The notes under the pieces are model-generated. The model made no database searches, had not been told where the DNA came from, and saw only the letters and a list, made by a program, of their open reading frames with translations. A program made the translations under genes and the position numbers. From Levilactobacillus wangkuiensis (GTDB lineage: Bacteria > Bacillota > Bacilli > Lactobacillales > Lactobacillaceae), in contig NZ_BOLM01000004.1 of assembly GCF_016861605.1 (NCBI RefSeq), positions 124,001 through 188,000 of the forward strand: a stretch of DNA of 64,000 bases, in the 5' to 3' direction. This document shows positions 1 to 64,000 of the stretch, in pieces (within the stretch, counting starts at the first letter, position 1; each line of letters opens with the position of its first letter).

Positions 1-106
1 CATCTGCCTCATCGAAGGGGTCGCCCCACTTTGACCCCAATTGCCAAGTCCCCAAGGAAACTTCGCTAACGTTAAAGTTAGTTTTACCAAATTGACGATA
101 CTTCAC
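1..106 (-). CDS. aldo/keto reductase, N-terminal fragment (cut by window edge)
   Basis: The reading frame runs off the left edge, so only the first 35 residues are visible. They contain YRQFGKTNFNVSEVSLGTWQ, the typical first beta strand of NADPH-dependent aldo/keto reductases that reduce carbonyls to alcohols in the cytoplasm. I start it at the GTG at 104-106, which has AGGG six bases upstream; an ATG at 143-145 would add 13 residues but lacks good spacing to a ribosome site. The substrate cannot be judged from this fragment. It is transcribed away from the small gene at 314. Confidence 0.75.
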   Translation of the reverse strand, partial: MKYRQFGKTNFNVSEVSLGTWQLGSKWGDPFDEAD

Positions 107-313
107 CGTAATCCCTGCTTTCTGCGCCAGTCTTGCCGGCGCCATCCCCTTTATTTTGCCGTTTTGTTTGGGGAGCGTCAATAACTAACTCCTACCAGAT
201 GAACAAAATATTTACCATTTCCAATAAAAAGGACTACCATGAAAATTGAAGCCGGTGGTACCCATGCCAGTAACAGATCCGCTGACCCCAAATTTTTTTT
301 GGAGGTAATGGTT

Positions 314-529
314 ATGGCTGTTGTAGAAAAGACTGCATTATTGGATAAAGAAATGAGTGAAGTATTCGACTGGTCCGACAAGAAGTTACCTGTTCGTGAC
401 GCTCTCTGGGATCACTTCATGGAATCCAATGGTCACAACACCGATGAAACTGAAGCTTCGATGAAGGAAATCGACGCTAAGTCCGACGATGAAGTTCGTT
501 CTTACGTGGAAGATAACCTTAAGAAGTAA
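314..529 (+). CDS. small acidic protein of unknown function (71 aa)
   Basis: A 71-residue acidic protein beginning MAVVEKTALLDKEMSEVFDW. The start is fixed by GGAGG at 301-305, eight bases before the ATG; an ATG at 308 and one at 239 would lie too close to, or before, that site. It has no signal peptide or membrane segment and ends in a charged helical tail (DNLKK). A rho-independent terminator follows directly, so it is probably a single-gene transcript. I do not recognise the family; the good ribosome site, the terminator and the coding-like composition support a real gene. Confidence 0.7.
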   Translation: MAVVEKTALLDKEMSEVFDWSDKKLPVRDALWDHFMESNGHNTDETEASMKEIDAKSDDEVRSYVEDNLKK

Positions 530-545
530 CCGGCTGTCTCAACCT

Positions 546-580
546 AAAAATAACCTCGCCCTTGTGGTGGGGTTATTTTT
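546..580 (+). terminator. rho-independent terminator of the small gene
   Basis: Stem AATAACCTCGCC / GGTGGGGTTATT with a short loop, flanked by A5 and T5, so it can work on the + strand just after the 71-aa gene. Confidence 0.85.
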
Positions 581-609
581 CTTTGGCTAAAATTAATCTG
601 CCCGAATGC

Positions 610-649
610 AAAAAGGCCCCTCAGATACATAACGTATCTAAGGAGCCCT
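610..649 (-). terminator. rho-independent terminator of the histidine phosphatase gene
   Basis: On the - strand an imperfect stem AGGGCTCCTTAGATAC / GTATCTGAGGGGCCT is followed by a T5 run. It lies 17 bases beyond the stop codon of the phosphatase gene. Confidence 0.85.
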
Positions 650-665
650 TGTTTGGATTTTAAAG

Positions 666-1289
666 TTAGTTAAACTGCGCCGTTACCCCATAAGTCCGGA
701 GATAACGCCGACCCGTCGCCGGATCAATTTCCATTCGGGTCACACTGGTGTTGGCCGGTTCTGGCAACGCCGTCGTTGCGGGTGCGTTCAGCATCAACAG
801 CGCCGTTGCCTTGATAGTTAGCCCGTGGCTCACCACCAGAATGTGGTCATCCGGATGGTCAACCACTTCTTCGGCCAACCACTGACCCACGCGACGTTGA
901 ATGTCGCGGTAGGTCTCCCCACCGGCTGCGACCAGCACATCCGGCAAGGCTTCACCCGTCAGTGGGTCGAAGTCGGCGGGTTGCCGTTCCTGTAAGACCC
1001 GGAAGTTTTCCCCCGTCCACCGGCCGTAATCGGCCTCCATCAGCCGATCATCGAACTGCGGTAAGACGTCTAGCTTCGCCGTTAAGGCCGCTGTCGTTTG
1101 CCGGGTCCGATGTAAGGGACTGCTGACTAACTGGTCGTAGTGACTCCCCTGAAGCCACTGAGCGAGGCGCTCGGCCTGCTGTAAACCATTCACGGTTAAA
1201 TGCGTGACCGCCGTATCCAATTGTCCTTGCATGATCTGGTCAACGTTGGCTTGCGTTTGACCATGACGCACCCAATCAAAGGTCGTCAT
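666..1289 (-). CDS. histidine phosphatase (phosphoglycerate mutase-like) family protein
   Basis: A 207-residue cytoplasmic enzyme of the histidine phosphatase superfamily. The N-terminal VRHGQTQAN (residues 7-15) is the RHG motif whose histidine is phosphorylated in catalysis; the second catalytic histidine is in ILVVSHGLTIKA near residue 155, and the acid residue lies in LMEADYGRWTGE near residue 85. Length fits the single-domain bacterial members often called gpmB or cobC-like. These act on varied phosphorylated metabolites, and the sequence alone does not fix the substrate. It has its own terminator and lies just downstream of the EamA permease gene, in the same direction, 11 bases away. 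Confidence 0.85.
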   Translation of the reverse strand: MTTFDWVRHGQTQANVDQIMQGQLDTAVTHLTVNGLQQAERLAQWLQGSHYDQLVSSPLHRTRQTTAALTAKLDVLPQFDDRLMEADYGRWTGENFRVLQERQPADFDPLTGEALPDVLVAAGGETYRDIQRRVGQWLAEEVVDHPDDHILVVSHGLTIKATALLMLNAPATTALPEPANTSVTRMEIDPATGRRYLRTYGVTAQFN

Positions 1290-1300
1290 TTTCTCACTTC

Positions 1301-2278
1301 CTAATTTTCTCTCTCAAATTGCGTCTCAATCTTTCGTCGGCCCTGTTGCAGCAGGTAAATCGCCACAATCACTAGGACGGAACCAATGACTTCCGCAATC
1401 GTAATTTTTAAACTCAGGAAAATAATCGATAAAATAAACGTCACCACTGGTTGCGTCGCGTCAACGATACTAATCACATCGGACGGCGCAAAGTGAGTAC
1501 TATACAGAATTAATGAGAATGGCAAAATCGTTCCCACAATAATCACCGTAGCCATTGACCCAATTAGCGTGCCGGTGATTGGTGGCATGTTCAGAAATAC
1601 CGGATGGTACAGATTGAAGAAAATTCCGGCAATAAACGTTCCCCAGCCTAACACAGTAATCGGTGCATGACCATAGTCGCGTACCAATGGCCGCGGTAAA
1701 ACCACGTAACAAGCCGCCGTGATCCCGGAACCAATCCCCCATAACAGGGAGTTAACGGGAATAGCCAATTGCGTGATGTCCCCTCGGGTAATCGCCAGGA
1801 AAACCCCGACTAATGCGACTGCAAAGGCAATCAGGTCACTGCGCAGTGGTCGTTCGTGCTTGAACAACAGGCTCCCCAACACAATAAATAAGGGACTCAG
1901 GTACTGCAAGATTGTGGCCGCGGCCGCATTCCCCGACTGCACGGCAATATAAAAGGTCAGGAGGTTGGCGCCTAACCCAATCAAGGCGTAGGCCAAAAGC
2001 CAGGACACTTCGCGCCAGCTCTTAAAAATCGTAAATGTTTCTTTGCCATATAAAACTAAACTGATCAGTAACAAAATAACGCCGGCGCCCATCGTCCGGG
2101 CGGACAGGAACCAACTGGTCGGAATCGATTGGCCTTGTGAAATAAACTGAAGGACCGTTCCGGAAACCCCGAACATGGCCGAAGCCACCGTGGCCCAGAA
2201 AATCCCCTTCATAACGTTTTCCGTTGGCGTACCTACATTCTTCAAAACACGATAAATCCTTTCTCTCTCATACCTCAA
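1301..2278 (-). CDS. EamA-family (DMT superfamily) permease
   Basis: About 300 residues with ten predicted membrane helices arranged as two EamA repeats, the drug/metabolite transporter fold. GIFWATVASAMFGVSGTV opens the first repeat and LLWGIGSGITAACYVVLPRP the second. Such proteins usually export amino acids or other small metabolites; the substrate here is unknown. The start is uncertain: the ATG at 2278 has a ribosome site only one base away, whereas the ATG at 2212 begins MKGIFW, closer to the usual family start. It is upstream of and close to the histidine phosphatase gene and may be cotranscribed with it. Confidence 0.8.
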   Translation of the reverse strand: MRYERERIYRVLKNVGTPTENVMKGIFWATVASAMFGVSGTVLQFISQGQSIPTSWFLSARTMGAGVILLLISLVLYGKETFTIFKSWREVSWLLAYALIGLGANLLTFYIAVQSGNAAAATILQYLSPLFIVLGSLLFKHERPLRSDLIAFAVALVGVFLAITRGDITQLAIPVNSLLWGIGSGITAACYVVLPRPLVRDYGHAPITVLGWGTFIAGIFFNLYHPVFLNMPPITGTLIGSMATVIIVGTILPFSLILYSTHFAPSDVISIVDATQPVVTFILSIIFLSLKITIAEVIGSVLVIVAIYLLQQGRRKIETQFEREN

Positions 2279-2301
2279 GTATGCATCATCATTTCGTTAC
2301 T

Positions 2302-2542
2302 GGGATGGTAAAAATAGTACCTGTCTTTCGTTCCCGACGGTGGGTTCAAGGTGTCCTGCTGTGGGGAACGGTTCCAGCCTGAGGAACGGGCTTCCACCTC
2401 GCCTCGAAGCCTGGAAAGTCACCAGTCTCCAAGGTCGTCCCGTGCTCTAAACTGAGAAAATCGCTCAGTTAAGACCACCGACACAGCTGGTCACCTTGCC
2501 CCACCTCTGGTCACTGACACAGTTCAACTATTTTCACCATGC
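2302..2542. repeat. R2 dispersed structured repeat, copy 1
   Basis: Flanking arms GGGATGGTAAAAATAGT (2302) and AACTATTTTCACCATGCC (2525) pair almost perfectly. Between them is the R2 core, including CCTGCTGTGGGG, an AACTGAG/CTCAGTT hairpin and GACACAGCTGGTC. The same core recurs at 5.1, 29.4 and 33.3 kb. It lies in the untranslated region upstream of the EamA permease gene. Confidence 0.8.
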
Positions 2543-2790
2543 CTACACTATCAATACCGAGCTTACTGTCACACAGCCATTTAGCTGGTTACATACTGAC
2601 CCACTAGTTCTCCCAGTCACTTATCTTTTTCAATTAGTTTTTAACCGACACGATTAATACGAGTCGTGACATAATTTTTACATTTTACCGGAAAACCATT
2701 AGAATTTGGCGGCAAAAATAGGCAAATATCACCGTCTTCAAAAATTTATTTTGTTATATGACGAAGCAGGTCAACCGCCCGCATACCAGT

Positions 2791-2927
2791 CAACCAGCCC
2801 AACTTCCTGGTTGCCCAATCGTTCGCTGTTCGTGCAAGTGTCTCCCGACATCCCCATGAACAGCAAACGAACTAAATTAGCTTACCACTTCCAACTCAAT
2901 TGGTCACTAACCAGGTCTGACCAATTG
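2791..2927. other. multi-hairpin intergenic region, unassigned
   Basis: Three hairpins in a row: 2791-2813 (CAACCAG/CTGGTTG), 2821-2872 (GTTCGCTGTTC/GAACAGCAAACGAAC) and 2897-2927 (perfect 10-bp stem CAATTGGTCA/TGACCAATTG). No convincing gene overlaps it. It lies between the terminator of the methionine operon and the EamA permease gene. It could be an RNA element or a decayed repeat; I recognise no riboswitch class. Confidence 0.45.
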
Positions 2928-2950
2928 CATGAGGCACCCAAAATTCCAGC

Positions 2951-2999
2951 AAAAAAGGCAAAATCACCGCGCCCAAACTGACGAAGCAATTTTGCCTTT
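2951..2999 (-). terminator. rho-independent terminator downstream of metQNI
   Basis: On the - strand AAAGGCAAAAT pairs with ATTTTGCCTTT and is followed by T6. It lies about 270 bases past the metI stop, beyond R1 copy A, and is the first clear terminator for the methionine importer operon. Confidence 0.65.
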
Positions 3000-3075
3000 C
3001 AATTTAAAATTTAACAACTAGTTATAACCCAATACCTGCCAGTAAAGTTGACCACGCAGCTAACAACCAGTATCA

Positions 3076-3248
3076 GCCGTGAGGTCGGCGAAAATTGGCT
3101 CAGCCGTGGGATTCTGCGAGGACTTTTCTCGTAGAATGGCGACTTTGAAACTCGTTCTTTGAGGTTCAAAGCGAGCTCGAAGACCGCTTCTCAGGCTTCG
3201 GGCGTCCTCCCCACCGCGTTCCGGCCAATTTTCGCCGACCGGTAAGGC
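3076..3248. repeat. R1 dispersed structured repeat, copy A
   Basis: Outer arms GTCGGCGAAAATTGGC (3084-3099) and GCCAATTTTCGCCGAC (3224-3239) are perfectly complementary. Inside are three hairpins: ATTCTGCGAG/CTCGTAGAAT, the conserved CTTTGAAAC/GGTTCAAAG, and GCTCGAAG/CTTCGGGC. It begins 18 bases after the metI stop codon, so it would be part of the metI 3' untranslated region. Confidence 0.85.
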
Positions 3249-3265
3249 GCGGTTATCCACCATTT

Positions 3266-3949
3266 CTAAGCGGTGTGGTCGACTTTACGGGCCCAGAGGT
3301 CGCCGAGAAGCTGGATAGCAAACACAATCACCAGAATGATCAACATTGCCAGAATCGTGACGTCACTTTCAAAACGGCTGTACCCGACATTGATGGCTAA
3401 ATTCCCTAAGCCCCCACCACCGATGGCACCGGCCATGGCAGTCAGGTCAATCAGACTGATCAACGTAAGAACGGACGAGCGGATGATATCCGGCAACCCT
3501 TCTCTGAGGTAGACGCGGAAAATAATGGCGATAGGACCGGAACCAACTGATTCAGCGGCCTCAATCACCCCACGGTCAACTTCGGACAGGGCGTTTTGAA
3601 TCTGCCGCGCGTAGAATGGCGCAGACCCAATCACCAGTGGCACGATGGCGGCGGTGGTCCCGATAGCGGTTCCCACAATCAACCGGGTCAGTGGTGCAAT
3701 GACGGCCAGTAAGATTACGAACGGAATTGACCGGCACAGGTTAACGATCTTATCGAGAATGTTATAAACAATCCGATTTTCCAGGATACCGCCGGGTTGG
3801 GTCACAATCAAGCCAACCCCAATGGCCATCCCTAAAATCCCCGCCACAATGGCGGTGAAGAACGTCATGTACAGTGTTTCACCGGTGGCCTGAAGAAAAT
3901 CACTCTTCATGGTCACAGCATTCGGAAAATATTTTGCAAACCAAGTCAT
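3266..3949 (-). CDS. metI: methionine ABC transporter permease MetI
   Basis: A 227-residue inner-membrane permease of the D/L-methionine importer MetNIQ. About five membrane helices are visible, and the cytoplasmic coupling motif EAAESVGSGPIAIIFRV (near residues 130-146) is the EAA loop that docks onto the ATPase. SIPFVILL and SLIDLTAMAGAIGGGGLG are typical of MetI. Length is normal for the family. It starts directly after the metN stop codon and is the last gene of metQ-metN-metI, placed under the methionine T-box at 6.4 kb. Confidence 0.95.
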   Translation of the reverse strand: MTWFAKYFPNAVTMKSDFLQATGETLYMTFFTAIVAGILGMAIGVGLIVTQPGGILENRIVYNILDKIVNLCRSIPFVILLAVIAPLTRLIVGTAIGTTAAIVPLVIGSAPFYARQIQNALSEVDRGVIEAAESVGSGPIAIIFRVYLREGLPDIIRSSVLTLISLIDLTAMAGAIGGGGLGNLAINVGYSRFESDVTILAMLIILVIVFAIQLLGDLWARKVDHTA

Positions 3950-5014
3950 TTAGGCCACCTCCGGATCTGTTGGTTTTAAGTGTGTAATGGTGATGCCGGC
4001 GTCCTGACAGTACTGCCAAGCGGCCTGCAGCTTGTCGGGATCCCCGGTCATGACAACAATCAGGTTCCCCAGCGGCGTGTCTTGGAGAATTTCCACGTTC
4101 CCGTAAAGGATATTGGAAACCACCCCGTACCGCTTGTACAGGTCGGTAATCAGTGGTGCATCGGTGCTGGCACCTACGTATTGGAGTTGAACCAACTGTT
4201 GATGGTCGTCCAGGCCCAGGGTCCGCGCCTGTTTGTAAATTTTTTCAAGGGCTTGATTGATCTGCGTAGCGGTATTAATGAAGTCCTGCGTCAATGGCTT
4301 TTCGGGACGGCTAAAGATGCTGACCAGGTCACCGCGTTCAATGATTTCACCATCATCCATGACGGCCACCTTGTTACAGATTTCCTTCACGGCTTCCATT
4401 TCGTGGGTGATGAGGACCACAGTCAGGCCTAATTGCCGGTTCAACCGCTTCAACAATTCCAAAATGGATGAAGTGGTCTTGGGGTCCAAGGCACTCGTCG
4501 CTTCGTCACTGATCAGGATTTCGGGGTCGTTGGCCAGGGCCCGCGCAATGGCGACCCGCTGCTTTTGCCCACCGGATAGTTGCGCTGGGTAATCCTCAGC
4601 CTTTTCCGTCAAGCCAACTAGGTCCAAAAGATGGGCCACTTTTTGTTGGCGTTCCTCATGGGACAACTCGCCACCCTTTAAGGGGTAGCCCACGTTGTCG
4701 GCAATCGTCCGGGATGCCATCAAATTAAAGTGTTGAAAAATCATCCCAATTTTCGTCCGGGCAACCCGGAGTTCCTTGGGCTTGAGTGCCAAAATGTCTT
4801 GACCATTAACCTCGACAGAACCGGCTGTTGGCCGTTGAAGGCGGTTAATGACCCGCACCAACGTGCTCTTCCCGGCGCCGGAATACCCGACGACCCCATA
4901 GATGTCCCCGCGGTTGACCGTCAATGAAACATTTTTGACGGCGGTCACGGTTTGACCCTTATTATGGAAGGTCACGTCGATATCTTTTAACTGAATAATC
5001 GCTTCGTTAGTCAC
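3950..5014 (-). CDS. metN: methionine ABC transporter ATP-binding protein MetN
   Basis: A 354-residue ATPase that powers methionine import. Walker A is [10 protein letters not shown] near residue 45, the signature is [15 protein letters not shown], Walker B is [13 protein letters not shown], and the switch histidine is in VLITHEM. After about residue 265 follows a NIL domain ([15 protein letters not shown]), the regulatory domain that binds methionine and inhibits transport in MetN proteins. I choose the GTG at 5014 because AAGGAG stands about ten bases upstream; the ATG at 5023 is only one base from that site. It directly precedes metI; metQ lies 412 bases upstream, separated by R2 copy 2. 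Confidence 0.94.
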
Positions 5015-5092
5015 AGACTTCATTCTCCTTACTCGCCAATGCCGGCAGTTTCTTCATTAATATGTTTAAACGAATATTTGTTTCGCCTTCCA

Positions 5093-5312
5093 GACAGTTT
5101 AAAATGGTGGCTGACTTGCCGTTCCCGGCGGCGGGCTCAAGGTGCCCTGCTGTGGGGAACGGTGCCAGCCTGAGAACCGGTCTGCCACCTCGCCTGAAAG
5201 CCTGGAAAAATCCCAGTCTCCCAGGTCGTCCCGTGCTCTAAACTGAGAAAATCACTCAGTTAAGACCACCGACACAGCTGGTCACTCACATTGACCACCA
5301 TTTTAAACTGTC
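5093..5312. repeat. R2 dispersed structured repeat, copy 2 (inside metQNI)
   Basis: Outer arms 5093-5110 (GACAGTTTAAAATGGTGG) and 5295-5312 are an exact 18-bp inverted repeat. The core has the shared R2 motifs CCTGCTGTGGGG, AACTGAGAAAATCACTCAGTT-type hairpin and GACACAGCTGGTCA. It sits between metQ and metN and would be part of their transcript. Confidence 0.85.
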
Positions 5313-5435
5313 TTCCAGGATGATAGTCAGTTAACCAATTAGTAACTTCGGTGTCCTCACCATCACTATATCCTTTCAATAACTTAACCGCCGCCTCCCA
5401 ATAAACGTGAGCCGGCGGTATAAGTTAATCCAATA

Positions 5436-6245
5436 TTACCAAGCTGGGATAGTCAGGCCGTGGTAATACTTCTTCAACAACTTCTTCGTTGCTTCGGTCT
5501 GGTAAGCCTTCACAATCTTCTTGTAGGTCTTGTTGTTCTTGTCAGACTTGTTGGTGGCGATGATGTTGATGTAAGGAATGGAAGCCTTGTTGATCTTTTC
5601 CTTGAAGATGGTTTCGTTGTTTGGCAGCTTAGCTTCGGCAGCGAATTCGTTGTTGATAACGGCACCAGTGGCGTCGGTCAATGACCGTGGCGTTTGGGCA
5701 GCATCAACGGCAGTAATCTTCAAGTTCAACTTGTTTTGGGTGATGTTCTTAGGTGTTGGTAATTTAACCTTGGAATCCACCTTGATCAAGCCAGCGGATT
5801 GCAGTAGATGTAAGGCCCGGCCTTCGTTAGTGGAGTCATTAGGAATGGTGATTTGGTCACCCTTCTTGATGGCTGAAACGCTCTTGACCTTCTTGGAGTA
5901 CAACCGTAGTGGTGCGCGGACGGTCTTACCGATAGAAACGATGTCCGTCTTGTGCGCCTTGTTCCATTGATCCATGAAGAACGTGTGTTGGAACGAGTTC
6001 AAATCAATTTCGTGGTTCGTCAACGCAGCGTTGGGCTGGTTGTAATCGGTGAAGGTGACCAACTTGATGTTGATGCCGTCCTTCTTTAACTTCGTTTGGA
6101 TAGGTTTCCAAATTTTTTCATCGGAACCCATGATTCCAACCTTGACCGTCTTGTTGCTGCTGCTAGACTTGCCACAGCCGGAAACAATTAAAAGTGGAAT
6201 CAACAATAATAAGAGCCAACTAAAATGCTTAAATGATTTCTTCAT
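5436..6245 (-). CDS. metQ: methionine ABC transporter substrate-binding lipoprotein MetQ
   Basis: A 269-residue lipoprotein that binds methionine outside the cell and delivers it to MetNI. The signal peptide ends in the lipobox IVSGC (cysteine near residue 24), so it should be lipid-anchored. The mature part has the NlpA/MetQ features VKVGIMGSDEKIWKPIQ, NHEIDLNSFQHTFFMDQWN and QTPRSLTD. Length is normal. The ATG has GGGG about ten bases upstream. It is the first gene after the T-box leader and is split from metN by an R2 repeat of about 220 bp, so its dose may differ from that of metNI. Confidence 0.95.
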   Translation of the reverse strand: MKKSFKHFSWLLLLLIPLLIVSGCGKSSSSNKTVKVGIMGSDEKIWKPIQTKLKKDGINIKLVTFTDYNQPNAALTNHEIDLNSFQHTFFMDQWNKAHKTDIVSIGKTVRAPLRLYSKKVKSVSAIKKGDQITIPNDSTNEGRALHLLQSAGLIKVDSKVKLPTPKNITQNKLNLKITAVDAAQTPRSLTDATGAVINNEFAAEAKLPNNETIFKEKINKASIPYINIIATNKSDKNNKTYKKIVKAYQTEATKKLLKKYYHGLTIPAW

Positions 6246-6322
6246 ACTCAGTAATCCCCTTTGTTTTTTAAACTATTATCCTCATAAGATAAACGCCACG
6301 ATTGAAAATGCGACCAAAAGAA

Positions 6323-6593
6323 AAAGTCCGCTCCTAAATTAATAGAAACGAACTTTGTCGTGGTACCATTCTAATTCAAGTCAGGTTAAAGACACCCGGC
6401 TCCTCATTAACACTCGCCAGCTTACGCCTTGAAGTGCGTGCACGATAATGAGTGCCGGACATTACCACCTCATCGCAAGGACTCAGTGATACCAATTCAT
6501 TTCAGGCCATCTTCACCCCGCCGTGGGTTACCCGCTTTCAGCAAATCGCGAGCTCTCTTGAAACCATTAACGGTGGTTACTCTCCTGATCACA
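6323..6593 (-). promoter_or_regulatory. methionine T-box leader of metQNI
   Basis: On the - strand stem I runs from about 6593 to 6485 (GTGAT/ATCAC base) and carries AGAGTAACC and, near its 3' side, GAAATGA, which gives an ATG (methionine) specifier. The T-box itself is AATGGTACCACGAC (6357-6372 region). It is followed by a terminator, AAAGTTCGTTTC / GGAGCGGACTTT (6323-6356), with T5. Uncharged tRNA-Met should favour the antiterminator and switch on methionine import. Confidence 0.88.
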
Positions 6594-6623
6594 TTGTTTT
6601 TTCAATCGCTTAATTTATCTGTA

Positions 6624-6652
6624 AGTCTAATGCAACTTTAATTGGGTGTCAA
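6624..6652 (-). promoter_or_regulatory. promoter of the metQNI T-box transcript
   Basis: TTGACA (6647-6652), a 17-base spacer and TAGACT (6624-6629) on the - strand, placed about 35 bases before stem I of the T-box leader. Confidence 0.7.
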
Positions 6653-6764
6653 GATAAAGTTGATATAAATTTATTCATAACGAACCGCATGGTACCGGGA
6701 TTCCCTAATCGGTGTCTGGTAGAAACCGGTTGCGGACTAAATAAATTTCTCACCTAAATTTCAC

Positions 6765-7313
6765 TTAACCGTCAATAATTTGCTCACGCAAGAGGCCCGC
6801 AGCTAGCAAAAACATGTGCGTCACGACCGGACCGACAAAGCTAAATCCGCGGCGTTTTAAATCCTTAGCGACTGCGCTGCCGATACCCGATTGATTGGTC
6901 AATAAATCCCGAGTCACCGCTGGCAATAACAATGGCGTACCGTTCACAAACTCCCAGAGGTAGGCACTGAAACTGCCAAACTCCCGTTGCACTTGTATGA
7001 TGGCCCGCGCATTGTGAATGGTCGCCCGAATTTTTCGACCGTTGCTGATCATTGCCGAGTCATTGGCAATCCGTTCGCCGTCGAGTTCATCCTCAAAGCC
7101 GGCCACTCGCTGTGGGTCCATCCCCGCAAACAGCCGCCGATAAACGGGCAACTTGCTGGCGGCCGCCTGCCAACTCAGGCCAACCTGAAAGACGCCAACC
7201 GTCAGGAGCTCATACAACACGTGGTCATCATGGGTAGGCGTGCCAAAATACGCTTGATACTCCTGGGTCCCGTCGCTATCCCAAACGTGTCCATCATCCG
7301 GTCCAATCGCCAT
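6765..7313 (-). CDS. divergent DNA-3-methyladenine glycosylase I-like protein
   Basis: A 182-residue member of the Tag fold, shown by VFQVGLSWQAAASKLPVYR (near residues 41-60) and KDLKRRGFSFVGPVVTHMFL (near residues 149-168), which align with the genuine Tag at 18665. It lacks the features that define an active zinc-snap Tag: there is no CDW near the N-terminus, it ends before the HxxxC tail, and the glutamate in the LCLETYQAGLSW segment is replaced by glycine (LTVGVFQVGLSW). It may therefore bind damaged DNA without normal 3-methyladenine excision, or do another task. It lies alone between the T-box promoter and two minus-strand terminators. Confidence 0.8.
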   Translation of the reverse strand: MAIGPDDGHVWDSDGTQEYQAYFGTPTHDDHVLYELLTVGVFQVGLSWQAAASKLPVYRRLFAGMDPQRVAGFEDELDGERIANDSAMISNGRKIRATIHNARAIIQVQREFGSFSAYLWEFVNGTPLLLPAVTRDLLTNQSGIGSAVAKDLKRRGFSFVGPVVTHMFLLAAGLLREQIIDG

Positions 7314-7357
7314 GTCGCCATCCCCTTTTAACTTCTATGATACCATGCAAAAAACAC

Positions 7358-7389
7358 AAAAAAGCTCCCGGATTTTACAATCCGAGAGC
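7358..7389 (-). terminator. rho-independent terminator
   Basis: GCTCTCGGAT / ATCCGGGAGC stem followed by T6 on the - strand. It lies upstream of the tag-like gene and would stop transcripts coming from the right. Confidence 0.8.
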
Positions 7390-7822
7390 CATTACCCAAC
7401 AACGCGAATTGCCAGGATTTTCGAAAGTACCCGACCATGGGTACATGTCTACGAGAATCATCATACCATGAACCGGCATAATTTGAAAGCTAATCATTGT
7501 CATTGGCCCACTCAGGTCACAAAAAATCCGGTTCCGCTAGCGTTTGGTCTAGCAAAACCGGATTTATTGAAAGCTGCTGTAACCAGTTCACTGTCCCCAC
7601 TCACTGACATTAGCCCACCTAAGTCAGTCTCGAGAAGGATCAGCGGCTTGGTTCTTTCCAGATGATTGGAAAATAGCAGTTGTATCCAAAATTTGATTAC
7701 GCAATATCTGACGTCAATAGTATCCACTGACTCTTGACTATGAAATATTTGACACTATCCATACTGAATAGATACAAGCAATGTCATAGAAGAAGCCATC
7801 AACTAACGATTTGAACCAATCT
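7390..7822. other. intergenic stretch without a recognised gene
   Basis: Between the terminator at 7358 and R1 copy B I see no supported coding region. It contains a second minus-strand terminator (7521-7565). Two terminators facing the same way with no gene between them leave room for a short RNA, but I found no clear promoter. Confidence 0.4.
7521..7565 (-). terminator. rho-independent terminator
   Basis: On the - strand AAATCCGGTT...GCTAG pairs with CTAGC...AACCGGATTT and ends in T6. It is the first terminator past the oligopeptide-binding protein gene and R1 copy B. Confidence 0.75.
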
Positions 7823-7823
7823 C

Positions 7824-7998
7824 AGCCGTGAGGTCAGTCAAAATAGGCTCAGCCAGGGGATTTTCTAAGGGTTCTTCTTAGAAAATGGTGACTTTGAGAC
7901 TCGTTCCTTAGAGGCTCAAAGCAAGTCCCGAGACCGCTCTTTGGCTCGGGGCGTCCTCCCCCTAGCGTTCCAGCCTATTTTGACTGACCGGTAAGGCG
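7824..7998. repeat. R1 dispersed structured repeat, copy B
   Basis: Arms GTCAGTCAAAATAGGC (7833-7848) and GCCTATTTTGACTGAC (7973-7988) pair exactly, although their sequence differs from copy A at several positions on both sides. Inner hairpins are ATTTTCTAAG/CTTAGAAAAT, CTTTGAG/CTCAAAG and CCCGAG/CTCGGG. It starts about 20 bases past the stop codon of the peptide-binding protein. Confidence 0.85.
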
Positions 7999-8020
7999 AC
8001 CCAAAGATCAGTCAAAACCG

Positions 8021-9661
8021 TTATTTGATATAAGCGTATTTGTAGCTCCACTGGGTGCCCGCCGTATTGTGAATAATCCCCTTAACATCGGACCGTGTCA
8101 GATAAGCGTAGTTCGCCTGGTACAAAGGCGTGAAGCTCTGCGTCTTGTTCACCAGCTTGGCTGCCTGAACCATGTCTTGCCAACGTGCCTCATCGTTACC
8201 GGCATCTTGGTTCTGGGCCTTGTCGATCAGTGCATCGTATTGTTTGTTGGACCACTTGCCGTAGTTCAGTGAGTTCGAGCTGACCGGAATCTGCAGGAAG
8301 GAAATCGGATCGTTGAAGTCGGCCCCCCAGTGCGACAGGTAGAGGTCAAAATCGCCATTGGTCGAACGAGATTGCGCCACGGAAGCCGGCACGTTTTGAA
8401 TTTTCAGGTCAAAGCCCTTCAGATTCTTTTCCAGCGCACCCTTTAAGTATTGGGTCACGGTGCTGGCCGCCACGTCATCGTTACCGGCCATGATACTCAG
8501 GTTAACTTTCTTGATGCCAAGTTGTTTCAGTCCAGCCGCCCACTTCTTCTTGGCCAAAGTTGGGTTGTACGTCGTCGTGTTCTTGACCTTCTGCTGGCTG
8601 GCAAAGTCCTTGCCGCTCTTAGGATCACGCGCTAAGCCACTGGCAACAAAGCCGGTTGGCGTCACGGAACCATCCCCCAGCACCTTCTTGGTCAGCTGAC
8701 TGCGGTTGATAGATAAAGCAATGGCCTGACGAATATTTTGATTGCTCATAATCCGCCGCTTAGCCTTGTCAGCATCTTGGAAGTTGTATTTCAAATGAAT
8801 CACGATGGAATAAGGATATTGCTGGAATTCTTTGTCATTCTTGTAGTTCTTAACTTGCTCATTGGATAACTGTGCGAAATCGAGTTTCTTGTTCTGGTAC
8901 AAACTCAGACCCGTTTGGGGATTCGTCACAACTTGATAATTAATCTTTTGGAGCTTAACGACCTTTTTATCCCAGTACTGATTATTCTTCACAAAGGACC
9001 AGGTGTTGCCCGTCCCGTTCCAGCCCTGAATCTTGAAGGGGCCGCTGTAGACCATGTACTCGGACTTGGTGGCATACTTCTTGCCGTATTTGTCGATAAC
9101 CTTTTTATTTTGTGGGGCGAATAACGGGTAAGCCATTAAAATTTTAAAGTAAGCAATAGGCTTATCCAGCTTGATGACCACCGTCTGTTGGTTCTTGGCG
9201 TGAATCCCGATGGTGCTGGGCTTAGCCTTACCGGCGATAATCTTGTCCCCATTTTTGATTCCAGAAAACATCGTCATGTACGAAGACTTGGTGGATGGCG
9301 TTAACGTCCGCCGCCAAGAATAAACGAAGTCTTGGGCCGTAATCTTGTCGCCGTTGCTCCACTTTGCGTTGTCGCGAATGTGGAACGTCCACGTTTTCTT
9401 ATCCTTTGACATTTTTGCTGAATCTGCCAACCCTGGTGCAACCTGACCGTCTTTGCCTAACCGATAAAAACTTTCAAAAACGTTCCCCGTCTGGCCATAA
9501 CCGGTGGCCTTGGCGAGGTCGATGGTGTCGAGCGCGGCCGTCGCTGGTAACCGCAAAACTTGTTGTGGCTTGGACGTTGCCGCAGTTTGGCCACAGGCAG
9601 CTAACCCCATACCAATTGCCAATACTGCTGCGACTAACCCAATCCCAGTCCATTTTTTCAT
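8021..9661 (-). CDS. oligopeptide ABC transporter substrate-binding lipoprotein
   Basis: A 546-residue extracellular lipoprotein of the OppA/DppA family (SBP family 5). The signal peptide ends in LAACG (cysteine near residue 23), and the mature protein has the usual family pattern: PATAALDTIDLAKATG early, KTWTFHIRDNAKWSNGD near residue 90 and RQAIALSINR near residue 315. It should capture peptides for an Opp-type importer, but no permease or ATPase gene is adjacent, so it must use one encoded elsewhere. Upstream lies a leader with a cysteine-rich micro-ORF and a terminator, suggesting that expression follows cysteine supply and that cysteine-containing peptides may be cargo (inference). Confidence 0.92.
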   Translation of the reverse strand: MKKWTGIGLVAAVLAIGMGLAACGQTAATSKPQQVLRLPATAALDTIDLAKATGYGQTGNVFESFYRLGKDGQVAPGLADSAKMSKDKKTWTFHIRDNAKWSNGDKITAQDFVYSWRRTLTPSTKSSYMTMFSGIKNGDKIIAGKAKPSTIGIHAKNQQTVVIKLDKPIAYFKILMAYPLFAPQNKKVIDKYGKKYATKSEYMVYSGPFKIQGWNGTGNTWSFVKNNQYWDKKVVKLQKINYQVVTNPQTGLSLYQNKKLDFAQLSNEQVKNYKNDKEFQQYPYSIVIHLKYNFQDADKAKRRIMSNQNIRQAIALSINRSQLTKKVLGDGSVTPTGFVASGLARDPKSGKDFASQQKVKNTTTYNPTLAKKKWAAGLKQLGIKKVNLSIMAGNDDVAASTVTQYLKGALEKNLKGFDLKIQNVPASVAQSRSTNGDFDLYLSHWGADFNDPISFLQIPVSSNSLNYGKWSNKQYDALIDKAQNQDAGNDEARWQDMVQAAKLVNKTQSFTPLYQANYAYLTRSDVKGIIHNTAGTQWSYKYAYIK

Positions 9662-9728
9662 AAGAAGTTTGCTCCCTTTTCCTCAAATTTTTGTGGTGTA
9701 CAATCCGCAAAATTATGATTTGAAAACA

Positions 9729-9777
9729 GAAAAAACGGGCTACCGCCTTCACTTAACTCGTGAAAGCGGTAACCCGT
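9729..9777 (-). terminator. attenuator terminator in the leader of the peptide-binding protein gene
   Basis: On the - strand ACGGGTTACCGCTTTCAC pairs with GTGAAGGCGGTAGCCCGT (one mismatch-like wobble region) and is followed by T6. It stands between the cysteine-rich micro-ORF and the structural gene, so it must be passed for the lipoprotein to be expressed. Confidence 0.85.
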
Positions 9778-9812
9778 TCGACACTGCCAACCTAGGTCGG
9801 CGCTATGTACTA

Positions 9813-9917
9813 CTACGGTTTAGCCGGAAAATCACGAATTGAGGTAGCGCAAAAAGACACGTTACATTCGCAACATGCGGCAAGCAGTGATTTAACTTGA
9901 GCGGCGTTCTTCAACAT
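9813..9917 (-). CDS. cysteine-rich leader peptide (34 aa), candidate attenuator peptide
   Basis: A 34-residue open frame starting at the ATG at 9915-9917 with a strong ribosome site AAGGAGG nine bases upstream and ending at TAG 9813-9815. Four of nine consecutive residues near the middle are cysteine (CCECNVSFC). It is followed by a small GCCGACC/GGTTGGC hairpin and then by a strong terminator before the oligopeptide-binding protein gene. This is the layout of a translation-coupled attenuator: ribosomes pausing at cysteine codons would change folding downstream. The role is inferred; the ORF, ribosome site and terminator are seen directly. It is too short to be a conventional enzyme. Confidence 0.65.
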   Translation of the reverse strand: MLKNAAQVKSLLAACCECNVSFCATSIRDFPAKP

Positions 9918-9971
9918 CGTGATTTTCCTCCTTAACTTATTTTTTGTAATTAATTGGATTGTACAAGACCT

Positions 9972-10000
9972 AAGATACCCTCTTCCTCAGCGTTTGTCAA
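9972..10000 (-). promoter_or_regulatory. promoter of the cysteine-leader transcript
   Basis: TTGACA (9995-10000), 17-base spacer, TATCTT (9972-9977), on the - strand 55 bases before the leader-peptide start. Confidence 0.7.
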
Positions 10001-10105
10001 AGGTTAAAATCGTCGGCCAACAGATTTCAAATACGGCGGGTAACATTCCGTGGTGGAAAAAGGTATACTTAAAATAAGTTTGACTAGTAGAAAGGATTTG
10101 AACGT

Positions 10106-12355
10106 ATGGACATCGAACGTATGCTTGCTGAACTAACGTTACCGGAGAAGGCCGCTCTGGTTTCAGGAAAAAATAGTTGGTACACGGCCGCTATTGACCG
10201 GCTGGGCATCCCCGCCCTCATGATGACGGACGGCCCTTCCGGCTTACGGAAACAGACCGCCGATTCGGGTAACACGAACATTAACGACTCGGTTCAAGCC
10301 ATTACTTATCCGGCTGCCGCGCTGAGTGCGAGCTCCTGGAATCGTGATCTGATGCACCAACTGGGTGAACACCTGGGTGACGAGGCCCGCGCGGAACAAG
10401 TCAGTCTGTTGCTGGGACCCGGCGTCAACTTGAAGCGTTCTCCCTTGGGTGGGCGTAACTTCGAATACCTTTCAGAAGACCCTTTGGTGGCCGGCGAACT
10501 AGGCAGCGCCTACGTTCAAGGGGTGCAATCCAAACACGTTGGTGTGGCCGTTAAACATTTTGCCGCCAACAACCGCGAAAATCAACGGTTCACGGCCTCC
10601 AGCGACATGGACCAACGGACGCTGCGCGAACTTTATTTACGCACGTTTGAAATCATCGTCAAGGCCGCTTACCCAGCCACGATGATGACCTCTTATAACA
10701 AAATTAATGGCACGTTGAATTCTCAAAACCGTCGCCTGCTCCGGAGCATCTTGCGCGACGAATGGGGCTTCCATGGCGCAGTCATGTCCGACTGGGGCGC
10801 CGTCGCTGATAACGTCCAGGCCTTACGCGCCGGGCTTGATTTGGAAATGCCAGGTCAGGGCCAAGCTTCCGTGAACAACATTATCCGGGCCGTCGAAACC
10901 GGCGAGCTGGACGAAGGGACGCTGAACAAGGCGGTCCGGCACCTGCTGCACATCATTGATAATTGGTTGCCTGCCGACCATGCCAGCACCTATGACCACG
11001 CGGCCCATCACCAATTTGCTCGCAAGTTGGCCGATGATGGCATCGTGCTCTTGAAGAACCGTCACGCTGAACTGCCACTTGATCCCAAAACCGCTGGCAA
11101 GGTAGTCGTCATTGGTGAACTGGCCGATCAACCACGCTACCAAGGTTCCGGCAGCTCCCACGTCAACCCGACGAAGTTGACCACGCCATTAGCTGCTCTG
11201 CAAGACAGCGACCTCGAGGCCAACTACTACCCCGGTTACCGGTTGGATCAGAGCGAAACGGACGACAGCTTGGTCGAAGCTGCCCTCACTGCCGCCAAGG
11301 ACGCCGATCATGTCATCATTTTCGCCGGCTACCCTGAAAATACGGAATCGGAAGGCTTTGATAAGACCTCCCTGATGCTCCCCGAAAACCAAGGCGAACT
11401 GATTGGCCGCCTGTCGAAGATCAACGACCACGTCACGGTCGTGCTCCAAAATGGCTCCGCGGTCGAAATGCCTTGGATTCATGGCGTCGACGCCGTTGTT
11501 GAAACTTATTTGGCCGGTGAAGCGGTCGGTGAAGCCACCTGGGATATCATCACCGGTGCGGTCAACCCGTCCGGTCACTTGGCCGAGACCTTCCCCCAGC
11601 GTTTGACCGATACCCCAATGGCCCCAACGTTTGGGCAGGACCCGCATCACGAATATTACACGGAAGGCATGTTCATGGGCTACCGTTACTACGATACTCA
11701 CGAAATGCACGTGCTCTTCCCATTCGGTCATGGTCTCAGCTACACAACCTTTGAATACACCAATCTGGCCGTCGACGAGAACGAACACGGCGCGACCATC
11801 ACCTTTGACCTGACCAACACGGGCGACCGCGCCGGTCAGGCCGTGCCACAACTCTACGTGGCCAACCACGCCTCACACGTCCCAATGCCAACCAAGGAAC
11901 TACGCGCCTTCACCAAGGTCGCCGTGGCCCCTGGCGAAACCAAGGCCGTGACCTTAAGGCTCAACCGGCGTGACTTTAGCTGGTGGTGCGAAGGCAAATC
12001 TCGCTGGCAAGCCGATTCCGGCGACTATGAGTTAATGGTCGGCGATTCCTCACGGGACATCCGGTTACAAACCAAGTTGACCATGGACTTCAAGAATTCT
12101 CCTGCCCCCGTGACAGCCGAAACTTACCTATCCACGATTGTCAGAGATCCGCGTCTGCAACAAATTTTCAAGGACACGGTCCTGGCACCAGAACACGCCA
12201 GCGCTAACAACTTCTTAGCGACGACCGACGAGCATGGCAACGTTGCCTTACTCCAAGATCAAATGTTCCTGAACATGCCACTGCGGGCGGTGATTGCGCT
12301 CGGCGGTCCGGCTGATTTGATTCACGATTTCATTAACGCCGCCAACAAACGGTAA
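10106..12355 (+). CDS. glycoside hydrolase family 3 beta-glucosidase
   Basis: A 749-residue cytoplasmic enzyme (no signal peptide) that releases beta-linked glucose or related sugars. The GH3 N-terminal barrel covers about residues 20-270, with the nucleophile aspartate in VMSDWGAV near residue 230 and the substrate-binding GVAVKHFAANN near residue 150. The GH3 C-terminal domain (about 310-540) includes GSGSSHVNP, and a fibronectin III-like domain follows near residues 570-650. The ATG has AAAGGA nine bases upstream. Length is normal. It is monocistronic, divergent from the cysteine leader and closed by the terminator at 12374. Plant glucosides or cello-oligosaccharides are plausible substrates. 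Confidence 0.93.
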   Translation: MDIERMLAELTLPEKAALVSGKNSWYTAAIDRLGIPALMMTDGPSGLRKQTADSGNTNINDSVQAITYPAAALSASSWNRDLMHQLGEHLGDEARAEQVSLLLGPGVNLKRSPLGGRNFEYLSEDPLVAGELGSAYVQGVQSKHVGVAVKHFAANNRENQRFTASSDMDQRTLRELYLRTFEIIVKAAYPATMMTSYNKINGTLNSQNRRLLRSILRDEWGFHGAVMSDWGAVADNVQALRAGLDLEMPGQGQASVNNIIRAVETGELDEGTLNKAVRHLLHIIDNWLPADHASTYDHAAHHQFARKLADDGIVLLKNRHAELPLDPKTAGKVVVIGELADQPRYQGSGSSHVNPTKLTTPLAALQDSDLEANYYPGYRLDQSETDDSLVEAALTAAKDADHVIIFAGYPENTESEGFDKTSLMLPENQGELIGRLSKINDHVTVVLQNGSAVEMPWIHGVDAVVETYLAGEAVGEATWDIITGAVNPSGHLAETFPQRLTDTPMAPTFGQDPHHEYYTEGMFMGYRYYDTHEMHVLFPFGHGLSYTTFEYTNLAVDENEHGATITFDLTNTGDRAGQAVPQLYVANHASHVPMPTKELRAFTKVAVAPGETKAVTLRLNRRDFSWWCEGKSRWQADSGDYELMVGDSSRDIRLQTKLTMDFKNSPAPVTAETYLSTIVRDPRLQQIFKDTVLAPEHASANNFLATTDEHGNVALLQDQMFLNMPLRAVIALGGPADLIHDFINAANKR

Positions 12356-12373
12356 GCATGACACAAAAATAGA

Positions 12374-12416
12374 CGAGGTCCCAACGTTTTAAACAACGTT
12401 GGAACCTCGCCTTTTT
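12374..12416 (+). terminator. rho-independent terminator, probably bidirectional
   Basis: CGAGGTCCCAACGTT / AACGTTGGAACCTCG stem followed by T5 on the + strand and by a T-rich run on the - strand. It separates the convergent GH3 and acetyltransferase genes. Confidence 0.9.
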
Positions 12417-12424
12417 CATTTCGC

Positions 12425-12871
12425 TTAACGATCCAGTGGCAAAACCATATCCAAGTGGGGAATTCCCGTTTCCAGGTAAACCTCGCTGGTTGGTGTAAAC
12501 CCAAACGAGGCGTAAAACTTTTGCAAGTAGGCTTGAGCCTGAATCACGATCTGTTGGGCCTGCGGATAGGTCTCTTTAGCAGCAGCAATGGCGGCCGCCA
12601 CCAATTCGCGACCGGCGCCATGCTTCCGTGCCGAAGCGGCAACGAGGACCCGGCCAATGCGGACCTGATTGGGTTCCGGAATTAACCGTGCGTAGGCTAA
12701 CACCCGACCCGCATCGTCTGTCCGGAACAAGTGTTGTGCAATCAGATCATCATCGTCGACTTCCTGATAGACACAGTCTTGTTCCACCACAAAAACCGCC
12801 ACCCGTAACTGGTAAATACGGAAGAGTTCCGTGGTCGTTAGTTCAGCAAAACTTTTTTGACTAAAACCCAT
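12425..12871 (-). CDS. elaA: GNAT N-acetyltransferase, ElaA family
   Basis: A 148-residue single-domain acetyl-CoA-dependent acyltransferase. LYQLR-like start (RIYQLRVAVFVVEQDCVYQE, residues 18-37) is the ElaA hallmark, and the acetyl-CoA loop is in IGRVLVAASARKHGAGRELV near residues 72-91. Length matches ElaA. Substrates of ElaA proteins are not settled. It is cotranscribed with the upstream choloylglycine hydrolase-family gene, from which it is separated by 12 bases. Confidence 0.85.
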   Translation of the reverse strand: MGFSQKSFAELTTTELFRIYQLRVAVFVVEQDCVYQEVDDDDLIAQHLFRTDDAGRVLAYARLIPEPNQVRIGRVLVAASARKHGAGRELVAAAIAAAKETYPQAQQIVIQAQAYLQKFYASFGFTPTSEVYLETGIPHLDMVLPLDR

Positions 12872-12883
12872 TTAATTCAGCTC

Positions 12884-13867
12884 CTAGTTCAACGCACTAA
12901 TGTGTGGTTGGTGGTCCAGTGGGTATTCCACGGGCGTATCCCAGTCGTTTAGCATTTCGTCAGTCATTTTAACGCCTTGCAATTCCAAGTTATCATAAGG
13001 TTCCATGAAGTAAGAACGCTCAGTTAGGTTGGCATAGGCCCGGTATTGCGTGTAGTCGCTGTTCCCGTCAGCCTTTAGCTTAACTCCCTTAGGAATCGTG
13101 ACGCTGTCTAATAGGTGTTGTAAGAGGTTCAGCGTCGTCGGCGTATCGTCCGTCTTAACGCTGAAATGCTTGTTGTAAACCGTCCGGACAAAGCGGGATG
13201 GTGACGTGTAGTCGCCGGGAAGGCCCAATGCGCCAGTCCCAGGACCCTGGGTGGCCAACTCAAAGCCTTCATAATCATGCAAAGGCACATCGGCAGCTTG
13301 CAGCGTGCCGTAAGTGCTGAGGTTTTGTAAATGCCAGCTCAATTGTGGTGAGTTGGCCATGACCCCGACCGGATCATCAATCAAATGGATATCATGACTG
13401 GTGGCTTCGAGCACAGCGGTCGCCCCCGTTGGATCACTAAAAATAAAGTGCAACGGTGCCGTGATGCCAAGCAAAGCAACCGGGATGTCCAAGAGTTGAA
13501 TGTGCTTAACCAATTCACGCAGGTCAGCCACACTCTTGGCATTGCCCAAAGCCCAGGCCGTCACGTCATGTGGCGCTAAGCCCAACTTGTCGGCTGGTGC
13601 ACTTGCTTCGTACTTCGCGTATTGTGAAAAGTACAGCGCGGCTGCCCCAAGACCATATTCATTCACGCCATCAACAAAAATGTAGTGGCTCAGGTTCCGG
13701 CCGGCCCCGACGAAGCCATACTTCGTGGTGAAGGTCCCCGCATCCCCTTGAATCTGTTGGTTCCGCGGCATAAAGATAGGTTGGCCACCCAGTTCAAACG
13801 CAAAATCCATGGTCCGGGCTAAAAATTGGTCGCCCCGACTGTTCTCATAGGTCAAACTCGTACACAT
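12884..13867 (-). CDS. choloylglycine hydrolase-family (linear amide C-N) hydrolase
   Basis: A 327-residue Ntn hydrolase of the bile salt hydrolase/penicillin V acylase family, which cleaves amide bonds such as those of conjugated bile acids, penicillin V or acyl-homoserine lactones. Cys2 becomes the N-terminal nucleophile once Met1 is removed (MCTSLTYENSRGDQFLARTM). Other conserved family sites are visible: ARTMDF with Arg and Asp near residues 18-21, NEYGL near 80, the Asn in MANSPQLSWH near 172, and Arg in SRFVRTVY near 228. There is no signal peptide, as usual for lactobacilli. I cannot decide between bile salt hydrolase and penicillin acylase from sequence alone. Confidence 0.9.
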   Translation of the reverse strand: MCTSLTYENSRGDQFLARTMDFAFELGGQPIFMPRNQQIQGDAGTFTTKYGFVGAGRNLSHYIFVDGVNEYGLGAAALYFSQYAKYEASAPADKLGLAPHDVTAWALGNAKSVADLRELVKHIQLLDIPVALLGITAPLHFIFSDPTGATAVLEATSHDIHLIDDPVGVMANSPQLSWHLQNLSTYGTLQAADVPLHDYEGFELATQGPGTGALGLPGDYTSPSRFVRTVYNKHFSVKTDDTPTTLNLLQHLLDSVTIPKGVKLKADGNSDYTQYRAYANLTERSYFMEPYDNLELQGVKMTDEMLNDWDTPVEYPLDHQPHISALN

Positions 13868-14314
13868 TAAAAATCATCCCGTTTCTAATATAGTTACCCA
13901 TTATTCTAAACCATCAAAATCCGTATTGCACGGATAATCGTTAAAACTATAACCAATTATGCTAATTTGTTAAAAAACTTCATTTGGCGTTCATTAACCA
14001 TTTACGCCACCAATTGTCTGGCTCACGGATGATTCACCCGCAAAGTTAGGGCAACTTAATAAGCTGAACGGCTTAACGTCCCTGTTTTTACCCGCCAACT
14101 AGCCATTAGCTTTCTATTGAATCCAGTTACTGTTAGGGTTGCCCCAGAGAATAGATTTGTCATGTAACCCAGCCTAGGGGAAATGCCATTCCAGTTTTCT
14201 GGGAACTCGTATTGAGTGTGTCGTTCTTGTAAGGTGCTGGCTAAGTTAAGCACGCTAGCAGCATCTCGGCGGCACGTTGCGTCACCTCTTCAACTATTCT
14301 CCTGTGACTCGGCA
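13868..14314. other. intergenic region without recognised gene
   Basis: About 450 bases hold no supported gene. A 65-codon frame on the - strand (14056-14253) starts with GTG without a ribosome site and resembles no family I know, so I do not call it. Promoter sequences for the choloylglycine hydrolase-family gene must lie near 13900. Confidence 0.4.
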
Positions 14315-14354
14315 AAAAGGGGTCTTGGATAACAAGCAGTCCAAGACCCCTTTT
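14315..14354 (-). terminator. rho-independent terminator downstream of sbcC
   Basis: Perfect 15-bp stem AAAAGGGGTCTTGGA / TCCAAGACCCCTTTT, 16 bases past the sbcC stop; works on both strands because each arm ends in a T run. Confidence 0.85.
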
Positions 14355-14369
14355 GTCTGGAAAAAACTA

Positions 14370-17300
14370 TTATTCCGCGGCGTGATACCGAATCGTACTC
14401 TCTCCGTTGCCGTTGGCAATCACTTGTAATTGGTTTTCAACTTGATCACGGAGTTCACTCACGTGGCTGATAATGCCAATCATGCGGTGCTTCCCCTCAA
14501 TCGTTTCCAACGATTCCAGCGCCGTCATTAAAGCATCTTCATCCAATGACCCAAAGCCTTCATCAATGAACAGGGCATCGACGTCGACACTCCCCGTGGT
14601 CTGCTGGATAACTTCGCCCAGAGCCAGAGCCAATGCTAACGAGGCAATAAAGCTTTCACCACCCGAAAGTGTGTGCACGCTCCGTTGCTCACCCACGTGA
14701 TCGTCATAGACGTTGATTTCTAGGCCGGACCGCTTCTTGGAGTTCGCCTGGGATTCATCGATCACGAATTGATACCGCCCGTTAGTTAATTGCTTTAAGC
14801 GATGATTACCGACTTGTAAGATTTGACGCAGATACGTTTGTAGGACGTATCGTTCCAGGCCTAGCTTACTGTTGGGACCATCCCCGTTGACCACGCCACT
14901 GAGCTCGGTCAACTCCTGCGTCGTTTGCATGGCCGCAGCCTGCTTATCCACCTGTGTCTGTAATTGTTGGGTATGCGTGGTGTTAAATTCAAAGAGATTT
15001 TGTAACTGTCGTTGCTGTTCCTGAAGGTCCGTCATCTGGGTCTTAGCCTGTGCCAACGCGGCCTGCGTCTTCTCCCGGTCTGGTGTTGGCTGGTCCTTCG
15101 TGCGGGCAACCAGGTCGGCAATGGTCGCGGCTAGGCTGTCCTGACGTTTGTCAAAATCGGCCAGTGTTTGCCGCTTAGTCGCTAACGACCCGACTTCCGC
15201 TAGGGCTGTCTGGACCTGTTCGACCACGGACTCATCAGTTGCGCCGAAATGTGCCGTCAAAAGCTTTGCTACGACTGTCTGAGCCTGGGTCAGTCTTTCT
15301 TGACTGGTCTGGACTTCCTCTTCAGCCTGCGTCATACGGGATTTGGCCACAGCCACTTGATTTTCTGCCTGTTGAACAGCCGTGTTCACCGTATCCAAGG
15401 TCTGCTGGTCGGCCTTCACTTGGGTCCGTAAATCAGTGAGCTGTTGCATAAATGTCGCCAGCGTTGGCGCCTGATCCGGTAACCGCTTCGTCTCTGTTGC
15501 CAGTTCAGCACTCAGCTTAGCCTGCTGCGTTTGTTGGTCATGCACAGCTTGCTCAGCCATCTGCACCTGCGTCTGCAAGGTGGTCGCCGCTGTGGTCAAC
15601 GCCTTCATTTGTTGTTGAGCTCGATGTAAGTTTTGTCGCTCTTGTTCGTTCTTAGTCTTTGCCTGCTGATAGGCCTGTTGGGCTGAATGTTGTTGCTGGG
15701 TCAGTTCGGCTAGCGTGGTCATCGTTGGTTGTTCCAAGGCCGCTTGCAGCTCAGCCAATTGGATGGCCTGAGTTGCTGCTTGTTCCGTGACGCGCTGTTG
15801 CCAACTGGCTAGTTGAGCGGCGACCTCACTGGCCTGCTTTTCTAACCGGTCCGCTTGCGCTTGAATCTCCTTGACGGCATCTTCTGACACCGTGGTTGCC
15901 GTCGTGGTGGCAGCTGGGTGGGGATGATGTTCCGACCCACAGACCGGACAAGGTGACCCCTCAGTCAATTGTGCACTCAGCTCGGCAATTTGGCTCCGTA
16001 AGAAGGCTTGGTAGCTGGCATCAGCGGCCGTTCGCTTTTCCTTAGCAGCTGTCTGGGCCGACTGCGCCTGCGTCTTTAAACTAATCACCTTTTGCTGACT
16101 GGTTGTGAGTTGGTGGTCAGCCTGCTGCACGGTTGCCAATTGCTTTTCGCTCGCCTGCAACTGAGCGTCACGCTGTGTGAGCTGATTTTGCCGGTCGAAA
16201 ATAGCCGGTTGTTGGTCCAACACCTGTTGCTGAGCCTGCTGAGCCGTTTTATTTTCAGCGACGGCGGTTCGGACTTCCTTGAGGCGCGCCTGTGTCTGGT
16301 CAACCTGCTCTGCTGCCAACTGCGCTTGTTGGGTCAATTCAGCCACGTGTTGGTAGACCGGAATAAGTTCCTGTTGTTGGGCCAACTGATCATTTTCTTG
16401 CTTGATTTTTTTAACCAGCGATTGCTGCTTTTGTTGTTCAGCGACGGCTACCTGGTGCTTTTGCTTAGCCGACTGTAAGGCCGCTGCCGCCTGCTCACTG
16501 GCGTGTCTCCGCTGTTGGAACGTTTGCTGGGCTTGCGTTTGGTCTTGCCACTGGGGCTGAATCTGCTGCGTCCAGTCCAGCTCAGCAATTCGCTGCTTCA
16601 GCGCCTGCATGGCCGGTTGTTGTTGGGTTAATTCTTGTTGTTCTTGCTGGCGGTCGGCGAGTCGCTTACGGTCGGCCAGTAAGACTGATTCTTGTTCATC
16701 CTGTCGGACCAATTGGCTGTGCAATTGGTCTGCTTGCTTGAGTTGGGTGGTAACTGCCGTTTGTTGGGTCTTAGTCGTGGCTTGTTGCTCGGCCATCAAA
16801 GTGAGTAGCTCGGTCGTTTGTTGATTGGCCAGCAAACTAGCAGCTTTCTCTTTATTTTCAGTTGTCCATTGCAGCTCACCCCGTAACCGGTCAAGAGTTG
16901 CCGCCGTTTCTTTATTCGCAGCCTCATTTTGCCGGAGCTGGCGTTTGAGGCGGTCCGTCCACCGCGCAAAGATTGTGGTATTAAAGAGTTGTTCCAAGAC
17001 CACTGCCTTATCTTCACTGGGGGCAATCAGGAACCGGCGGAACTGGCCCTGCGGAAGTAAGACAATTTGGGCAAACTGCTTGCCATCCATCTGCAACAAT
17101 TCCTGCAGGTAATCGCGAACCTGACCTTCTTTCGTCAACTGCGTGATTTCCGTATCGTTCTCAAAGACGGTCAACGTCACACTGGCCGCGGCCTCCGTCA
17201 ATCCGGTTCCCCGCTTCTTAGCCAAGATCTGCGTGGGTTCGCGCACAATTTCATAGGACCGATTCCGGTGCGTAAAGGTGAACGTGACCCGCGTCTGGTC

Positions 17301-17519
17301 CGTGTGGGTCGCAAAGTCGGAACGCATGGATTTGGCTTCCCGGTCGACGCCAGAGGTCTGGTTGAACAGCGCATAGCACATGCCATCAAAAATGGTGGTC
17401 TTCCCGCTCCCAGTCTTCCCACTGATCAAGAACAACGGGGTGGCAGAAAATTTCGTGAAATCAACCGTTTCATCTCGGTAAGGACCAAAGTATTCTAAGT
17501 GTAAAGTGACGGGACTCAT
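14370..17519 (-). CDS. sbcC: exonuclease subunit SbcC (Rad50-like)
   Basis: A 1049-residue SMC-like ATPase that with SbcD forms a nuclease opening hairpins and processing double-strand breaks. Walker A is GKTGSGKTT near residue 35, long coiled coils fill most of residues 170-880, the zinc hook CPVCG lies near residue 490, the signature is LSGGESFIASLALALALGE and Walker B is ALFIDEGFGSLDE near the C-terminus. I start at the ATG at 17519, which has AAGGAGGG upstream and overlaps the sbcD stop by four bases; an in-frame upstream start at 17564 would lie inside sbcD and has no ribosome site. Coupled translation with sbcD is likely. Confidence 0.95.
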   Translation of the reverse strand: MSPVTLHLEYFGPYRDETVDFTKFSATPLFLISGKTGSGKTTIFDGMCYALFNQTSGVDREAKSMRSDFATHTDQTRVTFTFTHRNRSYEIVREPTQILAKKRGTGLTEAAASVTLTVFENDTEITQLTKEGQVRDYLQELLQMDGKQFAQIVLLPQGQFRRFLIAPSEDKAVVLEQLFNTTIFARWTDRLKRQLRQNEAANKETAATLDRLRGELQWTTENKEKAASLLANQQTTELLTLMAEQQATTKTQQTAVTTQLKQADQLHSQLVRQDEQESVLLADRKRLADRQQEQQELTQQQPAMQALKQRIAELDWTQQIQPQWQDQTQAQQTFQQRRHASEQAAAALQSAKQKHQVAVAEQQKQQSLVKKIKQENDQLAQQQELIPVYQHVAELTQQAQLAAEQVDQTQARLKEVRTAVAENKTAQQAQQQVLDQQPAIFDRQNQLTQRDAQLQASEKQLATVQQADHQLTTSQQKVISLKTQAQSAQTAAKEKRTAADASYQAFLRSQIAELSAQLTEGSPCPVCGSEHHPHPAATTTATTVSEDAVKEIQAQADRLEKQASEVAAQLASWQQRVTEQAATQAIQLAELQAALEQPTMTTLAELTQQQHSAQQAYQQAKTKNEQERQNLHRAQQQMKALTTAATTLQTQVQMAEQAVHDQQTQQAKLSAELATETKRLPDQAPTLATFMQQLTDLRTQVKADQQTLDTVNTAVQQAENQVAVAKSRMTQAEEEVQTSQERLTQAQTVVAKLLTAHFGATDESVVEQVQTALAEVGSLATKRQTLADFDKRQDSLAATIADLVARTKDQPTPDREKTQAALAQAKTQMTDLQEQQRQLQNLFEFNTTHTQQLQTQVDKQAAAMQTTQELTELSGVVNGDGPNSKLGLERYVLQTYLRQILQVGNHRLKQLTNGRYQFVIDESQANSKKRSGLEINVYDDHVGEQRSVHTLSGGESFIASLALALALGEVIQQTTGSVDVDALFIDEGFGSLDEDALMTALESLETIEGKHRMIGIISHVSELRDQVENQLQVIANGNGESTIRYHAAE

Positions 17520-18649
17520 TCGTCTCCCTCCTTTTCTGCGGCCTGCAAGGATTGCCGGGCCCAAACCTGTTGCTGCTCCGTGAGCGGATGTTGGGTGACC
17601 TGTTCAAAGAAATCCCCCAATAAGGCTAGCGGATCTTGTTGAACTTGTTTCACGTCCAATTCATCTGGCGTCACGTCGAGCTGGTTCACGCGGTTGAGCT
17701 CGATTACCCGGGGGAACCGCGTCTTCAAGCGCTGCATGACGTTGGTAATCGGTGTGGTGTCCGTTAAATTAACCGCCACAAAATCTTCTGGCGTGACTGC
17801 ATACGGGTGGTCGCGGTCCATCAGATTGGTAAAACTATCTTCCAAAACTACCAGGTCGTGCCACGGTTTCAGCGGCTCAAAGGTCACCGAGACCGGTGTC
17901 TGATCCGTATCAATGATCCAAACGCCCTTCGTGTCGGCCGCCTCACTAGTCGAAAATTTCAGGGGTGACCCACTGTATTTAACGGTCGGTTCATTCTGCA
18001 AGGCTTCCTTCCGGTGTAAATGTCCCAGCGCAACATAATCAAATGGCGCCAGCATGTCCACGGGCACAGCATTTAAGCCGCCGACCTGGACCAATGTCTC
18101 TGAATCCGAGTGATTGCTACCCGCCGCAAAGAAATGTGCAATCAGCACATGCTTCTTCGTCGTATCAAACTTTTCCTGCATGGCGGCAACTAGCCGTTCC
18201 ATGGCCTGGTTAACCGTTCGAATCGATTCGTCGTCAAAAAATTGGCGCGCCTGAACGGGTTCAAAGTAGGGTAACAAGAAAAATTGGGTATCCTTTAGTG
18301 TTACCGGCTTCAGGGCGTCTGCCAACCGGGTCCGTAAGAAGAAGTCCGTGCTGGCAAACCACTCTTGGCCGTAGCCCAGCCGCACGCCAGAATCGTGATT
18401 ACCGCTAATCGCTAACAACGGCAGTTTTTCATGGCGGTTCAGGTCAACCAACATGTTGGTCAACGCCGTGACGGCCGGCTCACTGGGGAGTGCCCGGTCG
18501 TATAAATCTCCCGCAATCACCACGGCATCCACCTTTTCTCGCTTGGCAATCGCCTTGATCTGTTGGTACGCGTCCTCCTGTTCGGGAATCAAATCATATC
18601 CGTGAAGCTTCTTACCAATGTGCCAATCTGCTGTATGTAAAAAACGCAT
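17516..18649 (-). CDS. sbcD: exonuclease subunit SbcD (Mre11-like)
   Basis: A 377-residue metallophosphoesterase, the nuclease partner of SbcC. All calcineurin-type metal motifs are visible: TADWHIGK (residues 6-13), VIAGDLYDRA (near 45-54), ISGNHDSG (near 80), LIAHFFAAG (near 170) and VALGHLHRKE (near 206). Length is normal. It is the first gene of sbcDC and follows the tag gene by 15 bases in the same direction, so all three DNA-repair genes may share a transcript. Confidence 0.95.
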   Translation of the reverse strand: MRFLHTADWHIGKKLHGYDLIPEQEDAYQQIKAIAKREKVDAVVIAGDLYDRALPSEPAVTALTNMLVDLNRHEKLPLLAISGNHDSGVRLGYGQEWFASTDFFLRTRLADALKPVTLKDTQFFLLPYFEPVQARQFFDDESIRTVNQAMERLVAAMQEKFDTTKKHVLIAHFFAAGSNHSDSETLVQVGGLNAVPVDMLAPFDYVALGHLHRKEALQNEPTVKYSGSPLKFSTSEAADTKGVWIIDTDQTPVSVTFEPLKPWHDLVVLEDSFTNLMDRDHPYAVTPEDFVAVNLTDTTPITNVMQRLKTRFPRVIELNRVNQLDVTPDELDVKQVQQDPLALLGDFFEQVTQHPLTEQQQVWARQSLQAAEKEGDE

Positions 18650-18664
18650 GGTTCTGCCCTCTTT

Positions 18665-19225
18665 CTATTGGTTCTCTGGCGCCCAGTCACAGCTCAACAG
18701 GTGGTCGTTCACCAAGCCCGCTGCCTGTAAAAATGAATACGTCGTGGTCGGTCCCACAAACTTAAAGCCCCGTTTCTTCATCTCACGGGAAATGTGTTGT
18801 GCCAGGTCCGTGGTTGCCGGTAGCTGGGCATCACGCGCAATGGCATGCCGAATCGGTTTGCCATCGACAAAGGCCCACAACCACGCACTAAACGAACTTT
18901 CAGCCGGCCAATTTAAAATGACTTGCGCATTGTTCACGGTTGCCATTAATTTCTGACGATTCCGAATGATCCCGGCGTCTTGTAATAGCCGTTCGATATC
19001 AGCATCGGTCATGGCGGCGACCCGCTTTAGGTCATAATTATAGAAATCCCGCTGAAAAGCGGCACGCTTATTTAAGACCGTTTGCCAACTGAGACCCGCT
19101 TGATAGGTCTCCAAACAAAGCAGTTCAAAGAGCCGCTGCTCATCGTGTTCCGGCCGACACCACTCCTCGTCGTGATACCGTGCCATCTCGGGTGAAGACG
19201 TTGCCCAATCACATCGTTTAACCAT
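18665..19225 (-). CDS. tag: DNA-3-methyladenine glycosylase I
   Basis: A 186-residue base-excision enzyme that removes 3-methyladenine from DNA. It keeps all expected features: zinc-snap ligands Cys5 (KRCDW), His in ARYHDEEW, and HLLSC at the C-terminus, plus the conserved glutamate in LCLETYQAGLSW and KKRGFKFVGPTTTY. The start at 19225 is set by GGAGGG eight bases upstream; longer in-frame starts lack such a site. It precedes sbcDC and may be in the same transcript. A degenerate paralogue lies at 6765. Confidence 0.94.
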   Translation of the reverse strand: MVKRCDWATSSPEMARYHDEEWCRPEHDEQRLFELLCLETYQAGLSWQTVLNKRAAFQRDFYNYDLKRVAAMTDADIERLLQDAGIIRNRQKLMATVNNAQVILNWPAESSFSAWLWAFVDGKPIRHAIARDAQLPATTDLAQHISREMKKRGFKFVGPTTTYSFLQAAGLVNDHLLSCDWAPENQ

Positions 19226-19372
19226 TGCTTTCCCTCCAATTTTGCTTCTGAAACTACTATACCAGATTCCTGATTTAAGGCCAAACAAATGTTCTACTAG
19301 CCGTTTTTTGAAACCGGGTCCAACCCCGGTATTAATGAGTTCCACTATCAATATTTACTGAACCGTTAATTC

Positions 19373-19401
19373 TTGACCCCACGCGACGTTTGGCCTATGC
19401 T
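19373..19401 (+). promoter_or_regulatory. promoter of the secreted metalloprotease gene
   Basis: TTGACC (19373-19378), 17-base spacer, TATGCT (19396-19401), 48 bases before the start codon. Confidence 0.65.
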
Positions 19402-19448
19402 ATTGTAAATACGAATTGTTTTGGGGATTTTTAAGGGAGGTTAACATC

Positions 19449-20378
19449 ATGCGCAGATTTCACCACATTCGCGCGCGTTCACTGACAGTGGCTGTTGCGG
19501 CAGCCCTCATCGTGGCGCCCGCCATTACCACTAGTACCGTCACCGCTCAGGCCGCCAGCGTCAACCCATCGGCTGCCACGCTAAAGAAGTCCAAGAGCTA
19601 TTACCAGAAACACGCCAAGGCCCTGGGAAAGCGATACAAGCTCGCCTACGACGCCCAAACGGCCCTCAAGAAAAATGGTAAAGCTGTGGTCTACGTAAAT
19701 ACCAAGGATAAAACCTTAAAGAAGAGTGTCACCATTGCCATGGCTTACTGGAACAACAAGTTAGGCAAGAAGGAATTCACGCAGGGTTCCAAGAAGAACC
19801 ACACGCTGACCTTCTCCGTGTCGAAGTCCGCAGCCACCAAGAGCGATCAGAGTGATGCCTGGTGGACGCCAGCGAAGAAGCAACTACAGATTCGTTCGTC
19901 CTTCTACACGGCGGCCAAGCAAGACATTGGTACCGCGATGACCAACCAGTTGAACGACGCCTTCTACAACCAATATTCTAATACCGTTAAGAGCAAAGCT
20001 AAAGCGAATTTAGAGGCTGAGGGCATTGCCGCTACAGATGAAAATTACGACCAACTGTTTAACGAAGAGGCTGCCCGCGTGGAAGAGGCTCTGCCGTCCT
20101 ACGCCGTCTTGAAAAAAGATGTGGCTCTGGTCCGTTCGACGTTAGCTAATGAAGGTCGGAAGTACCAGTACGCCAGCACGATTGCCCATGAATTGGGCCA
20201 CGTGCTGGGCCTGAACCACTCACCGAAGAAAGCTGATCTGATGTACTTCGAGAGTGGCAGTTCCAACGTTTACAGCTACAAAAAGGTCAAGGCCGGCCTG
20301 TCCAAGTACAATCCAATTACCAAAACGGATAAGAACCGAGCCAAGTTAGCCATCAAGATTTACACGGCCGTACACTAA
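19449..20378 (+). CDS. secreted matrixin-like zinc metalloprotease
   Basis: A 309-residue exported protein. A classical signal peptide with arginines and a hydrophobic core ends at AQAAS (near residue 33). The C-terminal third has the extended zinc site HELGHVLGLNHS (near residues 247-258) followed by a methionine in DLMYF, the metzincin/matrixin pattern. The middle is lysine- and alanine-rich and does not match a family I know. Start ATG has GGGAGG ten bases upstream. It is monocistronic, with its own promoter and terminator. Substrate unknown; a role in remodelling cell-surface or environmental proteins is an inference. Confidence 0.88.
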   Translation: MRRFHHIRARSLTVAVAAALIVAPAITTSTVTAQAASVNPSAATLKKSKSYYQKHAKALGKRYKLAYDAQTALKKNGKAVVYVNTKDKTLKKSVTIAMAYWNNKLGKKEFTQGSKKNHTLTFSVSKSAATKSDQSDAWWTPAKKQLQIRSSFYTAAKQDIGTAMTNQLNDAFYNQYSNTVKSKAKANLEAEGIAATDENYDQLFNEEAARVEEALPSYAVLKKDVALVRSTLANEGRKYQYASTIAHELGHVLGLNHSPKKADLMYFESGSSNVYSYKKVKAGLSKYNPITKTDKNRAKLAIKIYTAVH

Positions 20379-20389
20379 TTAACTGCGTC

Positions 20390-20427
20390 AAAAGTTGCTG
20401 ATTATTTTTTTAATCGGCAACTTTTTT
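20390..20427 (+). terminator. rho-independent terminator of the metalloprotease gene
   Basis: AAAAGTTGCTGATTA / TAATCGGCAACTTTT with T7, twelve bases past the stop codon. Confidence 0.9.
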
Positions 20428-20512
20428 TCCGAAAATTGTCTCGCCTAAAAATAAATAGCTCAGCAGTTGGCATATCCGACGTCGACTGACCTAAACGGAG
20501 GAACTTAGTAAA

Positions 20513-22060
20513 TTGACTAAATCAACGCGTAGCTGGATTGGACTAACCGCCCTTTCCCTCGGGGTCTTCATGGCCCTGCTAGATGTCACCATCGTCAACG
20601 TGGCCTTACCCACCATGGTTCGGGATTTCAATGAATCCTTTAACAACGTGCAATGGGTCCTAAACGCCTACTCCCTGGTTCTGGGGGTCACCCTCCTGAT
20701 TGTTTCTAAGATTGGGGACATGTACGGGCTGAAACGCATCTTTGTCATTTCCCTGGCCATCTTTGTCCTGGCCTCCGCCGTTAACGGCATGGCGCCTAAC
20801 CTGCTGGTCTTAGACATCGGGCGTGGCGTTCAGGCCCTCGGTGGCGCCGGGATGAACGCCCTCGCCATGGCCCTGGTCGCCGTCAGCTTCAAGGGAAGCA
20901 AACGAGGCGTGGCGCTCGGTATCTTGGGTTCCATCATCGGCTTATCTTCGGCGTCCGGTCCCCTAGTCGGCGGTTACCTGGTCGCCCAGTTCGGGTGGCG
21001 CTCAATCTTCTACGTGAACATCCCCATTGGAATTATTGCCATTATTTTAACCTTGATTTACGTGGATGAGGTCCCTGACTTGAGCCAAAATCATCAGATT
21101 GATTTTGCCGGCATGGCCTTATCCGCCGCGAGTTTATTCGCTTTAATTTACGGCTTGATTCTAAAAGAAAACCATCAAGACTGGCACTGGACGAGTCCCC
21201 AAATGTTGGGCTGGTTTGGCGCGGCCATTCTGTTCTTTGTCGTCTTCATCCTGGTTGAGGCTCGGTTGAAACAGCCGATGGTCAACCTGGCCATGTTCAA
21301 GAACCCCCATTTTGTGGGAACGGTCATGGTTGCCTTGGCACTGGGCGTCGGAATCTACTCCTACAACACCTACCTGACCGCCCTGATGCAAAACTACATG
21401 GGCTACTCGGCGTTACAAGCCGGGGTTCGACAATTAACGATTAGCATCTGGTCCCTGATTCTCGGGCCACTGACCGGGTACCTGGGTAACCGCTACTCCA
21501 AGAAATGGATGATCAGTGGCAGCCTCTTCCTGGGTGGCATCGGCTTCCTAATGCTAGCCAACGCCATGACCATTCACGTCTCCTTCGCCGAGTTATGGCC
21601 GGGTATGGTCCTCATGGGAATCACCAACGGGATGGTCAACCCCCTCCTGAATAGCACGGGGATGGAAGGCGTCCCCGTTCGGGAAATGGGGATGGCCTCC
21701 GGTTTGATCAATGTGTTCCGTCAAATTGGGGTGACCTTAGGAATCGTCAGCCTCGGGCTCGTTCAAAATAACGTTTACCAAACTTATTTGACCGCCCACT
21801 TCGGCCAGATCAACATGCCCCACAAGGCCGCCACTGCAATTCACCAGGCCTTGGTCAGCGCCGGGCCCTTCTCTGGTCACGGCATTGCCTTCAGCGCCCG
21901 TTTAGCAAAAATGCCGTTCGCCCATGCGATTCAACAGACCGTGTGGCAAGCCTACGCTAACGGCACGCGCGCGGTCACATTGACTTCGGCCGGCATTGCC
22001 ATCGTCGGCGCGCTCTGTGCCGCAATCTTGATGCGCAACCGCCAAACGAATCACGATTAA
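20513..22060 (+). CDS. MFS multidrug transporter, DHA2 (14-TMS) family
   Basis: A 515-residue proton-driven exporter. The pattern LLDVTIVNVALPTM in the first helix is diagnostic for EmrB/QacA-type DHA2 transporters, and about 14 membrane helices can be traced. Motif C-like GPLVGGYLVAQFGWRSIFYV lies near residues 150-170. Translation starts at TTG 20513 with GGAGG ahead; no ATG is better placed. It has its own terminator. No regulator gene is adjacent, so the inducer and drug range cannot be inferred. Confidence 0.92.
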   Translation: MTKSTRSWIGLTALSLGVFMALLDVTIVNVALPTMVRDFNESFNNVQWVLNAYSLVLGVTLLIVSKIGDMYGLKRIFVISLAIFVLASAVNGMAPNLLVLDIGRGVQALGGAGMNALAMALVAVSFKGSKRGVALGILGSIIGLSSASGPLVGGYLVAQFGWRSIFYVNIPIGIIAIILTLIYVDEVPDLSQNHQIDFAGMALSAASLFALIYGLILKENHQDWHWTSPQMLGWFGAAILFFVVFILVEARLKQPMVNLAMFKNPHFVGTVMVALALGVGIYSYNTYLTALMQNYMGYSALQAGVRQLTISIWSLILGPLTGYLGNRYSKKWMISGSLFLGGIGFLMLANAMTIHVSFAELWPGMVLMGITNGMVNPLLNSTGMEGVPVREMGMASGLINVFRQIGVTLGIVSLGLVQNNVYQTYLTAHFGQINMPHKAATAIHQALVSAGPFSGHGIAFSARLAKMPFAHAIQQTVWQAYANGTRAVTLTSAGIAIVGALCAAILMRNRQTNHD

Positions 22061-22069
22061 ACAAGAAGC

Positions 22070-22093
22070 CTGGGGGCCATCCCAGTTTTTTTT
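22070..22093 (+). terminator. rho-independent terminator of the MFS gene
   Basis: CTGGG / CCCAG hairpin with a six-base loop and T8, ten bases past the stop. Confidence 0.85.
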
Positions 22094-22122
22094 CATTTGC
22101 CATTTACAGAGTCGAAACGTGC

Positions 22123-22225
22123 GACCAAAGGCACCCGGTTCCGCTTAAAAGGGCTAACCAAACAATCCAAGACCAGGATTATTCGGTTAGCAGCCTTAAT
22201 GCTCGCCGGCTAACCGCCTTTGGTC
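22123..22225. repeat. long imperfect inverted repeat (103 bp)
   Basis: GACCAAAGGC (22123-22132) pairs with GCCTTTGGTC (22216-22225). Inside, CCGG/CCGG, TTAAAAGG/CCTTAA and GCTAACCAAACAATCC / GGATTATTCGGTTAGC continue the stem to a seven-base loop. No T run follows, so it is not a simple terminator. It lies 100 bases upstream of the GH25 gene. Confidence 0.65.
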
Positions 22226-22332
22226 CCACTCTCGATTTGCAACGGAACTGTAATCAAATGTAAATTGCGCGTAACCTCCGGGCAACCCATACCGTGTACA
22301 ATGAACCCAAAGACTTGAGGAGGACATCATTC

Positions 22333-23277
22333 ATGAAGATCACGTTACATAAATTTGCCGCTGGGGTTGCTGCTTTTGCCGCCGTCTTGGCTGTGGGTGT
22401 TAGTTTGAACACCACGACTGCCAACGCAGCCGGCAATAAAGTTGCCGATGTTTCGCAATACCAAGGGAACATCAACTGGACGAAGGCGTCAAAGGACTTA
22501 AAGTACGCCATCATTCGGGTGCAACATGGTAGCAAGGGCGACGCTGGCTACATGGTAGATAGCAAGCGCAACGTCAACGCTAACGGTGCTTACAAGGCTG
22601 GTGTGCCATTCGGTCAATACATGTTTGCCGAATTTACCAGCGTTAAGGACGCCCAACAGGAAGCCAAGGACTTCTACAAGCGTAGCAATGCCCACACGAA
22701 GTTCTTTGTCCTGGACGAAGAAAAGCGGATGCCATCTGCTAAGAGTTCCGAACAAACCTACGTGAACGCTTGGTTGAAGACGATGCGGAGCTTGACCGAC
22801 AAGCCCCTGATCATGTACGCCGGTGAATACTACGCCAACTCCCACAACCTGAACTTCTCCAAGTTCGATGGGTCTTGGATCGCCAAGTACAGCTCCACTA
22901 AGCCTAAGGTTTCTGGCACGTCCATCGACCTCTGGCAATACACCAGTTCTGGTCGCGTTTCCGGTATCAGCGGCAACGTTGACTTGAACAAGATTCAAAA
23001 CAGTTCCGTCGTCAAGAGCTGGTTTGCCGACACCTCTTCCCATTCAACCGCTAGCTACTACAGCAGCATCAGCGGTGTGAAGGGTATCAAGATCAAGAAG
23101 GCCGTTTACGAATACAACAACATTCTCTTTACCAACGGCCAACGGAGCACCAAGTTAGCTGCTGGCAAGACGTTAGCTGTTAAGGGCATCACCAAGAACA
23201 GCAAGGACGCTTACCGGTTCCAATTAACCAACGGCAAGTACGTCACGGCCAACAAGGCTTACGTTTCAACCTACTAA
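22333..23277 (+). CDS. secreted GH25 lysozyme-like muramidase
   Basis: A 314-residue exported cell-wall hydrolase. Signal peptide ends at ANAAG (near residue 35). The GH25 catalytic domain (about 37-225) is shown by VADVSQYQGNINW, YAIIRVQHG, FGQYMFAEF and FVLDEE, which carries the catalytic acids. The C-terminal 70 residues form a lysine-rich domain with YEYNNILFTNGQRS and KYVTANKAYVSTY, typical of surface-attachment modules of lactobacilli. AGGAGG stands ten bases before the ATG. It should cleave muramic acid bonds in peptidoglycan for autolysis or wall turnover. Confidence 0.92.
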   Translation: MKITLHKFAAGVAAFAAVLAVGVSLNTTTANAAGNKVADVSQYQGNINWTKASKDLKYAIIRVQHGSKGDAGYMVDSKRNVNANGAYKAGVPFGQYMFAEFTSVKDAQQEAKDFYKRSNAHTKFFVLDEEKRMPSAKSSEQTYVNAWLKTMRSLTDKPLIMYAGEYYANSHNLNFSKFDGSWIAKYSSTKPKVSGTSIDLWQYTSSGRVSGISGNVDLNKIQNSSVVKSWFADTSSHSTASYYSSISGVKGIKIKKAVYEYNNILFTNGQRSTKLAAGKTLAVKGITKNSKDAYRFQLTNGKYVTANKAYVSTY

Positions 23278-23289
23278 ACTGATTTTTCT

Positions 23290-23320
23290 AAAAGCGGGTC
23301 CTGCGGGATGCGCTTTTTTT
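23290..23320 (+). terminator. rho-independent terminator of the GH25 gene
   Basis: AAAAGCG / CGCTTTT stem with T7, about twelve bases past the stop. Confidence 0.75.
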
Positions 23321-23350
23321 GCGGCCAAAATTCACTTGCGCTACAATCAC

Positions 23351-23398
23351 AAAAGGTGTGTCGACGACAAGTTGATTTGCCGCTGACACACCTTTTTT
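23351..23398 (-). terminator. rho-independent terminator of the GH8 gene
   Basis: AAAAGGTGTGTC / GACACACCTTTT stem with a partly paired interior; T runs on both sides make it able to act on both strands between the convergent GH25 and GH8 genes. Confidence 0.85.
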
Positions 23399-23409
23399 CA
23401 CTTATCCGT

Positions 23410-24540
23410 TTAGCTTAAGGCAATGACGACCTGCAACGTGGCGGAGAAGTAATTCTTCTTTTCAATCGACTTGGGTAATTGCTTGGCCGACTTGTTCTTC
23501 AAGCTGGTCTTCTTCATGACCTTGGCGCCAAAATTAACGGGTGCCGTGAAGGCCGTGTTGGCGTAATTGTTGACCGCCTTGCCGCCCAGCGTGTAGCCCG
23601 CTAAGATTTTCTTTTTCTGGTTATAGAATTTGAGTTGCTTGTTCAGGGCTTTCTTGGTGATGCTATCTTTCTTCAGTTTGTAAGTTTGGGCTAACCGCCA
23701 AGGCACCCGGCAAGCGTTGTAACCAACTTGGTTGTCGGTTCCCGACTCAATCGTGTATGGCTTCACGGCCTTTAGCTTAATGCTCTTCCCGGTCGCAAAG
23801 ATAAAGTCGGGGAACAGCCCGGTCTTGTGCCGCGCACTTAACTTCTTAACGGCCGTTTGACTGCGAGTCGCTACCTTGGTCCAGGTGCTATCCTTGGTGT
23901 ACTTGGCAAACGTCTTGAAGTACCCGGTCATCAGATCGGCCGTCCGCAGCTTGCTGACGTCGTAGGAATTAGTCGCCCAGTTCCCCATCTTGGGCAGGTA
24001 GGTCGTCTGGTTGATTTCCTTTTGCTTGATGGCTTTAATCAGCTTCTTGGCAGCGGCCTTGTAGTTGACCTTCTTGCTGCCCCACTTCTTATCAGCCAAA
24101 ATCAACGCGTAGGCGATGTCCAAATCCCCGTCGGTCGCGGAATTCTTCTGTTGCCCCACACTGGTCATCTTGCCGTTACGCTTGGTTTGCTGCCATTGCA
24201 TCAACGGCACCTTGCTGGAGACCCGGTGAGCCCGGTAATACTTGTACATCTGATTAAACGTAGTCCGGGTATTGACCCCCTTCTTAGCGGCCAAAACTGC
24301 GGCCAGCATCCCGTAACCTTGTCCTTCAGACAACGCGGTCGTGGTCCCAGAACCACTGTTGGTCTTCACGTACTTCTGCGTCTTGCCACCCACGTAAACC
24401 TTTTGCCACTGCTTATACAACGTCGTGGCCGAAGCTGCATGAGCCGTGGTGGTTGGCGTCGCGATCGTGGTCGCGGTCAAGGCCAACCCACTGACGGCGA
24501 CGATTCCCGCCAGGCTGGCCCATAATTTATGTAATTTCAT
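23410..24540 (-). CDS. secreted glycoside hydrolase family 8 enzyme
   Basis: A 376-residue exported glycanase. The signal peptide ends at AHAAS (near residue 36). GH8 features are SEGQGYGMLAAV (near residue 70, general acid glutamate) and ATDGDLDIAYALILA (near residue 135, the GH8 signature with the catalytic aspartate). GH8 enzymes cleave beta-1,4 glucans, chitosan or licheninan; which applies here is unknown. The ATG at 24540 has GGGG about ten bases upstream, whereas an earlier in-frame start at 24576 would put charged residues before the signal peptide. No cellulose synthase gene is next to it. Confidence 0.9.
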   Translation of the reverse strand: MKLHKLWASLAGIVAVSGLALTATTIATPTTTAHAASATTLYKQWQKVYVGGKTQKYVKTNSGSGTTTALSEGQGYGMLAAVLAAKKGVNTRTTFNQMYKYYRAHRVSSKVPLMQWQQTKRNGKMTSVGQQKNSATDGDLDIAYALILADKKWGSKKVNYKAAAKKLIKAIKQKEINQTTYLPKMGNWATNSYDVSKLRTADLMTGYFKTFAKYTKDSTWTKVATRSQTAVKKLSARHKTGLFPDFIFATGKSIKLKAVKPYTIESGTDNQVGYNACRVPWRLAQTYKLKKDSITKKALNKQLKFYNQKKKILAGYTLGGKAVNNYANTAFTAPVNFGAKVMKKTSLKNKSAKQLPKSIEKKNYFSATLQVVIALS

Positions 24541-24654
24541 GTGTGCGAAACCCCTTTCAAAATTGCTTACCTCCATTATAAGCTAAATTCAAAAAGCCAC
24601 CGGACCCAAAATGGATTCGATGGCTAAAGTTTTTGACTTGTGTTTAATTCTGGC

Positions 24655-24830
24655 GCCTCCGGGATGGTGAAAACTGAGCTGGAACGCGGTGGGCGCCGGC
24701 TGGAGCCAAAGAACGGTCTCCAGCCTTACTTTGAGCCGCTAAGAAACGCGTCTCAAAGATAGCAGTTGTCTAAGCGGTAAACCGCTAAGGCAACTCCCAC
24801 GGCTGAGCTCATTTTCACCATCCCTGCGGC
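24655..24830. repeat. R1 dispersed structured repeat, copy C (reverse orientation)
   Basis: Arms GGGATGGTGAAAACTGAGCT (24661-24680) and AGCTCATTTTCACCATCCC (24806-24824) pair with one bulged base. Inner hairpins are again AGTTGTCTAAGCGG/CCGCTAAGGCAACT, the CTTTGAG unit and a GGAG/CTCC hairpin. It lies past the end of the CMD-family gene. Confidence 0.85.
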
Positions 24831-24944
24831 TGACATTCGTTCAACCCATAGATCAAATACTGACACCGTCAATCCATATTCGTCCATCACTTTTTCGGTC
24901 AGCAATGTTTCACTATAGATTGTTAGTCCGTCTAAAAATAGTTT

Positions 24945-25265
24945 TTAATCCTTGAAAATTTCCTTAGCAATATTGAAGGCAGACCAGGCTTTTGGCCAGC
25001 CAACATAGAACGACAGGTGCGTAATGACTTCTGCGATTTCGTCCTTGGTGATGCCGTTGCCCTTCCCAATTTTCAGGTGAGCGGGTAATTGTTCAAAGTT
25101 CCCGGCAGAAATCAGGGCGGAAATCGTGATCAGACTGCGTTGGTGAGCGGATAATTTATCCTCACGTGACCAGACTTGTCCAAATAAAACGTCATCATTC
25201 AGTTCGGCAAACTTGGGCGCAAATTCACCTAAGTTATCCCGACCAGCTGTTTGTTTCTTTGCCAT
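24945..25265 (-). CDS. carboxymuconolactone decarboxylase-family protein
   Basis: A 106-residue all-helical protein of the CMD/AhpD-like family. HQRSLITISALISAGNFEQLPAHLKIGKGNG (split here: HQRSLITISALISAG and QLPAHLKIGKGNG) is the family core. It lacks the CxxC pair of AhpD peroxidase partners, so it is more like the decarboxylase branch, often a small-molecule-binding or redox-linked protein of unknown substrate. It ends a three-gene operon MerR-cupin-CMD, with a 12-base gap to the cupin gene. That arrangement is common in lactobacilli and suggests a stress- or aldehyde-linked function. Confidence 0.88.
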   Translation of the reverse strand: MAKKQTAGRDNLGEFAPKFAELNDDVLFGQVWSREDKLSAHQRSLITISALISAGNFEQLPAHLKIGKGNGITKDEIAEVITHLSFYVGWPKAWSAFNIAKEIFKD

Positions 25266-25277
25266 TATTCTGACCTC

Positions 25278-25688
25278 CTAGTCCAATGCATCGTAATGCG
25301 CGTCATCAACGGGTTCCAACCATTCTGGGGTGCCCGCAGTAATGGCCACGTGGCTGAACCAACTGTCCTTGGTTGCGCCGTGCCAGTGCTTGACGCCATC
25401 CTTGGTCACGACCACGTCGCCCGCGTGTAACCGCCGAGCCGGCTTACCCGCTTCTTGGTACCAGCCTTCGCCACCGGTTACCAACAGAATTTGGAAGCCA
25501 TCATGGTGAATGTGCCAGTTGTTCCGGCAGCCGGGTTCAAAGGTGACATTGCCCACGCCTACACTGACGTCGGGATCACTGACTAATCCTTGTAAGTAAC
25601 TTTGACCGGTGAAAAATTGTTGGTACGCCTCGTTCTTGTCGCCGACTGGAAAAATAACCCCGTTTTTTACATCTTCGTTTTTTGCCAT
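25278..25688 (-). CDS. cupin-domain protein
   Basis: A 136-residue single-cupin protein. Motif 1 is NNWHIHHDGFQILLVTGGEG (near residues 56-75) with two histidines and the glutamine/glutamate positions for metal binding; motif 2 is GDVVVTKDGVKHWHGAT (near 90-107). It resembles cupins paired with CMD-family proteins, as here, and these pairs are thought to act together on small carbonyl or quinone compounds; the substrate is not known. It is the middle gene of the operon, 15 bases downstream of the MerR gene. Confidence 0.88.
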   Translation of the reverse strand: MAKNEDVKNGVIFPVGDKNEAYQQFFTGQSYLQGLVSDPDVSVGVGNVTFEPGCRNNWHIHHDGFQILLVTGGEGWYQEAGKPARRLHAGDVVVTKDGVKHWHGATKDSWFSHVAITAGTPEWLEPVDDAHYDALD

Positions 25689-25703
25689 TATTGCTTACTC
25701 CTT

Positions 25704-26123
25704 TTATTTATTAAATTTTTGTAGATAATCGTGAAAGCTTTCGGTGTCCGGAATGGTGTGATTGGTCTTGCCGTCATACCAGTCAATCTTGCGACCCAAA
25801 ACTTTCAAATGCATTTGAAGTTCAGCGATATCCGCTTCGGCATCGTCCTTGACCTTCTGCAGCATCGCCCGGCGTTCAGCAATTGTGTCGTCACCCTGAG
25901 CGCGAAGCTGGACGTAACGTTTCAGCTCGTTCAGCCGCATGCCTGTTCCCTTGAGATGCAGAATGAACCCAATCCAACGAATGTCTTCCGCCGTATAGTA
26001 CCGAACGCCATTCTCATCTCGCTGGGACAAAATCAGGCCCTGGTCCTCGTAATACCGCAACGTGTAGGCCGACAGCCCCACGAGCTTAGAAAATTCGCCA
26101 ATCCGATACTGCTTTTCGCCCAA
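25704..26123 (-). CDS. MerR-family transcriptional regulator
   Basis: A 139-residue regulator with an N-terminal MerR helix-turn-helix (RIGEFSKLVGLSAYTLRYYEDQGL, read as RIGEFSKLVG then AYTLRYYEDQGL, residues 6-30), a wing and a dimer coiled coil near residues 80-115. There are no cysteines for metal sensing, so it belongs to the organic or redox-signal group (AdhR/YcgE-like). It heads the cupin-CMD operon and probably controls it. A GGGAGG ribosome site precedes the ATG. Confidence 0.9.
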   Translation of the reverse strand: MGEKQYRIGEFSKLVGLSAYTLRYYEDQGLILSQRDENGVRYYTAEDIRWIGFILHLKGTGMRLNELKRYVQLRAQGDDTIAERRAMLQKVKDDAEADIAELQMHLKVLGRKIDWYDGKTNHTIPDTESFHDYLQKFNK

Positions 26124-26214
26124 CAGCTAACGCCTCCCTCTCTTGCTTACAGACCCTAGTAAACACCTTTGAGTGCACTCGAAGGCAAGAGGTATTTGAA
26201 AAAAATTTAAAATA

Positions 26215-26252
26215 AAAGCGCCATCCCCGCCGAAACAGCGTGATGGCGTCTT
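26215..26252 (-). terminator. rho-independent terminator of the tetR gene
   Basis: On the - strand AAGACGCCATC pairs with GATGGCGCTTT and is followed by TTAT; 34 bases past the TetR stop codon. Confidence 0.75.
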
Positions 26253-26285
26253 AGCGTCAAAATTATGGGCGACCGTTCACATCCC

Positions 26286-26855
26286 CTACTGAATCGTTGT
26301 GAACTGGTCAATGGCGAGTTGCATGGTTTGGTCAAACCGGTCGTCAACCTTGCGCGCCGGCAACCGCAAGAAGCCGCCAATCTCCTGCAAAATAAAGCCA
26401 AATAAGGCGGACCGGTACAGCGTGGATTCGACCAACGCCGTGTTGTCGACCTCATCTAAATGTAGGCTAGCAAACATTTGCTTGTACAGGTCGACCAAGG
26501 CTTGATGGGTCGCCGTCAAATGTTGCAGGTCGTTGGGATTTAACAGGATGGGCGCTAAATGCCGCTGTTGTAAGCAACCTGCCCGAAATTCCTGGGCGAA
26601 GACCCACAAGGCCTCCTTGCCCGCTACCCCAACCAGGCGCCGCATCAAGCGATCCGCAATCTCCTGCACAAAGGCGACCCCCACTTGATCCAACAGGTCG
26701 TTCAAACTATCAACATAATTATAAATGGATTGTGGCCGTACCTCTAATCGGCTGGCCAACTCCCGAATCGTTAAATGGTCTAACCCATCCACGGCAATGA
26801 TGTCGCTGGCCTGGTCTAAGACCTTTTCCCTGGTTAATGTCCGTTTTTTTACCAT
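26286..26855 (-). CDS. TetR-family transcriptional regulator
   Basis: A 189-residue repressor. The N-terminal helix-turn-helix is LTIRELASRLEVRPQSIYNYV (near residues 29-49, shortened here: LTIRELASRLEV, PQSIYNYV), and the rest is a helical ligand-binding domain with a TetR_C-like pattern. The ATG at 26855 has AGGGG about eight bases upstream; an earlier in-frame start at 26888 lacks one. It is transcribed away from the MFS exporter gene at 27126, with a 14-bp perfect palindrome between them, so it probably represses that exporter. Confidence 0.9.
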   Translation of the reverse strand: MVKKRTLTREKVLDQASDIIAVDGLDHLTIRELASRLEVRPQSIYNYVDSLNDLLDQVGVAFVQEIADRLMRRLVGVAGKEALWVFAQEFRAGCLQQRHLAPILLNPNDLQHLTATHQALVDLYKQMFASLHLDEVDNTALVESTLYRSALFGFILQEIGGFLRLPARKVDDRFDQTMQLAIDQFTTIQ

Positions 26856-26930
26856 ATTGTTACCCCTCTTCTCCTGTCTGTTCCTCAAGCCAACTATGAT
26901 TGCGTGTTGAAAATCCAGCGCTTGATTTAC

Positions 26931-26944
26931 AAACGAATTCGTTT
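26931..26944. promoter_or_regulatory. palindromic operator candidate for the TetR regulator
   Basis: AAACGAATTCGTTT is a perfect 14-bp palindrome in the divergent region between the tetR gene and the MFS exporter gene. Perfect short palindromes here are the usual TetR target; binding is inferred. Confidence 0.6.
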
Positions 26945-27125
26945 TTATTGGTTTTGTTGTTTAGCTAAAGGCTCTTTGGCGCCCATGGCACCACGTACTC
27001 CTATTATACCTTGAAAAGAATTTTTAATAAACTGTTCTAAGTAGTTTATTATTTTCTCGTAACAGGTTATAATGGTTTTAAAATTTACGGGAACCGGATG
27101 ATTCCCACCAAAAGAGGCTTTTATC

Positions 27126-28580
27126 ATGACAGATACCAATGGCAAACCTTTTAGCCGCGTGTGGCTAATGGTGACGCTAATGTTCGGGACATTTTGTACG
27201 GCCCTGACCACCAACATGCTGGTCACCGCGTATCCCACCTTAATGACCCGCTTCGATATTTCTAGTGCGACCGTTCAATGGCTGACGACCGGTTTCTTGC
27301 TGGTCATGGGGATCATGATTCCCATCAGCGCCTGGCTGATCAACAACTTTAGTTTACGCATCATTTACCTGACCGCCCTGAGCTTTTTCCTAGTTGGGTT
27401 GGTCATCAGCTATACCGCTAACAGCTTTAACCTAATTTTCCTGGGGCGGCTGATTCAAGCTATCGGCGTGGGGATTACCTTCCCGACCATTCAAACCGTT
27501 CTGCTCGTCACCTTTCCCGCCGATAAACGGGGAACGATGATGGGCCTGGGCGGTGTCGTGATTGGTCTCGCACCAGCCTTAGGGCCGACCGTCTCCGGCT
27601 GGATTCTCGACAATGCCAGTTGGCGCGACCTATTCGGCGTCATGATTCCACCGGTCATCCTGGTCTTGATTCTGTCGTTGATCTTCGTGCGCCCCGTCAT
27701 CCCCGTGAAGAAATCACCCATCGACCTGCTGGCCATTTTATTGTCAACGGTCGGCTTTGGGAGCCTGCTCTACGGCTTTTCCGAAGTGGGTGAAAATGGC
27801 TGGGGCTCGACCAGCGTGATTGCTGGCATCCTGATTGGCCTCTTCTTCATCGGGCTCTTCGCCCGTCACGAGTGGCCGCAAGCCCACCCCTTTCTCAATG
27901 TCCGCCTGCTAAAGATTCCGTCGTTTACTGTTGCTTCCTTCATCACCGCGCTTTCCAACACCGCCATGATTGGGATTCAAGTGGTCTTACCCATGTACCT
28001 GCAACAGGTGCGCGGTCTGACGCCCTTCCATTCCGGGCTAATGATTCTGCCCGGTGCCTTGGTCTATGGCCTAGTCAGCCTGTTAAGCGGTCACCTTTAC
28101 GACCAAATGGGTGGCCGGCGACTGGCCTTGGTCGGGACCTTCCTGTTAACGCTGGGAACCCTGCCCTTCGCCTTTCTCACCCGTTCGACACCGTACAGCT
28201 ACATCATCTGTGAATACACGATTCTGATGATTGGGGTCGCGATTGTCACGATGCCCCTGACCGCTGCCAGTTCGATTGACTTGCGCGGCCTGCAACTGAG
28301 CCATGGGACCGCCGTCAACAGTACCATGCGGCAGGTCATGACCTCGATGGGAACCGCCATTCTCGGCAGCGTTCTCACCAATGTCACGACCCAACACACG
28401 CCGGCCCACGCCTTACTGACCAGTGCGCCGCTCGCCTACCAGAACCAGGCCTACAACGCGGCCATGACCGGTTTCCACGCCGCCTTCCTGGTGGCCACGG
28501 CCTTTGGCATCATCGATTTCATCTTTGCCTGCTTCGTTAAACGGCAGGTCCAGGATCAAGAACAGGAGGTCGCCGCATGA
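27126..28580 (+). CDS. MFS multidrug exporter, DHA2 family
   Basis: A 484-residue membrane exporter with about 14 helices. TALTTNMLVTAYPTLMTRF begins the first helix, and motif A-like GRLIQAIGVGITFPTIQ and motif C-like GLAPALGPTVSGWILD support the EmrB/LmrB branch. It is divergent from the TetR gene and likely repressed by it. The last four bases overlap the start of the DUF4811 gene (ATGA), so the two are translationally coupled. The substrate is unknown. Confidence 0.92.
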   Translation: MTDTNGKPFSRVWLMVTLMFGTFCTALTTNMLVTAYPTLMTRFDISSATVQWLTTGFLLVMGIMIPISAWLINNFSLRIIYLTALSFFLVGLVISYTANSFNLIFLGRLIQAIGVGITFPTIQTVLLVTFPADKRGTMMGLGGVVIGLAPALGPTVSGWILDNASWRDLFGVMIPPVILVLILSLIFVRPVIPVKKSPIDLLAILLSTVGFGSLLYGFSEVGENGWGSTSVIAGILIGLFFIGLFARHEWPQAHPFLNVRLLKIPSFTVASFITALSNTAMIGIQVVLPMYLQQVRGLTPFHSGLMILPGALVYGLVSLLSGHLYDQMGGRRLALVGTFLLTLGTLPFAFLTRSTPYSYIICEYTILMIGVAIVTMPLTAASSIDLRGLQLSHGTAVNSTMRQVMTSMGTAILGSVLTNVTTQHTPAHALLTSAPLAYQNQAYNAAMTGFHAAFLVATAFGIIDFIFACFVKRQVQDQEQEVAA

Positions 28581-29326
28581 TTTTAATTTTACTTTTACTC
28601 GGGATCCTGCTGTTCATCGGGGGGTTCCTGCTGCTACCCACGAAACGCCAACGGTTCGTTGGTGGTGGCCTGGGGTTCATCGTGCTGGTTGGCGCTGCGA
28701 CCTTAATGATTGGCAACGACAACTGGCACTGGGGGATGCACCAAGAAACCACGACGCGAACAGCCAACATTGCGTCCATTTCACCCTCTAAGCAGGTTAA
28801 CCTCTTAATTTATCAGCCAATACGACAGGCTAAAAAGGAGCGGGTCTACGTTTACCGGCTGTCGAATCAACAAAAACGGCGGCACACCACGGCCAACGTG
28901 AAGACGCATAATCAAATTCATTATCGCGACGTGTCTCAGGCCACGTTGCAGACCAAGACCACGCGCTGGCACTACAACAACACGTTATGGCGCTGGTTGT
29001 TCTCCTGGACCGGCCAACATCAAACGCTGGTCAAGCGCCAGAACACCTTCATTCTGCCACATAGCTGGACGACGCTCAGTGTGCGGCAAGCCAAATGGCT
29101 GTCACAAACGGTTGCCGAGCAGGAAGCAACGGTCAAGGCTAAGACTACTAAGACCGTCACTGCCGCTGTGACCGCGGCCAAAGAGGCCCAACCTAACTTG
29201 ACGCAACAACAGCTCAAACAGATTCAACAGAAAGCCACGCGCACTGCCCAACAACAGGCGACGCAACAAGCTGCCAACGGCTTATCCCGCCTGTTAAAAC
29301 AAGCCCAGCAACAACCAGCAAAATAG
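28577..29326 (+). CDS. DUF4811-type membrane protein coupled to the MFS exporter
   Basis: A 249-residue protein with two N-terminal membrane helices (residues 2-20 and 30-47), a short extracytoplasmic domain with WHWGMHQETTTR, and a glutamine/alanine-rich helical tail (AKEAQPNLTQQQLKQIQQ). This matches DUF4811 proteins, which accompany LmrB-like exporters in lactic acid bacteria. Its start overlaps the exporter stop by four bases. It may stabilise the exporter or form a periplasm-like adaptor; this is inference. Confidence 0.8.
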   Translation: MILILLLLGILLFIGGFLLLPTKRQRFVGGGLGFIVLVGAATLMIGNDNWHWGMHQETTTRTANIASISPSKQVNLLIYQPIRQAKKERVYVYRLSNQQKRRHTTANVKTHNQIHYRDVSQATLQTKTTRWHYNNTLWRWLFSWTGQHQTLVKRQNTFILPHSWTTLSVRQAKWLSQTVAEQEATVKAKTTKTVTAAVTAAKEAQPNLTQQQLKQIQQKATRTAQQQATQQAANGLSRLLKQAQQQPAK

Positions 29327-29343
29327 AAGAGATTCACCATCTG

Positions 29344-29525
29344 CTCCCGGCGGCGGGTTCAAGACGCCCTGCTGTGGGGCCCGGCTCCAGCCTGAGAAAC
29401 GGTCTTCCGCCTCGCCTTGAAGCCTGGAAAATCACCAGTCTCCAAGGTCGGCCCGTGCTCTAGGCTGAGTAACCCACTCAACCAAGACCACCGACACAGC
29501 TGGTCATCTTGACCCGCCTCTGGTC
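29344..29525. repeat. R2 dispersed structured repeat, copy 3
   Basis: Carries the R2 core from CTCCCGGCGGCGGG to GACACAGCTGGTC, but the outer arms seen in copies 1, 2 and 4 are not obvious. It lies just past the DUF4811 gene. Confidence 0.75.
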
Positions 29526-29644
29526 GCGCACACGGATCGTTGCCATTTAACTGACAGTATCACCTACTAGTTATAGCCAAGTCACTCTACCTGAGGCTGG
29601 GTAACTACGCTGTTGCCCAGAACCTCGGGTCTAAACCAATTTTA

Positions 29645-29822
29645 GCCGCAGGGACGGTGAAAATGAGTTCAGCCGTGGGAGTTGTCTTAGCGGGTTTCCC
29701 GCTTAGACAACTGCTATCTTTGAGACTCGTTCCTCTGAGGCTCAAAGTAAGCTCGGAGACCGCCTTTTGGCTCCGAGTGCGCGCCCACCGCGTCCCGGCC
29801 CATTTTCACTGTCCCGGAGGCG
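29645..29822. repeat. R1 dispersed structured repeat, copy D
   Basis: GGGACGGTGAAAATG (29651) pairs with CATTTTCACTGTCCC (29801). Inner hairpins AGTTGTCTTAGCGG/CCGCTTAGACAACT, CTTTGAG/CTCAAAG and CTCGGAG/CTCCGAG are all perfect. It follows R2 copy 3 by about 120 bases, between convergent genes. Confidence 0.88.
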
Positions 29823-29836
29823 AAAACAAAGACATA

Positions 29837-29874
29837 ACAAAACGACCAGGACAATGGCGTCCTGGTCGTTTTGT
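29837..29874 (-). terminator. rho-independent terminator of the LPxTG protein gene
   Basis: Perfect 16-bp stem ACAAAACGACCAGGAC / GTCCTGGTCGTTTTGT with a six-base loop. Confidence 0.85.
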
Positions 29875-29895
29875 GCTACAGTCACTTGTCACTAA

Positions 29896-31731
29896 TTAAT
29901 GCCGCCGCTGCCGATCATAGAATCCTAGCAACGTAACAACCAATAAAGCAATACCTGCTAAGGTCAAAGCCTGATTGATCGGCCGTTCACCAGTCTGTGG
30001 TAACGTGTGGCCAGCATACTGCGGTGTGCTGCCAGCGTGGTGCAAACTAGTCGCGCTACCTGTTACTGACGCAGAGCCAGTTCCGGTCGTGGTTCCGGCT
30101 GGTGACGTCGTCGTTCCCGTTGTTGTGCCAGTGGCATTTGCCCCACTACCACCAGTTACAGGATGCTGCGTTGTCGCTGAAGTTCCCGGCTTGTGTGTGC
30201 TGCTTCCCGGTTTCTGTGGCTTTTGTGGTTTTTGTGGACTGGTTGGTTTCTGAGGCTTCTGCGGTTTCTGTGGCTTCTGTGGATTAGTTGGTTTCTCAGG
30301 TTTCTGCGGTTCCGTTGGCTTTGGTGGCACAATCACATTACCGCTGCCACCAGTTCCAGGCTTCCCTGGTGTTGTCGTACCAGGACCTGGGTTAGGGCTT
30401 TCTGTTCCTGGATTTTCAGGCCCTGTCGTACTGCCACCTCCGCCACCTGGTTCTCCCGGCGTAGGCTCCTCTGGATTTTCTGGTTCCCCAGGATGTTCTG
30501 GTGTTCCTGGATTATCAGGCCCTTCAGGATTCTCTGGTTCGCCACCACTGTCTTCCCGTTCATCGACTGCGAAAACCTCAACTGGCGTCGTTTGCCCCGC
30601 CACAATAGTAAATGGGATGGGTGTTGGATCTAACGCAAATCCAGCTGGTGGTGTGATTTCAACGAATTCGTAATTGCCAGCAGGCAAGTCTGGGTACGCA
30701 ATTTGGCCTTGCGCATCGGTAGCTAAATGATCCGCAATGACCGTGCCATCAGCCTTTTGTAACCGGTAAATAGCTCCGGGCAATTCCTCTCTGGTTTTAT
30801 TATCCCGTTTCGTCAGGACAACTTCACCCGTGGCGTTCTGCCCATTACCACTACCGTTGCCGCCCCAAGCAATCTGTGACCCAACGGTTTTACCGTCCCA
30901 AGTGGCCTGGTTGAACCAGCTCCCACCGGTATTTAAGATGGGCTTGGTCTGGTAGGTCATGTTCACAGCAGAGGTCACGTTATCAAATTTAAACGTCATC
31001 TCTCTGTCGTTATTCGTGACTTCAGGGGTAATCGTCCCGGTCGACGTAAAGCTCCCATCGGCGCTATAGTTCCCGGTTTCGGCGTGGACTGACCCCGGGA
31101 TATAATCCTGGTCGCCCCCCAAGGTGTCGGTCACCACGGTTGTACCCACGTTTTGACCACCAGGGTTAAACGCGATGTTCCAGGTCAATTTAGTAGGTAC
31201 CCCGTTCTCGTCCTTCTCGGCGACCCAACCAATTTTGTTGATGCCCCAATCAAGGCCAGAGCCATTATTATTCGTGGTCCCCTTCACAAAGAATTGAAGT
31301 TTGCCACCTCGGTTGGTCCCAACGCCAGCCAGGGCATCATTAAACGTGATGGTCCCGCTGGTCTCGCCAGCCTTAATGACAAATGTCCCCACTTTATAAC
31401 CCGCTGAGTCTAACAGTGGAATCGTGGTATCGTGTTCGGCAACGGACCCGGCTGGCAATTCAACAATCGCGGTATCGCCCGCGGCAATCGGTGCGCCATC
31501 CTTGATGCCCCACTCGTACTCGACGGAATAAGTTGTCCATTTGTCCAGGGTACTCCCATTTTGAATAGGGTTTCCGTGAACATCGGTAATCGTGGCGTCA
31601 CTCCCATTTAACCCGCCCGTGGCGACGGGCATGCCATGGGCGACAACGCTATTAAAGACTGCTCCCCCGCCAAGGAAGACGGCCAGAGCTATAACGAAGC
31701 CCAGCACGACCTGATAGATCTTCCTGCGCAT
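29896..31731 (-). CDS. LPxTG-anchored SpaA-type pilin/adhesin
   Basis: A 611-residue surface protein. A signal peptide spans about residues 1-32. Then come a collagen-binding/SdrG-like adhesin region (about 35-290, DATITDVHGNPIQNGSTLDKW and NKIGWVAEKDENG), a SpaA/Cna-B domain (about 300-385, LTKRDNKTREELPGAIYRLQ), and a proline-rich stalk of PQKPQKP repeats (about 390-520). It ends with LPQTG, a hydrophobic helix and RQRRH, the sortase sorting signal. It should be displayed on the wall and act in adhesion. The ATG at 31731 has GGAGGAGG eight bases upstream. No sortase gene is adjacent, so the housekeeping sortase is expected to anchor it. Confidence 0.92.
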   Translation of the reverse strand: MRRKIYQVVLGFVIALAVFLGGGAVFNSVVAHGMPVATGGLNGSDATITDVHGNPIQNGSTLDKWTTYSVEYEWGIKDGAPIAAGDTAIVELPAGSVAEHDTTIPLLDSAGYKVGTFVIKAGETSGTITFNDALAGVGTNRGGKLQFFVKGTTNNNGSGLDWGINKIGWVAEKDENGVPTKLTWNIAFNPGGQNVGTTVVTDTLGGDQDYIPGSVHAETGNYSADGSFTSTGTITPEVTNNDREMTFKFDNVTSAVNMTYQTKPILNTGGSWFNQATWDGKTVGSQIAWGGNGSGNGQNATGEVVLTKRDNKTREELPGAIYRLQKADGTVIADHLATDAQGQIAYPDLPAGNYEFVEITPPAGFALDPTPIPFTIVAGQTTPVEVFAVDEREDSGGEPENPEGPDNPGTPEHPGEPENPEEPTPGEPGGGGGSTTGPENPGTESPNPGPGTTTPGKPGTGGSGNVIVPPKPTEPQKPEKPTNPQKPQKPQKPQKPTSPQKPQKPQKPGSSTHKPGTSATTQHPVTGGSGANATGTTTGTTTSPAGTTTGTGSASVTGSATSLHHAGSTPQYAGHTLPQTGERPINQALTLAGIALLVVTLLGFYDRQRRH

Positions 31732-31955
31732 TGCAATCCTCCTCCAATCTAACACATGCTTTCCTAACTTCTTCCTGACTATCCGCAACCTTGCCCTCAC
31801 TATAGGCCCTCCACCGACTTAGGGGTTAAGTCCTAAATTTAAAAACGGAAGTTAAAAAATCACCGGCCGCCAACCCGCAGTTTAAAACGCCTTCCCATTG
31901 ACGCTACCACCGATTCACCATCCACTCTTACTGGCGGCACGCTTTTTGCCCAACA

Positions 31956-31985
31956 AAAAACGCACAACCACAATGATTGTGCGTC
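31956..31985 (-). terminator. rho-independent terminator of the first MFS paralogue
   Basis: ACGCACAA / TTGTGCGT hairpin followed by T6 on the - strand, 36 bases past the stop at 32021. Confidence 0.85.
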
Positions 31986-32020
31986 CATTTATTTATAGGG
32001 TTAAGACAGTTCTCGATTAA

Positions 32021-33214
32021 CTAATCAGCCTGTCGGTCTAATTCGGCCTGCCGGTGCTGTTTGATCACGTGGTTTAGTGTTACCGCCAGGATCAAAGAGA
32101 TGGCGGCATACCCGGCCGCGCCCCAGCTGATACGGTTCAGCCCAACGACGCCCAGCATGCCGGAAGCCGTGGCCGACCCCAGTGAAATGCCAAAGTTAAA
32201 GAAGATGGAATTCAACGAAGACGCCAATACCGCCGATTGGGGGTAGTCCTGCTCGGCAATATTTAAGAAGTGAATCTGAATTGGCGAATTCAAAATCGTG
32301 ACGATTAGACTCATCACTAACAGGATGGCCAGGCCGACAAACTTGTTGCCCAAGCCAAATGGCAGAAGGGCTAACAGAATCACGTCCGCCACGTAGAAGC
32401 GTGGCATGATGCGCAAGCCATTCCGTTCCGCCAGCATCCCCGAGAACCGGTTGCTGAGAATGCTCATAATCCCAATCAGGAACAGGAGCCAATTTAAACT
32501 GGTCGTGCTAAAGCCCAGCGCGGTCGTCAGCAGTGGCCGAATGTAAGTGTAGTACGCGTACATCGTGGCCGCTGTGAACAGCACGAGCGCGATACCCACG
32601 TAGATGCGGCGGTCCTTCAGTAAGACTAATTGGTTCTTCACGCTGCCTTGCACCTGCTCGACCTCGCGTGGCAACAGCCAGCCCAACAGAACACAGGTGA
32701 TGGCGCTGATGACGGAGATCAGGTAAAAGGCGTCGTGCCAGCTATAACTGGTACTGATGGCTGTCCCGATTGGCACCCCAAAAACGGAGGCAATACTGAA
32801 GCCAGCAAAGATCCAGGAGACCAGGCTCGCCCGCTTTTCTCGCGGCGCAATCGCACTGGCAAACGTCATGATGAGGGAAATAATCGCCCCCGCGACCACG
32901 GCCGTTAGAACTCGTGATAACAGTAGGACCGGATAATTCATCGCAAACCCGCTCAACGTATTCCCGATTAAAAAGATCACCATCAGGGTCATCAACGTTT
33001 TGTAGCGACTAAACCGGTTGGTTAAAATCGTGATGAACGGCGTGCTAACGGCATACACCGTCGCAAAGATGGTCACCAAATACCCTACGGTGGCAACGGG
33101 AATCTGGTATTCTTTAGCGATGTCGGACAGAACCCCGACCACGATAAATTCGTTGCACCCCAACATGAAGGCAACTAGGACAAACACGATGGCTTGCCAA
33201 CGATACTTGTTCAT
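32021..33214 (-). CDS. MFS transporter, DHA1 family (paralogue 1)
   Basis: A 397-residue exporter with 12 predicted helices. The start MNKYRWQA, the first-helix LGCNEFIVVGVLSDIA and motif-A-like NRFSRYKTLM match AraJ/YdhP-type DHA1 efflux proteins. GAGG stands eight bases before the ATG at 33214; the longer frame lacks a site. It is about 60% similar by eye to the next gene at 33605, so the two arose by duplication. They point the same way but are split by R2 copy 4. Substrate unknown. Confidence 0.9.
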   Translation of the reverse strand: MNKYRWQAIVFVLVAFMLGCNEFIVVGVLSDIAKEYQIPVATVGYLVTIFATVYAVSTPFITILTNRFSRYKTLMTLMVIFLIGNTLSGFAMNYPVLLLSRVLTAVVAGAIISLIMTFASAIAPREKRASLVSWIFAGFSIASVFGVPIGTAISTSYSWHDAFYLISVISAITCVLLGWLLPREVEQVQGSVKNQLVLLKDRRIYVGIALVLFTAATMYAYYTYIRPLLTTALGFSTTSLNWLLFLIGIMSILSNRFSGMLAERNGLRIMPRFYVADVILLALLPFGLGNKFVGLAILLVMSLIVTILNSPIQIHFLNIAEQDYPQSAVLASSLNSIFFNFGISLGSATASGMLGVVGLNRISWGAAGYAAISLILAVTLNHVIKQHRQAELDRQAD

Positions 33215-33274
33215 TTTCAATTCCTCTGATTTCTTAAAACTTGCGAATGGCTCAAAACCGATGTCTGCGCTTGT

Positions 33275-33398
33275 GATGGTGAAAATGAGCCGATGCACCT
33301 GCCACTGTTTCCGTTCCCGGCGGCGGGCTCAAGGCGCCCTGCTGTGGGGCACGGCTCTAGTCACTCACATCAGCTAAGTTGGGCTCATTTTCATCATC
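33275..33398. repeat. R2 dispersed structured repeat, copy 4 (internally deleted)
   Basis: Arms GATGGTGAAAATGAGCC (33275) and GGGCTCATTTTCATCATC (33381) pair. Only the first part of the R2 core (CCTGCTGTGGGGCACGG) is kept between them, so it looks like an R2 element with a deleted centre. It stands between the two MFS paralogues. Confidence 0.75.
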
Positions 33399-33604
33399 CT
33401 TCCGGCTAGCATCAGTTTCGTCCGTTCGCACGCGAATGATTTTCTACTGTTCATCCCTACTTCTCAATTTTTTAGAAATAACAGTAACTTTACCTTTAAG
33501 ATTACACTATCTCGCCCCAAAATATTAGGGGGACGACTCAGGTAATCCCTTTCATTTGCAAATTATTTTTTGAGCATTCGCTAGGCGCTCTAAAACCCGA
33601 TTGA

Positions 33605-34795
33605 TTAGTCTTCCTTAACCGTGACCCGCTGCTGATGAGCCGCGTTGGCCCGATTTAAAATGATGGCGACAATCAATGATAGAATGGCAAACGCCGTGGC
33701 ACCGTAACCTAGGCTCAGGAGTCCACCGTGAACCAGGACGACCGAGGCCGTGGCCGATCCCAGCGAAATCCCAATATTAAAGAAGATGGCGTTGAGGGAG
33801 GACGCCAGGAGAGTTGCTTGCGGGTAATCCGCCTCCGCCACGTCCAGGAAGTGAATCTGAATCGGTGAATTCACCACGGAAATGATGAGGGTCAACACTA
33901 AAAATAGGCCAAAGCCCGTCACCCGATTACCCATCGCAACGGGCAATAATAATAGCAAGATAATGTCCACCACATAGAATCGCGGCATGGTGGTCAACCC
34001 ATCCCGTTCGGCCACGGTTCCGGACAGCCGGTTACCCAGGATGCTCATGAGGCCTAGCGCAAACAGCAACCAATTTAGCGCCGTGGTGCCGAAGCCCAGC
34101 CCGGTCGTGAGTAGCGGTCGAATGTAGGTGTAATACGCGTACAGGGCCGCGGCAGAGAAGAGAATCAGAATGGCACCCAGGTAAATGCGCTTGTCTGTCA
34201 GTAAGACTAACTGGTCCTTGATGCCACCCGCAGCTTGTGGCAGGTTGCGGGGCAAAATAACCGCCATGACCACGCACGTCAGCAGGCTCAAAACCGAAAT
34301 TAAATGAAAGGCCACGTGCCAGCTGGTGGCGGTACTGATAGCCGTTCCAATTGGTACCCCCACGACGGAGGCAATGCTGAAACCGGCCGCTAGCCAGGAA
34401 ATCAGCATCGCCCGCTTGTTCCGGGGCGCAATATCGTTGGCAAAGAGAATGATCAACGACTCAATTGCCCCCGCAACCGCCGCCGTTAGCATGCGGGACA
34501 CCAGAAACCACCCGTAACTGGTCGCAAAGCCACTCCAAGTGTTGCCCACCAAAAAGATGAGCAGCAACACCATCAGCGTTTTGTACCGGTTAAAGCGGTT
34601 GGCAAAAATCGTGATCAACGGCGTGCTGACCGCATAGACAATGGCAAAGATGGTCACCAGGTAGCCGGCCGTCGCCACGGTCACGCGCAATGAACGGGCG
34701 ATGTCCGAGATGACCCCGACCACCATAAATTCGTTACAGCCCAGCATGAATGCCACGAGCACTAAGGCACTGGCCTGCCAGCGATACTTGTTCAT
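33605..34795 (-). CDS. MFS transporter, DHA1 family (paralogue 2)
   Basis: A 396-residue, 12-helix exporter, clearly paralogous to the gene at 32021 (MNKYRWQASALVLVAFMLG, CNEFMVVGVISDIARSL). Conserved pieces include GYLVTIFAIVYAVSTPLITI and GVPIGTAIS. The ATG at 34795 has GGAGG seven bases before it. The tandem pair suggests gene duplication with possible change of substrate range; neither has an adjacent regulator. Confidence 0.9.
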   Translation of the reverse strand: MNKYRWQASALVLVAFMLGCNEFMVVGVISDIARSLRVTVATAGYLVTIFAIVYAVSTPLITIFANRFNRYKTLMVLLLIFLVGNTWSGFATSYGWFLVSRMLTAAVAGAIESLIILFANDIAPRNKRAMLISWLAAGFSIASVVGVPIGTAISTATSWHVAFHLISVLSLLTCVVMAVILPRNLPQAAGGIKDQLVLLTDKRIYLGAILILFSAAALYAYYTYIRPLLTTGLGFGTTALNWLLFALGLMSILGNRLSGTVAERDGLTTMPRFYVVDIILLLLLPVAMGNRVTGFGLFLVLTLIISVVNSPIQIHFLDVAEADYPQATLLASSLNAIFFNIGISLGSATASVVLVHGGLLSLGYGATAFAILSLIVAIILNRANAAHQQRVTVKED

Positions 34796-34912
34796 CTTCA
34801 TTCCTCCAATCAGAAAAAATTGCTTTCTTTTAGGGTACACTATTTTGCTCGCGGTCGTCAGGGAAATTAAAAGAGCTTCCGCCAAAAGATTTGTCGAAAA
34901 CTCTGCCTGCTA

Positions 34913-35980
34913 CTATAAGAATCGATAGATACTCTGAGGAATCCCCAATGAGGTTGCCGTCCAGTCTGTTCGCTGTTTTAGCGTGTCTGGGTGACGAAAC
35001 TTCTTCGGCCAATCTGGATCAACAATCATCTGTTGACCAACAGCAGCCAGGTCTATCCCGGTCCGACTGATAGACTGCAAATCCGCAGCCGTTCGAATAT
35101 GTCCAGCCACCATTAACGGTAGCTTAGGCACGAACTGTCGCACAATTTGGGCCACCGTGGCAGGAGCAGTTAAGGTCACAGCCGGCTGATCATAATGGCG
35201 TAAAGACAGACTTAAGTAGTCCAATGGCAAATGAGATAACGCCCGCATCAAAACCAGGTTATCTGCCAGGCTCAAGCCACCAGGCTCAATCTCTTCAGGA
35301 GAAATCCGATAACCGACAGCAAACGGTCTGTCTGCTTCTACTGCGACTTTTAATACACGTTGCGCTACTCGCATCGGGAAGAACATTCGGTTAACTAGAC
35401 TCCCACCATACGCATCCATTCGCTGATTAGAAAGCGGCGACATGAATTGCTGAAGCAAAAAGCTATTCGCCCCATGAATTTCAACGCCATCAAACCCAGC
35501 CACGATGGCACGCCGCGTAGCTGTTCCAAAGTCATCGATAATGGTTTCAATTTCGTCATTAGTCAAGGCGACTGGCATGTCGACCATCCCGTGCTCGCCT
35601 TTGACTGCACTGGGACCAACAACCTTTTTACCATTAGTCGCGTAGTGATTGGTCATCCGTCCCGCATGAACTAACTGTAACATCACTTTAGCTCCCTGCT
35701 GATGGACGGCAGTTGCCAAATTAGCCAGTCCAGGGACCATTTGATCATTGGCAATACTCATCGAACCAGTAACCGTGCAGCCGGCAAGGTCAACGTATAC
35801 CGAGCCCACAACTGCCAACCCCACGTTTTTCGTATGCTCCTGGTAAAAACGGCAGTCATTTTGACTGACTTCCCCATCAAACAGCGAGGTCCGCGTATCT
35901 AATGGCGCTAAACAAAAACCATTACGAAGTTTTAAACCGCTGGTAAAAGCATAAGATTTTTCATATTGCAAGTCACTCAT
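34913..35980 (-). CDS. old yellow enzyme-family NADH:flavin oxidoreductase
   Basis: A 355-residue FMN-dependent oxidoreductase that reduces activated alkenes or related substrates with NAD(P)H. Family motifs are MLQLVHAGRMTNH (near residue 100), the substrate-binding pair in DGVEIHGANSFLLQQFMSPL (near 165-184) and PLMVAGHIRTAADL (near 293). No signal or membrane segment. It lies 26 bases after a BMC vertex protein gene (36007) and should be cotranscribed with it, next to the eut locus. No obvious encapsulation peptide is seen, so whether it enters a microcompartment is open. Confidence 0.88.
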   Translation of the reverse strand: MSDLQYEKSYAFTSGLKLRNGFCLAPLDTRTSLFDGEVSQNDCRFYQEHTKNVGLAVVGSVYVDLAGCTVTGSMSIANDQMVPGLANLATAVHQQGAKVMLQLVHAGRMTNHYATNGKKVVGPSAVKGEHGMVDMPVALTNDEIETIIDDFGTATRRAIVAGFDGVEIHGANSFLLQQFMSPLSNQRMDAYGGSLVNRMFFPMRVAQRVLKVAVEADRPFAVGYRISPEEIEPGGLSLADNLVLMRALSHLPLDYLSLSLRHYDQPAVTLTAPATVAQIVRQFVPKLPLMVAGHIRTAADLQSISRTGIDLAAVGQQMIVDPDWPKKFRHPDTLKQRTDWTATSLGIPQSIYRFL

Positions 35981-36006
35981 TACCCAACCAACTTTCCTTT
36001 TAAAGA

Positions 36007-36276
36007 TTAACTGTCAAAGCGGTCAATAATCCCAACAATCGCGCAATCATTCACGTCACGGACACCTTCTGCTTGGTGAACCTGCCGTGCACCAGCCCCA
36101 CGGACTAGCAGAACAAATTCGCCAACCCCAGCACCAATCGCATCGGCAGCCACTTCTTCGTGCCGCACTGCCTGTCCGTTGGAATCCACTGGTTGTACGA
36201 TCATTAATTTGCGGCCAATCAGCGACGGATCCTTTACCGTTGAAACCACACTTCCCACTACTTTTGCCATGTACAT
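36007..36276 (-). CDS. second EutN/CcmL-type BMC vertex protein
   Basis: An 89-residue pentameric shell protein of the EutN/CcmL/CsoS4 family, which caps microcompartment vertices. AKVVGSVVSTVKDPSLIGRK opens the fold, and AADAIGAGVGEFVLLVRG and VRDVNDCAIVGIIDRFD close it. It is similar to EutN at 42092. It stands outside the main eut operon, first in a two-gene unit with the old yellow enzyme-like gene, and may be a vertex variant of the eut shell. GAGG precedes the ATG at about eleven bases. Confidence 0.93.
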   Translation of the reverse strand: MYMAKVVGSVVSTVKDPSLIGRKLMIVQPVDSNGQAVRHEEVAADAIGAGVGEFVLLVRGAGARQVHQAEGVRDVNDCAIVGIIDRFDS

Positions 36277-36327
36277 AATTTATCAATCCTCACTTATGGT
36301 TTACCGATTAGAATCTCAGTTAGGCCA

Positions 36328-36354
36328 ATTATACCGCATATTAAATCGCTTTCA
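36328..36354 (-). promoter_or_regulatory. promoter and cre-like site before the second EutN gene
   Basis: TATAAT (36328-36333) as -10 on the - strand with a cre-like TGAAAGCGATTTAA (36341-36354) just upstream. No good -35 is seen, so an activator, perhaps the divergent AraC protein, may be needed. Confidence 0.5.
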
Positions 36355-36553
36355 TTACATTCTGACTAATCTGGAAGCTTGCCATCATGAATCTATTTCA
36401 AGTGCAAAATAAGACTGTTTTACAAAATTTGACCAGTATTATTTTGTCCCAGGGTTGAAATAACACTACTTATCCGTTACAATTCGGTTAGATGTTAACG
36501 GATACATCGCTGAGTCAACGGGGACTCTACCAGCTTTACCTAGGAGGGTCTAT

Positions 36554-37645
36554 ATGTCTAATACTTCACCTACACAAGAAAACTACAGCAATCTCGCGCA
36601 TGCTTTAGCAAAATTCACCAGTCTCACCCAAATTAAAGCCCTGTGCTATAGCTTTAACGGTATTTTACTTAAAGACGATGCCGTTTTCCTCAACAATTCT
36701 GCAATCAAACGAAACCTAGCCGGTGAGGCGCTGGAACACTTCGCCATTTTTCCCGTCACACTGGGCACCCAGCTTTGGGGCACTATCATGTGTGATGCCA
36801 AAAACGTGTCCAAAAAGCGCTTGACGCTGGCACAGGGCTACCTCACGGATACGCTTCGTGAATCCTTTACTGGTACAACCGATTCGCTCACCGTTTGGGA
36901 CGCGTTAACCGCTGATCAGGTTAAACAAATCAATTACTTTCATAATTTCTTCCCTCTGACCGAACAACACGATCCGTTGTCACCAACTTCAGTGTCCCCC
37001 GCATTGGCGACAATTAATGGTCAGACCATCAGTAACAGTGATGCCTACCACAGTATCAAACTAGCCGTGGCTTACATTCACAAGCATATCCAACAATCAC
37101 TCTCATTAAATGATGTCGCCGAAGCGGCCTATCTTTCTCCGTCGTACCTAAGTAGACTCTTTAAAAAATACTTACACGTTAATTTTGTCGAATACGTCAA
37201 CAATCAAAAGATTGCCTTGGCTCAGGAAAAGTTGGCATTAACTCTCATCCCTATTAATCAAATTTCCGCACAACTTGGCTTTGCTCAAACTAGCTATTTC
37301 ACGAAGATTTTCAAACGCAAAACGCACATGACACCCTCTGAATTCCGCCAGCACAATCACGCGATTCAGAAGGTCTACACCATTCCACGTGATTTGGATT
37401 GGGATGACGCAACGTCCATCTATGACGTGACCAAGAACTATTTTCAACATCACGACATCAACTATCAGACGGATTCAGATGATGGTGACACCTACCTAAC
37501 ACGGATTGGTGACTTAGCCGATACTGAGGGCTCACGTGGCTGGGTCTACACCGTCGACGGCCAGCAACCGCTGCAGTCCGCTAATGAGGTCAACGCTAAA
37601 AATAAATCAGTCATTCAATGGGTTTACATGAACTATGCCAACTAA
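36554..37645 (+). CDS. AraC-family regulator with PocR-like N-terminus and C-terminal DUF4430
   Basis: A 363-residue regulator in three parts. Residues about 8-110 resemble a PocR sensory domain; about 165-265 is the AraC helix-turn-helix pair (LNDVAEAAYLSPSYLSRLF and INQISAQLGFAQTSYFTKIF); and about 270-363 is a DUF4430 (transcobalamin C-terminal-like) domain with TYLTRIGDLA, GWVYTVDGQQP and SVIQWVYM. The last is unusual for a DNA-binding protein, and the same domain occurs in a surface protein at 55980. It is divergent from the second eutN gene. It may control that unit or the eut locus in response to cobalamin; this is inference. AGGAGG precedes the ATG. Confidence 0.88.
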   Translation: MSNTSPTQENYSNLAHALAKFTSLTQIKALCYSFNGILLKDDAVFLNNSAIKRNLAGEALEHFAIFPVTLGTQLWGTIMCDAKNVSKKRLTLAQGYLTDTLRESFTGTTDSLTVWDALTADQVKQINYFHNFFPLTEQHDPLSPTSVSPALATINGQTISNSDAYHSIKLAVAYIHKHIQQSLSLNDVAEAAYLSPSYLSRLFKKYLHVNFVEYVNNQKIALAQEKLALTLIPINQISAQLGFAQTSYFTKIFKRKTHMTPSEFRQHNHAIQKVYTIPRDLDWDDATSIYDVTKNYFQHHDINYQTDSDDGDTYLTRIGDLADTEGSRGWVYTVDGQQPLQSANEVNAKNKSVIQWVYMNYAN

Positions 37646-37675
37646 CTAACTATGCCAACTAACTAAATGAAGCGA

Positions 37676-37712
37676 AAAGTCCCAGCCAACTTGAACAGCG
37701 GCTGGGGCTTTA
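37676..37712 (+). terminator. rho-independent terminator, probably bidirectional
   Basis: AAAGTCCCAGCC / GGCTGGGGCTTT stem between the convergent AraC gene and the phosphatase gene that ends the eut operon. Confidence 0.85.
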
Positions 37713-37713
37713 T

Positions 37714-38502
37714 TTAGGTCAGGTAAATTTCTCTTAGCCGCGATACATCCGCCGAACTCAAGTCCAATACTCGATGCAAGTATGGCTGTAGGCCACCGTA
37801 CTCGGTCGCGATTTGAGCCAACGCTTGATACAAGTATGCTTCCGTCACGATGGATAAATCATGGATGGACTGAATAAAATTCTCGTTCATCTCTGCCGCT
37901 TGTGCTTCCTGAACCCGCGCCACAACCCGGGGCTTTGATAAGGTATTTGTCAGCAAATAATCTGCTAATATCTGATCCGGTCGAACCCCCAGAATCGCTA
38001 ACAGTAAGACTGCCGCCATTCCTGTTCGATCTTTTCCAGCAGAACAATGAAATAAGATTCCTTCACTATCACCATAAGCCAATAAGTAGTGAAAAAACTC
38101 ACGGTAAGCCTGTTGTGGCTGCTGTTGACTAGCCAACCGACGATAGACATTCAGCATTTGTTGATGGCCGCTCTGAGCATCGCTAGCGTACTGCCGCTGT
38201 AACTCAGCTGCCGTACCAGTGCTCTCCGTTTCATCGTCATCAAACACTGGTAAATGCTTGAACCAAATGCCGTTAGGAAGACGGTACGGAAACTGCGCTA
38301 ATTCAGCCGTAGACCGCAGATCAATATCAACCGTAACCCCGCGATCCAGCAATAACTGCTGATCCGCCGACGTTAACGCTGACAAATGACCAGCCCGGAA
38401 AAGCTTCTGCCATTTGACAGTCCGGCCATCCGTGGTCTGGTAACCACCGAGGTCCCGGAAGTTAAGCCCCTTCGCCACTGGAATTACCCGTTCCTGAATC
38501 AT
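37714..38502 (-). CDS. tyrosine phosphatase-like protein at the end of the eut operon
   Basis: A 262-residue protein of the bacterial tyrosine/serine phosphatase family (Y_phosphatase3). GLNFRDLGGYQTTDGRTVK is at the start and the catalytic loop HCSAGKDRTG lies near residues 153-162, with the cysteine nucleophile and arginine. This group also contains phosphoinositide phosphatases, so the substrate is open. It is 37 bases downstream of eutP in the same direction and is the last gene before a terminator. It is not a usual eut gene; its link could be regulatory or accidental. Confidence 0.85.
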   Translation of the reverse strand: MIQERVIPVAKGLNFRDLGGYQTTDGRTVKWQKLFRAGHLSALTSADQQLLLDRGVTVDIDLRSTAELAQFPYRLPNGIWFKHLPVFDDDETESTGTAAELQRQYASDAQSGHQQMLNVYRRLASQQQPQQAYREFFHYLLAYGDSEGILFHCSAGKDRTGMAAVLLLAILGVRPDQILADYLLTNTLSKPRVVARVQEAQAAEMNENFIQSIHDLSIVTEAYLYQALAQIATEYGGLQPYLHRVLDLSSADVSRLREIYLT

Positions 38503-38539
38503 CTCCCCACCTCCTTTAACCTCAGATAGTTGTCGCTAG

Positions 38540-38986
38540 CTATTCTCCGGTGATTTCCAAGAAGTCAGCAATCGCCTTCACACCCGTATTGTCCTTAGCT
38601 GACAAACAGAAAACCTGACTAGCCCCGGCAGCTTTCAGCTGATCCACGGCCCAATCAATGTCATCCTGACTCTTAGCTAAATCAATTTTGGTGACGATAC
38701 CAATCTTATCCTTGGGGAACATACTCCCAAATGCGGGGGAAAAGGTTTGGCGGTGATCAGAAACACTTTGCACCAGCACAATCACGTCGGCATCAACTGC
38801 CGTCACCGTTAGTGCACTGTAGTACTCACGGTGTTCCATGAATTCACCCGGCGTATCGATCATCCGATTGTGCTTATAGAATTCAACAACTTGAGTCTTC
38901 TTGTAAGCAATTGCTTGCCCCAACAACCGTTGGCAAAGGGTCGTCTTCCCACAGGCGACGGCACCAATAAAAATCGGTTTCTTCAT
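38540..38986 (-). CDS. eutP: EutP, GTPase-like ethanolamine-utilisation protein
   Basis: A 148-residue P-loop protein of the EutP/PduV family. Walker A is GAVACGKTTLCQ (residues 8-19), DTPGEF is the G3-like motif and TKIDLA the G4 motif. EutP from Salmonella has been reported to act as an acetate kinase, so it may turn acetyl phosphate plus ADP into acetate and ATP. It lies downstream of eutJ with a 27-base gap, in the distal part of the eut operon. Confidence 0.93.
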   Translation of the reverse strand: MKKPIFIGAVACGKTTLCQRLLGQAIAYKKTQVVEFYKHNRMIDTPGEFMEHREYYSALTVTAVDADVIVLVQSVSDHRQTFSPAFGSMFPKDKIGIVTKIDLAKSQDDIDWAVDQLKAAGASQVFCLSAKDNTGVKAIADFLEITGE

Positions 38987-39013
38987 CTCGGTTCAACTCC
39001 CTTCACAACGTTT

Positions 39014-39862
39014 TTAATCATGATCATACATCGCAATGCCCAGAGGCGTCACAAATTGTGGATGCTCTGGCTTGTAAGCCGGTAACTTCAAAGTCTTACT
39101 GAAAGCTTTCACGAAGTCTTTGAAGTTAATCGCTCCACCCACAACAATGACGGGTTCTTTAACCGGCGTCTTCCCTGTATCACGAGCAATCGTGGCCATT
39201 TTATCCACTACCGGCCGGATGATTGAAAAGACTTCGGCTTCGCGTTTCGGATCGCGTTTAATCAACTCAGCCTCATCTGCTGGGATATGATGATAGCCTG
39301 CTAAGACTAAGGTCATATGGAACCCACCAGTCGCTTCGTCCAAGACCTCAACGAGCTTGCCCCGATTGAAGATACTAATCCCGGTGGTTCCCCCACCAAT
39401 ATCTACGACCGTTCCCGTCTTCATCCGAAGAAATTCAGCCGCTGCGGTCGGTTCGTCAACCACGTTCCGGCACTCTAGTTCTGCGGATTCAATGACGTTA
39501 CTGACAATCTTAGCAGCACTATCCCCCGTTCCCGGTGGAATTGCCCCGCAAGCGGTGGTCAGTTCAACCCCTAAAACGTCTTCGGCTTTAGCCTTTAAGC
39601 GCTTTAAAATTTGTACAGATTCCATGAAGTTCACTACGATGCCGTCTCGAACCGCATTGTCATACTCAAACGCACCGTATAACGGCTGATTATCTTCGTC
39701 TAACACGGTCAGGACGATCGATGAGGTTCCTAGATCGACACCAACTCGTAGGTGCTCCTGCGGCTCTACCTGACGAATTGGGCGGTCAGTATTAACGACC
39801 TCAGCAAACTGATGTAACTGTTGATTAACGGCGGTTAAATCTAATGTTTGTTTTGCACCCAT
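39014..39862 (-). CDS. eutJ: EutJ, actin/Hsp70-fold chaperone-like protein
   Basis: A 282-residue protein of the EutJ family, related to DnaK/MreB ATPases. VGVDLGTSSIVLTVLDEDN (near residues 40-58) is phosphate loop 1, TVVDIGGGTTGISIFNRGK (near 142) loop 2, and VIVVGGAINFKDFV (near 240) the adenosine motif. It is thought to be a chaperone for assembly or activation of the microcompartment enzymes. I start at ATG 39862, where GAGG stands seven bases upstream. It is separated from eutS by about 230 bases that hold R1 copy E. Confidence 0.94.
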   Translation of the reverse strand: MGAKQTLDLTAVNQQLHQFAEVVNTDRPIRQVEPQEHLRVGVDLGTSSIVLTVLDEDNQPLYGAFEYDNAVRDGIVVNFMESVQILKRLKAKAEDVLGVELTTACGAIPPGTGDSAAKIVSNVIESAELECRNVVDEPTAAAEFLRMKTGTVVDIGGGTTGISIFNRGKLVEVLDEATGGFHMTLVLAGYHHIPADEAELIKRDPKREAEVFSIIRPVVDKMATIARDTGKTPVKEPVIVVGGAINFKDFVKAFSKTLKLPAYKPEHPQFVTPLGIAMYDHD

Positions 39863-39963
39863 ATTCATTCCTCGACTTTATCGTAAATTTCTATCAACTT
39901 CTGGTTTAGCCTCGCCATTCGCCACAACCATGATGCCCGACCAAACAGGGCAAATCCGTTTAA

Positions 39964-40068
39964 GCCGCGAAGGCGGCGAAAGTGAGCTCAGCCGGGCGCA
40001 AGGACCGCTCCTTGGTTCTGGGCGTCCTGCCCTCAGCGTTCCAGCTCATTTTCGCCGCCCGGTAAGGC
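39964..40068. repeat. R1 dispersed structured repeat, copy E (short, inside eut operon)
   Basis: GGCGGCGAAAGTGAGCT (39972) pairs with AGCTCATTTTCGCCGCC (40043). The first two inner hairpins of full R1 copies are missing; the GACCG hairpin and CGTTCC remain. It lies between eutS and eutJ. Confidence 0.8.
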
Positions 40069-40092
40069 GCCAACAACGATTTGTTTAACCCG

Positions 40093-40461
40093 TTATGTCC
40101 GGGTAATCTTGCAAACGGTGAAGTCTAAGATATCGTGCAACTGCTTAACGACTTGTTCCAAGGAAGCTTCAACCTCTGACACTTCCCCACACAAAACAAC
40201 TGAACCACTGAACCGATCGATGAAACCCAGATCAACACTCCCGGACTTCGTGGCAATATCACTAGCGATGATTGACGCTTCACTAGGGGTAATCGTCAAG
40301 ATACCCAACGCGGTGTTATTATCATCCAATCCTAACTTTTTGAAGACATCCTTGTCGGGATTAGCAATAACGTGCGCCAGCGTAATCTGTTTCCCAGGAA
40401 CATATTCTTGAATCATCCGTTCCGGTTCCGTTCGGTGTTCGCTTGAGTTAGTTAAACTCAT
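40093..40461 (-). CDS. eutS: EutS, BMC shell hexamer protein
   Basis: A 122-residue circularly permuted BMC-domain protein that forms bent hexamers in the eut shell. [20 protein letters not shown] (residues 16-35) is the EutS beta-barrel-forming start, and [20 protein letters not shown] the permuted BMC core. It follows eutQ with a 31-base gap. A few polar residues are added at its N-terminus compared with the Salmonella protein. Confidence 0.95.
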
Positions 40462-40492
40462 GGATTTAGCCTCCTTTCTTCAAGTCTAACGA

Positions 40493-40936
40493 CTAAGCTT
40501 GGTTAGCCCAGTCAGCAGGATAAGTAATGTAAATGAAGCGGGCCTTGTCTTCGACAGAGAACTTAATCTTACTGCCTTTAGGAATCAAAATGATTTGGCC
40601 TGCATTAGCAGTGGCGGTGCCATTTTTACCAATGACTTTTAACGTGCCATCGATAACGTAGTCGACTTCGTCATAGTTCAATGTCCAGTCAAAGGTACTG
40701 TGATCCATGACCATTAAGCCTGCGCCTAAACGTGGGCTTTCCTTCAAGTCAAAGAAGTCCTTGGTGTAGACTTGATCAGTTGGATTACCTGTATCCATCC
40801 GGTCATCCTCAGAAACATCCCAAGCAGGCAAATCAATCGAAACTAACCCGTCTGGTGTAATACTCTTCTTCACACTCAACTTTTCAGTCACAATTTTACG
40901 AACAATTTCTTCGATTTGTGCGCGATCAATGTTCAT
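40493..40936 (-). CDS. eutQ: EutQ, cupin-fold acetate kinase-like protein
   Basis: A 147-residue protein with a EutQ cupin in its C-terminal 110 residues (FDWTLNYDEVDYVIDGTLKV and GQIILIPKGSKIKFSV). EutQ of Salmonella has been reported to have acetate kinase activity. The first 18 residues, NIDRAQIEEIVRKIVTEKL, form an amphipathic helix like a BMC encapsulation peptide, so it is likely cargo. Its start overlaps the end of eutH by eleven bases. Confidence 0.93.
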   Translation of the reverse strand: MNIDRAQIEEIVRKIVTEKLSVKKSITPDGLVSIDLPAWDVSEDDRMDTGNPTDQVYTKDFFDLKESPRLGAGLMVMDHSTFDWTLNYDEVDYVIDGTLKVIGKNGTATANAGQIILIPKGSKIKFSVEDKARFIYITYPADWANQA

Positions 40937-42059
40937 CTACTGCCACTTTCCCTTCATCTGTCTTGTCTTTTTTAGGTTGCTTGCCCAATACTCGGTTAGC
41001 CATGAACATCGCAACAAAGATAGCGGTAATCCCGGCAACCAGCTTGCTGACAATCATTGGGAAAATCATTTCCTTAGCAACTCCGGCAACGAAACCTAAG
41101 TGATCCCCGAAAACAAAGGCTGCGGATACAGCAAAGGCAACGTTGATGATTTTACCCCGGTCATCCATATCCTTCATCATTTCAAACATTGGAATGTTGT
41201 TAGCCAAGGTGGCAACTAATCCGGCAGCGGCCGTTTCGTTCATCCCCATCGCTTGACCTAACTTCATCAATGGCTTACGGAAGACTTTCGTGATCACGTA
41301 AACTAACGTGAAGGCTCCGGCCAGTGTCATGGCAATGCTCCCAACAACTTGAATACCGCCACGAACGTTGGCGATACCAGGAATCAAGGTAACGCCGACC
41401 ATGGACTGTACGGCCCCTAGGGCTAGTCCCAAGGTCCCAATCACAATAATAGCTTGACCAAAAATCGCGAAGCCTTTAATCATGCCTTCTGGTTTAAACC
41501 ACAGTCCCAGTGCAATCAAGACAGCGAACAGAATAATTGGCACAATGTTCTTCAAGACGGAAATGATTGGCATCCCCATCATCAGTCCACCGACAAAACA
41601 CCCGATAGGAATCGTGACCATCCCGGAAAGAACCCCGGTAGCTAAGAAACGGTGATCCTTCTTGTCAATGATTCCCAAGGCAACAGGAATAGAGAACACA
41701 ATAGTCGGGCCCATCATAGAACCAAGAATAACCCCGGCGAATAACCCAGCTTGTGGATCCAATGCCATTTGCTTAGCTAGTTGAAATCCACCCATATCAA
41801 TCGCAATTAAACTCGTTGCGAACATTGAAGGATCGGCACCTAATGCCCGATATAATGGCACAATCACTGGTGATAAAATCTTGGCCAAGATAGGAGCCAG
41901 GATGATAATCCCGACCATGGACATGGCTAAGGACCCCATGGCCATGATCCCTTCTTCAAATTTGGCACCTAAACCAAATTTGTTCCCAATCATTTTATCA
42001 AGTGCCCCTAAAGCCATGAAGAACACCATAATATACATAATAATTTCATTAATTCCCAT
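40926..42059 (-). CDS. eutH: EutH, ethanolamine permease
   Basis: A 377-residue membrane protein with about eleven helices, of the EutH family that takes up ethanolamine when it is scarce. MGINEIIMYIMVFFMALGAL opens the first helix, and GNKFGLGAKFEEGIMAMGSL and FSIPVALGIIDKKDHRFLA are family-typical. Ribosome site GGGAGG precedes the ATG. It lies between eutN and eutQ, as in other Firmicutes eut operons. Confidence 0.95.
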   Translation of the reverse strand: MGINEIIMYIMVFFMALGALDKMIGNKFGLGAKFEEGIMAMGSLAMSMVGIIILAPILAKILSPVIVPLYRALGADPSMFATSLIAIDMGGFQLAKQMALDPQAGLFAGVILGSMMGPTIVFSIPVALGIIDKKDHRFLATGVLSGMVTIPIGCFVGGLMMGMPIISVLKNIVPIILFAVLIALGLWFKPEGMIKGFAIFGQAIIVIGTLGLALGAVQSMVGVTLIPGIANVRGGIQVVGSIAMTLAGAFTLVYVITKVFRKPLMKLGQAMGMNETAAAGLVATLANNIPMFEMMKDMDDRGKIINVAFAVSAAFVFGDHLGFVAGVAKEMIFPMIVSKLVAGITAIFVAMFMANRVLGKQPKKDKTDEGKVAVDEH

Positions 42060-42091
42060 AACTGAACTGCCTCCCTTCTAATTGAAAAACG

Positions 42092-42382
42092 TTACTGTTC
42101 ATCGATTGAATCAATAATTCCGACAATTGTGGCGTCAATTGGGACATGTTCACCCTGGTCCACGACCCGGGCCCCCGATCCCTCAACAACTAAGACTTGT
42201 TCACCGAAACCGGCACCAACCATATCACAGGCCACGATTTGTCGCGTCTGCCAGGTTTTAGCGGTCCCAGGCTTCTTATCGGCCACATTCACCAACAGAA
42301 ACCGAGCTCCTGAAAGGGCATCGACTTTTTTCGTTGACCATAAATTACCAACAACTTCTCCAACTACCATTTTGCCAACCAC
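42092..42382 (-). CDS. eutN: EutN, BMC vertex pentamer protein
   Basis: A 96-residue shell vertex protein (EutN/CcmL family), needed to close the microcompartment. KMVVGEVVGNLWSTKKVDAL starts the beta barrel and VPIDATIVGIIDSIDEQ ends it. It is one of two EutN-type proteins in the window. It lies between an unassigned eut gene and eutH, with an 18-base gap to the former. Confidence 0.95.
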   Translation of the reverse strand: MVGKMVVGEVVGNLWSTKKVDALSGARFLLVNVADKKPGTAKTWQTRQIVACDMVGAGFGEQVLVVEGSGARVVDQGEHVPIDATIVGIIDSIDEQ

Positions 42383-42399
42383 CTTTCAGGATTACCGAT

Positions 42400-43011
42400 T
42401 TATTTATGTTGGTGCTTACCAGCCCATTCGGCGGCTTCATCCGTCAATACTTCATTGGCTGCGAGGTCATACTGCCCCGCTTGCCACCGATGCTCCAACG
42501 CTAAGCGGCTCACATAGTGCCGCTTAACGGCTGGGGCCGGTTGCTGACGCTGAAGCGCTTGCAACTGACTGTTAAAGTGTTGGTCGTCATTAATGAAGTG
42601 AATATCCATCGACTCTAATTGCTGCAAAGCCGCTTGAAGTTGCCGCCAAACACCATACCGCGTTTGTTGCCGATAGGTGGCCAGCCGAGGCGCTGTCCCA
42701 AAGATCCAGACGGGTTTCCCTGCCAGCAAGAAGGCCACCACTTGGGTCGTCTCCTCATCGATTGGGGTCAGCTTTACGACCGCTAACAACTGCGGTAAAG
42801 TCATCTGACTAAGACAAAGCAGGATAGCATCGCTATCCTGCTTTGTCCCAAACATGAAATGATAGTCAGCTGAAAGCCTTTGCACATAAGCCGCAGGATA
42901 CGCTTCAATTTTCCCCTGAAAGAGAATTTCACTTTTCGTTGCTGCTCCAAGCTGTGCGACGACCCGGTTAGTAATTGCTTGAATCAGCTTTTCTAAATCA
43001 GCAGACTGCAT
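42400..43011 (-). CDS. conserved eut-operon protein of unknown function (PduM-like position)
   Basis: A 203-residue protein lying between pduL and eutN, a place that in Firmicutes eut operons holds a conserved unassigned gene. The N-terminal SADLEKLIQAITNRVVAQL is an amphipathic helix like an encapsulation peptide. The middle (ILLCLSQMTLPQLLAVVKL, VVAFLLAGKPVWIFG) looks like an alpha/beta fold and recalls the structural protein PduM, but the match is by eye only. It may be a core organiser of the microcompartment. Confidence 0.7.
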   Translation of the reverse strand: MQSADLEKLIQAITNRVVAQLGAATKSEILFQGKIEAYPAAYVQRLSADYHFMFGTKQDSDAILLCLSQMTLPQLLAVVKLTPIDEETTQVVAFLLAGKPVWIFGTAPRLATYRQQTRYGVWRQLQAALQQLESMDIHFINDDQHFNSQLQALQRQQPAPAVKRHYVSRLALEHRWQAGQYDLAANEVLTDEAAEWAGKHQHK

Positions 43012-43020
43012 TTTAAAAAC

Positions 43021-43653
43021 CTACTTTTTATAGATTGTTCCCCGCATGCCCTTCTTGAGTCCACAAGCATTTGCTTCGTCAAAATCAACATGCATTCGGG
43101 TAGCAAACCGATCACTGACACGAATAACCACATTTCCAAAAATCAAGCCACGGTCACCCGTTGTCTTAACATCAACGACATCACCATTCTTGACACCGTA
43201 GAGCTTGGCATCGCTTGGCGTCATATGAACGTGACGCTGCGCAACAATCACGCCGGACTCAATGCCGACTGATTTGCCTTGATCACTCACCAAGGTTATC
43301 CCTGGTGTTTGATCCAAGTGACCACTCTCCCGTAACGGTGGTGTGACACCTAAGGTTCTGGCATCCGTCATTGACAGTTCGACCTGTGATTGCTTCCGGG
43401 CGGGTCCTAAGACGGCAACATTAGCAATCTTGCCGTTAGGTCCAACCAACGTTAAACGTTCTTCGGAAACGAACTGACCGGGTTGTGACAGTGGCCGCTT
43501 GGCGGTCAACTGATGCCCGGTGCCGAATAAGGCATCAATAGTGGGCTGATCAAGATGGATGTGGCGGGCAGAGGCTTCAATTTCAAATGAAGTCTTTTCC
43601 CTTAACTCGGCGACGATTGCTTCAACGATATCGTTTAAGTTATCCGTCGTCAT
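43021..43653 (-). CDS. pduL: PduL-type phosphotransacylase
   Basis: A 210-residue enzyme that converts acetyl-CoA and phosphate to acetyl phosphate and recycles CoA inside the microcompartment. Two repeats carry the metal-binding histidines: ASARHIHLD (near residue 27) and AQRHVHMTPSDAKLYGV (near 130). The N-terminal LNDIVEAIVAELREK is the encapsulation helix. It takes the place of EutD, which is absent. I start at ATG 43653, whose A overlaps the stop of the previous gene (TGATG). Confidence 0.95.
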   Translation of the reverse strand: MTTDNLNDIVEAIVAELREKTSFEIEASARHIHLDQPTIDALFGTGHQLTAKRPLSQPGQFVSEERLTLVGPNGKIANVAVLGPARKQSQVELSMTDARTLGVTPPLRESGHLDQTPGITLVSDQGKSVGIESGVIVAQRHVHMTPSDAKLYGVKNGDVVDVKTTGDRGLIFGNVVIRVSDRFATRMHVDFDEANACGLKKGMRGTIYKK

Positions 43654-44312
43654 CACCTACTCTCCAAAATTGTTTGTGTCCAGGTTTGAATCATCATTTG
43701 CCACTGAACAATGGCTTTGTAGTAAGCTGACTGCTGCAGCTCTGGCTGTACCCGAACGTAATCGCCCAGGACGGCTGCAACGTCACCAACACTACTTTGT
43801 AATTGTTGAACCACCAGCATTTTCGGCTGAACTAATTTCATAGAAGTCAGTTTCAACTGATCCGTTGCGCAGTCCTCATTGGTCAAAATCTGATCAAACG
43901 TCTTCGTAAGCAAGGAGTTGACGAACTCGACTAACTCGGTGACAACTGACTGGTCAATCTCCTCTGACTGTTCACTCAGCAACGTTAGTAACAACAAGAC
44001 TTGCTGTCGCAACGTGGATTGTAAGCGAATGAGCGGTGTGCCCAATCGGGAAAGCTGATTAAAGTCAACCGGTGGAATCACAACATTTGCGGACTCGAGC
44101 CAACGATTGGGCTTAGCAGCCTCTTTCGCCTGAACCTTCATCTGAGCAGAGGTCGCATTCGTTTGTTTGATCTTAATCTGATGCTCGCCCAAAAAGCTCC
44201 GAGCAGCTGGGGTCAAAATAGTACCTCTTGGTAACGTTAATTGATCCTGGTTAGCTAACTTATTTTGACGCATCAGTTGTCGTACAGAATCTTCAGTTAA
44301 TAATTTGTCCAA
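43653..44312 (-). CDS. EutT-related protein lacking the metal-binding cysteines
   Basis: A 219-residue protein. The first 50 residues (LTEDSVRQLM, LPRGTILTPAARSFLGEHQI) match the N-terminus of EutT corrinoid adenosyltransferases, and the later helical part (SRLGTPLIRLQSTLRQQVLL) resembles the EutT core. It has only one cysteine (near residue 147) and lacks the HX11CCxxC metal site of enterobacterial EutT. Together with the PduO-type enzyme at 55139, this suggests that it is not the main adenosyltransferase here. It sits between eutM and pduL, where Firmicutes operons carry eutT. Confidence 0.75.
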   Translation of the reverse strand: MDKLLTEDSVRQLMRQNKLANQDQLTLPRGTILTPAARSFLGEHQIKIKQTNATSAQMKVQAKEAAKPNRWLESANVVIPPVDFNQLSRLGTPLIRLQSTLRQQVLLLLTLLSEQSEEIDQSVVTELVEFVNSLLTKTFDQILTNEDCATDQLKLTSMKLVQPKMLVVQQLQSSVGDVAAVLGDYVRVQPELQQSAYYKAIVQWQMMIQTWTQTILESR

Positions 44313-44350
44313 GAGGCACCTCCTTTCACGAGTCTAGCAAAGACCATTCA

Positions 44351-44659
44351 TTAGTCTTCGTCGAGGTCAGCGTTGTCTCCTACCATGTGAGGCAAGATAG
44401 CATCAACTTCGTTGTGTGGACGAGGGATAACGTGAACGGAAATTAATTCCCCAACTTTTTCACAAGCAGCAGCACCAGCATCGGTAGCAGCCTTAACGGC
44501 ACCAACGTCACCACGAACCATAACAGTAACTAACCCGGCACCAACTTGTTCCTTACCAATTAAGGTAACGTTAGCAGCCTTAACCATAGCATCGGCAGCT
44601 TCAATAGAACCAACTAAACCTTTTGTTTCGATCATACCTAGAGCATTAGTGTTTGACAT
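44351..44659 (-). CDS. eutM: EutM, major BMC shell hexamer protein
   Basis: A 102-residue BMC-domain protein, the usual main tile of the eut shell. [20 protein letters not shown] (residues 5-24) and [20 protein letters not shown] are the canonical BMC helices and pore-loop region. It follows eutE by 29 bases. Confidence 0.96.
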
Positions 44660-44688
44660 AAGAATTTCCTCCTAAAATTTAAATGACT

Positions 44689-46164
44689 TTATTGGATTTT
44701 TGCTAAAACTTGACGAACTAATTCTTCAACCAATTGTTCTTGGTTGCCAGTTGAACTTGGCGTGCTTTGCGTAACAGCGGTTGCAGCGCCCCGAATATCT
44801 TCGAGTTCGCGAACCCCAATAGCAACACGTTTCAGGTTCAATAGGTTCAGTGGGCTGATGTTATCGGAACTAGCACTCCCACCGATAGCCCCACAGCCTA
44901 AGGTCAAGGCTGGGTTCAGGCCGGTCGTGGCACCGATACCACCTAAGGCACCTGGCGTGTTAACCAAAACCCGAGAAGCTGGAACCATCGCTGCGTAATC
45001 GCAGATCAACTTGTGATTTTCAGAATGGACGATGGCCGTGTGACCTGCCCCTTCATTCATCAACAATTTGTTCGTTAAGTCAGCAGCTGCCTGCATATCC
45101 TTAACTTCGAAGTAAGCCATGATTGGGGTGAGCTTTTCCCGTGAGAATGGATCGCCCTTACCCACATTTTCTGCGGAATCCCGGGCAATTAAGACTCGAG
45201 CGCTATTTGGCACTTCAATCTTGGCCAAGTCAGCAATCACTTGAACTGACTTACCAACAATCTGTGGGTTCATCGTGCCGTCAGCCCGTAAGATGAAGTG
45301 GGAAACACGTTCCTTTTCTTCATCCGTTAAGAAGTAACCGCCTTGCTTTTCCAGTTCACGGTGAACTTCATCCTTGTTGGCATCTTCAACGATGACGGAT
45401 TGTTCAGACGCACAGATGGTCCCGTTATCAAACGTTTCGGAATCCATGATCCGCTTAACAGCTAAGGAAGCGTCCGCACTCTTTTCAATGTAAGCTGACC
45501 CGTTACCAGGACCAACCCCTAAGGCTGGTGTCCCTGAAGAGTAAGCCGCGTGAACCATTGCAGTCCCACCAGTTGCCAAGATTAACTTGGTCTCGTCGTT
45601 GTGCATCAGTTCATCCGTACCTTCAAGCGTTGGGGCAGTCATCCCGGAAATCAAACCGGCTGGCGCACCTGCTTGGTAAGCAGCCTCGCTGGTCACTCTG
45701 ATAGCTTCCAGAATACATTTCTTAGCATTAGGATGTGGGGAGAAGACAATCGCATTCCCCGCCTTAACAGCAATCAAAGCCTTGTAGAACACTGAGGAAG
45801 TTGGGTTGGTTGATGGAATTAATCCAGCAATGACACCAACTGGTACAGCCATATCAATGGTCTTGTGTTCTGAATCTTCACCCAAGATACCAATGGTCTT
45901 CAAATCGCGATAACGATCGTTAACCGTCTTGGAAGCAAATTCATTTTTGATAGCCTTATCTTGCCAAATTCCAAAGCCGGTTTCTTCTTGCGCCATTTTA
46001 CCTAAGCGTTCCGCGTTAGCAACACCCGCATCTGCAATGGCTTGGCAAATTTCGTTAACCTTTTCTTGGGAGAATTGGCTAAAAATCTTTTGGGCCTTAG
46101 TCGCTTGATGAAGCAACGTCCGAACCTCTTGAATTGATAGTAAATCAGCATCTGTTAGACTCAA
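44689..46164 (-). CDS. eutE: EutE, CoA-acylating acetaldehyde dehydrogenase
   Basis: A 491-residue dehydrogenase that oxidises acetaldehyde with NAD+ and CoA to acetyl-CoA inside the microcompartment. The catalytic cysteine is in DNGTICASEQSV (near residue 250), and GPGNGSAYIEKSAD and IPSTNPTSSVFYKALIA are family motifs. The start overlaps the previous gene by four bases. Unlike the enterobacterial enzyme, the amphipathic helix that fits an encapsulation peptide (QEQLVEELVRQVLAKIQ) is at the very C-terminus. Confidence 0.96.
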   Translation of the reverse strand: MSLTDADLLSIQEVRTLLHQATKAQKIFSQFSQEKVNEICQAIADAGVANAERLGKMAQEETGFGIWQDKAIKNEFASKTVNDRYRDLKTIGILGEDSEHKTIDMAVPVGVIAGLIPSTNPTSSVFYKALIAVKAGNAIVFSPHPNAKKCILEAIRVTSEAAYQAGAPAGLISGMTAPTLEGTDELMHNDETKLILATGGTAMVHAAYSSGTPALGVGPGNGSAYIEKSADASLAVKRIMDSETFDNGTICASEQSVIVEDANKDEVHRELEKQGGYFLTDEEKERVSHFILRADGTMNPQIVGKSVQVIADLAKIEVPNSARVLIARDSAENVGKGDPFSREKLTPIMAYFEVKDMQAAADLTNKLLMNEGAGHTAIVHSENHKLICDYAAMVPASRVLVNTPGALGGIGATTGLNPALTLGCGAIGGSASSDNISPLNLLNLKRVAIGVRELEDIRGAATAVTQSTPSSTGNQEQLVEELVRQVLAKIQ

Positions 46165-46766
46165 GAATTATTCCTCCTTTGCAAATCATCAAGAATAGCC
46201 TGAACTAATGTCCGCTTGTTCCCCATCTTAATTTGCTTCTTCGTCAGAGTTTGGATATTCATGTGGTAGGCTTGCTTCCGCAGGTCCACAACACGCATCT
46301 TCTCTAACGCTTGTCTGTCGGTCGCCCAGTCGCTCTGATCAGTCGTAGCCTGGTCTTCGTCAACTGGTTTGTCTTCAACCTTTGCAGGTTGAGCGACTGG
46401 CAGCGTTGGTGTTGTCGCGTCATCAACCGCGGCGTCACCGTTACTTTCAGGTGCTTCTGGTTTTTCTGATTTCTCCGGTGTTGGATCAGGAGTTGGTCGT
46501 TGAACCATCAAATCAGTTTGACCATCCATGCGCGCAATCACGTGCTCAGAAATGAGGCAATCAAACTGTTCGATGCTAGCAACCCCGGCATCAATACCGG
46601 CATTGACCGCAGCAACATCTCCCGTAACCAGAACGGTTACCAGGCCCCCACGTGTGACCCGAAAGTCACGCATGTCAACTTCAGCGGCCTTTAAGGCTGC
46701 ATCCGCTGCAACGACAGCACCCAGAAAGCCTTTAACTTCAATCATTCCTAGACTTTCACCTGTCAT
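46161..46766 (-). CDS. eutK: EutK-like BMC shell protein with C-terminal helical domain
   Basis: A 201-residue protein. Residues about 1-90 are a BMC domain (LGMIEVKGFLGAVVAADAAL, VTGDVAAVNAGIDAGVAS). A proline/glutamate-rich linker follows (PTPDPTPEKSEKPEAP), and the last 50 residues form a helical domain (MRVVDLRKQAYHMNIQTL, MGNKRTLVQAILDDL) that looks like a SAP or Rho-N-type nucleic acid-binding unit. E. coli EutK also carries an extra C-terminal domain with a nucleic-acid-binding fold. Placed between eutL and eutE. Confidence 0.85.
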   Translation of the reverse strand: MTGESLGMIEVKGFLGAVVAADAALKAAEVDMRDFRVTRGGLVTVLVTGDVAAVNAGIDAGVASIEQFDCLISEHVIARMDGQTDLMVQRPTPDPTPEKSEKPEAPESNGDAAVDDATTPTLPVAQPAKVEDKPVDEDQATTDQSDWATDRQALEKMRVVDLRKQAYHMNIQTLTKKQIKMGNKRTLVQAILDDLQRRNNS

Positions 46767-46780
46767 TTTAGTTCACGTCC

Positions 46781-47434
46781 TTAGTCAACCATCGGATTAT
46801 TGGCAATTTCCTTCACTGCCGTGGCAAAAGCGTCACAAGCAGCTTTGCAGGCAGATTGGCTACCTGTCAACAGAGCACCACCAAAGTTGGTTTCCGAAGG
46901 CGGGCCATAGAGCACACCCATTTGGACGTCGGCTGCTTTCATTGCAGCATCGACGGCGTAAATGGATTCCAGTGGCGGCGCGATCAAGTAAGCAATGGCA
47001 CCACCTTCAGGGGCATTGGCTACCTTAGACAAGTAGCTCCCCGTCCGTGAAATCGTGTGTGCAAAGTAGACAATACTGTCATCTTCGTTAGCACTCACGA
47101 AGTGGGCTTCTTCTTCAATCACCCGAATGCAGGCATCTAGGCCACTACGAACCTCAGCAGGACTTGGCCCACCGAGAATTCCAATAACTTCACCCGCTAA
47201 TTTCGTTGAGGCGTTGCCGGCCCCAGCATACATACTCTTCCCATAAACAACTTCAACGTCAGCTGTCTTGGTTGCCTCGTCCAATGCAACGTAAGTTACA
47301 TCATCACAATCAGAAGTAATCAAACCGAGACTTTTGATGTCACTTGGCAAGTCCAAAGATTTCGCTAACTCACTGTCCACATTAGGAATCAATCTTGTAC
47401 TGAGGACATTGGCTTTAATCGCACTATCTTTCAC
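46781..47434 (-). CDS. eutL: EutL, tandem-BMC shell trimer protein
   Basis: A 217-residue shell protein with two permuted BMC domains, forming pseudohexameric trimers with a gated pore. IKANVLSTRLIPNVDSELAK (residues 6-25), LGLITSDCDDVTYVALDEAT and AGEVIGILGGPSPAEVRSGL match EutL. Enterobacterial EutL binds ethanolamine and cobalamin. It follows eutC by 36 bases. Confidence 0.95.
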   Translation of the reverse strand: MKDSAIKANVLSTRLIPNVDSELAKSLDLPSDIKSLGLITSDCDDVTYVALDEATKTADVEVVYGKSMYAGAGNASTKLAGEVIGILGGPSPAEVRSGLDACIRVIEEEAHFVSANEDDSIVYFAHTISRTGSYLSKVANAPEGGAIAYLIAPPLESIYAVDAAMKAADVQMGVLYGPPSETNFGGALLTGSQSACKAACDAFATAVKEIANNPMVD

Positions 47435-47470
47435 TGTGTAATTCCTCCTTTCGGATATGTCGCATTAACT

Positions 47471-48394
47471 TTAGGCACCGGCGTTTTCAGCAGCCTTTAA
47501 GTCAATCCCAGACTTCTTCAAACGAACCATCTTGTCTAGCAATTCAGCGATGTAGGCACCGGCTTCAACGGCTGGCATCCCACCATCATGAATGTTGGAA
47601 ACAACGGTCCGGTTAGCTTCTGGCATCCCAACGGTTGGCTTGTAAGCAATGTAAGCACTCATGGATTTAGCGGTAACCAATCCAGGACGTTCACCAACTA
47701 ACATGCAGACAACATCTGCGCCAGTCACTTCACCGATTTGGTCTTCAGCACCGACCCGAGCGTACTTCACGAAGATGACGTCCTTGGTATCAAAGCTCAA
47801 GCCATAAACCTTCAAGCCTTGTTGAATGGCTGGAATGATTTCCTTAACGTTGGCTTCAATAGCAGCTGAACTCAAGCCATCACCGACAACCATTTGAATC
47901 TTGGCGTTTGGCGTGATGTTCTTCTTGATAGCGGCAACGGTTTCATCTGAGAACTTCCGACCATAGTCTGGACGGGTTAAGAATTCATCCTTAGAGGAAC
48001 AAGTCGTTTGGGTTTCAAAGAATCCCATGTCTTTTGGCAATTGTGGATCAACGTCACTGAACACGGCATCTTGTGCAGCCGCGTGATCAGCACGGAAGCG
48101 GAGAACTGAAGCGGTCTTGTAACGGGTACCAACACGGCCCATTCCCAAACGAGCTGGTGTGAAGGACTTGATTTTCAGGTAACCTTCGCGATCATGTGGA
48201 TTGTCTTGTAAGAATTGCTTCTTCAAATCAATCTTTGTGATGTCGTCTAACACGTCATCGCTAACAGTTGAATCGTTGCTAGCAGGTGTTGCTGTTGACG
48301 TTGAACTTGTCGTCTTTGCAGCGGCTGGTTTCTTGTCTTCAGTCATATCTGCTAAAATATTTTCGATCATTGACTTTAAGTCTTTTTCATCCAT
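47471..48394 (-). CDS. eutC: EutC, ethanolamine ammonia-lyase small subunit
   Basis: A 307-residue subunit of the adenosylcobalamin enzyme that splits ethanolamine into acetaldehyde and ammonia. [20 protein letters not shown] (near residues 83-102), [16 protein letters not shown] and [20 protein letters not shown] are family motifs for the B12-binding side. The N-terminal [19 protein letters not shown] is an amphipathic targeting helix followed by a Ser/Thr/Ala linker, so the lyase is probably directed to the lumen through this subunit. Next to eutB. Confidence 0.96.
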
Positions 48395-48410
48395 GTCGTA
48401 TCACTTCCTT

Positions 48411-49775
48411 TTAGTTTAAGAAAATCGATGCATCACCGGCGCGGGCAGTTAACTGACCATTTTCAGTAATGCCCATCTTTTCCATCCAGTCGCCAAATTC
48501 TTTAATTGGGTGGTAACCGAAGATATCACGAATCGTGGCAGTTTCTTGGAACCCAGTTGATTGATAGTTCAACATAACGTCATCGGCATGTGGCACACCC
48601 ATAATGTAGTTGCACCCAGCAGCACCTAAGAGCACGGCTAAGTTTTCACCATCGTTTTGGTCAGCCTTCATATGGTTGGTGTAGCAAACGTCACAACCCA
48701 TTGAGATTCCTTGCAGCTTACCCATGAAGTGATCTTCAAGACCGGCACGGATAACTTGCTTGGAGTTGTATAAGTATTCTGGTCCAATGAACCCAACCAC
48801 CGTGTTGACGATGTATGGATCATATTTCTTGGCAAAGCCGTAGCAACGTGATTCCATCGTTAATTCATCAGCACCGAAGTTAGCGTCGGCAGATAATTCT
48901 GAACCTTCACCAGTTTCAAAGTACATCACGTTAGGACCAGCAGCTTGACCTTGGTGCAAGCCTAAGTCATAAGCTTCGCTCAGCATGTCAGCGTTAATCC
49001 CAAAGGCCGTGTTCCCTTTTTCAGAGCCGGCGATGGATTGGAAGATCAGGCCGGCAGGAGCACCGCGCCGAATAGCTTCCATTTGCGTCGTCACATGAGC
49101 TAAGACGGAGCATTGCGTTGGCACATCCCATTGTGAACGGAATTCTTCGAACTTGTTCAAAATCTTGGTAACGCTGTCAACTGAGTCATCGTTAGGGTTC
49201 AACCCAATAACGGCATCCCCAACACCCCAGCTAAGACCTTCCATAACACCAGCCATGATCCCATCGATATTGTCGGTTGGATGGTTCGTTTGGAGCCGTG
49301 AGGAGAAGGTCCCTGGGCGACCAATCGTCGTGTTAGCAGTCTTTTCAACGTGAATCTTCTTAGCGGCAACGACCAAGTCCATGTTCGTCATCAGCTTGGT
49401 AACGGCTGCGGCCATTTCGGAAGTCAGGCCCCGACGAACGCGCTTAATATCGTGGTCCGTGGTGCTATCAGACAAGATCCATTCACGTAAGTCTGAAACT
49501 GACCAGTTCTTGATGCTATCGAAGATCCGGGTGTTCACACCGTCAATAATAATCCGGGTAACTTCATCATCCTCGTAAGGCACAACTGGGTTGTTGTAAA
49601 TATCGTTCAACGTTAATTGTGCTAAGACAACCTTCGCTGCAACCCGTTCCGTGGCATCACTTGCGGCAACCCCGGCCAATTCATCACCGGACTTTAATTC
49701 GTTAGCTTTAGCCAAAACTTCTTTGACTGAGCCAAAGCTGTATAAATGATCAGATAAATATGTTTGTAAAATCAT
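48411..49775 (-). CDS. eutB: EutB, ethanolamine ammonia-lyase large subunit
   Basis: A 454-residue TIM-barrel subunit containing the active site of ethanolamine ammonia-lyase. PGTFSSRLQTNHPTDNIDGI (near 153-172), GAPAGLIFQSIAGSEKGNTA, MYFETGEGSELSADANFGAD and MGCDVCYTNHMKADQND are strongly conserved lyase segments that bind ethanolamine and the cofactor. Length matches the family. It lies between eutA and eutC in the order eutABC. Confidence 0.97.
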   Translation of the reverse strand: MILQTYLSDHLYSFGSVKEVLAKANELKSGDELAGVAASDATERVAAKVVLAQLTLNDIYNNPVVPYEDDEVTRIIIDGVNTRIFDSIKNWSVSDLREWILSDSTTDHDIKRVRRGLTSEMAAAVTKLMTNMDLVVAAKKIHVEKTANTTIGRPGTFSSRLQTNHPTDNIDGIMAGVMEGLSWGVGDAVIGLNPNDDSVDSVTKILNKFEEFRSQWDVPTQCSVLAHVTTQMEAIRRGAPAGLIFQSIAGSEKGNTAFGINADMLSEAYDLGLHQGQAAGPNVMYFETGEGSELSADANFGADELTMESRCYGFAKKYDPYIVNTVVGFIGPEYLYNSKQVIRAGLEDHFMGKLQGISMGCDVCYTNHMKADQNDGENLAVLLGAAGCNYIMGVPHADDVMLNYQSTGFQETATIRDIFGYHPIKEFGDWMEKMGITENGQLTARAGDASIFLN

Positions 49776-49814
49776 TCTGCTGCCTCCTTTGCAAATAAAT
49801 TGCTTTTGAGTTTC

Positions 49815-51248
49815 TTATCCAAATACAAGCGTTTTCACAATTACTGGTAAGACTTCACCGCCAGCAACAGGTTCCCCGAGGTCAATGTAATCCCCATTTT
49901 CTACCTTGACGCTATCGATACAAACAAACGGATAACGGTCTGGTAACTTGGCGAATAAACTGTGACCCAGCGCCTTGGCCATGTCTTCATGCACCATGAT
50001 AATCAGTGGCTCATGCTTATCGATTAGGACCTGTGCGCCCTTCACGATTCCGGCGGCGTACCGCTGAATATCGTTAAAGGAAGGACTGTGCTTGCCGGTA
50101 AAGGCTAATGCAACGTTACTTAACTCGTTTTGTACTTTGTACCAGTTGATCTTTTCTTCAACCGTCTTGGCTAACTCGTCCTCTGCTAGATCCTCATCGC
50201 TCTTAGTAATTTTCAGAATCGGTAAGTTCCGGAGAGGGAGGATGCCATCCGTGTAAGCAATCGTGCTCCCGGTGACATCCGTTGTGTGTGAGCCAGCACC
50301 CACAACGGTTGCGCGAATCGTTTCAACTGATGGGTAAATCGTCTTGTCCTTGAAGATGCGGGAATGCCGGACGCCATAACCGAGAAGCAACCCAATGTCT
50401 CCATAACGCAAGACATCCTGTGGCAACTCTTCGTTTAAGCAATCGGCCACCCCACCAGAGAAGGTGACACCGTCAATCTTGTGTTCCGGATGTAAGGCAT
50501 GATTGGTGACAAACATATCGAAATAAGGACTCTTGTCCCCAACGCCAATACTGTTCTCCAATACGTTAACCAGCACATCAATGATTGGCTGTAATTGGTC
50601 GAGGTTGACGCGCATCCCCTCGTGGACGTCCAGCTTCAAGTCTTGGATCAGCTCCTTAACCTTCGGCGAGATATAAGTAATTTCTTTCGTGCTAGGGGTA
50701 ATTTTGATTAACCGACCACCGATATCGAAGCAGGCCGTATCCAGAATATCTTCATCACTGAATAATCCCAGATTACTGGTCCCACCACCAATATCCATGT
50801 TGACCACGTTCCGCCGTTTCTTGCGGGCTGTGACGTTGGTCCCGGCACCTTTCCCAGCAATGATGCTCTCTAGGTCTGGTCCGGCCGTTGCCACCACGAA
50901 GTCACCGGCATAACCACTCAAGGCTTGCGTAACAGCGCTTGCATTTTCTTTCCGCGCCGTTTCACCTGTGATAATGACGGCACCCATTTGAATATCACGT
51001 TTGTCGATGCCCGCTGCCTGATATTGATCAGCTACGAATTTAGTAATCGCATCCGCATCGATTTCAGTCTGCGTAGCAAGTGGTGTGAATATGATGTCGC
51101 TTTGAAAGATGACCTCTTTTTTTGAAATATTGATTCTGGGGACTGAGAAGGCTGCAGCAAAGTTCTTCACCGTTAACCGAGAAAGAATCAATTGCGTGGT
51201 CGACGTCCCTAAATCAATGCCGACACTCAAAATTTGATCATCTTGCAT
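49815..51248 (-). CDS. eutA: EutA, ethanolamine ammonia-lyase reactivase
   Basis: A 477-residue ATP-dependent reactivating factor that removes damaged cobalamin from EutBC. Actin-like motifs: VGIDLGTSTTQLILSRLTVK (residues 8-27), VVNMDIGGGTSNLGLFSDED (near 145-164) and GVTFSGGVADCL (near 265). Family length. AAAGGAGGG lies before the ATG. It is the first gene of the large operon and is preceded by a terminator overlapped by two EutV-type hairpins. Confidence 0.95.
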   Translation of the reverse strand: MQDDQILSVGIDLGTSTTQLILSRLTVKNFAAAFSVPRINISKKEVIFQSDIIFTPLATQTEIDADAITKFVADQYQAAGIDKRDIQMGAVIITGETARKENASAVTQALSGYAGDFVVATAGPDLESIIAGKGAGTNVTARKKRRNVVNMDIGGGTSNLGLFSDEDILDTACFDIGGRLIKITPSTKEITYISPKVKELIQDLKLDVHEGMRVNLDQLQPIIDVLVNVLENSIGVGDKSPYFDMFVTNHALHPEHKIDGVTFSGGVADCLNEELPQDVLRYGDIGLLLGYGVRHSRIFKDKTIYPSVETIRATVVGAGSHTTDVTGSTIAYTDGILPLRNLPILKITKSDEDLAEDELAKTVEEKINWYKVQNELSNVALAFTGKHSPSFNDIQRYAAGIVKGAQVLIDKHEPLIIMVHEDMAKALGHSLFAKLPDRYPFVCIDSVKVENGDYIDLGEPVAGGEVLPVIVKTLVFG

Positions 51249-51266
51249 ATAACCTCCCTCCTTTCC

Positions 51267-51378
51267 AAAAAAATGGGGCTCAAAATCAAGCCACTTTTCC
51301 CGTGCAGAAGCCAGTGCTCCCGTAGAAAAAATAGTTTGATCTTAAGCCCCATTGCTTTTGCACAACGTCAGTGTTGTG
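51267..51378 (-). promoter_or_regulatory. EutV (ANTAR) antiterminator element before eutA
   Basis: On the - strand hairpin P1, CACAAC-ACTGAC-GTTGTG (51361-51378), and hairpin P2, AAGC-AATGGG-GCTT (51344-51357), both have six-base loops with A at position 1 and G at position 4, the ANTAR recognition pattern. P2 shares GGGGCTT with the terminator stem (51336-51353 pairing with 51272-51289, followed by T7), so P2 and the terminator exclude each other. P1 overlaps the end of eutW. Confidence 0.9.
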
Positions 51379-52807
51379 TTTTTTGATCAAATGAGAAACA
51401 AACATCGGTACCTTGTGCCGACGATTCAATTTTCAAGCGACCCAACAGCTTATCCTTCACATAGCTCCGGATAATCGTTAAGCCCAAACTACCAGCCCGC
51501 GTCTTGTTGAGGTCGAAACCCACGCCATCGTCGGTAACTCGTAGGGTAATAATTTCTTGGTTTGTGGTTCCCGTGATAGCCACATGGCCGCATTTAACGC
51601 AACCATTAGGGTACGCATGGGAAATCACGTTTTGTAATAGCTCATTAATGATAATGGAAATCGTCACAACCTGTTCACTATCCACCGTGATGCGCGGATC
51701 AATTTGCAACTGCACATCTAACTCTTGATTGTCATCGTTGAGTTGTTTGAAGTGGGAAATCAACAGATGTAAAGCGGATTGGAGACTGGTATGATCGCCC
51801 AACTGTTTGGACATCAGTTCGTACGTTGACGAAATCGCCATAATGCGGCTGATGCTCTCGTTAAGTGCCTTCTTAGCCTCATCACCTTCCAGCCGCCGCT
51901 GTTGAATGCGGAGCAGGGAGATAACTGACTGGAGATTATTCTTAACGCGGTGATTGATTTCGCGAATGGCAACGGACTTGGAGATGATCTCAGCCTCTTT
52001 GGCTTTGACATCCGTCTTATCTTGAATCAATACCACCAATTGTTGGTTACTCTCATTCCAGAACTTCCGCTCCGAAAAGAAGTAGTTCAAGTAATTAAAA
52101 TCAAATGTTATGGGCTGCTCTTCTTCACTGAGTCCTTGTAACTGTGTCAGAACATCCTTGAACCGGGACCCGTCTAACGATAAGTTTTCGTAGTCCAACC
52201 CAATGATGTTCCCAATGTAACCGACCTTCTTGTAGAGAGCCAACGCGGTATGGTTAGCCAAAACTAACCGTCCGGTATGGTCAAATCCCAAAATGGCATC
52301 CGCCAGCTGATCCGTAATCGTCGTGTCTAGCCGACCAAACATCTTAATGGTTGCTGAGACGTCAGAGTACCGGCTCTGGGTATCCTCACTTTGAAAGTCA
52401 TCCAAAACGTCATGAGAGGCATCAGATTCAACGATAGTGACCCCAATTGTCTTCTTCTCATGCATGATGGGAAAAATCCGTTGGCGAATCAATCGTTGTT
52501 CCTGCGTTTCCGCTAGGAGATCCATCGAAGCCAACTTGGTTTCTAAGGTATGAAATACCCCGGGTTCGTTGGTTCGTAAGGCTTCTTTACCTGTGACTTT
52601 GCGATGATACAATGATGGGACATCTACTGGCAACTTGTGATAAATCACAACCGCCTGATTGTTATATTGATTGCGAACATCGATAAATACATCTGAGTTT
52701 CGATAGGCTGGCGTCTGCTCAATCTCTTTGGTTTCTGCCAAGAGCGTCGCAACGTCTGACTGATCTAAATTCGTATATTGTTGACACAACTCTTCGAATT
52801 CACTCAT
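51368..52807 (-). CDS. eutW: EutW, ethanolamine-sensing histidine kinase
   Basis: A 479-residue kinase without membrane helices. The N-terminal 170 residues are the EutW-type sensor, a PAS domain follows (GFDHTGRLVLANHTALALYK, near 185-204), then a HisKA_2-type domain with the phospho-histidine in AIREINHRVKNNLQSVISLL (near 295), and an ATPase domain with NELLQNVISHAYP and DDGVGFDLNKTRAGSLGLTI. It phosphorylates EutV when ethanolamine is present. Its start overlaps the eutV stop (TAATG). Confidence 0.94.
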   Translation of the reverse strand: MSEFEELCQQYTNLDQSDVATLLAETKEIEQTPAYRNSDVFIDVRNQYNNQAVVIYHKLPVDVPSLYHRKVTGKEALRTNEPGVFHTLETKLASMDLLAETQEQRLIRQRIFPIMHEKKTIGVTIVESDASHDVLDDFQSEDTQSRYSDVSATIKMFGRLDTTITDQLADAILGFDHTGRLVLANHTALALYKKVGYIGNIIGLDYENLSLDGSRFKDVLTQLQGLSEEEQPITFDFNYLNYFFSERKFWNESNQQLVVLIQDKTDVKAKEAEIISKSVAIREINHRVKNNLQSVISLLRIQQRRLEGDEAKKALNESISRIMAISSTYELMSKQLGDHTSLQSALHLLISHFKQLNDDNQELDVQLQIDPRITVDSEQVVTISIIINELLQNVISHAYPNGCVKCGHVAITGTTNQEIITLRVTDDGVGFDLNKTRAGSLGLTIIRSYVKDKLLGRLKIESSAQGTDVCFSFDQKTQH

Positions 52808-53376
52808 TAGGCATCCATCACAATCAATTCCGCAATCGCGTTCATGGACTGCCGCTTACTCATGCTCAAGTTCCGAAGCATCTTGTAGGCAGCATCTTCT
52901 GATAAATTGTTCTCTTCCATCAGAATCCCTTTGGCCCGCTCAATAACCTTCCGTTCAGCTAGCTTTGTATCCAGGTCTTCAACCTTTTTAGTAAGTTGTT
53001 GATCCCGTTTACCACTAGCTAATCCGACCTGAATAGTGGTTAATAAAGATCGTTCTGAAAGGGGTTTCACTAGATAGCCGACTGCACCAATGCGGCTGGC
53101 GGTATCCGTGTCTTCCTCATCACTATAGGCGGATAGGTAGACGATTGAGCGCGTTAAATGATCTGCCAAAATTTTCTTACCGGCCTTTAAGCCATCTAAG
53201 ATGGGCATCCGAATATCCATAATTACGAGATCAGGCTTCTGTTCTTGACAAACATCAATGGCTTCAAAGCCATCACTACCCTCACCCACAACCTGGTACC
53301 CGGCCTGTTCAACAATGTCCCGGATATCCATGCGCGTGATCGGTTCATCATCGACAATTACAATACGTTCCTTCAT
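52807..53376 (-). CDS. eutV: EutV, ANTAR-domain response regulator
   Basis: A 189-residue RNA-binding response regulator. Receiver domain residues 3-118 with acidic pocket VDDEP and phospho-acceptor Asp in LVIMDIRMP (near residue 54), T/S in YLSAYSDEED and lysine in YLVKPLS. A coiled linker leads to the ANTAR domain (about 135-187; IERAKGILMEENNLSEDAAY and LRNLSMSKRQSMNAIAELI). When phosphorylated it binds paired hairpins and prevents termination, here before eutA and eutG. Confidence 0.95.
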   Translation of the reverse strand: MKERIVIVDDEPITRMDIRDIVEQAGYQVVGEGSDGFEAIDVCQEQKPDLVIMDIRMPILDGLKAGKKILADHLTRSIVYLSAYSDEEDTDTASRIGAVGYLVKPLSERSLLTTIQVGLASGKRDQQLTKKVEDLDTKLAERKVIERAKGILMEENNLSEDAAYKMLRNLSMSKRQSMNAIAELIVMDA

Positions 53377-53498
53377 GATAATAGCTCCTTGTCGTCATAA
53401 TCATTCTTAAAAGTGACTATCACTGATTAAGTCATACCACACTCTCTACTATTAACAGTTCAGCACGAGTGCCTACTTCAAGATAGAGTTCCAATGGC

Positions 53499-53528
53499 AT
53501 TATAAAGCGATTATCATGGGGGTGTCAA
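53499..53528 (-). promoter_or_regulatory. promoter of eutVW
   Basis: TTGACA (53523-53528), 18-base spacer, TATAAT (53499-53504): consensus hexamers and no terminator before eutV, so the two-component system is probably made constitutively. Confidence 0.8.
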
Positions 53529-53530
53529 TG

Positions 53531-54670
53531 TTAGGAAAAGCTGTCTTCCAAGATGCTCTTAACATCTGCGGCAACGGGAACCCGTGGATTCGCTGAAGTC
53601 GTCCGATCCTTTAAAGCCGCTTCCGAGATTTCATCCTTCGTTGATTCAAATAATTCTGAATCCAGACCATATTCTTGGAAGGTTGCTGGCATCTTTAACT
53701 TCCGTCTGAGTTGCACGATGGTGTTAATCAAGCTACGAACCGCAATCTTTGGATTAGCAACTTGAATGCCAATCAACCGTGCCAGGTTAGCGTATTTAAC
53801 TGCAGCCCGGTTTGGTTTTTCCATGATGCCGGCATCCATCTCTGCGTTGTACGAAATGATGTGTGGCATCAGGATGGTGTTTAAGCGACCATGGGGAATG
53901 TGATACTGAGCACCCGCAGCATGCGCAATGCCGTGGTTCAGTCCCAAATTGACCATGTTGAAGGCCATCCCAGCAATACATGAAGCATCATGCATCTTTT
54001 GCCGTGCTTCCATGTCCGAGCCATCCTTGCTAACACGTTCCAGGTAAGTAAAGACCATCTGGAAGCCCTTTTCAGCTAATGCATCTGAGAAGTCGTTGGC
54101 ATTAATGGAGACGTAAGCCTCTAAACAGTGCGTCAACACGTCCATCCCGGTATCTACCGTGATATTCTGTGGTGCTGAGGCAACCAAGTCGGCATCGAGT
54201 AACGCCACCTTAGGTAAGATGTCATCCGTCACCAGCGGGTACTTGATACCCTTGTCACTGTTCGTGATGACCGCAAAGTTGGTGACCTCAGAACCGGTCC
54301 CACTCGTTGTTGGTACGGCAATCAAGTCAAGGTCCGTTTCACCCTTCGTCATTTGCTTCAGGATGAACTTCATTGCTTTGGTGGCGTCAATTGCTGAACC
54401 CCCACCAACGGCAACCAATAAGGTAGCCTTGAACTTCTGTAATGCTTCAATTCCAGTCACAATCTTCGTCACTGGCGGATCGGGTTGAATGTCGGAAAAG
54501 ACTTCCAGTTCGTTTTTACTTTCCAAATGAACCGTGATCTTATCCAAGCTTCCCGACTTCACCATAAATGGATCAGTTACCACAAAGATCCGCTCTCCAC
54601 TGATATCTTCCAGACCCTTCAACGAGCCATCACCAGTCCAGATCTGAGTTTTAAACTGTATTTTCTCCAA
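53531..54670 (-). CDS. eutG: EutG-type iron-containing alcohol dehydrogenase
   Basis: A 379-residue family III alcohol dehydrogenase that reduces acetaldehyde to ethanol and regenerates NAD+. NAD-binding VGGGSAIDATKAMKF lies near residue 90, and metal ligands in DTGMDVLTHCLEAYVS (near 185-200) and GLNHGIAHAAGAQYHIPHGR (near 245-264). I prefer the TTG at 54670 as start because AAGGAGG stands eight bases upstream; the ATG at 54694 has no site and would include that ribosome site in the coding part. Behind its own promoter and a EutV-controlled terminator. Confidence 0.93.
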   Translation of the reverse strand: MEKIQFKTQIWTGDGSLKGLEDISGERIFVVTDPFMVKSGSLDKITVHLESKNELEVFSDIQPDPPVTKIVTGIEALQKFKATLLVAVGGGSAIDATKAMKFILKQMTKGETDLDLIAVPTTSGTGSEVTNFAVITNSDKGIKYPLVTDDILPKVALLDADLVASAPQNITVDTGMDVLTHCLEAYVSINANDFSDALAEKGFQMVFTYLERVSKDGSDMEARQKMHDASCIAGMAFNMVNLGLNHGIAHAAGAQYHIPHGRLNTILMPHIISYNAEMDAGIMEKPNRAAVKYANLARLIGIQVANPKIAVRSLINTIVQLRRKLKMPATFQEYGLDSELFESTKDEISEAALKDRTTSANPRVPVAADVKSILEDSFS

Positions 54671-54712
54671 ACTCCCAACCTCCTTTACAACCATGCTCCG
54701 TAAATAGGCCTG

Positions 54713-54785
54713 AAAAAAAGATGCTTAAGAACACACAAATAAAGTGTGTTCCTAAGCATCATTGCTTTTATGTACGCCATTGTAC
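54713..54785 (-). promoter_or_regulatory. EutV (ANTAR) antiterminator element before eutG
   Basis: P1 is GTAC-AATGGC-GTAC (54772-54785) and P2 is AAGC-AATGAT-GCTT (54754-54767), each with a six-base loop of the form AxxGxx. The terminator is the 41-base hairpin 54720-54760 (GATGCTTA...TAAGCATC) with T7. P2 uses GATGCTT, the foot of the terminator, so the two structures compete, as in known EutV targets. Confidence 0.92.
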
Positions 54786-54813
54786 GAATTTTTTCAGTTT
54801 TATTTACAAAACA

Positions 54814-54842
54814 AATATAGCGCTTACATAAGTGTTTGTCAA
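54814..54842 (-). promoter_or_regulatory. eutG promoter with overlapping cre-like site
   Basis: TTGACA (54837-54842), 17-base spacer, TATATT (54814-54819). The spacer and -10 contain TGTAAGCGCTATAT (54815-54828), close to the CcpA cre consensus, so glucose repression of eutG is likely. Confidence 0.8.
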
Positions 54843-54851
54843 CAAAATCAC

Positions 54852-54942
54852 AAAAAAAGACCGCAATAAAATTGCAGTCCCCCGCAAACGCCATTGTTTA
54901 CGTCCGAAATAGCACGCCATTGTGCATTTAATTGAACTTAAA
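54852..54942 (-). ncRNA. EutV-sequestering hairpins and terminator (EutX/Rli55-like RNA, 3' part)
   Basis: On the - strand two ANTAR-type hairpins, GCAC-AATGGC-GTGC (54912-54925) and GTAAAC-AATGGC-GTTTGC (54884-54901), carry identical six-base loops with A1 and G4. They are followed by a terminator, GACTGCAAT/ATTGCGGTC with T7 (54852-54879), and no gene lies between this terminator and the eutG promoter. Together with the riboswitch just upstream, this is the layout of the EutV-sequestering RNAs EutX (Enterococcus) and Rli55 (Listeria). Confidence 0.85.
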
Positions 54943-55082
54943 GACATTCCACCTATTCCTCGAGGTGAAATGTCACACAAGTAGCCTAATAGAAAGATCT
55001 GACTTATAGCAGAGAGCACCCTGCTAATCACAGTGGCGGGACCGTATCGGGTTTACACCGATTTCCATCTAATTAAGTACTT
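54943..55082 (-). promoter_or_regulatory. cobalamin riboswitch controlling the EutV-sequestering RNA
   Basis: Core at 54979-55082 on the - strand: GGAAATCGGTGTAAACCCG, then GGTCCCGCCACTGTGA, then AAGTCAGAT, all cobalamin riboswitch hallmarks. P1 closes AAGTA (55082) with TACTT (54979). Just after it a 12-bp hairpin, GACATTTCACCT / AGGTGGAATGTC (54943-54974), with TTTAAGTT could serve as the expression platform: cobalamin-bound RNA would end here, before the EutV-binding hairpins. Confidence 0.9.
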
Positions 55083-55138
55083 CTTGTCAATTAGTAACTT
55101 AAGGTTAGCATACTTCACACTAACTTGCTACTAATTAG

Positions 55139-55699
55139 CTAATGAAAAACTTCCTTGCCATGTTCATAAAAGACTTCTGGCGTCCCCGTCCGGTAATTGA
55201 TGACCCGGGCTAACGCGTAAAAGTAATCGGACAATCGGTTCACAAAGACCAGTAATTCTGGTGGCAACGTCGTGGACCAGGCCAACGTAACAATTTGTCG
55301 TTCAGCACGGCGGGTCACCGTCCGACAAATCTGGAACAGTGCTGATTCTTTACTCCCACCAGGTAGAATGAACCGAGAAATTTCAGGTGGCTCATCCTGA
55401 TAGACGTCAATGCGTTTTTCAATCCAGTCCACGTACTTCGGGTCGAAGCGCATGTTATCCCAGTTCAACTTCGGGTTCGCAAAATCCGTTCCCAGGTCAA
55501 ACAGGCAATGCTGTAAGCGCGTCAATTCAGCCTTAAGCTCAGTTTCCTTGTCGTCAAGTTCTGCAATTGCCAGACCTAAATAAGTATTGAGCTCATCGAT
55601 GGTTCCGTAAGCCCAGACACGATCTGAATCTTTGCTGACCTTGGCGCCATCGACTAGCCGGGTCATCCCTTTGTCACCAACACCAGTGTATAGCTGCAT
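55139..55699 (-). CDS. pduO: PduO-type ATP:cob(I)alamin adenosyltransferase
   Basis: A 186-residue enzyme that makes adenosylcobalamin, the cofactor of EutBC. YTGVGDKGMTRLVDGAKVSK (residues 3-22) is the ATP-binding start, YGTIDELNTYLG follows, and RRAERQIV and VNRLSDYFYALARV near the C-terminus complete the PduO/MMAB active site. The ATG at 55699 has AAGGAGG seven bases upstream. It replaces a standard EutT and lies directly upstream of the cobalamin riboswitch RNA and eutG. Its own leader has a terminator with a EutV-like hairpin and a cre-like promoter. Confidence 0.94.
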   Translation of the reverse strand: MQLYTGVGDKGMTRLVDGAKVSKDSDRVWAYGTIDELNTYLGLAIAELDDKETELKAELTRLQHCLFDLGTDFANPKLNWDNMRFDPKYVDWIEKRIDVYQDEPPEISRFILPGGSKESALFQICRTVTRRAERQIVTLAWSTTLPPELLVFVNRLSDYFYALARVINYRTGTPEVFYEHGKEVFH

Positions 55700-55715
55700 A
55701 GTTACTCCTCCTTTA

Positions 55716-55776
55716 CAAAAAGAAGGCACCAAATAACCCACTCATCGATGAGTGACTTATTTGGCGCCTTTGCCAA
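55716..55776 (-). promoter_or_regulatory. leader terminator of pduO with one ANTAR-like hairpin
   Basis: The terminator AAGGCGCCAAATAA... / ...TTATTTGGTGCCTT (55723-55770) is followed by TCTTTTTG. Its foot overlaps a hairpin TTGGC-AAAGGC-GCCAA (55761-55776) whose six-base loop has A1 and G4, like a EutV P2. I cannot find a matching P1 between it and the promoter, so EutV control is likely but less certain than for eutG and eutA. Confidence 0.65.
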
Positions 55777-55788
55777 GTTCTCAAAATC

Positions 55789-55817
55789 AGTATAGCGCTT
55801 ACATTATTTTAATTCAA
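55789..55817 (-). promoter_or_regulatory. pduO promoter with overlapping cre-like site
   Basis: TTGAAT (55812-55817), 17-base spacer, TATACT (55789-55794), with TGTAAGCGCTATAC (55790-55803) inside. It shares TGTAAGCGCTATA with the eutG promoter. Confidence 0.78.
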
Positions 55818-55890
55818 CACCCAGGTGCGTGGTTTTAAGGTAAACCTGTATCTTGACTCATCGTCCGCTGACTTCTTTTCCTAACAACGC

Positions 55891-55938
55891 AAATAAGGTG
55901 AAGCCAGCATCCCTAAAGATAGCAGCCTCACCCTATTT
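55891..55938 (-). terminator. probable terminator downstream of the DUF4430 gene
   Basis: AAATAGGGTGAGGCTGC-type arm pairs with a GCTGGCTTCACCTTATTT arm, about 40 bases past the stop; the T run after it is weak. Confidence 0.55.
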
Positions 55939-55979
55939 AACGAACAACTTTGCGGATTCATTTAGTCTCACAGCTGAGT

Positions 55980-56696
55980 TTAATACCCTTCAGTCGTAAA
56001 GTACCAGTGAACCTTATCGCCATTCTTAATTGCTTTCTTGTTGGCAGCCTTGTCAATAAACTTGCCATTGACGCGGTACTTCCAACCACTACCGACCTTG
56101 ACGTCGTTTTGTGCTAAGCCATTCACGCTGCTAACAAAGACGACGGCACCATTTTGGTAATCCAGTTTCAGTTTGGAGGACTGAAGTACGGTAAATGCAT
56201 TTGATTGACTGTTAATGGTGACGTTACCGTCAAAGAAGGTCTTCTTGTAGCCAGTGACTACTAAATGGGCCTTCTTGGCCGTCTGCGTCTTCTTGGCAGC
56301 TTTCTTAGCTGCTGCGTGATGCGTTGTGGTCGTAGCAGCCCGCGACTTGGTTGCCCGCCGATGAGTAGTCGCCGAACTGGCTTTCGCTGCTGAGTTCGCC
56401 TTAGTGGCAGCTGCCTGGCTAGTTTGATGGCTCGTTGCTGCGGCTGAGCTGGCATTAGATGCGTGATGCGTCGTTGCAGCCTTTTTCGACGACGAACTGG
56501 CCCGCTTATGATGCGCCTTCTTAGCTACTGAGCTGCTAGCCTTGCTGGTAGATTGGGCAGACGAGGAGCTACTCGTCGCAACCGTATCCGGTGCCGAGGT
56601 CGCCTGACTCTGATGACTTTGTTGTAGTGCGAGTGCCCCGCCAATCACCAAAATCGTGACGACGACCGCCGCGATGATCCATCTTGTCTTCTTCAT
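55980..56696 (-). CDS. membrane-anchored DUF4430 (transcobalamin C-terminal-like) protein
   Basis: A 238-residue surface protein. A single membrane helix (residues 6-24, ends without a clear cleavage site) is followed by a long Ser/Ala/Thr/Lys/His-rich stalk (about 28-140) and a DUF4430 domain (about 145-238): GYKKTFFDGNVTINSQ, SGWKYRVNGKFIDK and NGDKVHWYFTTEGY. DUF4430 is the fold of the C-terminal cap domain of mammalian intrinsic factor and transcobalamin. The toroid-like partner is encoded 24 bases upstream, so the two may form a split cobalamin-binding pair that hands the vitamin to the ECF transporter of the same operon (inference). Confidence 0.85.
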   Translation of the reverse strand: MKKTRWIIAAVVVTILVIGGALALQQSHQSQATSAPDTVATSSSSSAQSTSKASSSVAKKAHHKRASSSSKKAATTHHASNASSAAATSHQTSQAAATKANSAAKASSATTHRRATKSRAATTTTHHAAAKKAAKKTQTAKKAHLVVTGYKKTFFDGNVTINSQSNAFTVLQSSKLKLDYQNGAVVFVSSVNGLAQNDVKVGSGWKYRVNGKFIDKAANKKAIKNGDKVHWYFTTEGY

Positions 56697-56720
56697 GTTG
56701 ACTACTCCTTAATCCAACGC

Positions 56721-57770
56721 TTATTTGAACGTGTAAACTAACTTCTTGCTGTAGTTCCCGTTGTTGGCAGCCGTTGCAGCTAAGCTAACTTGACCGTAAG
56801 CCAAGACCATGCTGTAAGCATCCTTCACGGAACCATCGGCCTTAACGTAACTGAACATCGTCTTCAATGGCGTTGCGGTTTGGCCCTTCTTTAAAGCCGT
56901 CTTGTTCACAAACTTGAAGGACGTCTTGGTGGTTGATAAGGCTAAAATTCCTTCGGCAGTTGAGTTGGCGTTAGGATTTTGCTTGCCCTGGTACGTGTAA
57001 CCAAAGGCGCCACTCTTGTAGATGTTCTTCTTCAGGTAGCTACGACCAGCAATTTCGGCCTTCGTAACCTTTTTGTTGGTGCTCTTGCCCATCATTAAGG
57101 CGTTCACAGCAGCGGCAGTGGTATCGCTGTCGACACTGGCAACGGTGTTGTTGTAAGCCCAACCCTTGTTAGATTGTTGGCTCTTAGCAATCTTCAAGCT
57201 TAAGGAAGACTTGGAGAACTTCGCCTTGCTGGGCTTCTTGAAGGTCTTATTGGAGGAAACGGCAACCAGCGCTTGGCTTTGAACGTTAACCGTTTGCTTG
57301 CTCATGGATTGCTTGTACAACGTGTTGACCAGGTTCAAGCTCTTCTTAGCGCCGGCTGGCGTGTACTTGGTTGGGTTAACCCCAATGGCTTGCAGGCCGA
57401 TAATGGCCGTGGCCAACGTTGCGGGATCACTCTTGCTGGACACAATCAGATTCTTCTTGACCAATTTCTTGTTAGCCTTGGTAAATTTGTAGCCCTGCTT
57501 CTTCAAGCCTAACAGGAAGTCGGAGTAACCAGAAGCGGCACCCGTCGTCTTGAAGTCAGTCTTGCTAAAGATTTTGGCAGTGCCGTTCACACCGTCTTTA
57601 TTTTGTTTCATCATCTTTTTGGCATATGTATACATCGCCTTTTTCTTGCTCGTTTGCGAGCTCTTGGAAGCGACTTTGATGCTAGCGGCATTAACATCCA
57701 TAACAGGTACAACTGCCCCTAAAGCCATTACGGCGGTCAATGAAGCTGCGATTAACTTATTATTCAACAT
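56721..57770 (-). CDS. secreted alpha/alpha-toroid protein (prenyltransferase/transcobalamin N-terminal-like)
   Basis: A 349-residue exported protein. The signal peptide ends at VNAAS (near residue 29). The rest is repeats of paired helices with the signature turns NKGWAYNNT, SGAFGYTYQG and NANSTAEGILAL, a pattern shared by terpenoid cyclase/prenyltransferase toroids and by the N-terminal barrel of intrinsic factor and transcobalamin. No catalytic DxDD motif of a cyclase is seen. It lies between the ECF S-component gene and the DUF4430 gene. Reading it as a cobalamin-binding barrel is inference from fold and context. Confidence 0.82.
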   Translation of the reverse strand: MLNNKLIAASLTAVMALGAVVPVMDVNAASIKVASKSSQTSKKKAMYTYAKKMMKQNKDGVNGTAKIFSKTDFKTTGAASGYSDFLLGLKKQGYKFTKANKKLVKKNLIVSSKSDPATLATAIIGLQAIGVNPTKYTPAGAKKSLNLVNTLYKQSMSKQTVNVQSQALVAVSSNKTFKKPSKAKFSKSSLSLKIAKSQQSNKGWAYNNTVASVDSDTTAAAVNALMMGKSTNKKVTKAEIAGRSYLKKNIYKSGAFGYTYQGKQNPNANSTAEGILALSTTKTSFKFVNKTALKKGQTATPLKTMFSYVKADGSVKDAYSMVLAYGQVSLAATAANNGNYSKKLVYTFK

Positions 57771-57784
57771 GAATATATCCCCTT

Positions 57785-58489
57785 TTATAAAATATTGTAT
57801 TTGGTAATCAAACGATCCATAAGCTTACGCCATGGTTGATACAAAAGCAGTAAACTAATCCCGTTCGTTGCGGCATGCATAGCATCAAACATGAGGCTGG
57901 CTGCAAACGACAGGAAGAAACTGGCGGGACGTAATGGCCGAACGTAGGCCAAGGCGTACCAGAGATCCATGATCCAGCCAAACCAGAGGCCCCACAGAGT
58001 CCCCCAGACGACCATCACCCAAAGGTTATTTTTCAACTGGGTGCGGCCGAGGAGTCCCGTAGTCAGGCCCATAAGCCCCCAAGCTAACATTTGCCAAGGT
58101 GTCCACGGTCCTTGACCCAAGAACAGGTTGGAGACCAACGCCATCATCGACCCGGAAACGAAGCCGAGCTCCGGTCCCAGGCTGACGGCACTGACGATGA
58201 CCACAAAACTAGTCAACTGCACGTTGGGAATTGCGGCTAAGGGCACGCGCCCCATGACGCCCAGGGCCACAATGACCGCCAAAAAGACTAACAATCGCGT
58301 GCCCATTTGCCGTTTCTCAAAGTGCCAGTAGGCTGGCAAGAGACTGCAGGCCAGGCAGGCAAAGCTAAAAATCACAAAATGATGCCCCTTTAGCAGGAGC
58401 ATCCCCGCTAACAGCACCAGAATTAATCCCACCGGCACAACCAGATTCCAATTGTTTTTCCACCATCCACGCTGTACGATTTTTCTCAC
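57785..58489 (-). CDS. ECF transporter S component, probably cobalamin-specific
   Basis: A 234-residue membrane protein with about six to seven helices. VIVALGVMGRVPLAAIPNVQ and SAVSLGPELGFVSGSMMALV are typical of the vitamin-binding S component fold, and the C-terminal part resembles the S components that sit with dedicated A and T subunits. Specificity is inferred from neighbours: cobalamin adenosyltransferase, cobalamin riboswitch and transcobalamin-like proteins. It starts with GTG at 58489 right after the ATPase stop; the ribosome site AAGGAG is very close, so translational coupling is likely. Confidence 0.82.
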   Translation of the reverse strand: MRKIVQRGWWKNNWNLVVPVGLILVLLAGMLLLKGHHFVIFSFACLACSLLPAYWHFEKRQMGTRLLVFLAVIVALGVMGRVPLAAIPNVQLTSFVVIVSAVSLGPELGFVSGSMMALVSNLFLGQGPWTPWQMLAWGLMGLTTGLLGRTQLKNNLWVMVVWGTLWGLWFGWIMDLWYALAYVRPLRPASFFLSFAASLMFDAMHAATNGISLLLLYQPWRKLMDRLITKYNIL

Positions 58490-58493
58490 CTCC

Positions 58494-60140
58494 TTAATCG
58501 GTTATCTGTGTGACGTCTTGACTAAACAATGCAGTTGGCACCTGTTGCCGCAGCAACCGGTTGACGGCCGTCGTGGATAAGAAGTTCTCCGTGAAGAACT
58601 GGCGGGTCGGTTGTGGCTCTGTCAAACACCCGTTAAACATGAACGTGCAGGTGTCAGCAAATTCCGCACAGAAGTCCATATCGTGGCTGGCCATGATCAG
58701 GGTCAACCCGGCTTGGTGCTTCTCTTGCAGGATGCGGCCCACCAGCAATTTGGTTCCCGGATCCAAGCCCTTAGTGGGTTCGTCCAACAACAGGACTTGG
58801 GGCCGTGTGATCAGCGCCAAGGCTAAGCCCAGAAGCTGCTGTTGACCCCCACTGAGATCAAATGAATTCTGCTCGGCCACCGCCTGCAACTGGAACGTTT
58901 CTAACGCCTTTTGCACCCGTTCGGTCACGTCGCCAGAAGCCAGCTTGGCTTGGGCCGTTAACTCCTCAGTGACCGTGTCGCCGTTGAACTGCTCCGTGGG
59001 GTTCTGTGACAAATAACTCAATTGCCGCAGTCGATCACGATTCTTCATCTTCCAAATAATCTGATGATTCAAGCGAACCTTGCCGTGTTGTGGCTTGCGC
59101 AGGCCCGCCAGCACCGTTAACAGTGTCGACTTGCCGGACCCATTTTTCCCAATGATGGCCAGCCAACTCGCCGGTGTCACGGTCAGGTCCAGCTGATGCA
59201 AAATATCACCAGTCGTTGGGTACCGTAGTGAGACATGTTGCGCCTCGAAGTGCCAGTTCGCTGGCCGCGCAATGGACTCGGGTTCCGCTAACGGTGCCGC
59301 TTTAAACCGCCAACCCCGCTGGGTAATCAACCGCCGACCAGCCGTCACGGTCAACGGCAACGGCGCCGCATCCAAGTGGTGCGCCAGGAAAAACTGCGGC
59401 ACGGCCGGGACAAATGGCTGGAGTTTAGGTGCCGCCTGCATACGCTGCAGACCGGTCGAGACATCTCCGTCGTACGTGAGGTGCCCATCTTCCAGGAGGA
59501 CCAGTCGATTGGCTAGAGCCAGGACCCGGTTCAACCGGTGCTCCGTCAAGATGATGGTAATCGCCAGTTCATCATGCACCTGCTGCAAAATGTTCAAAAA
59601 GTTTTGCGCCGTCGTCGGATCTAACTGGGCAGTGGGTTCGTCCAGCAGAATCACCTGGGGCTTCAACGCTAAGACTGAGGCCAGATTCACTAACTGGAGT
59701 TGTCCCCCAGAAAGGTCCTGAATCGGCATGTGGAGAAACTGATTTAATCCTAAGAAATTAGAGACCTCGGCGATGCGACTGTTCATTTCAGCCGTTGAAT
59801 AGCCGAGATTTTCTAAAGGAAACGCTAATTCCTCGATCACCGTGGCCATGATGGGTTGGACTTGCGGGTCCTGAGCGACGTAGCCCAACTGTTGGGCACT
59901 GACGTTACTGGTGAGGTCGGCCACCGGGGTTCCCTGATACAGCACATCGCCACGCTGTTCACCAGCCGGCTTAAGCTCCGTCTTCAACTGTTTCAGTAAG
60001 GTGGTCTTGCCACTTCCGGTCGCCCCCACGATGGTGACGAACTCGCCGGCCGCAATCTTCAGGGAGATGTCTACCAGCGTTGGCTGCGTCTGCCCGGCAT
60101 ATGTAAATGATAAATTTGAACAGTTAATCAATTCTCGCAT
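58494..60140 (-). CDS. ECF transporter ATPase with two fused nucleotide-binding domains
   Basis: A 548-residue protein made of two ABC ATPase halves, energising the ECF uptake complex. First half: Walker A GATGSGKTTLL (near residue 38), LSGGQLQLVNLASVL, Walker B VILLDEPTAQLDP. Second half (from about 290): Walker A GKNGSGKSTLL, LSGGQQQLLGLALAL, Walker B VLLLDEPTKGLDPG. In most lactobacilli the two ATPases are separate; fused ones occur in dedicated (group I) ECF systems. Its start overlaps the end of the T-component gene by 13 bases. Confidence 0.92.
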   Translation of the reverse strand: MRELINCSNLSFTYAGQTQPTLVDISLKIAAGEFVTIVGATGSGKTTLLKQLKTELKPAGEQRGDVLYQGTPVADLTSNVSAQQLGYVAQDPQVQPIMATVIEELAFPLENLGYSTAEMNSRIAEVSNFLGLNQFLHMPIQDLSGGQLQLVNLASVLALKPQVILLDEPTAQLDPTTAQNFLNILQQVHDELAITIILTEHRLNRVLALANRLVLLEDGHLTYDGDVSTGLQRMQAAPKLQPFVPAVPQFFLAHHLDAAPLPLTVTAGRRLITQRGWRFKAAPLAEPESIARPANWHFEAQHVSLRYPTTGDILHQLDLTVTPASWLAIIGKNGSGKSTLLTVLAGLRKPQHGKVRLNHQIIWKMKNRDRLRQLSYLSQNPTEQFNGDTVTEELTAQAKLASGDVTERVQKALETFQLQAVAEQNSFDLSGGQQQLLGLALALITRPQVLLLDEPTKGLDPGTKLLVGRILQEKHQAGLTLIMASHDMDFCAEFADTCTFMFNGCLTEPQPTRQFFTENFLSTTAVNRLLRQQVPTALFSQDVTQITD

Positions 60141-61024
60141 AACTTATATCCCCCCTCACCGACTAATGGTAATCCCACAAACGCTAGCAATGGGAGGAGT
60201 AACCAACCATCATGACGCCCGAAAATGGTAAATTTGGTGACGTCGCCGGTCCAACCAAGCCCTTGAAACCGGAAAACCATGGTCAGACTGAAAATGACTA
60301 AACTACCAACAATAAACCAGCCGTCCATGGCCTGCCACCGAAACGTCTGGTAATGACTGCGTTTCTTAGCACCAAAACCGCGAGCCTCCATTAAGACCGC
60401 CGTTTCCATGGCTGACGAAACGGAATCAATCAATAGGATTCGCAGCAACTGCCCGGTTTTCTGCAACCGCTCGCGCCAACTGCCCTCATTCAACACCACG
60501 TTGCGGGTCTTCTGGAGCATCAAGAGTCGGCGGAATTTCTGGGTAAACAGGTTGACCATTCGTAGTGAAATCGTCAGGAGCATGGCCAAACGCGGCACGA
60601 CTGGGAATAGCAGGTAACTCAGCTTGGGCGTGGTGATGACCCCATTGAAGAGCACGAACGCCAGAATCATGCCACCCAGCGACAGGGCCATGGTCACCCC
60701 GTACAGCGTGGCGGTCTGCGTGATGCGGAAGGTCCAGCTGCCCAATTGCCATGACCACAACGTCTTGGTTCCAGTCTGATTTAAAATCACGTTAAAGGCA
60801 AAAATCATCAACATCAATGAGCCGACACCCTTTAACGTTCCCCAAACCTTTTGGCGACTGAAGTACCAACTACATAAGACGGCTAACCCAACAAATAAAA
60901 CGCCCGTCACTAATAAATGGTTAAACACCAGTAAGAGGACAAAGAGTTCAACAAAATAAATGGTCGCCGTCAGGGGGTGTAAGCGACTAAAAAAATTCAG
61001 CTCGTCAAAGATCCCGACTCTCAT
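60128..61024 (-). CDS. ECF transporter transmembrane (T) component
   Basis: A 298-residue membrane protein with five to six helices that couples the ATPase to the S component. The coupling helices carry the Ala-Arg-Gly motif, seen in VLMEARGFGAKKR near residue 205, as in EcfT. The ATG at 61024 has GGGGAG upstream; an earlier in-frame start at 61048 would precede that site. First gene of the apparent operon T-A-S-toroid-DUF4430, all on the same strand with small gaps. Confidence 0.9.
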   Translation of the reverse strand: MRVGIFDELNFFSRLHPLTATIYFVELFVLLLVFNHLLVTGVLFVGLAVLCSWYFSRQKVWGTLKGVGSLMLMIFAFNVILNQTGTKTLWSWQLGSWTFRITQTATLYGVTMALSLGGMILAFVLFNGVITTPKLSYLLFPVVPRLAMLLTISLRMVNLFTQKFRRLLMLQKTRNVVLNEGSWRERLQKTGQLLRILLIDSVSSAMETAVLMEARGFGAKKRSHYQTFRWQAMDGWFIVGSLVIFSLTMVFRFQGLGWTGDVTKFTIFGRHDGWLLLPLLAFVGLPLVGEGGYKLCEN

Positions 61025-61302
61025 GTTTTCTCCCCACCCATCCATCATGAAACCGTTTTCTAGTATTCTATGATAGCATCTCAGTTATTTCACAATCCCC
61101 AATATCTTGTTAAGGTTATCCTTTTTAATACTACGAGTTGTGTTTTATTGCTATTTTTATGTTTTCTTGTCGCTACTGGGTGAAATTATACCAGGAATGT
61201 TCCTGTCGCGTTTACCCAGGTCGCCTAAACTGCTCCCTTGACGACCGCGACGCCCCCATCAGGTCGCCCTTTCCCCAAGTCACCTTTATTTTCATTGCAC
61301 GC
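61025..61302. other. intergenic region upstream of the ECF operon
   Basis: No gene is seen. It should hold the promoter of the ECF operon, but I find no cobalamin-riboswitch core here. A hairpin CTGGGT...CAGGAATGTTCCTG...ACCCAG lies near 61179-61223; its role is unknown. Confidence 0.4.
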
Positions 61303-61346
61303 AAAAAGCCAGCATTTCCCCCGCTGTTGCGAAGGAAATGCTGACT
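61303..61346 (-). terminator. rho-independent terminator of the second tetR gene
   Basis: AGTCAGCATTTCC / GGAAATGCTGGCT stem followed by TTTTT on the - strand, twelve bases past the stop codon. Confidence 0.88.
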
Positions 61347-61357
61347 TCTGGTTAAGG

Positions 61358-61996
61358 TTATTTTGAAATGGTGCGCACGATTTGCTCACTGATTAGCTGG
61401 AGGTCTCGCTGCCTATCGCCCATAATGCCGGGAGCAAAGTTGGACTCGATGATGAAGCCCATCAATTGGCCGGCAATGATGCGGATGATTCCTGGGGCAT
61501 CGATGTCGTCCCGTAGCTCACCCGTCTCGCGAAACATCTTCAGAAGTTCTGCCAGAAAATTAAAGTCGTCGGCTGCCAGTAATTTGCCAAACAAGTCACG
61601 CATTTCCTGACTGATCATCATTTCCATGGCCAGAATTTTAATTGCCTCTTTATTGCCCGTTATGAAGGCATATCTGTCGTGAATCATGAAGCTTACCATC
61701 TCTGGCAAGGTCTCACAGGCGCGGATACCATCAAAGAACTCATCCCGGTAATGGGGAAAGAAGTTTTCCATGACGGGTTCCACGATAGCTAACAGAAGAT
61801 CCTGTTTCGTGTGAAAATACTTGAAAATGGTGGCCTGGCTGATGCCCGCCTTTTCCGCTACCTGAACGGTCGAGGTGCCATCGAAGCCCTGCTCCGAGAA
61901 GAGCGCCAGCGCGGCCACCAGCGCAGACTTCTTACCCTTTGGCATTTTTTCATGTTCTAGCCATTGGCGGTAACTACTAAATACATCCGGTTCCAC
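61358..61996 (-). CDS. TetR-family transcriptional regulator
   Basis: A 212-residue regulator with an N-terminal helix-turn-helix (TSTVQVAEKAGISQATIFKY, near residues 42-61) and a helical ligand domain. The GTG at 61996 has AAAGGG eight bases upstream and is preferred over a GTG at 62005 too close to it. It follows the ABC-2 exporter genes in the same direction across R1 copy F and probably controls them, as often seen for TetR plus ABC-2 pairs. Confidence 0.88.
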   Translation of the reverse strand: MEPDVFSSYRQWLEHEKMPKGKKSALVAALALFSEQGFDGTSTVQVAEKAGISQATIFKYFHTKQDLLLAIVEPVMENFFPHYRDEFFDGIRACETLPEMVSFMIHDRYAFITGNKEAIKILAMEMMISQEMRDLFGKLLAADDFNFLAELLKMFRETGELRDDIDAPGIIRIIAGQLMGFIIESNFAPGIMGDRQRDLQLISEQIVRTISK

Positions 61997-62039
61997 ACCC
62001 TTCACCCTTTCTAACTCTTTCGAACGTGTCGTTGTCTGT

Positions 62040-62211
62040 GCCTCCGGGTGCGTGAAAATAGGCCGTGACGCTGTGGGCGGACGCCCGGAGCCATAGTGCG
62101 GTCTCCGGACTTACTTTGAGCCGCTGTGCGTCTCAAAGATACCAATTCCCTAAGCGGCATAGCCACTAAGGGAATTCCCACGGCTGAGCCTATTTTCACC
62201 CACCCTGCGGC
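62040..62211. repeat. R1 dispersed structured repeat, copy F (reverse orientation)
   Basis: GGGTGCGTGAAAATAGGC (62046) pairs with GCCTATTTTCACCCACCC (62187) except one position. Inner hairpins: GGAATTCCCTTAGTGGC-type stem, CTTTGAG unit and CGGAG/CTCCG. Between the ABC permease gene and the tetR gene. Confidence 0.85.
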
Positions 62212-62324
62212 TTTACATCTGTTTGGCCCGTTAGAACGGGCTCGCTACTGGTTCAACTCATTGTTAGTTACAATCTATATCCAATTCATTATACGCGATT
62301 CACAACTTAATCTCTCGTACTTTC

Positions 62325-63539
62325 CTAAACTTTCCGGTACCGCTTCATACCGATAATGTTCAAGAACGTCAGCACAACCAGGAAGACCAACAAGACCAGA
62401 ATGTTCCAGCCTTCGTTAAAGATGGACGTCCCCCGCATGATGATATCGCTAACAGCATCACCGGAGTATTTCAATGGGATGATGTAGGAAATGCCTTTGA
62501 CCCAATCGGCCATAGAGTCCAGCGGAATGATTCCGGAGAAGAAAATCTGCGGAATGACGACCAGCGGAATGAATTGCATCATTTGGAACTCGGAGTTGGC
62601 AAACGTTGAGAGCAGAATCCCAAAGGCCAGGGCGACTAGCGCGAGAATCAGGTTGATTACAACCACACTGACCATGTTGCCGACCACTTCCATGCCGAGC
62701 AACCAAACCGTAATCAAAACGATGAGCACCGTTTGAATCACGGCCAGAATGCCATAGCTTAACATGTAGCCAAAGACGATGGACGACCGCTTAACTGGGG
62801 TTGCCAGCAACCGATCCAGAGTTCCCGTCGTCCGTTCCTTTAACAGCGCCATCCCAGAAATCAGGAAGACGAAGAAGAACACGAAGAAGCCCATTAGAAT
62901 TGGCAACATTTTGGCAAAGTAGCCGGTATTCTTATCCCCATAAACGTAGTGATTGGTGATTTTCGGTGTCTTTTGGCTGGTACTCTTGGTGGCCGTGGTC
63001 GTTGACTTGGCCTTAGTCGCTGCGGCCTGCTTGGCAGCGGCGGCATTCCCTGTCGCGGCCGTGGTGCTAGCCGCCTGTTGCTTTTGCATGACCATCAGTT
63101 GCGCTTGAAGCTTGGCCATCCCGGTCGTGCTCTTCTTCAGCGCTGACTTTAATTGGTCAATGCTGGTAGCGGTCACGGCATTCTTAAACGACATTTTAAC
63201 GGCAGCCGTCTTGCTAGAGTCGGTGTTGGCATAGGTCAGCTCGTAGTTATTACCAGTCTTCTTGATGATGGCATCAATTTTTTCATCCTGCAACGCCTGT
63301 TTAGCATCCGCCTTGGTGTCGTAGGTCTTCACGTCAACGTGCTTGATGTCGCCCATTTCCTGATTTAATTTCCGAGTGACGGCGACGGTTCCCACGTTCA
63401 CGTCCGTGGTTGAGTTCGTGTTAAAGATCACACTCATTAGCAACATGATCAAAATGGGGGCGACAAACATTAACGCTAACGTTCGCTTATCGCGGATGAG
63501 TTCCTTCAGCACCCGATTCATAATCGCAATTGTTCTCAT
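62325..63539 (-). CDS. ABC-2 type exporter permease
   Basis: A 404-residue membrane protein: one helix near residues 22-39, a large extracytoplasmic domain (about 45-210) with an alanine/threonine/lysine-rich stretch, then five helices in the C-terminal half (MGFFVFFFVFLISGMALL and others), with LDRLLATPVKRSSIVFGYML as the coupling loop. This is the YhfI/YadH-like ABC-2 layout for drug or peptide export. Its start overlaps the stop of the ATPase gene (TAATG). Confidence 0.9.
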   Translation of the reverse strand: MRTIAIMNRVLKELIRDKRTLALMFVAPILIMLLMSVIFNTNSTTDVNVGTVAVTRKLNQEMGDIKHVDVKTYDTKADAKQALQDEKIDAIIKKTGNNYELTYANTDSSKTAAVKMSFKNAVTATSIDQLKSALKKSTTGMAKLQAQLMVMQKQQAASTTAATGNAAAAKQAAATKAKSTTTATKSTSQKTPKITNHYVYGDKNTGYFAKMLPILMGFFVFFFVFLISGMALLKERTTGTLDRLLATPVKRSSIVFGYMLSYGILAVIQTVLIVLITVWLLGMEVVGNMVSVVVINLILALVALAFGILLSTFANSEFQMMQFIPLVVIPQIFFSGIIPLDSMADWVKGISYIIPLKYSGDAVSDIIMRGTSIFNEGWNILVLLVFLVVLTFLNIIGMKRYRKV

Positions 63540-64000
63540 TATTCAACACCCTCCGCCTTTAAGAAAACGTCCTCAATCGTGTCCGCGCCGTACTGTTGCT
63601 TCAATGCTGCGGGCTTATCAAATGCCATGACCTTGCCGCCTAGCAACAGGGCCACGCGGTCGGTCAGCTCTGCTTCGTCCATCACGTGGGTCGTAATCAG
63701 AATGGCCCGCCCCGCATCACGAATCTTCCCCAGCTCTGCCCAAATTTGACGCCGGAGAGCCGGATCGATGCCGACCGTGGGTTCATCTAAAATTAAGAGT
63801 TCCGGATTCCCCAGCAGCGCGATGGCTAACGACAACCGCCGCTTCATCCCCCCGGAGTAACCAGCGACGCGCTTCTTCAGGTCAGCTGTCAAATCAACAA
63901 CGCCAGCGGCATGGGCAATCTCTGCGGCCATACTGGCCTTTGCAATGCCCTTCATCACGCCGAAGAATTTTAAATTCTCTTCCCCGGACAGGTCGTCGTA
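63539..64000 (-). CDS. ABC transporter ATP-binding protein, C-terminal part (cut by window edge)
   Basis: The frame stays open to the right edge, so 153 residues of the C-terminal part are visible and the Walker A half is outside. Seen are the signature YSGGMKRRLSLAIALLGNP, Walker B LLILDEPTVGIDP and the switch histidine ILITTHVMDE. It belongs to the DrrA/CcmA-like export ATPases and pairs with the ABC-2 permease that follows by overlap. A GTG at 63958 is inside the gene and not its start. Confidence 0.92.
   Translation of the reverse strand, partial: YDDLSGEENLKFFGVMKGIAKASMAAEIAHAAGVVDLTADLKKRVAGYSGGMKRRLSLAIALLGNPELLILDEPTVGIDPALRRQIWAELGKIRDAGRAILITTHVMDEAELTDRVALLLGGKVMAFDKPAALKQQYGADTIEDVFLKAEGVE

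Follow-up and report, generated by a model that had tools for sequence, protein, structure and literature searches.

A regulatory circuit in which an RNA senses B12 and acts as a sponge for EutV is known from two pathogens. In the published descriptions, EutX and Rli55 end early in the presence of B12 and sequester EutV in its absence (PMC5821096, PMC8079631, PMC7602753). EutX of Enterococcus faecalis is described as an AdoCbl riboswitch between a PduO-type gene and eutG, with EutV hexaloops downstream that are not terminator-associated, and eutG is reported to have a separate transcript with its own promoter (PMC5821096). For Rli55 of Listeria, the account is of a B12 riboswitch with premature termination in the presence of B12 (about 200 versus 450 nt) and an ANTAR site that sequesters EutV (PMC8079631). 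The ANTAR dual-hexaloop antiterminators of E. faecalis (eutP, eutG, eutS, and eutA) carry two hexaloops of the A1/G4 motif given in PMC3369931. Among the open-licence papers listed by literature searches, none describes a EutV sponge in lactobacilli in its title or abstract opening, and the accessible part of a comparative riboswitch paper (PMC3766115) makes no mention of eut.

Here we describe a candidate RNA of this type in a 64,000-nt stretch of Levilactobacillus wangkuiensis (the window, W), to the whole of which positions refer; among the relatives compared, L003 is L. brevis ATCC 14869. Putative EutV sites were sought with R1, a covariance model trained on 14 predicted antiterminator sites and on no decoy. 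U-tracts were graded by a T-score, using what we take to be its correct formula. The features that bear on the argument are as follows:

51344..51376, minus strand: predicted EutV site in the eutA leader, loops ACTGAC and AATGGG (R1 41.1 bits; in the R1 training set)
51368..52807, minus strand: eutW, sensor histidine kinase (PF12282, PF07568)
52807..53376, minus strand: eutV, response regulator with ANTAR domain (PF00072, PF03861; best PDB match EutV 6WSH, E 5e-75)
53531..54694, minus strand: eutG, iron-containing alcohol dehydrogenase (Pfam PF25137, PF00465)
54720..54760, minus strand: terminator of the eutG leader, 17 bp, overlapping the 3' arm of P2 of the eutG site
54754..54785, minus strand: predicted EutV site in the eutG leader, P1 loop AATGGC, P2 loop AATGAT (R1 48.9 bits; in the R1 training set)
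54814..54842, minus strand: predicted eutG promoter, TTGACA/17/TATATT, 11/12 matches
54829-54816, minus strand: cre-like ATGTAAGCGCTATA in the eutG promoter, read from the sequence
54848..54882, minus strand: strong private terminator of the decoy RNA, with T-run (longest version 54883-54855)
54883..54902, minus strand: decoy hairpin P2, stem 7 bp, loop AATGGC (first loop base 54895)
54912..54925, minus strand: decoy hairpin P1, stem 4 bp, loop AATGGC (first loop base 54921; R1 match 54886-54925)
54943..54974, minus strand: P13 hairpin of 12 bp followed by a short U tract (T-score 2.76); candidate terminator under B12 control
54940..55093, minus strand: AdoCbl riboswitch, RF01482 over the full model length including P13
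55102..55130, minus strand: candidate promoter of the decoy RNA, weak -35 TAGCAA, 17 nt, extended -10 TGC TAACCT (55110-55102)
55139..55699, minus strand: PduO-type cob(I)alamin adenosyltransferase gene (TIGR00636, 199.9 bits)
55717..55774, minus strand: pduO leader; the 3' arm of the hexaloop hairpin GGC-AAAGGC-GCC forms the terminator base, and the apex is another A1/G4 hexaloop (ATCGAT)

The window shares with EutX the placement of the riboswitch between a PduO-type gene and eutG, the EutV hexaloops downstream of it, and a predicted promoter for eutG itself. As a yardstick for EutX we used the E. faecalis-like locus L153, whose EutV is 99.5% identical to the crystallised E. faecalis protein. 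At L153, the hexaloops lie some 65 to 85 nt further downstream, behind a long CCAGCCC...GGGCTGG hairpin, and are borne on other stems (tctttc/gaagga and gtac/gtac), whereas the compact tail of the lactobacilli has no such long hairpin and, unlike the EutX site as published, is closed by a private hairpin terminator. The parts reported for Rli55 are likewise predicted in the window. However, at the Listeria-like loci (L157, L159, L178, and L184) P13 is followed by a distinct, strong terminator, and the hexaloops stand 43 to 44 nt apart. L159, which also carries rli56, differs further from the compact tails in its more distant hexaloops, its stems, and its long hairpin, and its upstream ORF, the only one listed for these loci, is not PduO-like by eye. 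The first-pass annotation had pduO standing in the place of eutT. A PduO-type gene does lie upstream, but the difference is one of naming only, the gene at that position in L153 being PduO-type as well (TIGR00636). What is new is the compact layout of the putative sponge in lactobacilli, the trick of EutX and Rli55 being already known from Enterococcus and Listeria; the sponge would carry a circuit of two pathogens into food and gut lactobacilli. In three family-f5 loci (L160, L161, and L162), the terminator after P13 has AATGGC or AATGGA near its apex, and there the riboswitch terminator itself may display a EutV hexaloop.

The riboswitch core proposed in the first-pass annotation was recovered by a covariance-model search, in which RF01482 matched 55093-54940 at 83.9 bits (gathering score 50, E = 4.3e-14 for the window), the single match at E 0.001 in the whole genome. 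It lies between the PduO-type adenosyltransferase gene and eutG, both on the minus strand. As a full-length match it resembles other members of the family, from which it differs in that no gene of the window is directly under its control. The 12-bp hairpin that had been taken as a possible terminator is present at 54974-54943 but proved to be P13, the last helix of the Rfam model, and so a part of the riboswitch as well as a candidate, though marginal, terminator. Beyond the window, 23 of the 37 stretches L149 to L185 were run through Rfam, and all 23 contain RF01482. A core pattern scan of the remaining 14 gave 11 matches, with L177, L179, and L181 lacking one. L082 to L148, which are short (about 2.7 to 3.6 kb), were covered by pattern scan only, and the distant ANTAR regulators L013 to L081 lay outside the analysis.

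Among 397 Lactobacillaceae genomes, ten encode EutV at a threshold of E 1e-40 (the gene of G295 has an internal stop codon), and the same ten have RF01482 above cutoff; six further genomes have weaker RF01482 matches and no EutV at that threshold. The compact layout was found by computation at 11 of the 12 Lactobacillaceae loci examined (W, L002 to L010, and L150), which represent six genera: Levilactobacillus, Furfurilactobacillus, Lentilactobacillus, Loigolactobacillus, Bombilactobacillus, and the genus of L150. The twelfth locus, L149 (family f1), has the enterococcal layout and was left out of the 11-locus counts. It stands on a 6.7-kb contig of a 76% complete genome (G261), and an enterococcal-type EutX layout in a Lactobacillaceae genome may reflect transfer or mis-binning. 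At L150, a stop codon interrupts eutV (8796-9110), and the riboswitch, decoy, and eutG site remain.

R1, which knows only predicted antiterminators, was applied at a threshold of E 0.5. It matched behind each of the ten riboswitches linked to EutV, at 15.4 to 26.7 bits (in the enterococcal-type L220, over a single hairpin), and gave no match at eight AdoCbl-like places that have no link to EutV. It spans the whole decoy in 10 of the 11 compact-layout loci, the match being weak in the window (17.6 bits, E 0.02) and partial in L002 (13.6 bits, E 0.26); a two-hairpin ANTAR model does, then, recognise the window decoy, as had been proposed, if weakly. Over the whole window genome, R1 was strong only at the eutG and eutA leaders, both training sequences, with the next match at 17.7 bits (E 0.26), in a search that is blind to the pduO type of leader and from whose list the window decoy is absent. 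The EutV regulon therefore looks local.

Both AATGGC hairpins and the strong terminator (54883-54855) were found as first annotated. Folded alone, the tail of the window forms exactly three hairpins, namely P1, P2, and the terminator (−25.6 kcal/mol, z = −2.5, equalled by 5 of 200 shuffles). In this fold the private terminator adjoins P2 with no base in common; the longest terminator version starts at 54883, the last base of P2. The tails of all 11 compact-layout loci fold with the same three hairpins, which are enclosed by a further helix in L003 and L010, and an extra pair narrows 6 of the 22 decoy hexaloops to four bases. In dinucleotide shuffles, a dual A1/G4 hexaloop with stems no shorter than 4 bp arose 4 times in 2,000 for the 110 nt used from the window, and the count per 2,000 ranged from 0 to 4 across the 11 loci. 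Of the real tails, ten contain such a pair; that of L. brevis (L003) does not, because its second loop, GATGGT, starts with G and lacks A1. On both strands of the window, only four A1/G4 hexaloop pairs occur at a spacing of 16 to 27, each followed by a T-run, and all lie in sense before pduO, eutG (decoy and leader), or eutA. The motif ACAATGGCGT occurs five times in the window against 0.23 expected, with three of the occurrences at the decoy locus; the two matches away from the eut locus are at 6929-6938 (+) and 29851-29860 (+).

Pairs 1 to 4 of both P1 and P2 are standard in 11 of 11 loci, with changes on both sides: CG/TA at pair 3 and GC/AT at pair 4 of P1, AT/GC at pair 3 and GC/AT/CG/TA at pair 6 of P2. 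The loop-adjacent pairs (C-G and A-T) are invariant across the 11 loci. In the antiterminators, mutating the closing pairs of P1 is reported to abolish induction (Ramesh 2012, PMC3369931). In the minimum-energy fold of the whole RNA, P1 is not free but paired with the B12 box. This pairing was considered as a conserved switch and rejected: it is worth −13.9 kcal/mol in the window and only −3.5 to −5.8 in L008 to L010, and hairpins of eutG, which are not on this RNA, pair with the box about equally well (−10.3 to −14.2), so that the pairing is better seen as a by-product of the AATGGC consensus.

Several observations bear on whether the decoy is made as a separate RNA. The pattern TGnTAnnnT stands 6 to 10 nt upstream of the aptamer in all 11 compact-layout loci, a placement reproduced by 8 to 71 of 1,000 shuffles, depending on the locus. 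It was also found in 13 of the 24 remaining loci, which makes 24 of 35 overall; the pattern was picked only after the sequences upstream of the aptamers had been inspected. The −35 elements vary among loci, that of the window being weak, and a general promoter scan of the window did not call the site. If it is used, the RNA probably has its 5' end near 55095, some 13 nt before the boundary given in the first-pass annotation. No eut gene lies between the riboswitch and the private terminator in the window, and the next gene start is that of eutG behind its own predicted promoter, as first described. TIGR00636 identifies the gene upstream of the decoy RNA as PduO-type in W, L003, L009, and L150, and inspection by eye does so in L002, L005, L008, and L010; in L004 and L006 that gene is not pduO-like (the contig of L007 ends before it). 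At L009, a gap of about 1.66 kb that includes another ORF separates the decoy from eutG. The varying upstream gene and this gap favor a trans-acting RNA made on its own. The 45 nt that separate pduO from the aptamer in the window contain no called terminator, so some of the decoy RNA may come from polymerases that continue past pduO.

Given EutV and EutW encoded next door, the shared occurrence of riboswitch and EutV in ten genomes, the R1 matches, and the behaviour of L. brevis described below (PMC11086012), we hold it quite probable that the window RNA is, as was first proposed, an EutX/Rli55-type regulatory RNA, a sponge for EutV that senses B12. We infer that it binds EutV and AdoCbl and terminates according to B12. 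Transcription of a regulatory RNA of about 247 nt would start at a dedicated promoter immediately 5' of the aptamer, with a possible contribution from polymerases running on out of pduO. When AdoCbl is lacking, polymerase would pass P13, make the two hexaloop hairpins, and end at the private terminator; the decoy hairpins would then capture ethanolamine-activated EutV, which would no longer reach the antiterminator sites that precede eutG, eutA, and, probably, pduO. When AdoCbl is present, transcription would end at or just after P13 (about 160 nt), the decoy would not be made, and EutV would be free to open the eut operon.

The least secure step in this scheme is B12-dependent termination, since the U-tract of the window P13 is marginal and the L5-L13 contact poor. 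The P13 T-score of 2.76 in the window compares with 0.74 (L004) to 3.68 in relatives, 3.19 at L153, and 4.0 to 5.9 for the private terminators. L5-L13 complementarity of at least 4 bp is present in 5 of the 11 compact-layout loci (L003, L004, L006, L008, and L009) and in all eight other loci compared, whereas pairing does not extend beyond 3 bp in W, L002, L005, L007, L010, or L150. These two points and the hidden P1 make the main rival a sponge that is blind to B12, in which EutV is titrated but riboswitch control has been lost in the window genome, leaving an ethanolamine threshold only. The aptamer score, 83.9 against 99.1 in L. brevis, also speaks for it. Even so, we regard such a loss as unlikely: many columns of the aptamer core are invariant in 11 of 11 loci and the model is matched over its full length, whereas a functionless aptamer should decay.

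Two further readings would have the riboswitch transcript act on eutG directly. Lying upstream of eutG and sharing its orientation, the riboswitch might control the gene in cis through the terminator at 54883-54855; however, a promoter-like site and a EutV-type leader terminator of its own precede eutG, the decoy of L009 is far removed from the gene, and the two hexaloop hairpins would be left without explanation, which makes this reading very improbable. Two A1/G4 hexaloops followed by a terminator are also the parts of a EutV antiterminator as set out in PMC3369931, and EutV bound to the hairpins could in principle let the riboswitch transcript run into eutG, as at a second antitermination site in tandem. 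We give that account very little credence in view of how the hairpins sit relative to the terminators. At eutG, the second hairpin overlaps the terminator in nine of nine sites (eight by unbiased calling; the ninth, L005, was added by a scan seeking overlapping terminators only), as described for E. faecalis (PMC5821096). L009 and L010 are missing from these counts, as no eutG site lay in the 450 nt scanned; R1 locates that of L009 at 6284-6321. Like such antiterminators, the decoys have two hexaloops, nearly always with A1 and G4, which in the decoys are closed by C-G and A-T pairs; unlike in them, decoy P2 overlaps a called terminator in 0 of 11 loci. The two are separated by 2 to 5 nt in every locus and coexist in the folds of the 11 tails, so that overlap of P2 with the 5' arm of the terminator, the mark of an antiterminator, was found at none of the 11 decoys, and P2 and terminator are nowhere mutually exclusive. 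Because it does not compete with the terminator, the decoy should bind EutV without antiterminating. Loop spacing also differs, 22 to 26 in the decoys of the 11 loci against 18 to 20 at the eutG sites of nine of the same loci. As a general mark of decoys, spacing was rejected: the enterococcal-type eutG sites of L149 and L153 reach 25 and 22, so spacing alone is no rule. For a B12-sensing EutV sponge and the antiterminators around it, the comparison yields a testable rule, by which a EutV site that overlaps a terminator acts and one that does not is a decoy.

The pduO leader presents a third arrangement. The pattern GGC-AAnGGC-GCC, an A1/G4 hexaloop at the base of a terminator, was found in seven loci (W, L002, L003, L005, L008, L009, and L150). 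Together with a T-run it marks one place per genome in 5 of the 10 EutV genomes searched, and the reversed pattern marks none in the same ten. The terminator apex forms a second A1/G4 hexaloop in W, L002, L003, and L150; the apex reads GGTGAT in L005, and L008 and L009 have no second apex hexaloop in this leader. The leader may be a EutV antiterminator that works with one hexaloop, as foreseen in PMC8934654, or one of an inverted-hexaloop type. A second GGCAANGGCGCC match in the window, at 59356-59367 (+), lacks the following T-run pattern of the pduO leader. A broader view, which we put forward tentatively and think rather doubtful, is that three RNA layouts are recognised by EutV in lactobacilli: one in which the second hexaloop overlaps the terminator (eutG, eutA), one in which the first hexaloop, or the only one, does so at the terminator base (pduO leader), and one with a non-overlapping pair and a private terminator (the sponge). 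The compact sponge would then have been assembled separately from the enterococcal and listerial ones, the two-input circuit would have more than one origin, and the leader of pduO would be a natural single-hexaloop ANTAR antiterminator.

The RNA is also present in L. brevis ATCC 14869, a strain whose published RNA-seq bears on the two inputs. In that study, 116 genes changed with ethanolamine plus AdoCbl, 14 (not named in the text) with ethanolamine alone, and 0 with AdoCbl alone (PMC11086012). Under the combined treatment the eut genes rise, and the table includes eutT, eutG, eutV, eutW, eutA, eutB, and eutC; eutT is the gene behind the pduO-type leader, and eutH is reported not to respond by qPCR. 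Because the 14 ethanolamine-alone genes are unnamed in the text, these data agree with a two-input requirement rather than prove it. The pdu and apf genes also respond to ethanolamine plus AdoCbl (PMC11086012). In L. brevis DSM 20054 (G084), which is the same strain as ATCC 14869, R1 found the eutG and eutA sites only, at E up to 1, so the pdu and apf response is probably indirect. EutVW and the sponge RNA would account for the eut response of L. brevis, but not alone for that of apf or pdu.

Downstream of the RNA, eutG is followed by eutV, eutW, eutA, eutB, and eutC. The window EutV shares 95% identity with its Levilactobacillus angrenensis counterpart. Compared with the E. faecalis protein, whose RNA-contact residues are named in PMC8934654, it keeps D54, K143, R168, M172, and R175; it has serine where E. 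faecalis has N173 and R177, and arginine at 147 against lysine. No CbiD match was found in the window's genome, which makes de novo B12 synthesis by the anaerobic route unlikely; B12 probably comes from outside, and a B12 gate would be sensible. The pduO gene likely starts at the ATG at 55699, the mechanical ORF starting at 55741. Its promoter holds a second copy of ATGTAAGCGCTATA, at 55804-55791 (−), and both copies overlap the −10. We take this motif to be cre-like on the strength of a presumed consensus. A cre-like site was seen by eye in the eutG promoters of relatives and is absent from the decoy promoter of the window. The motifs, as read, suggest catabolite repression of the eut and pduO genes but not of the putative sponge.
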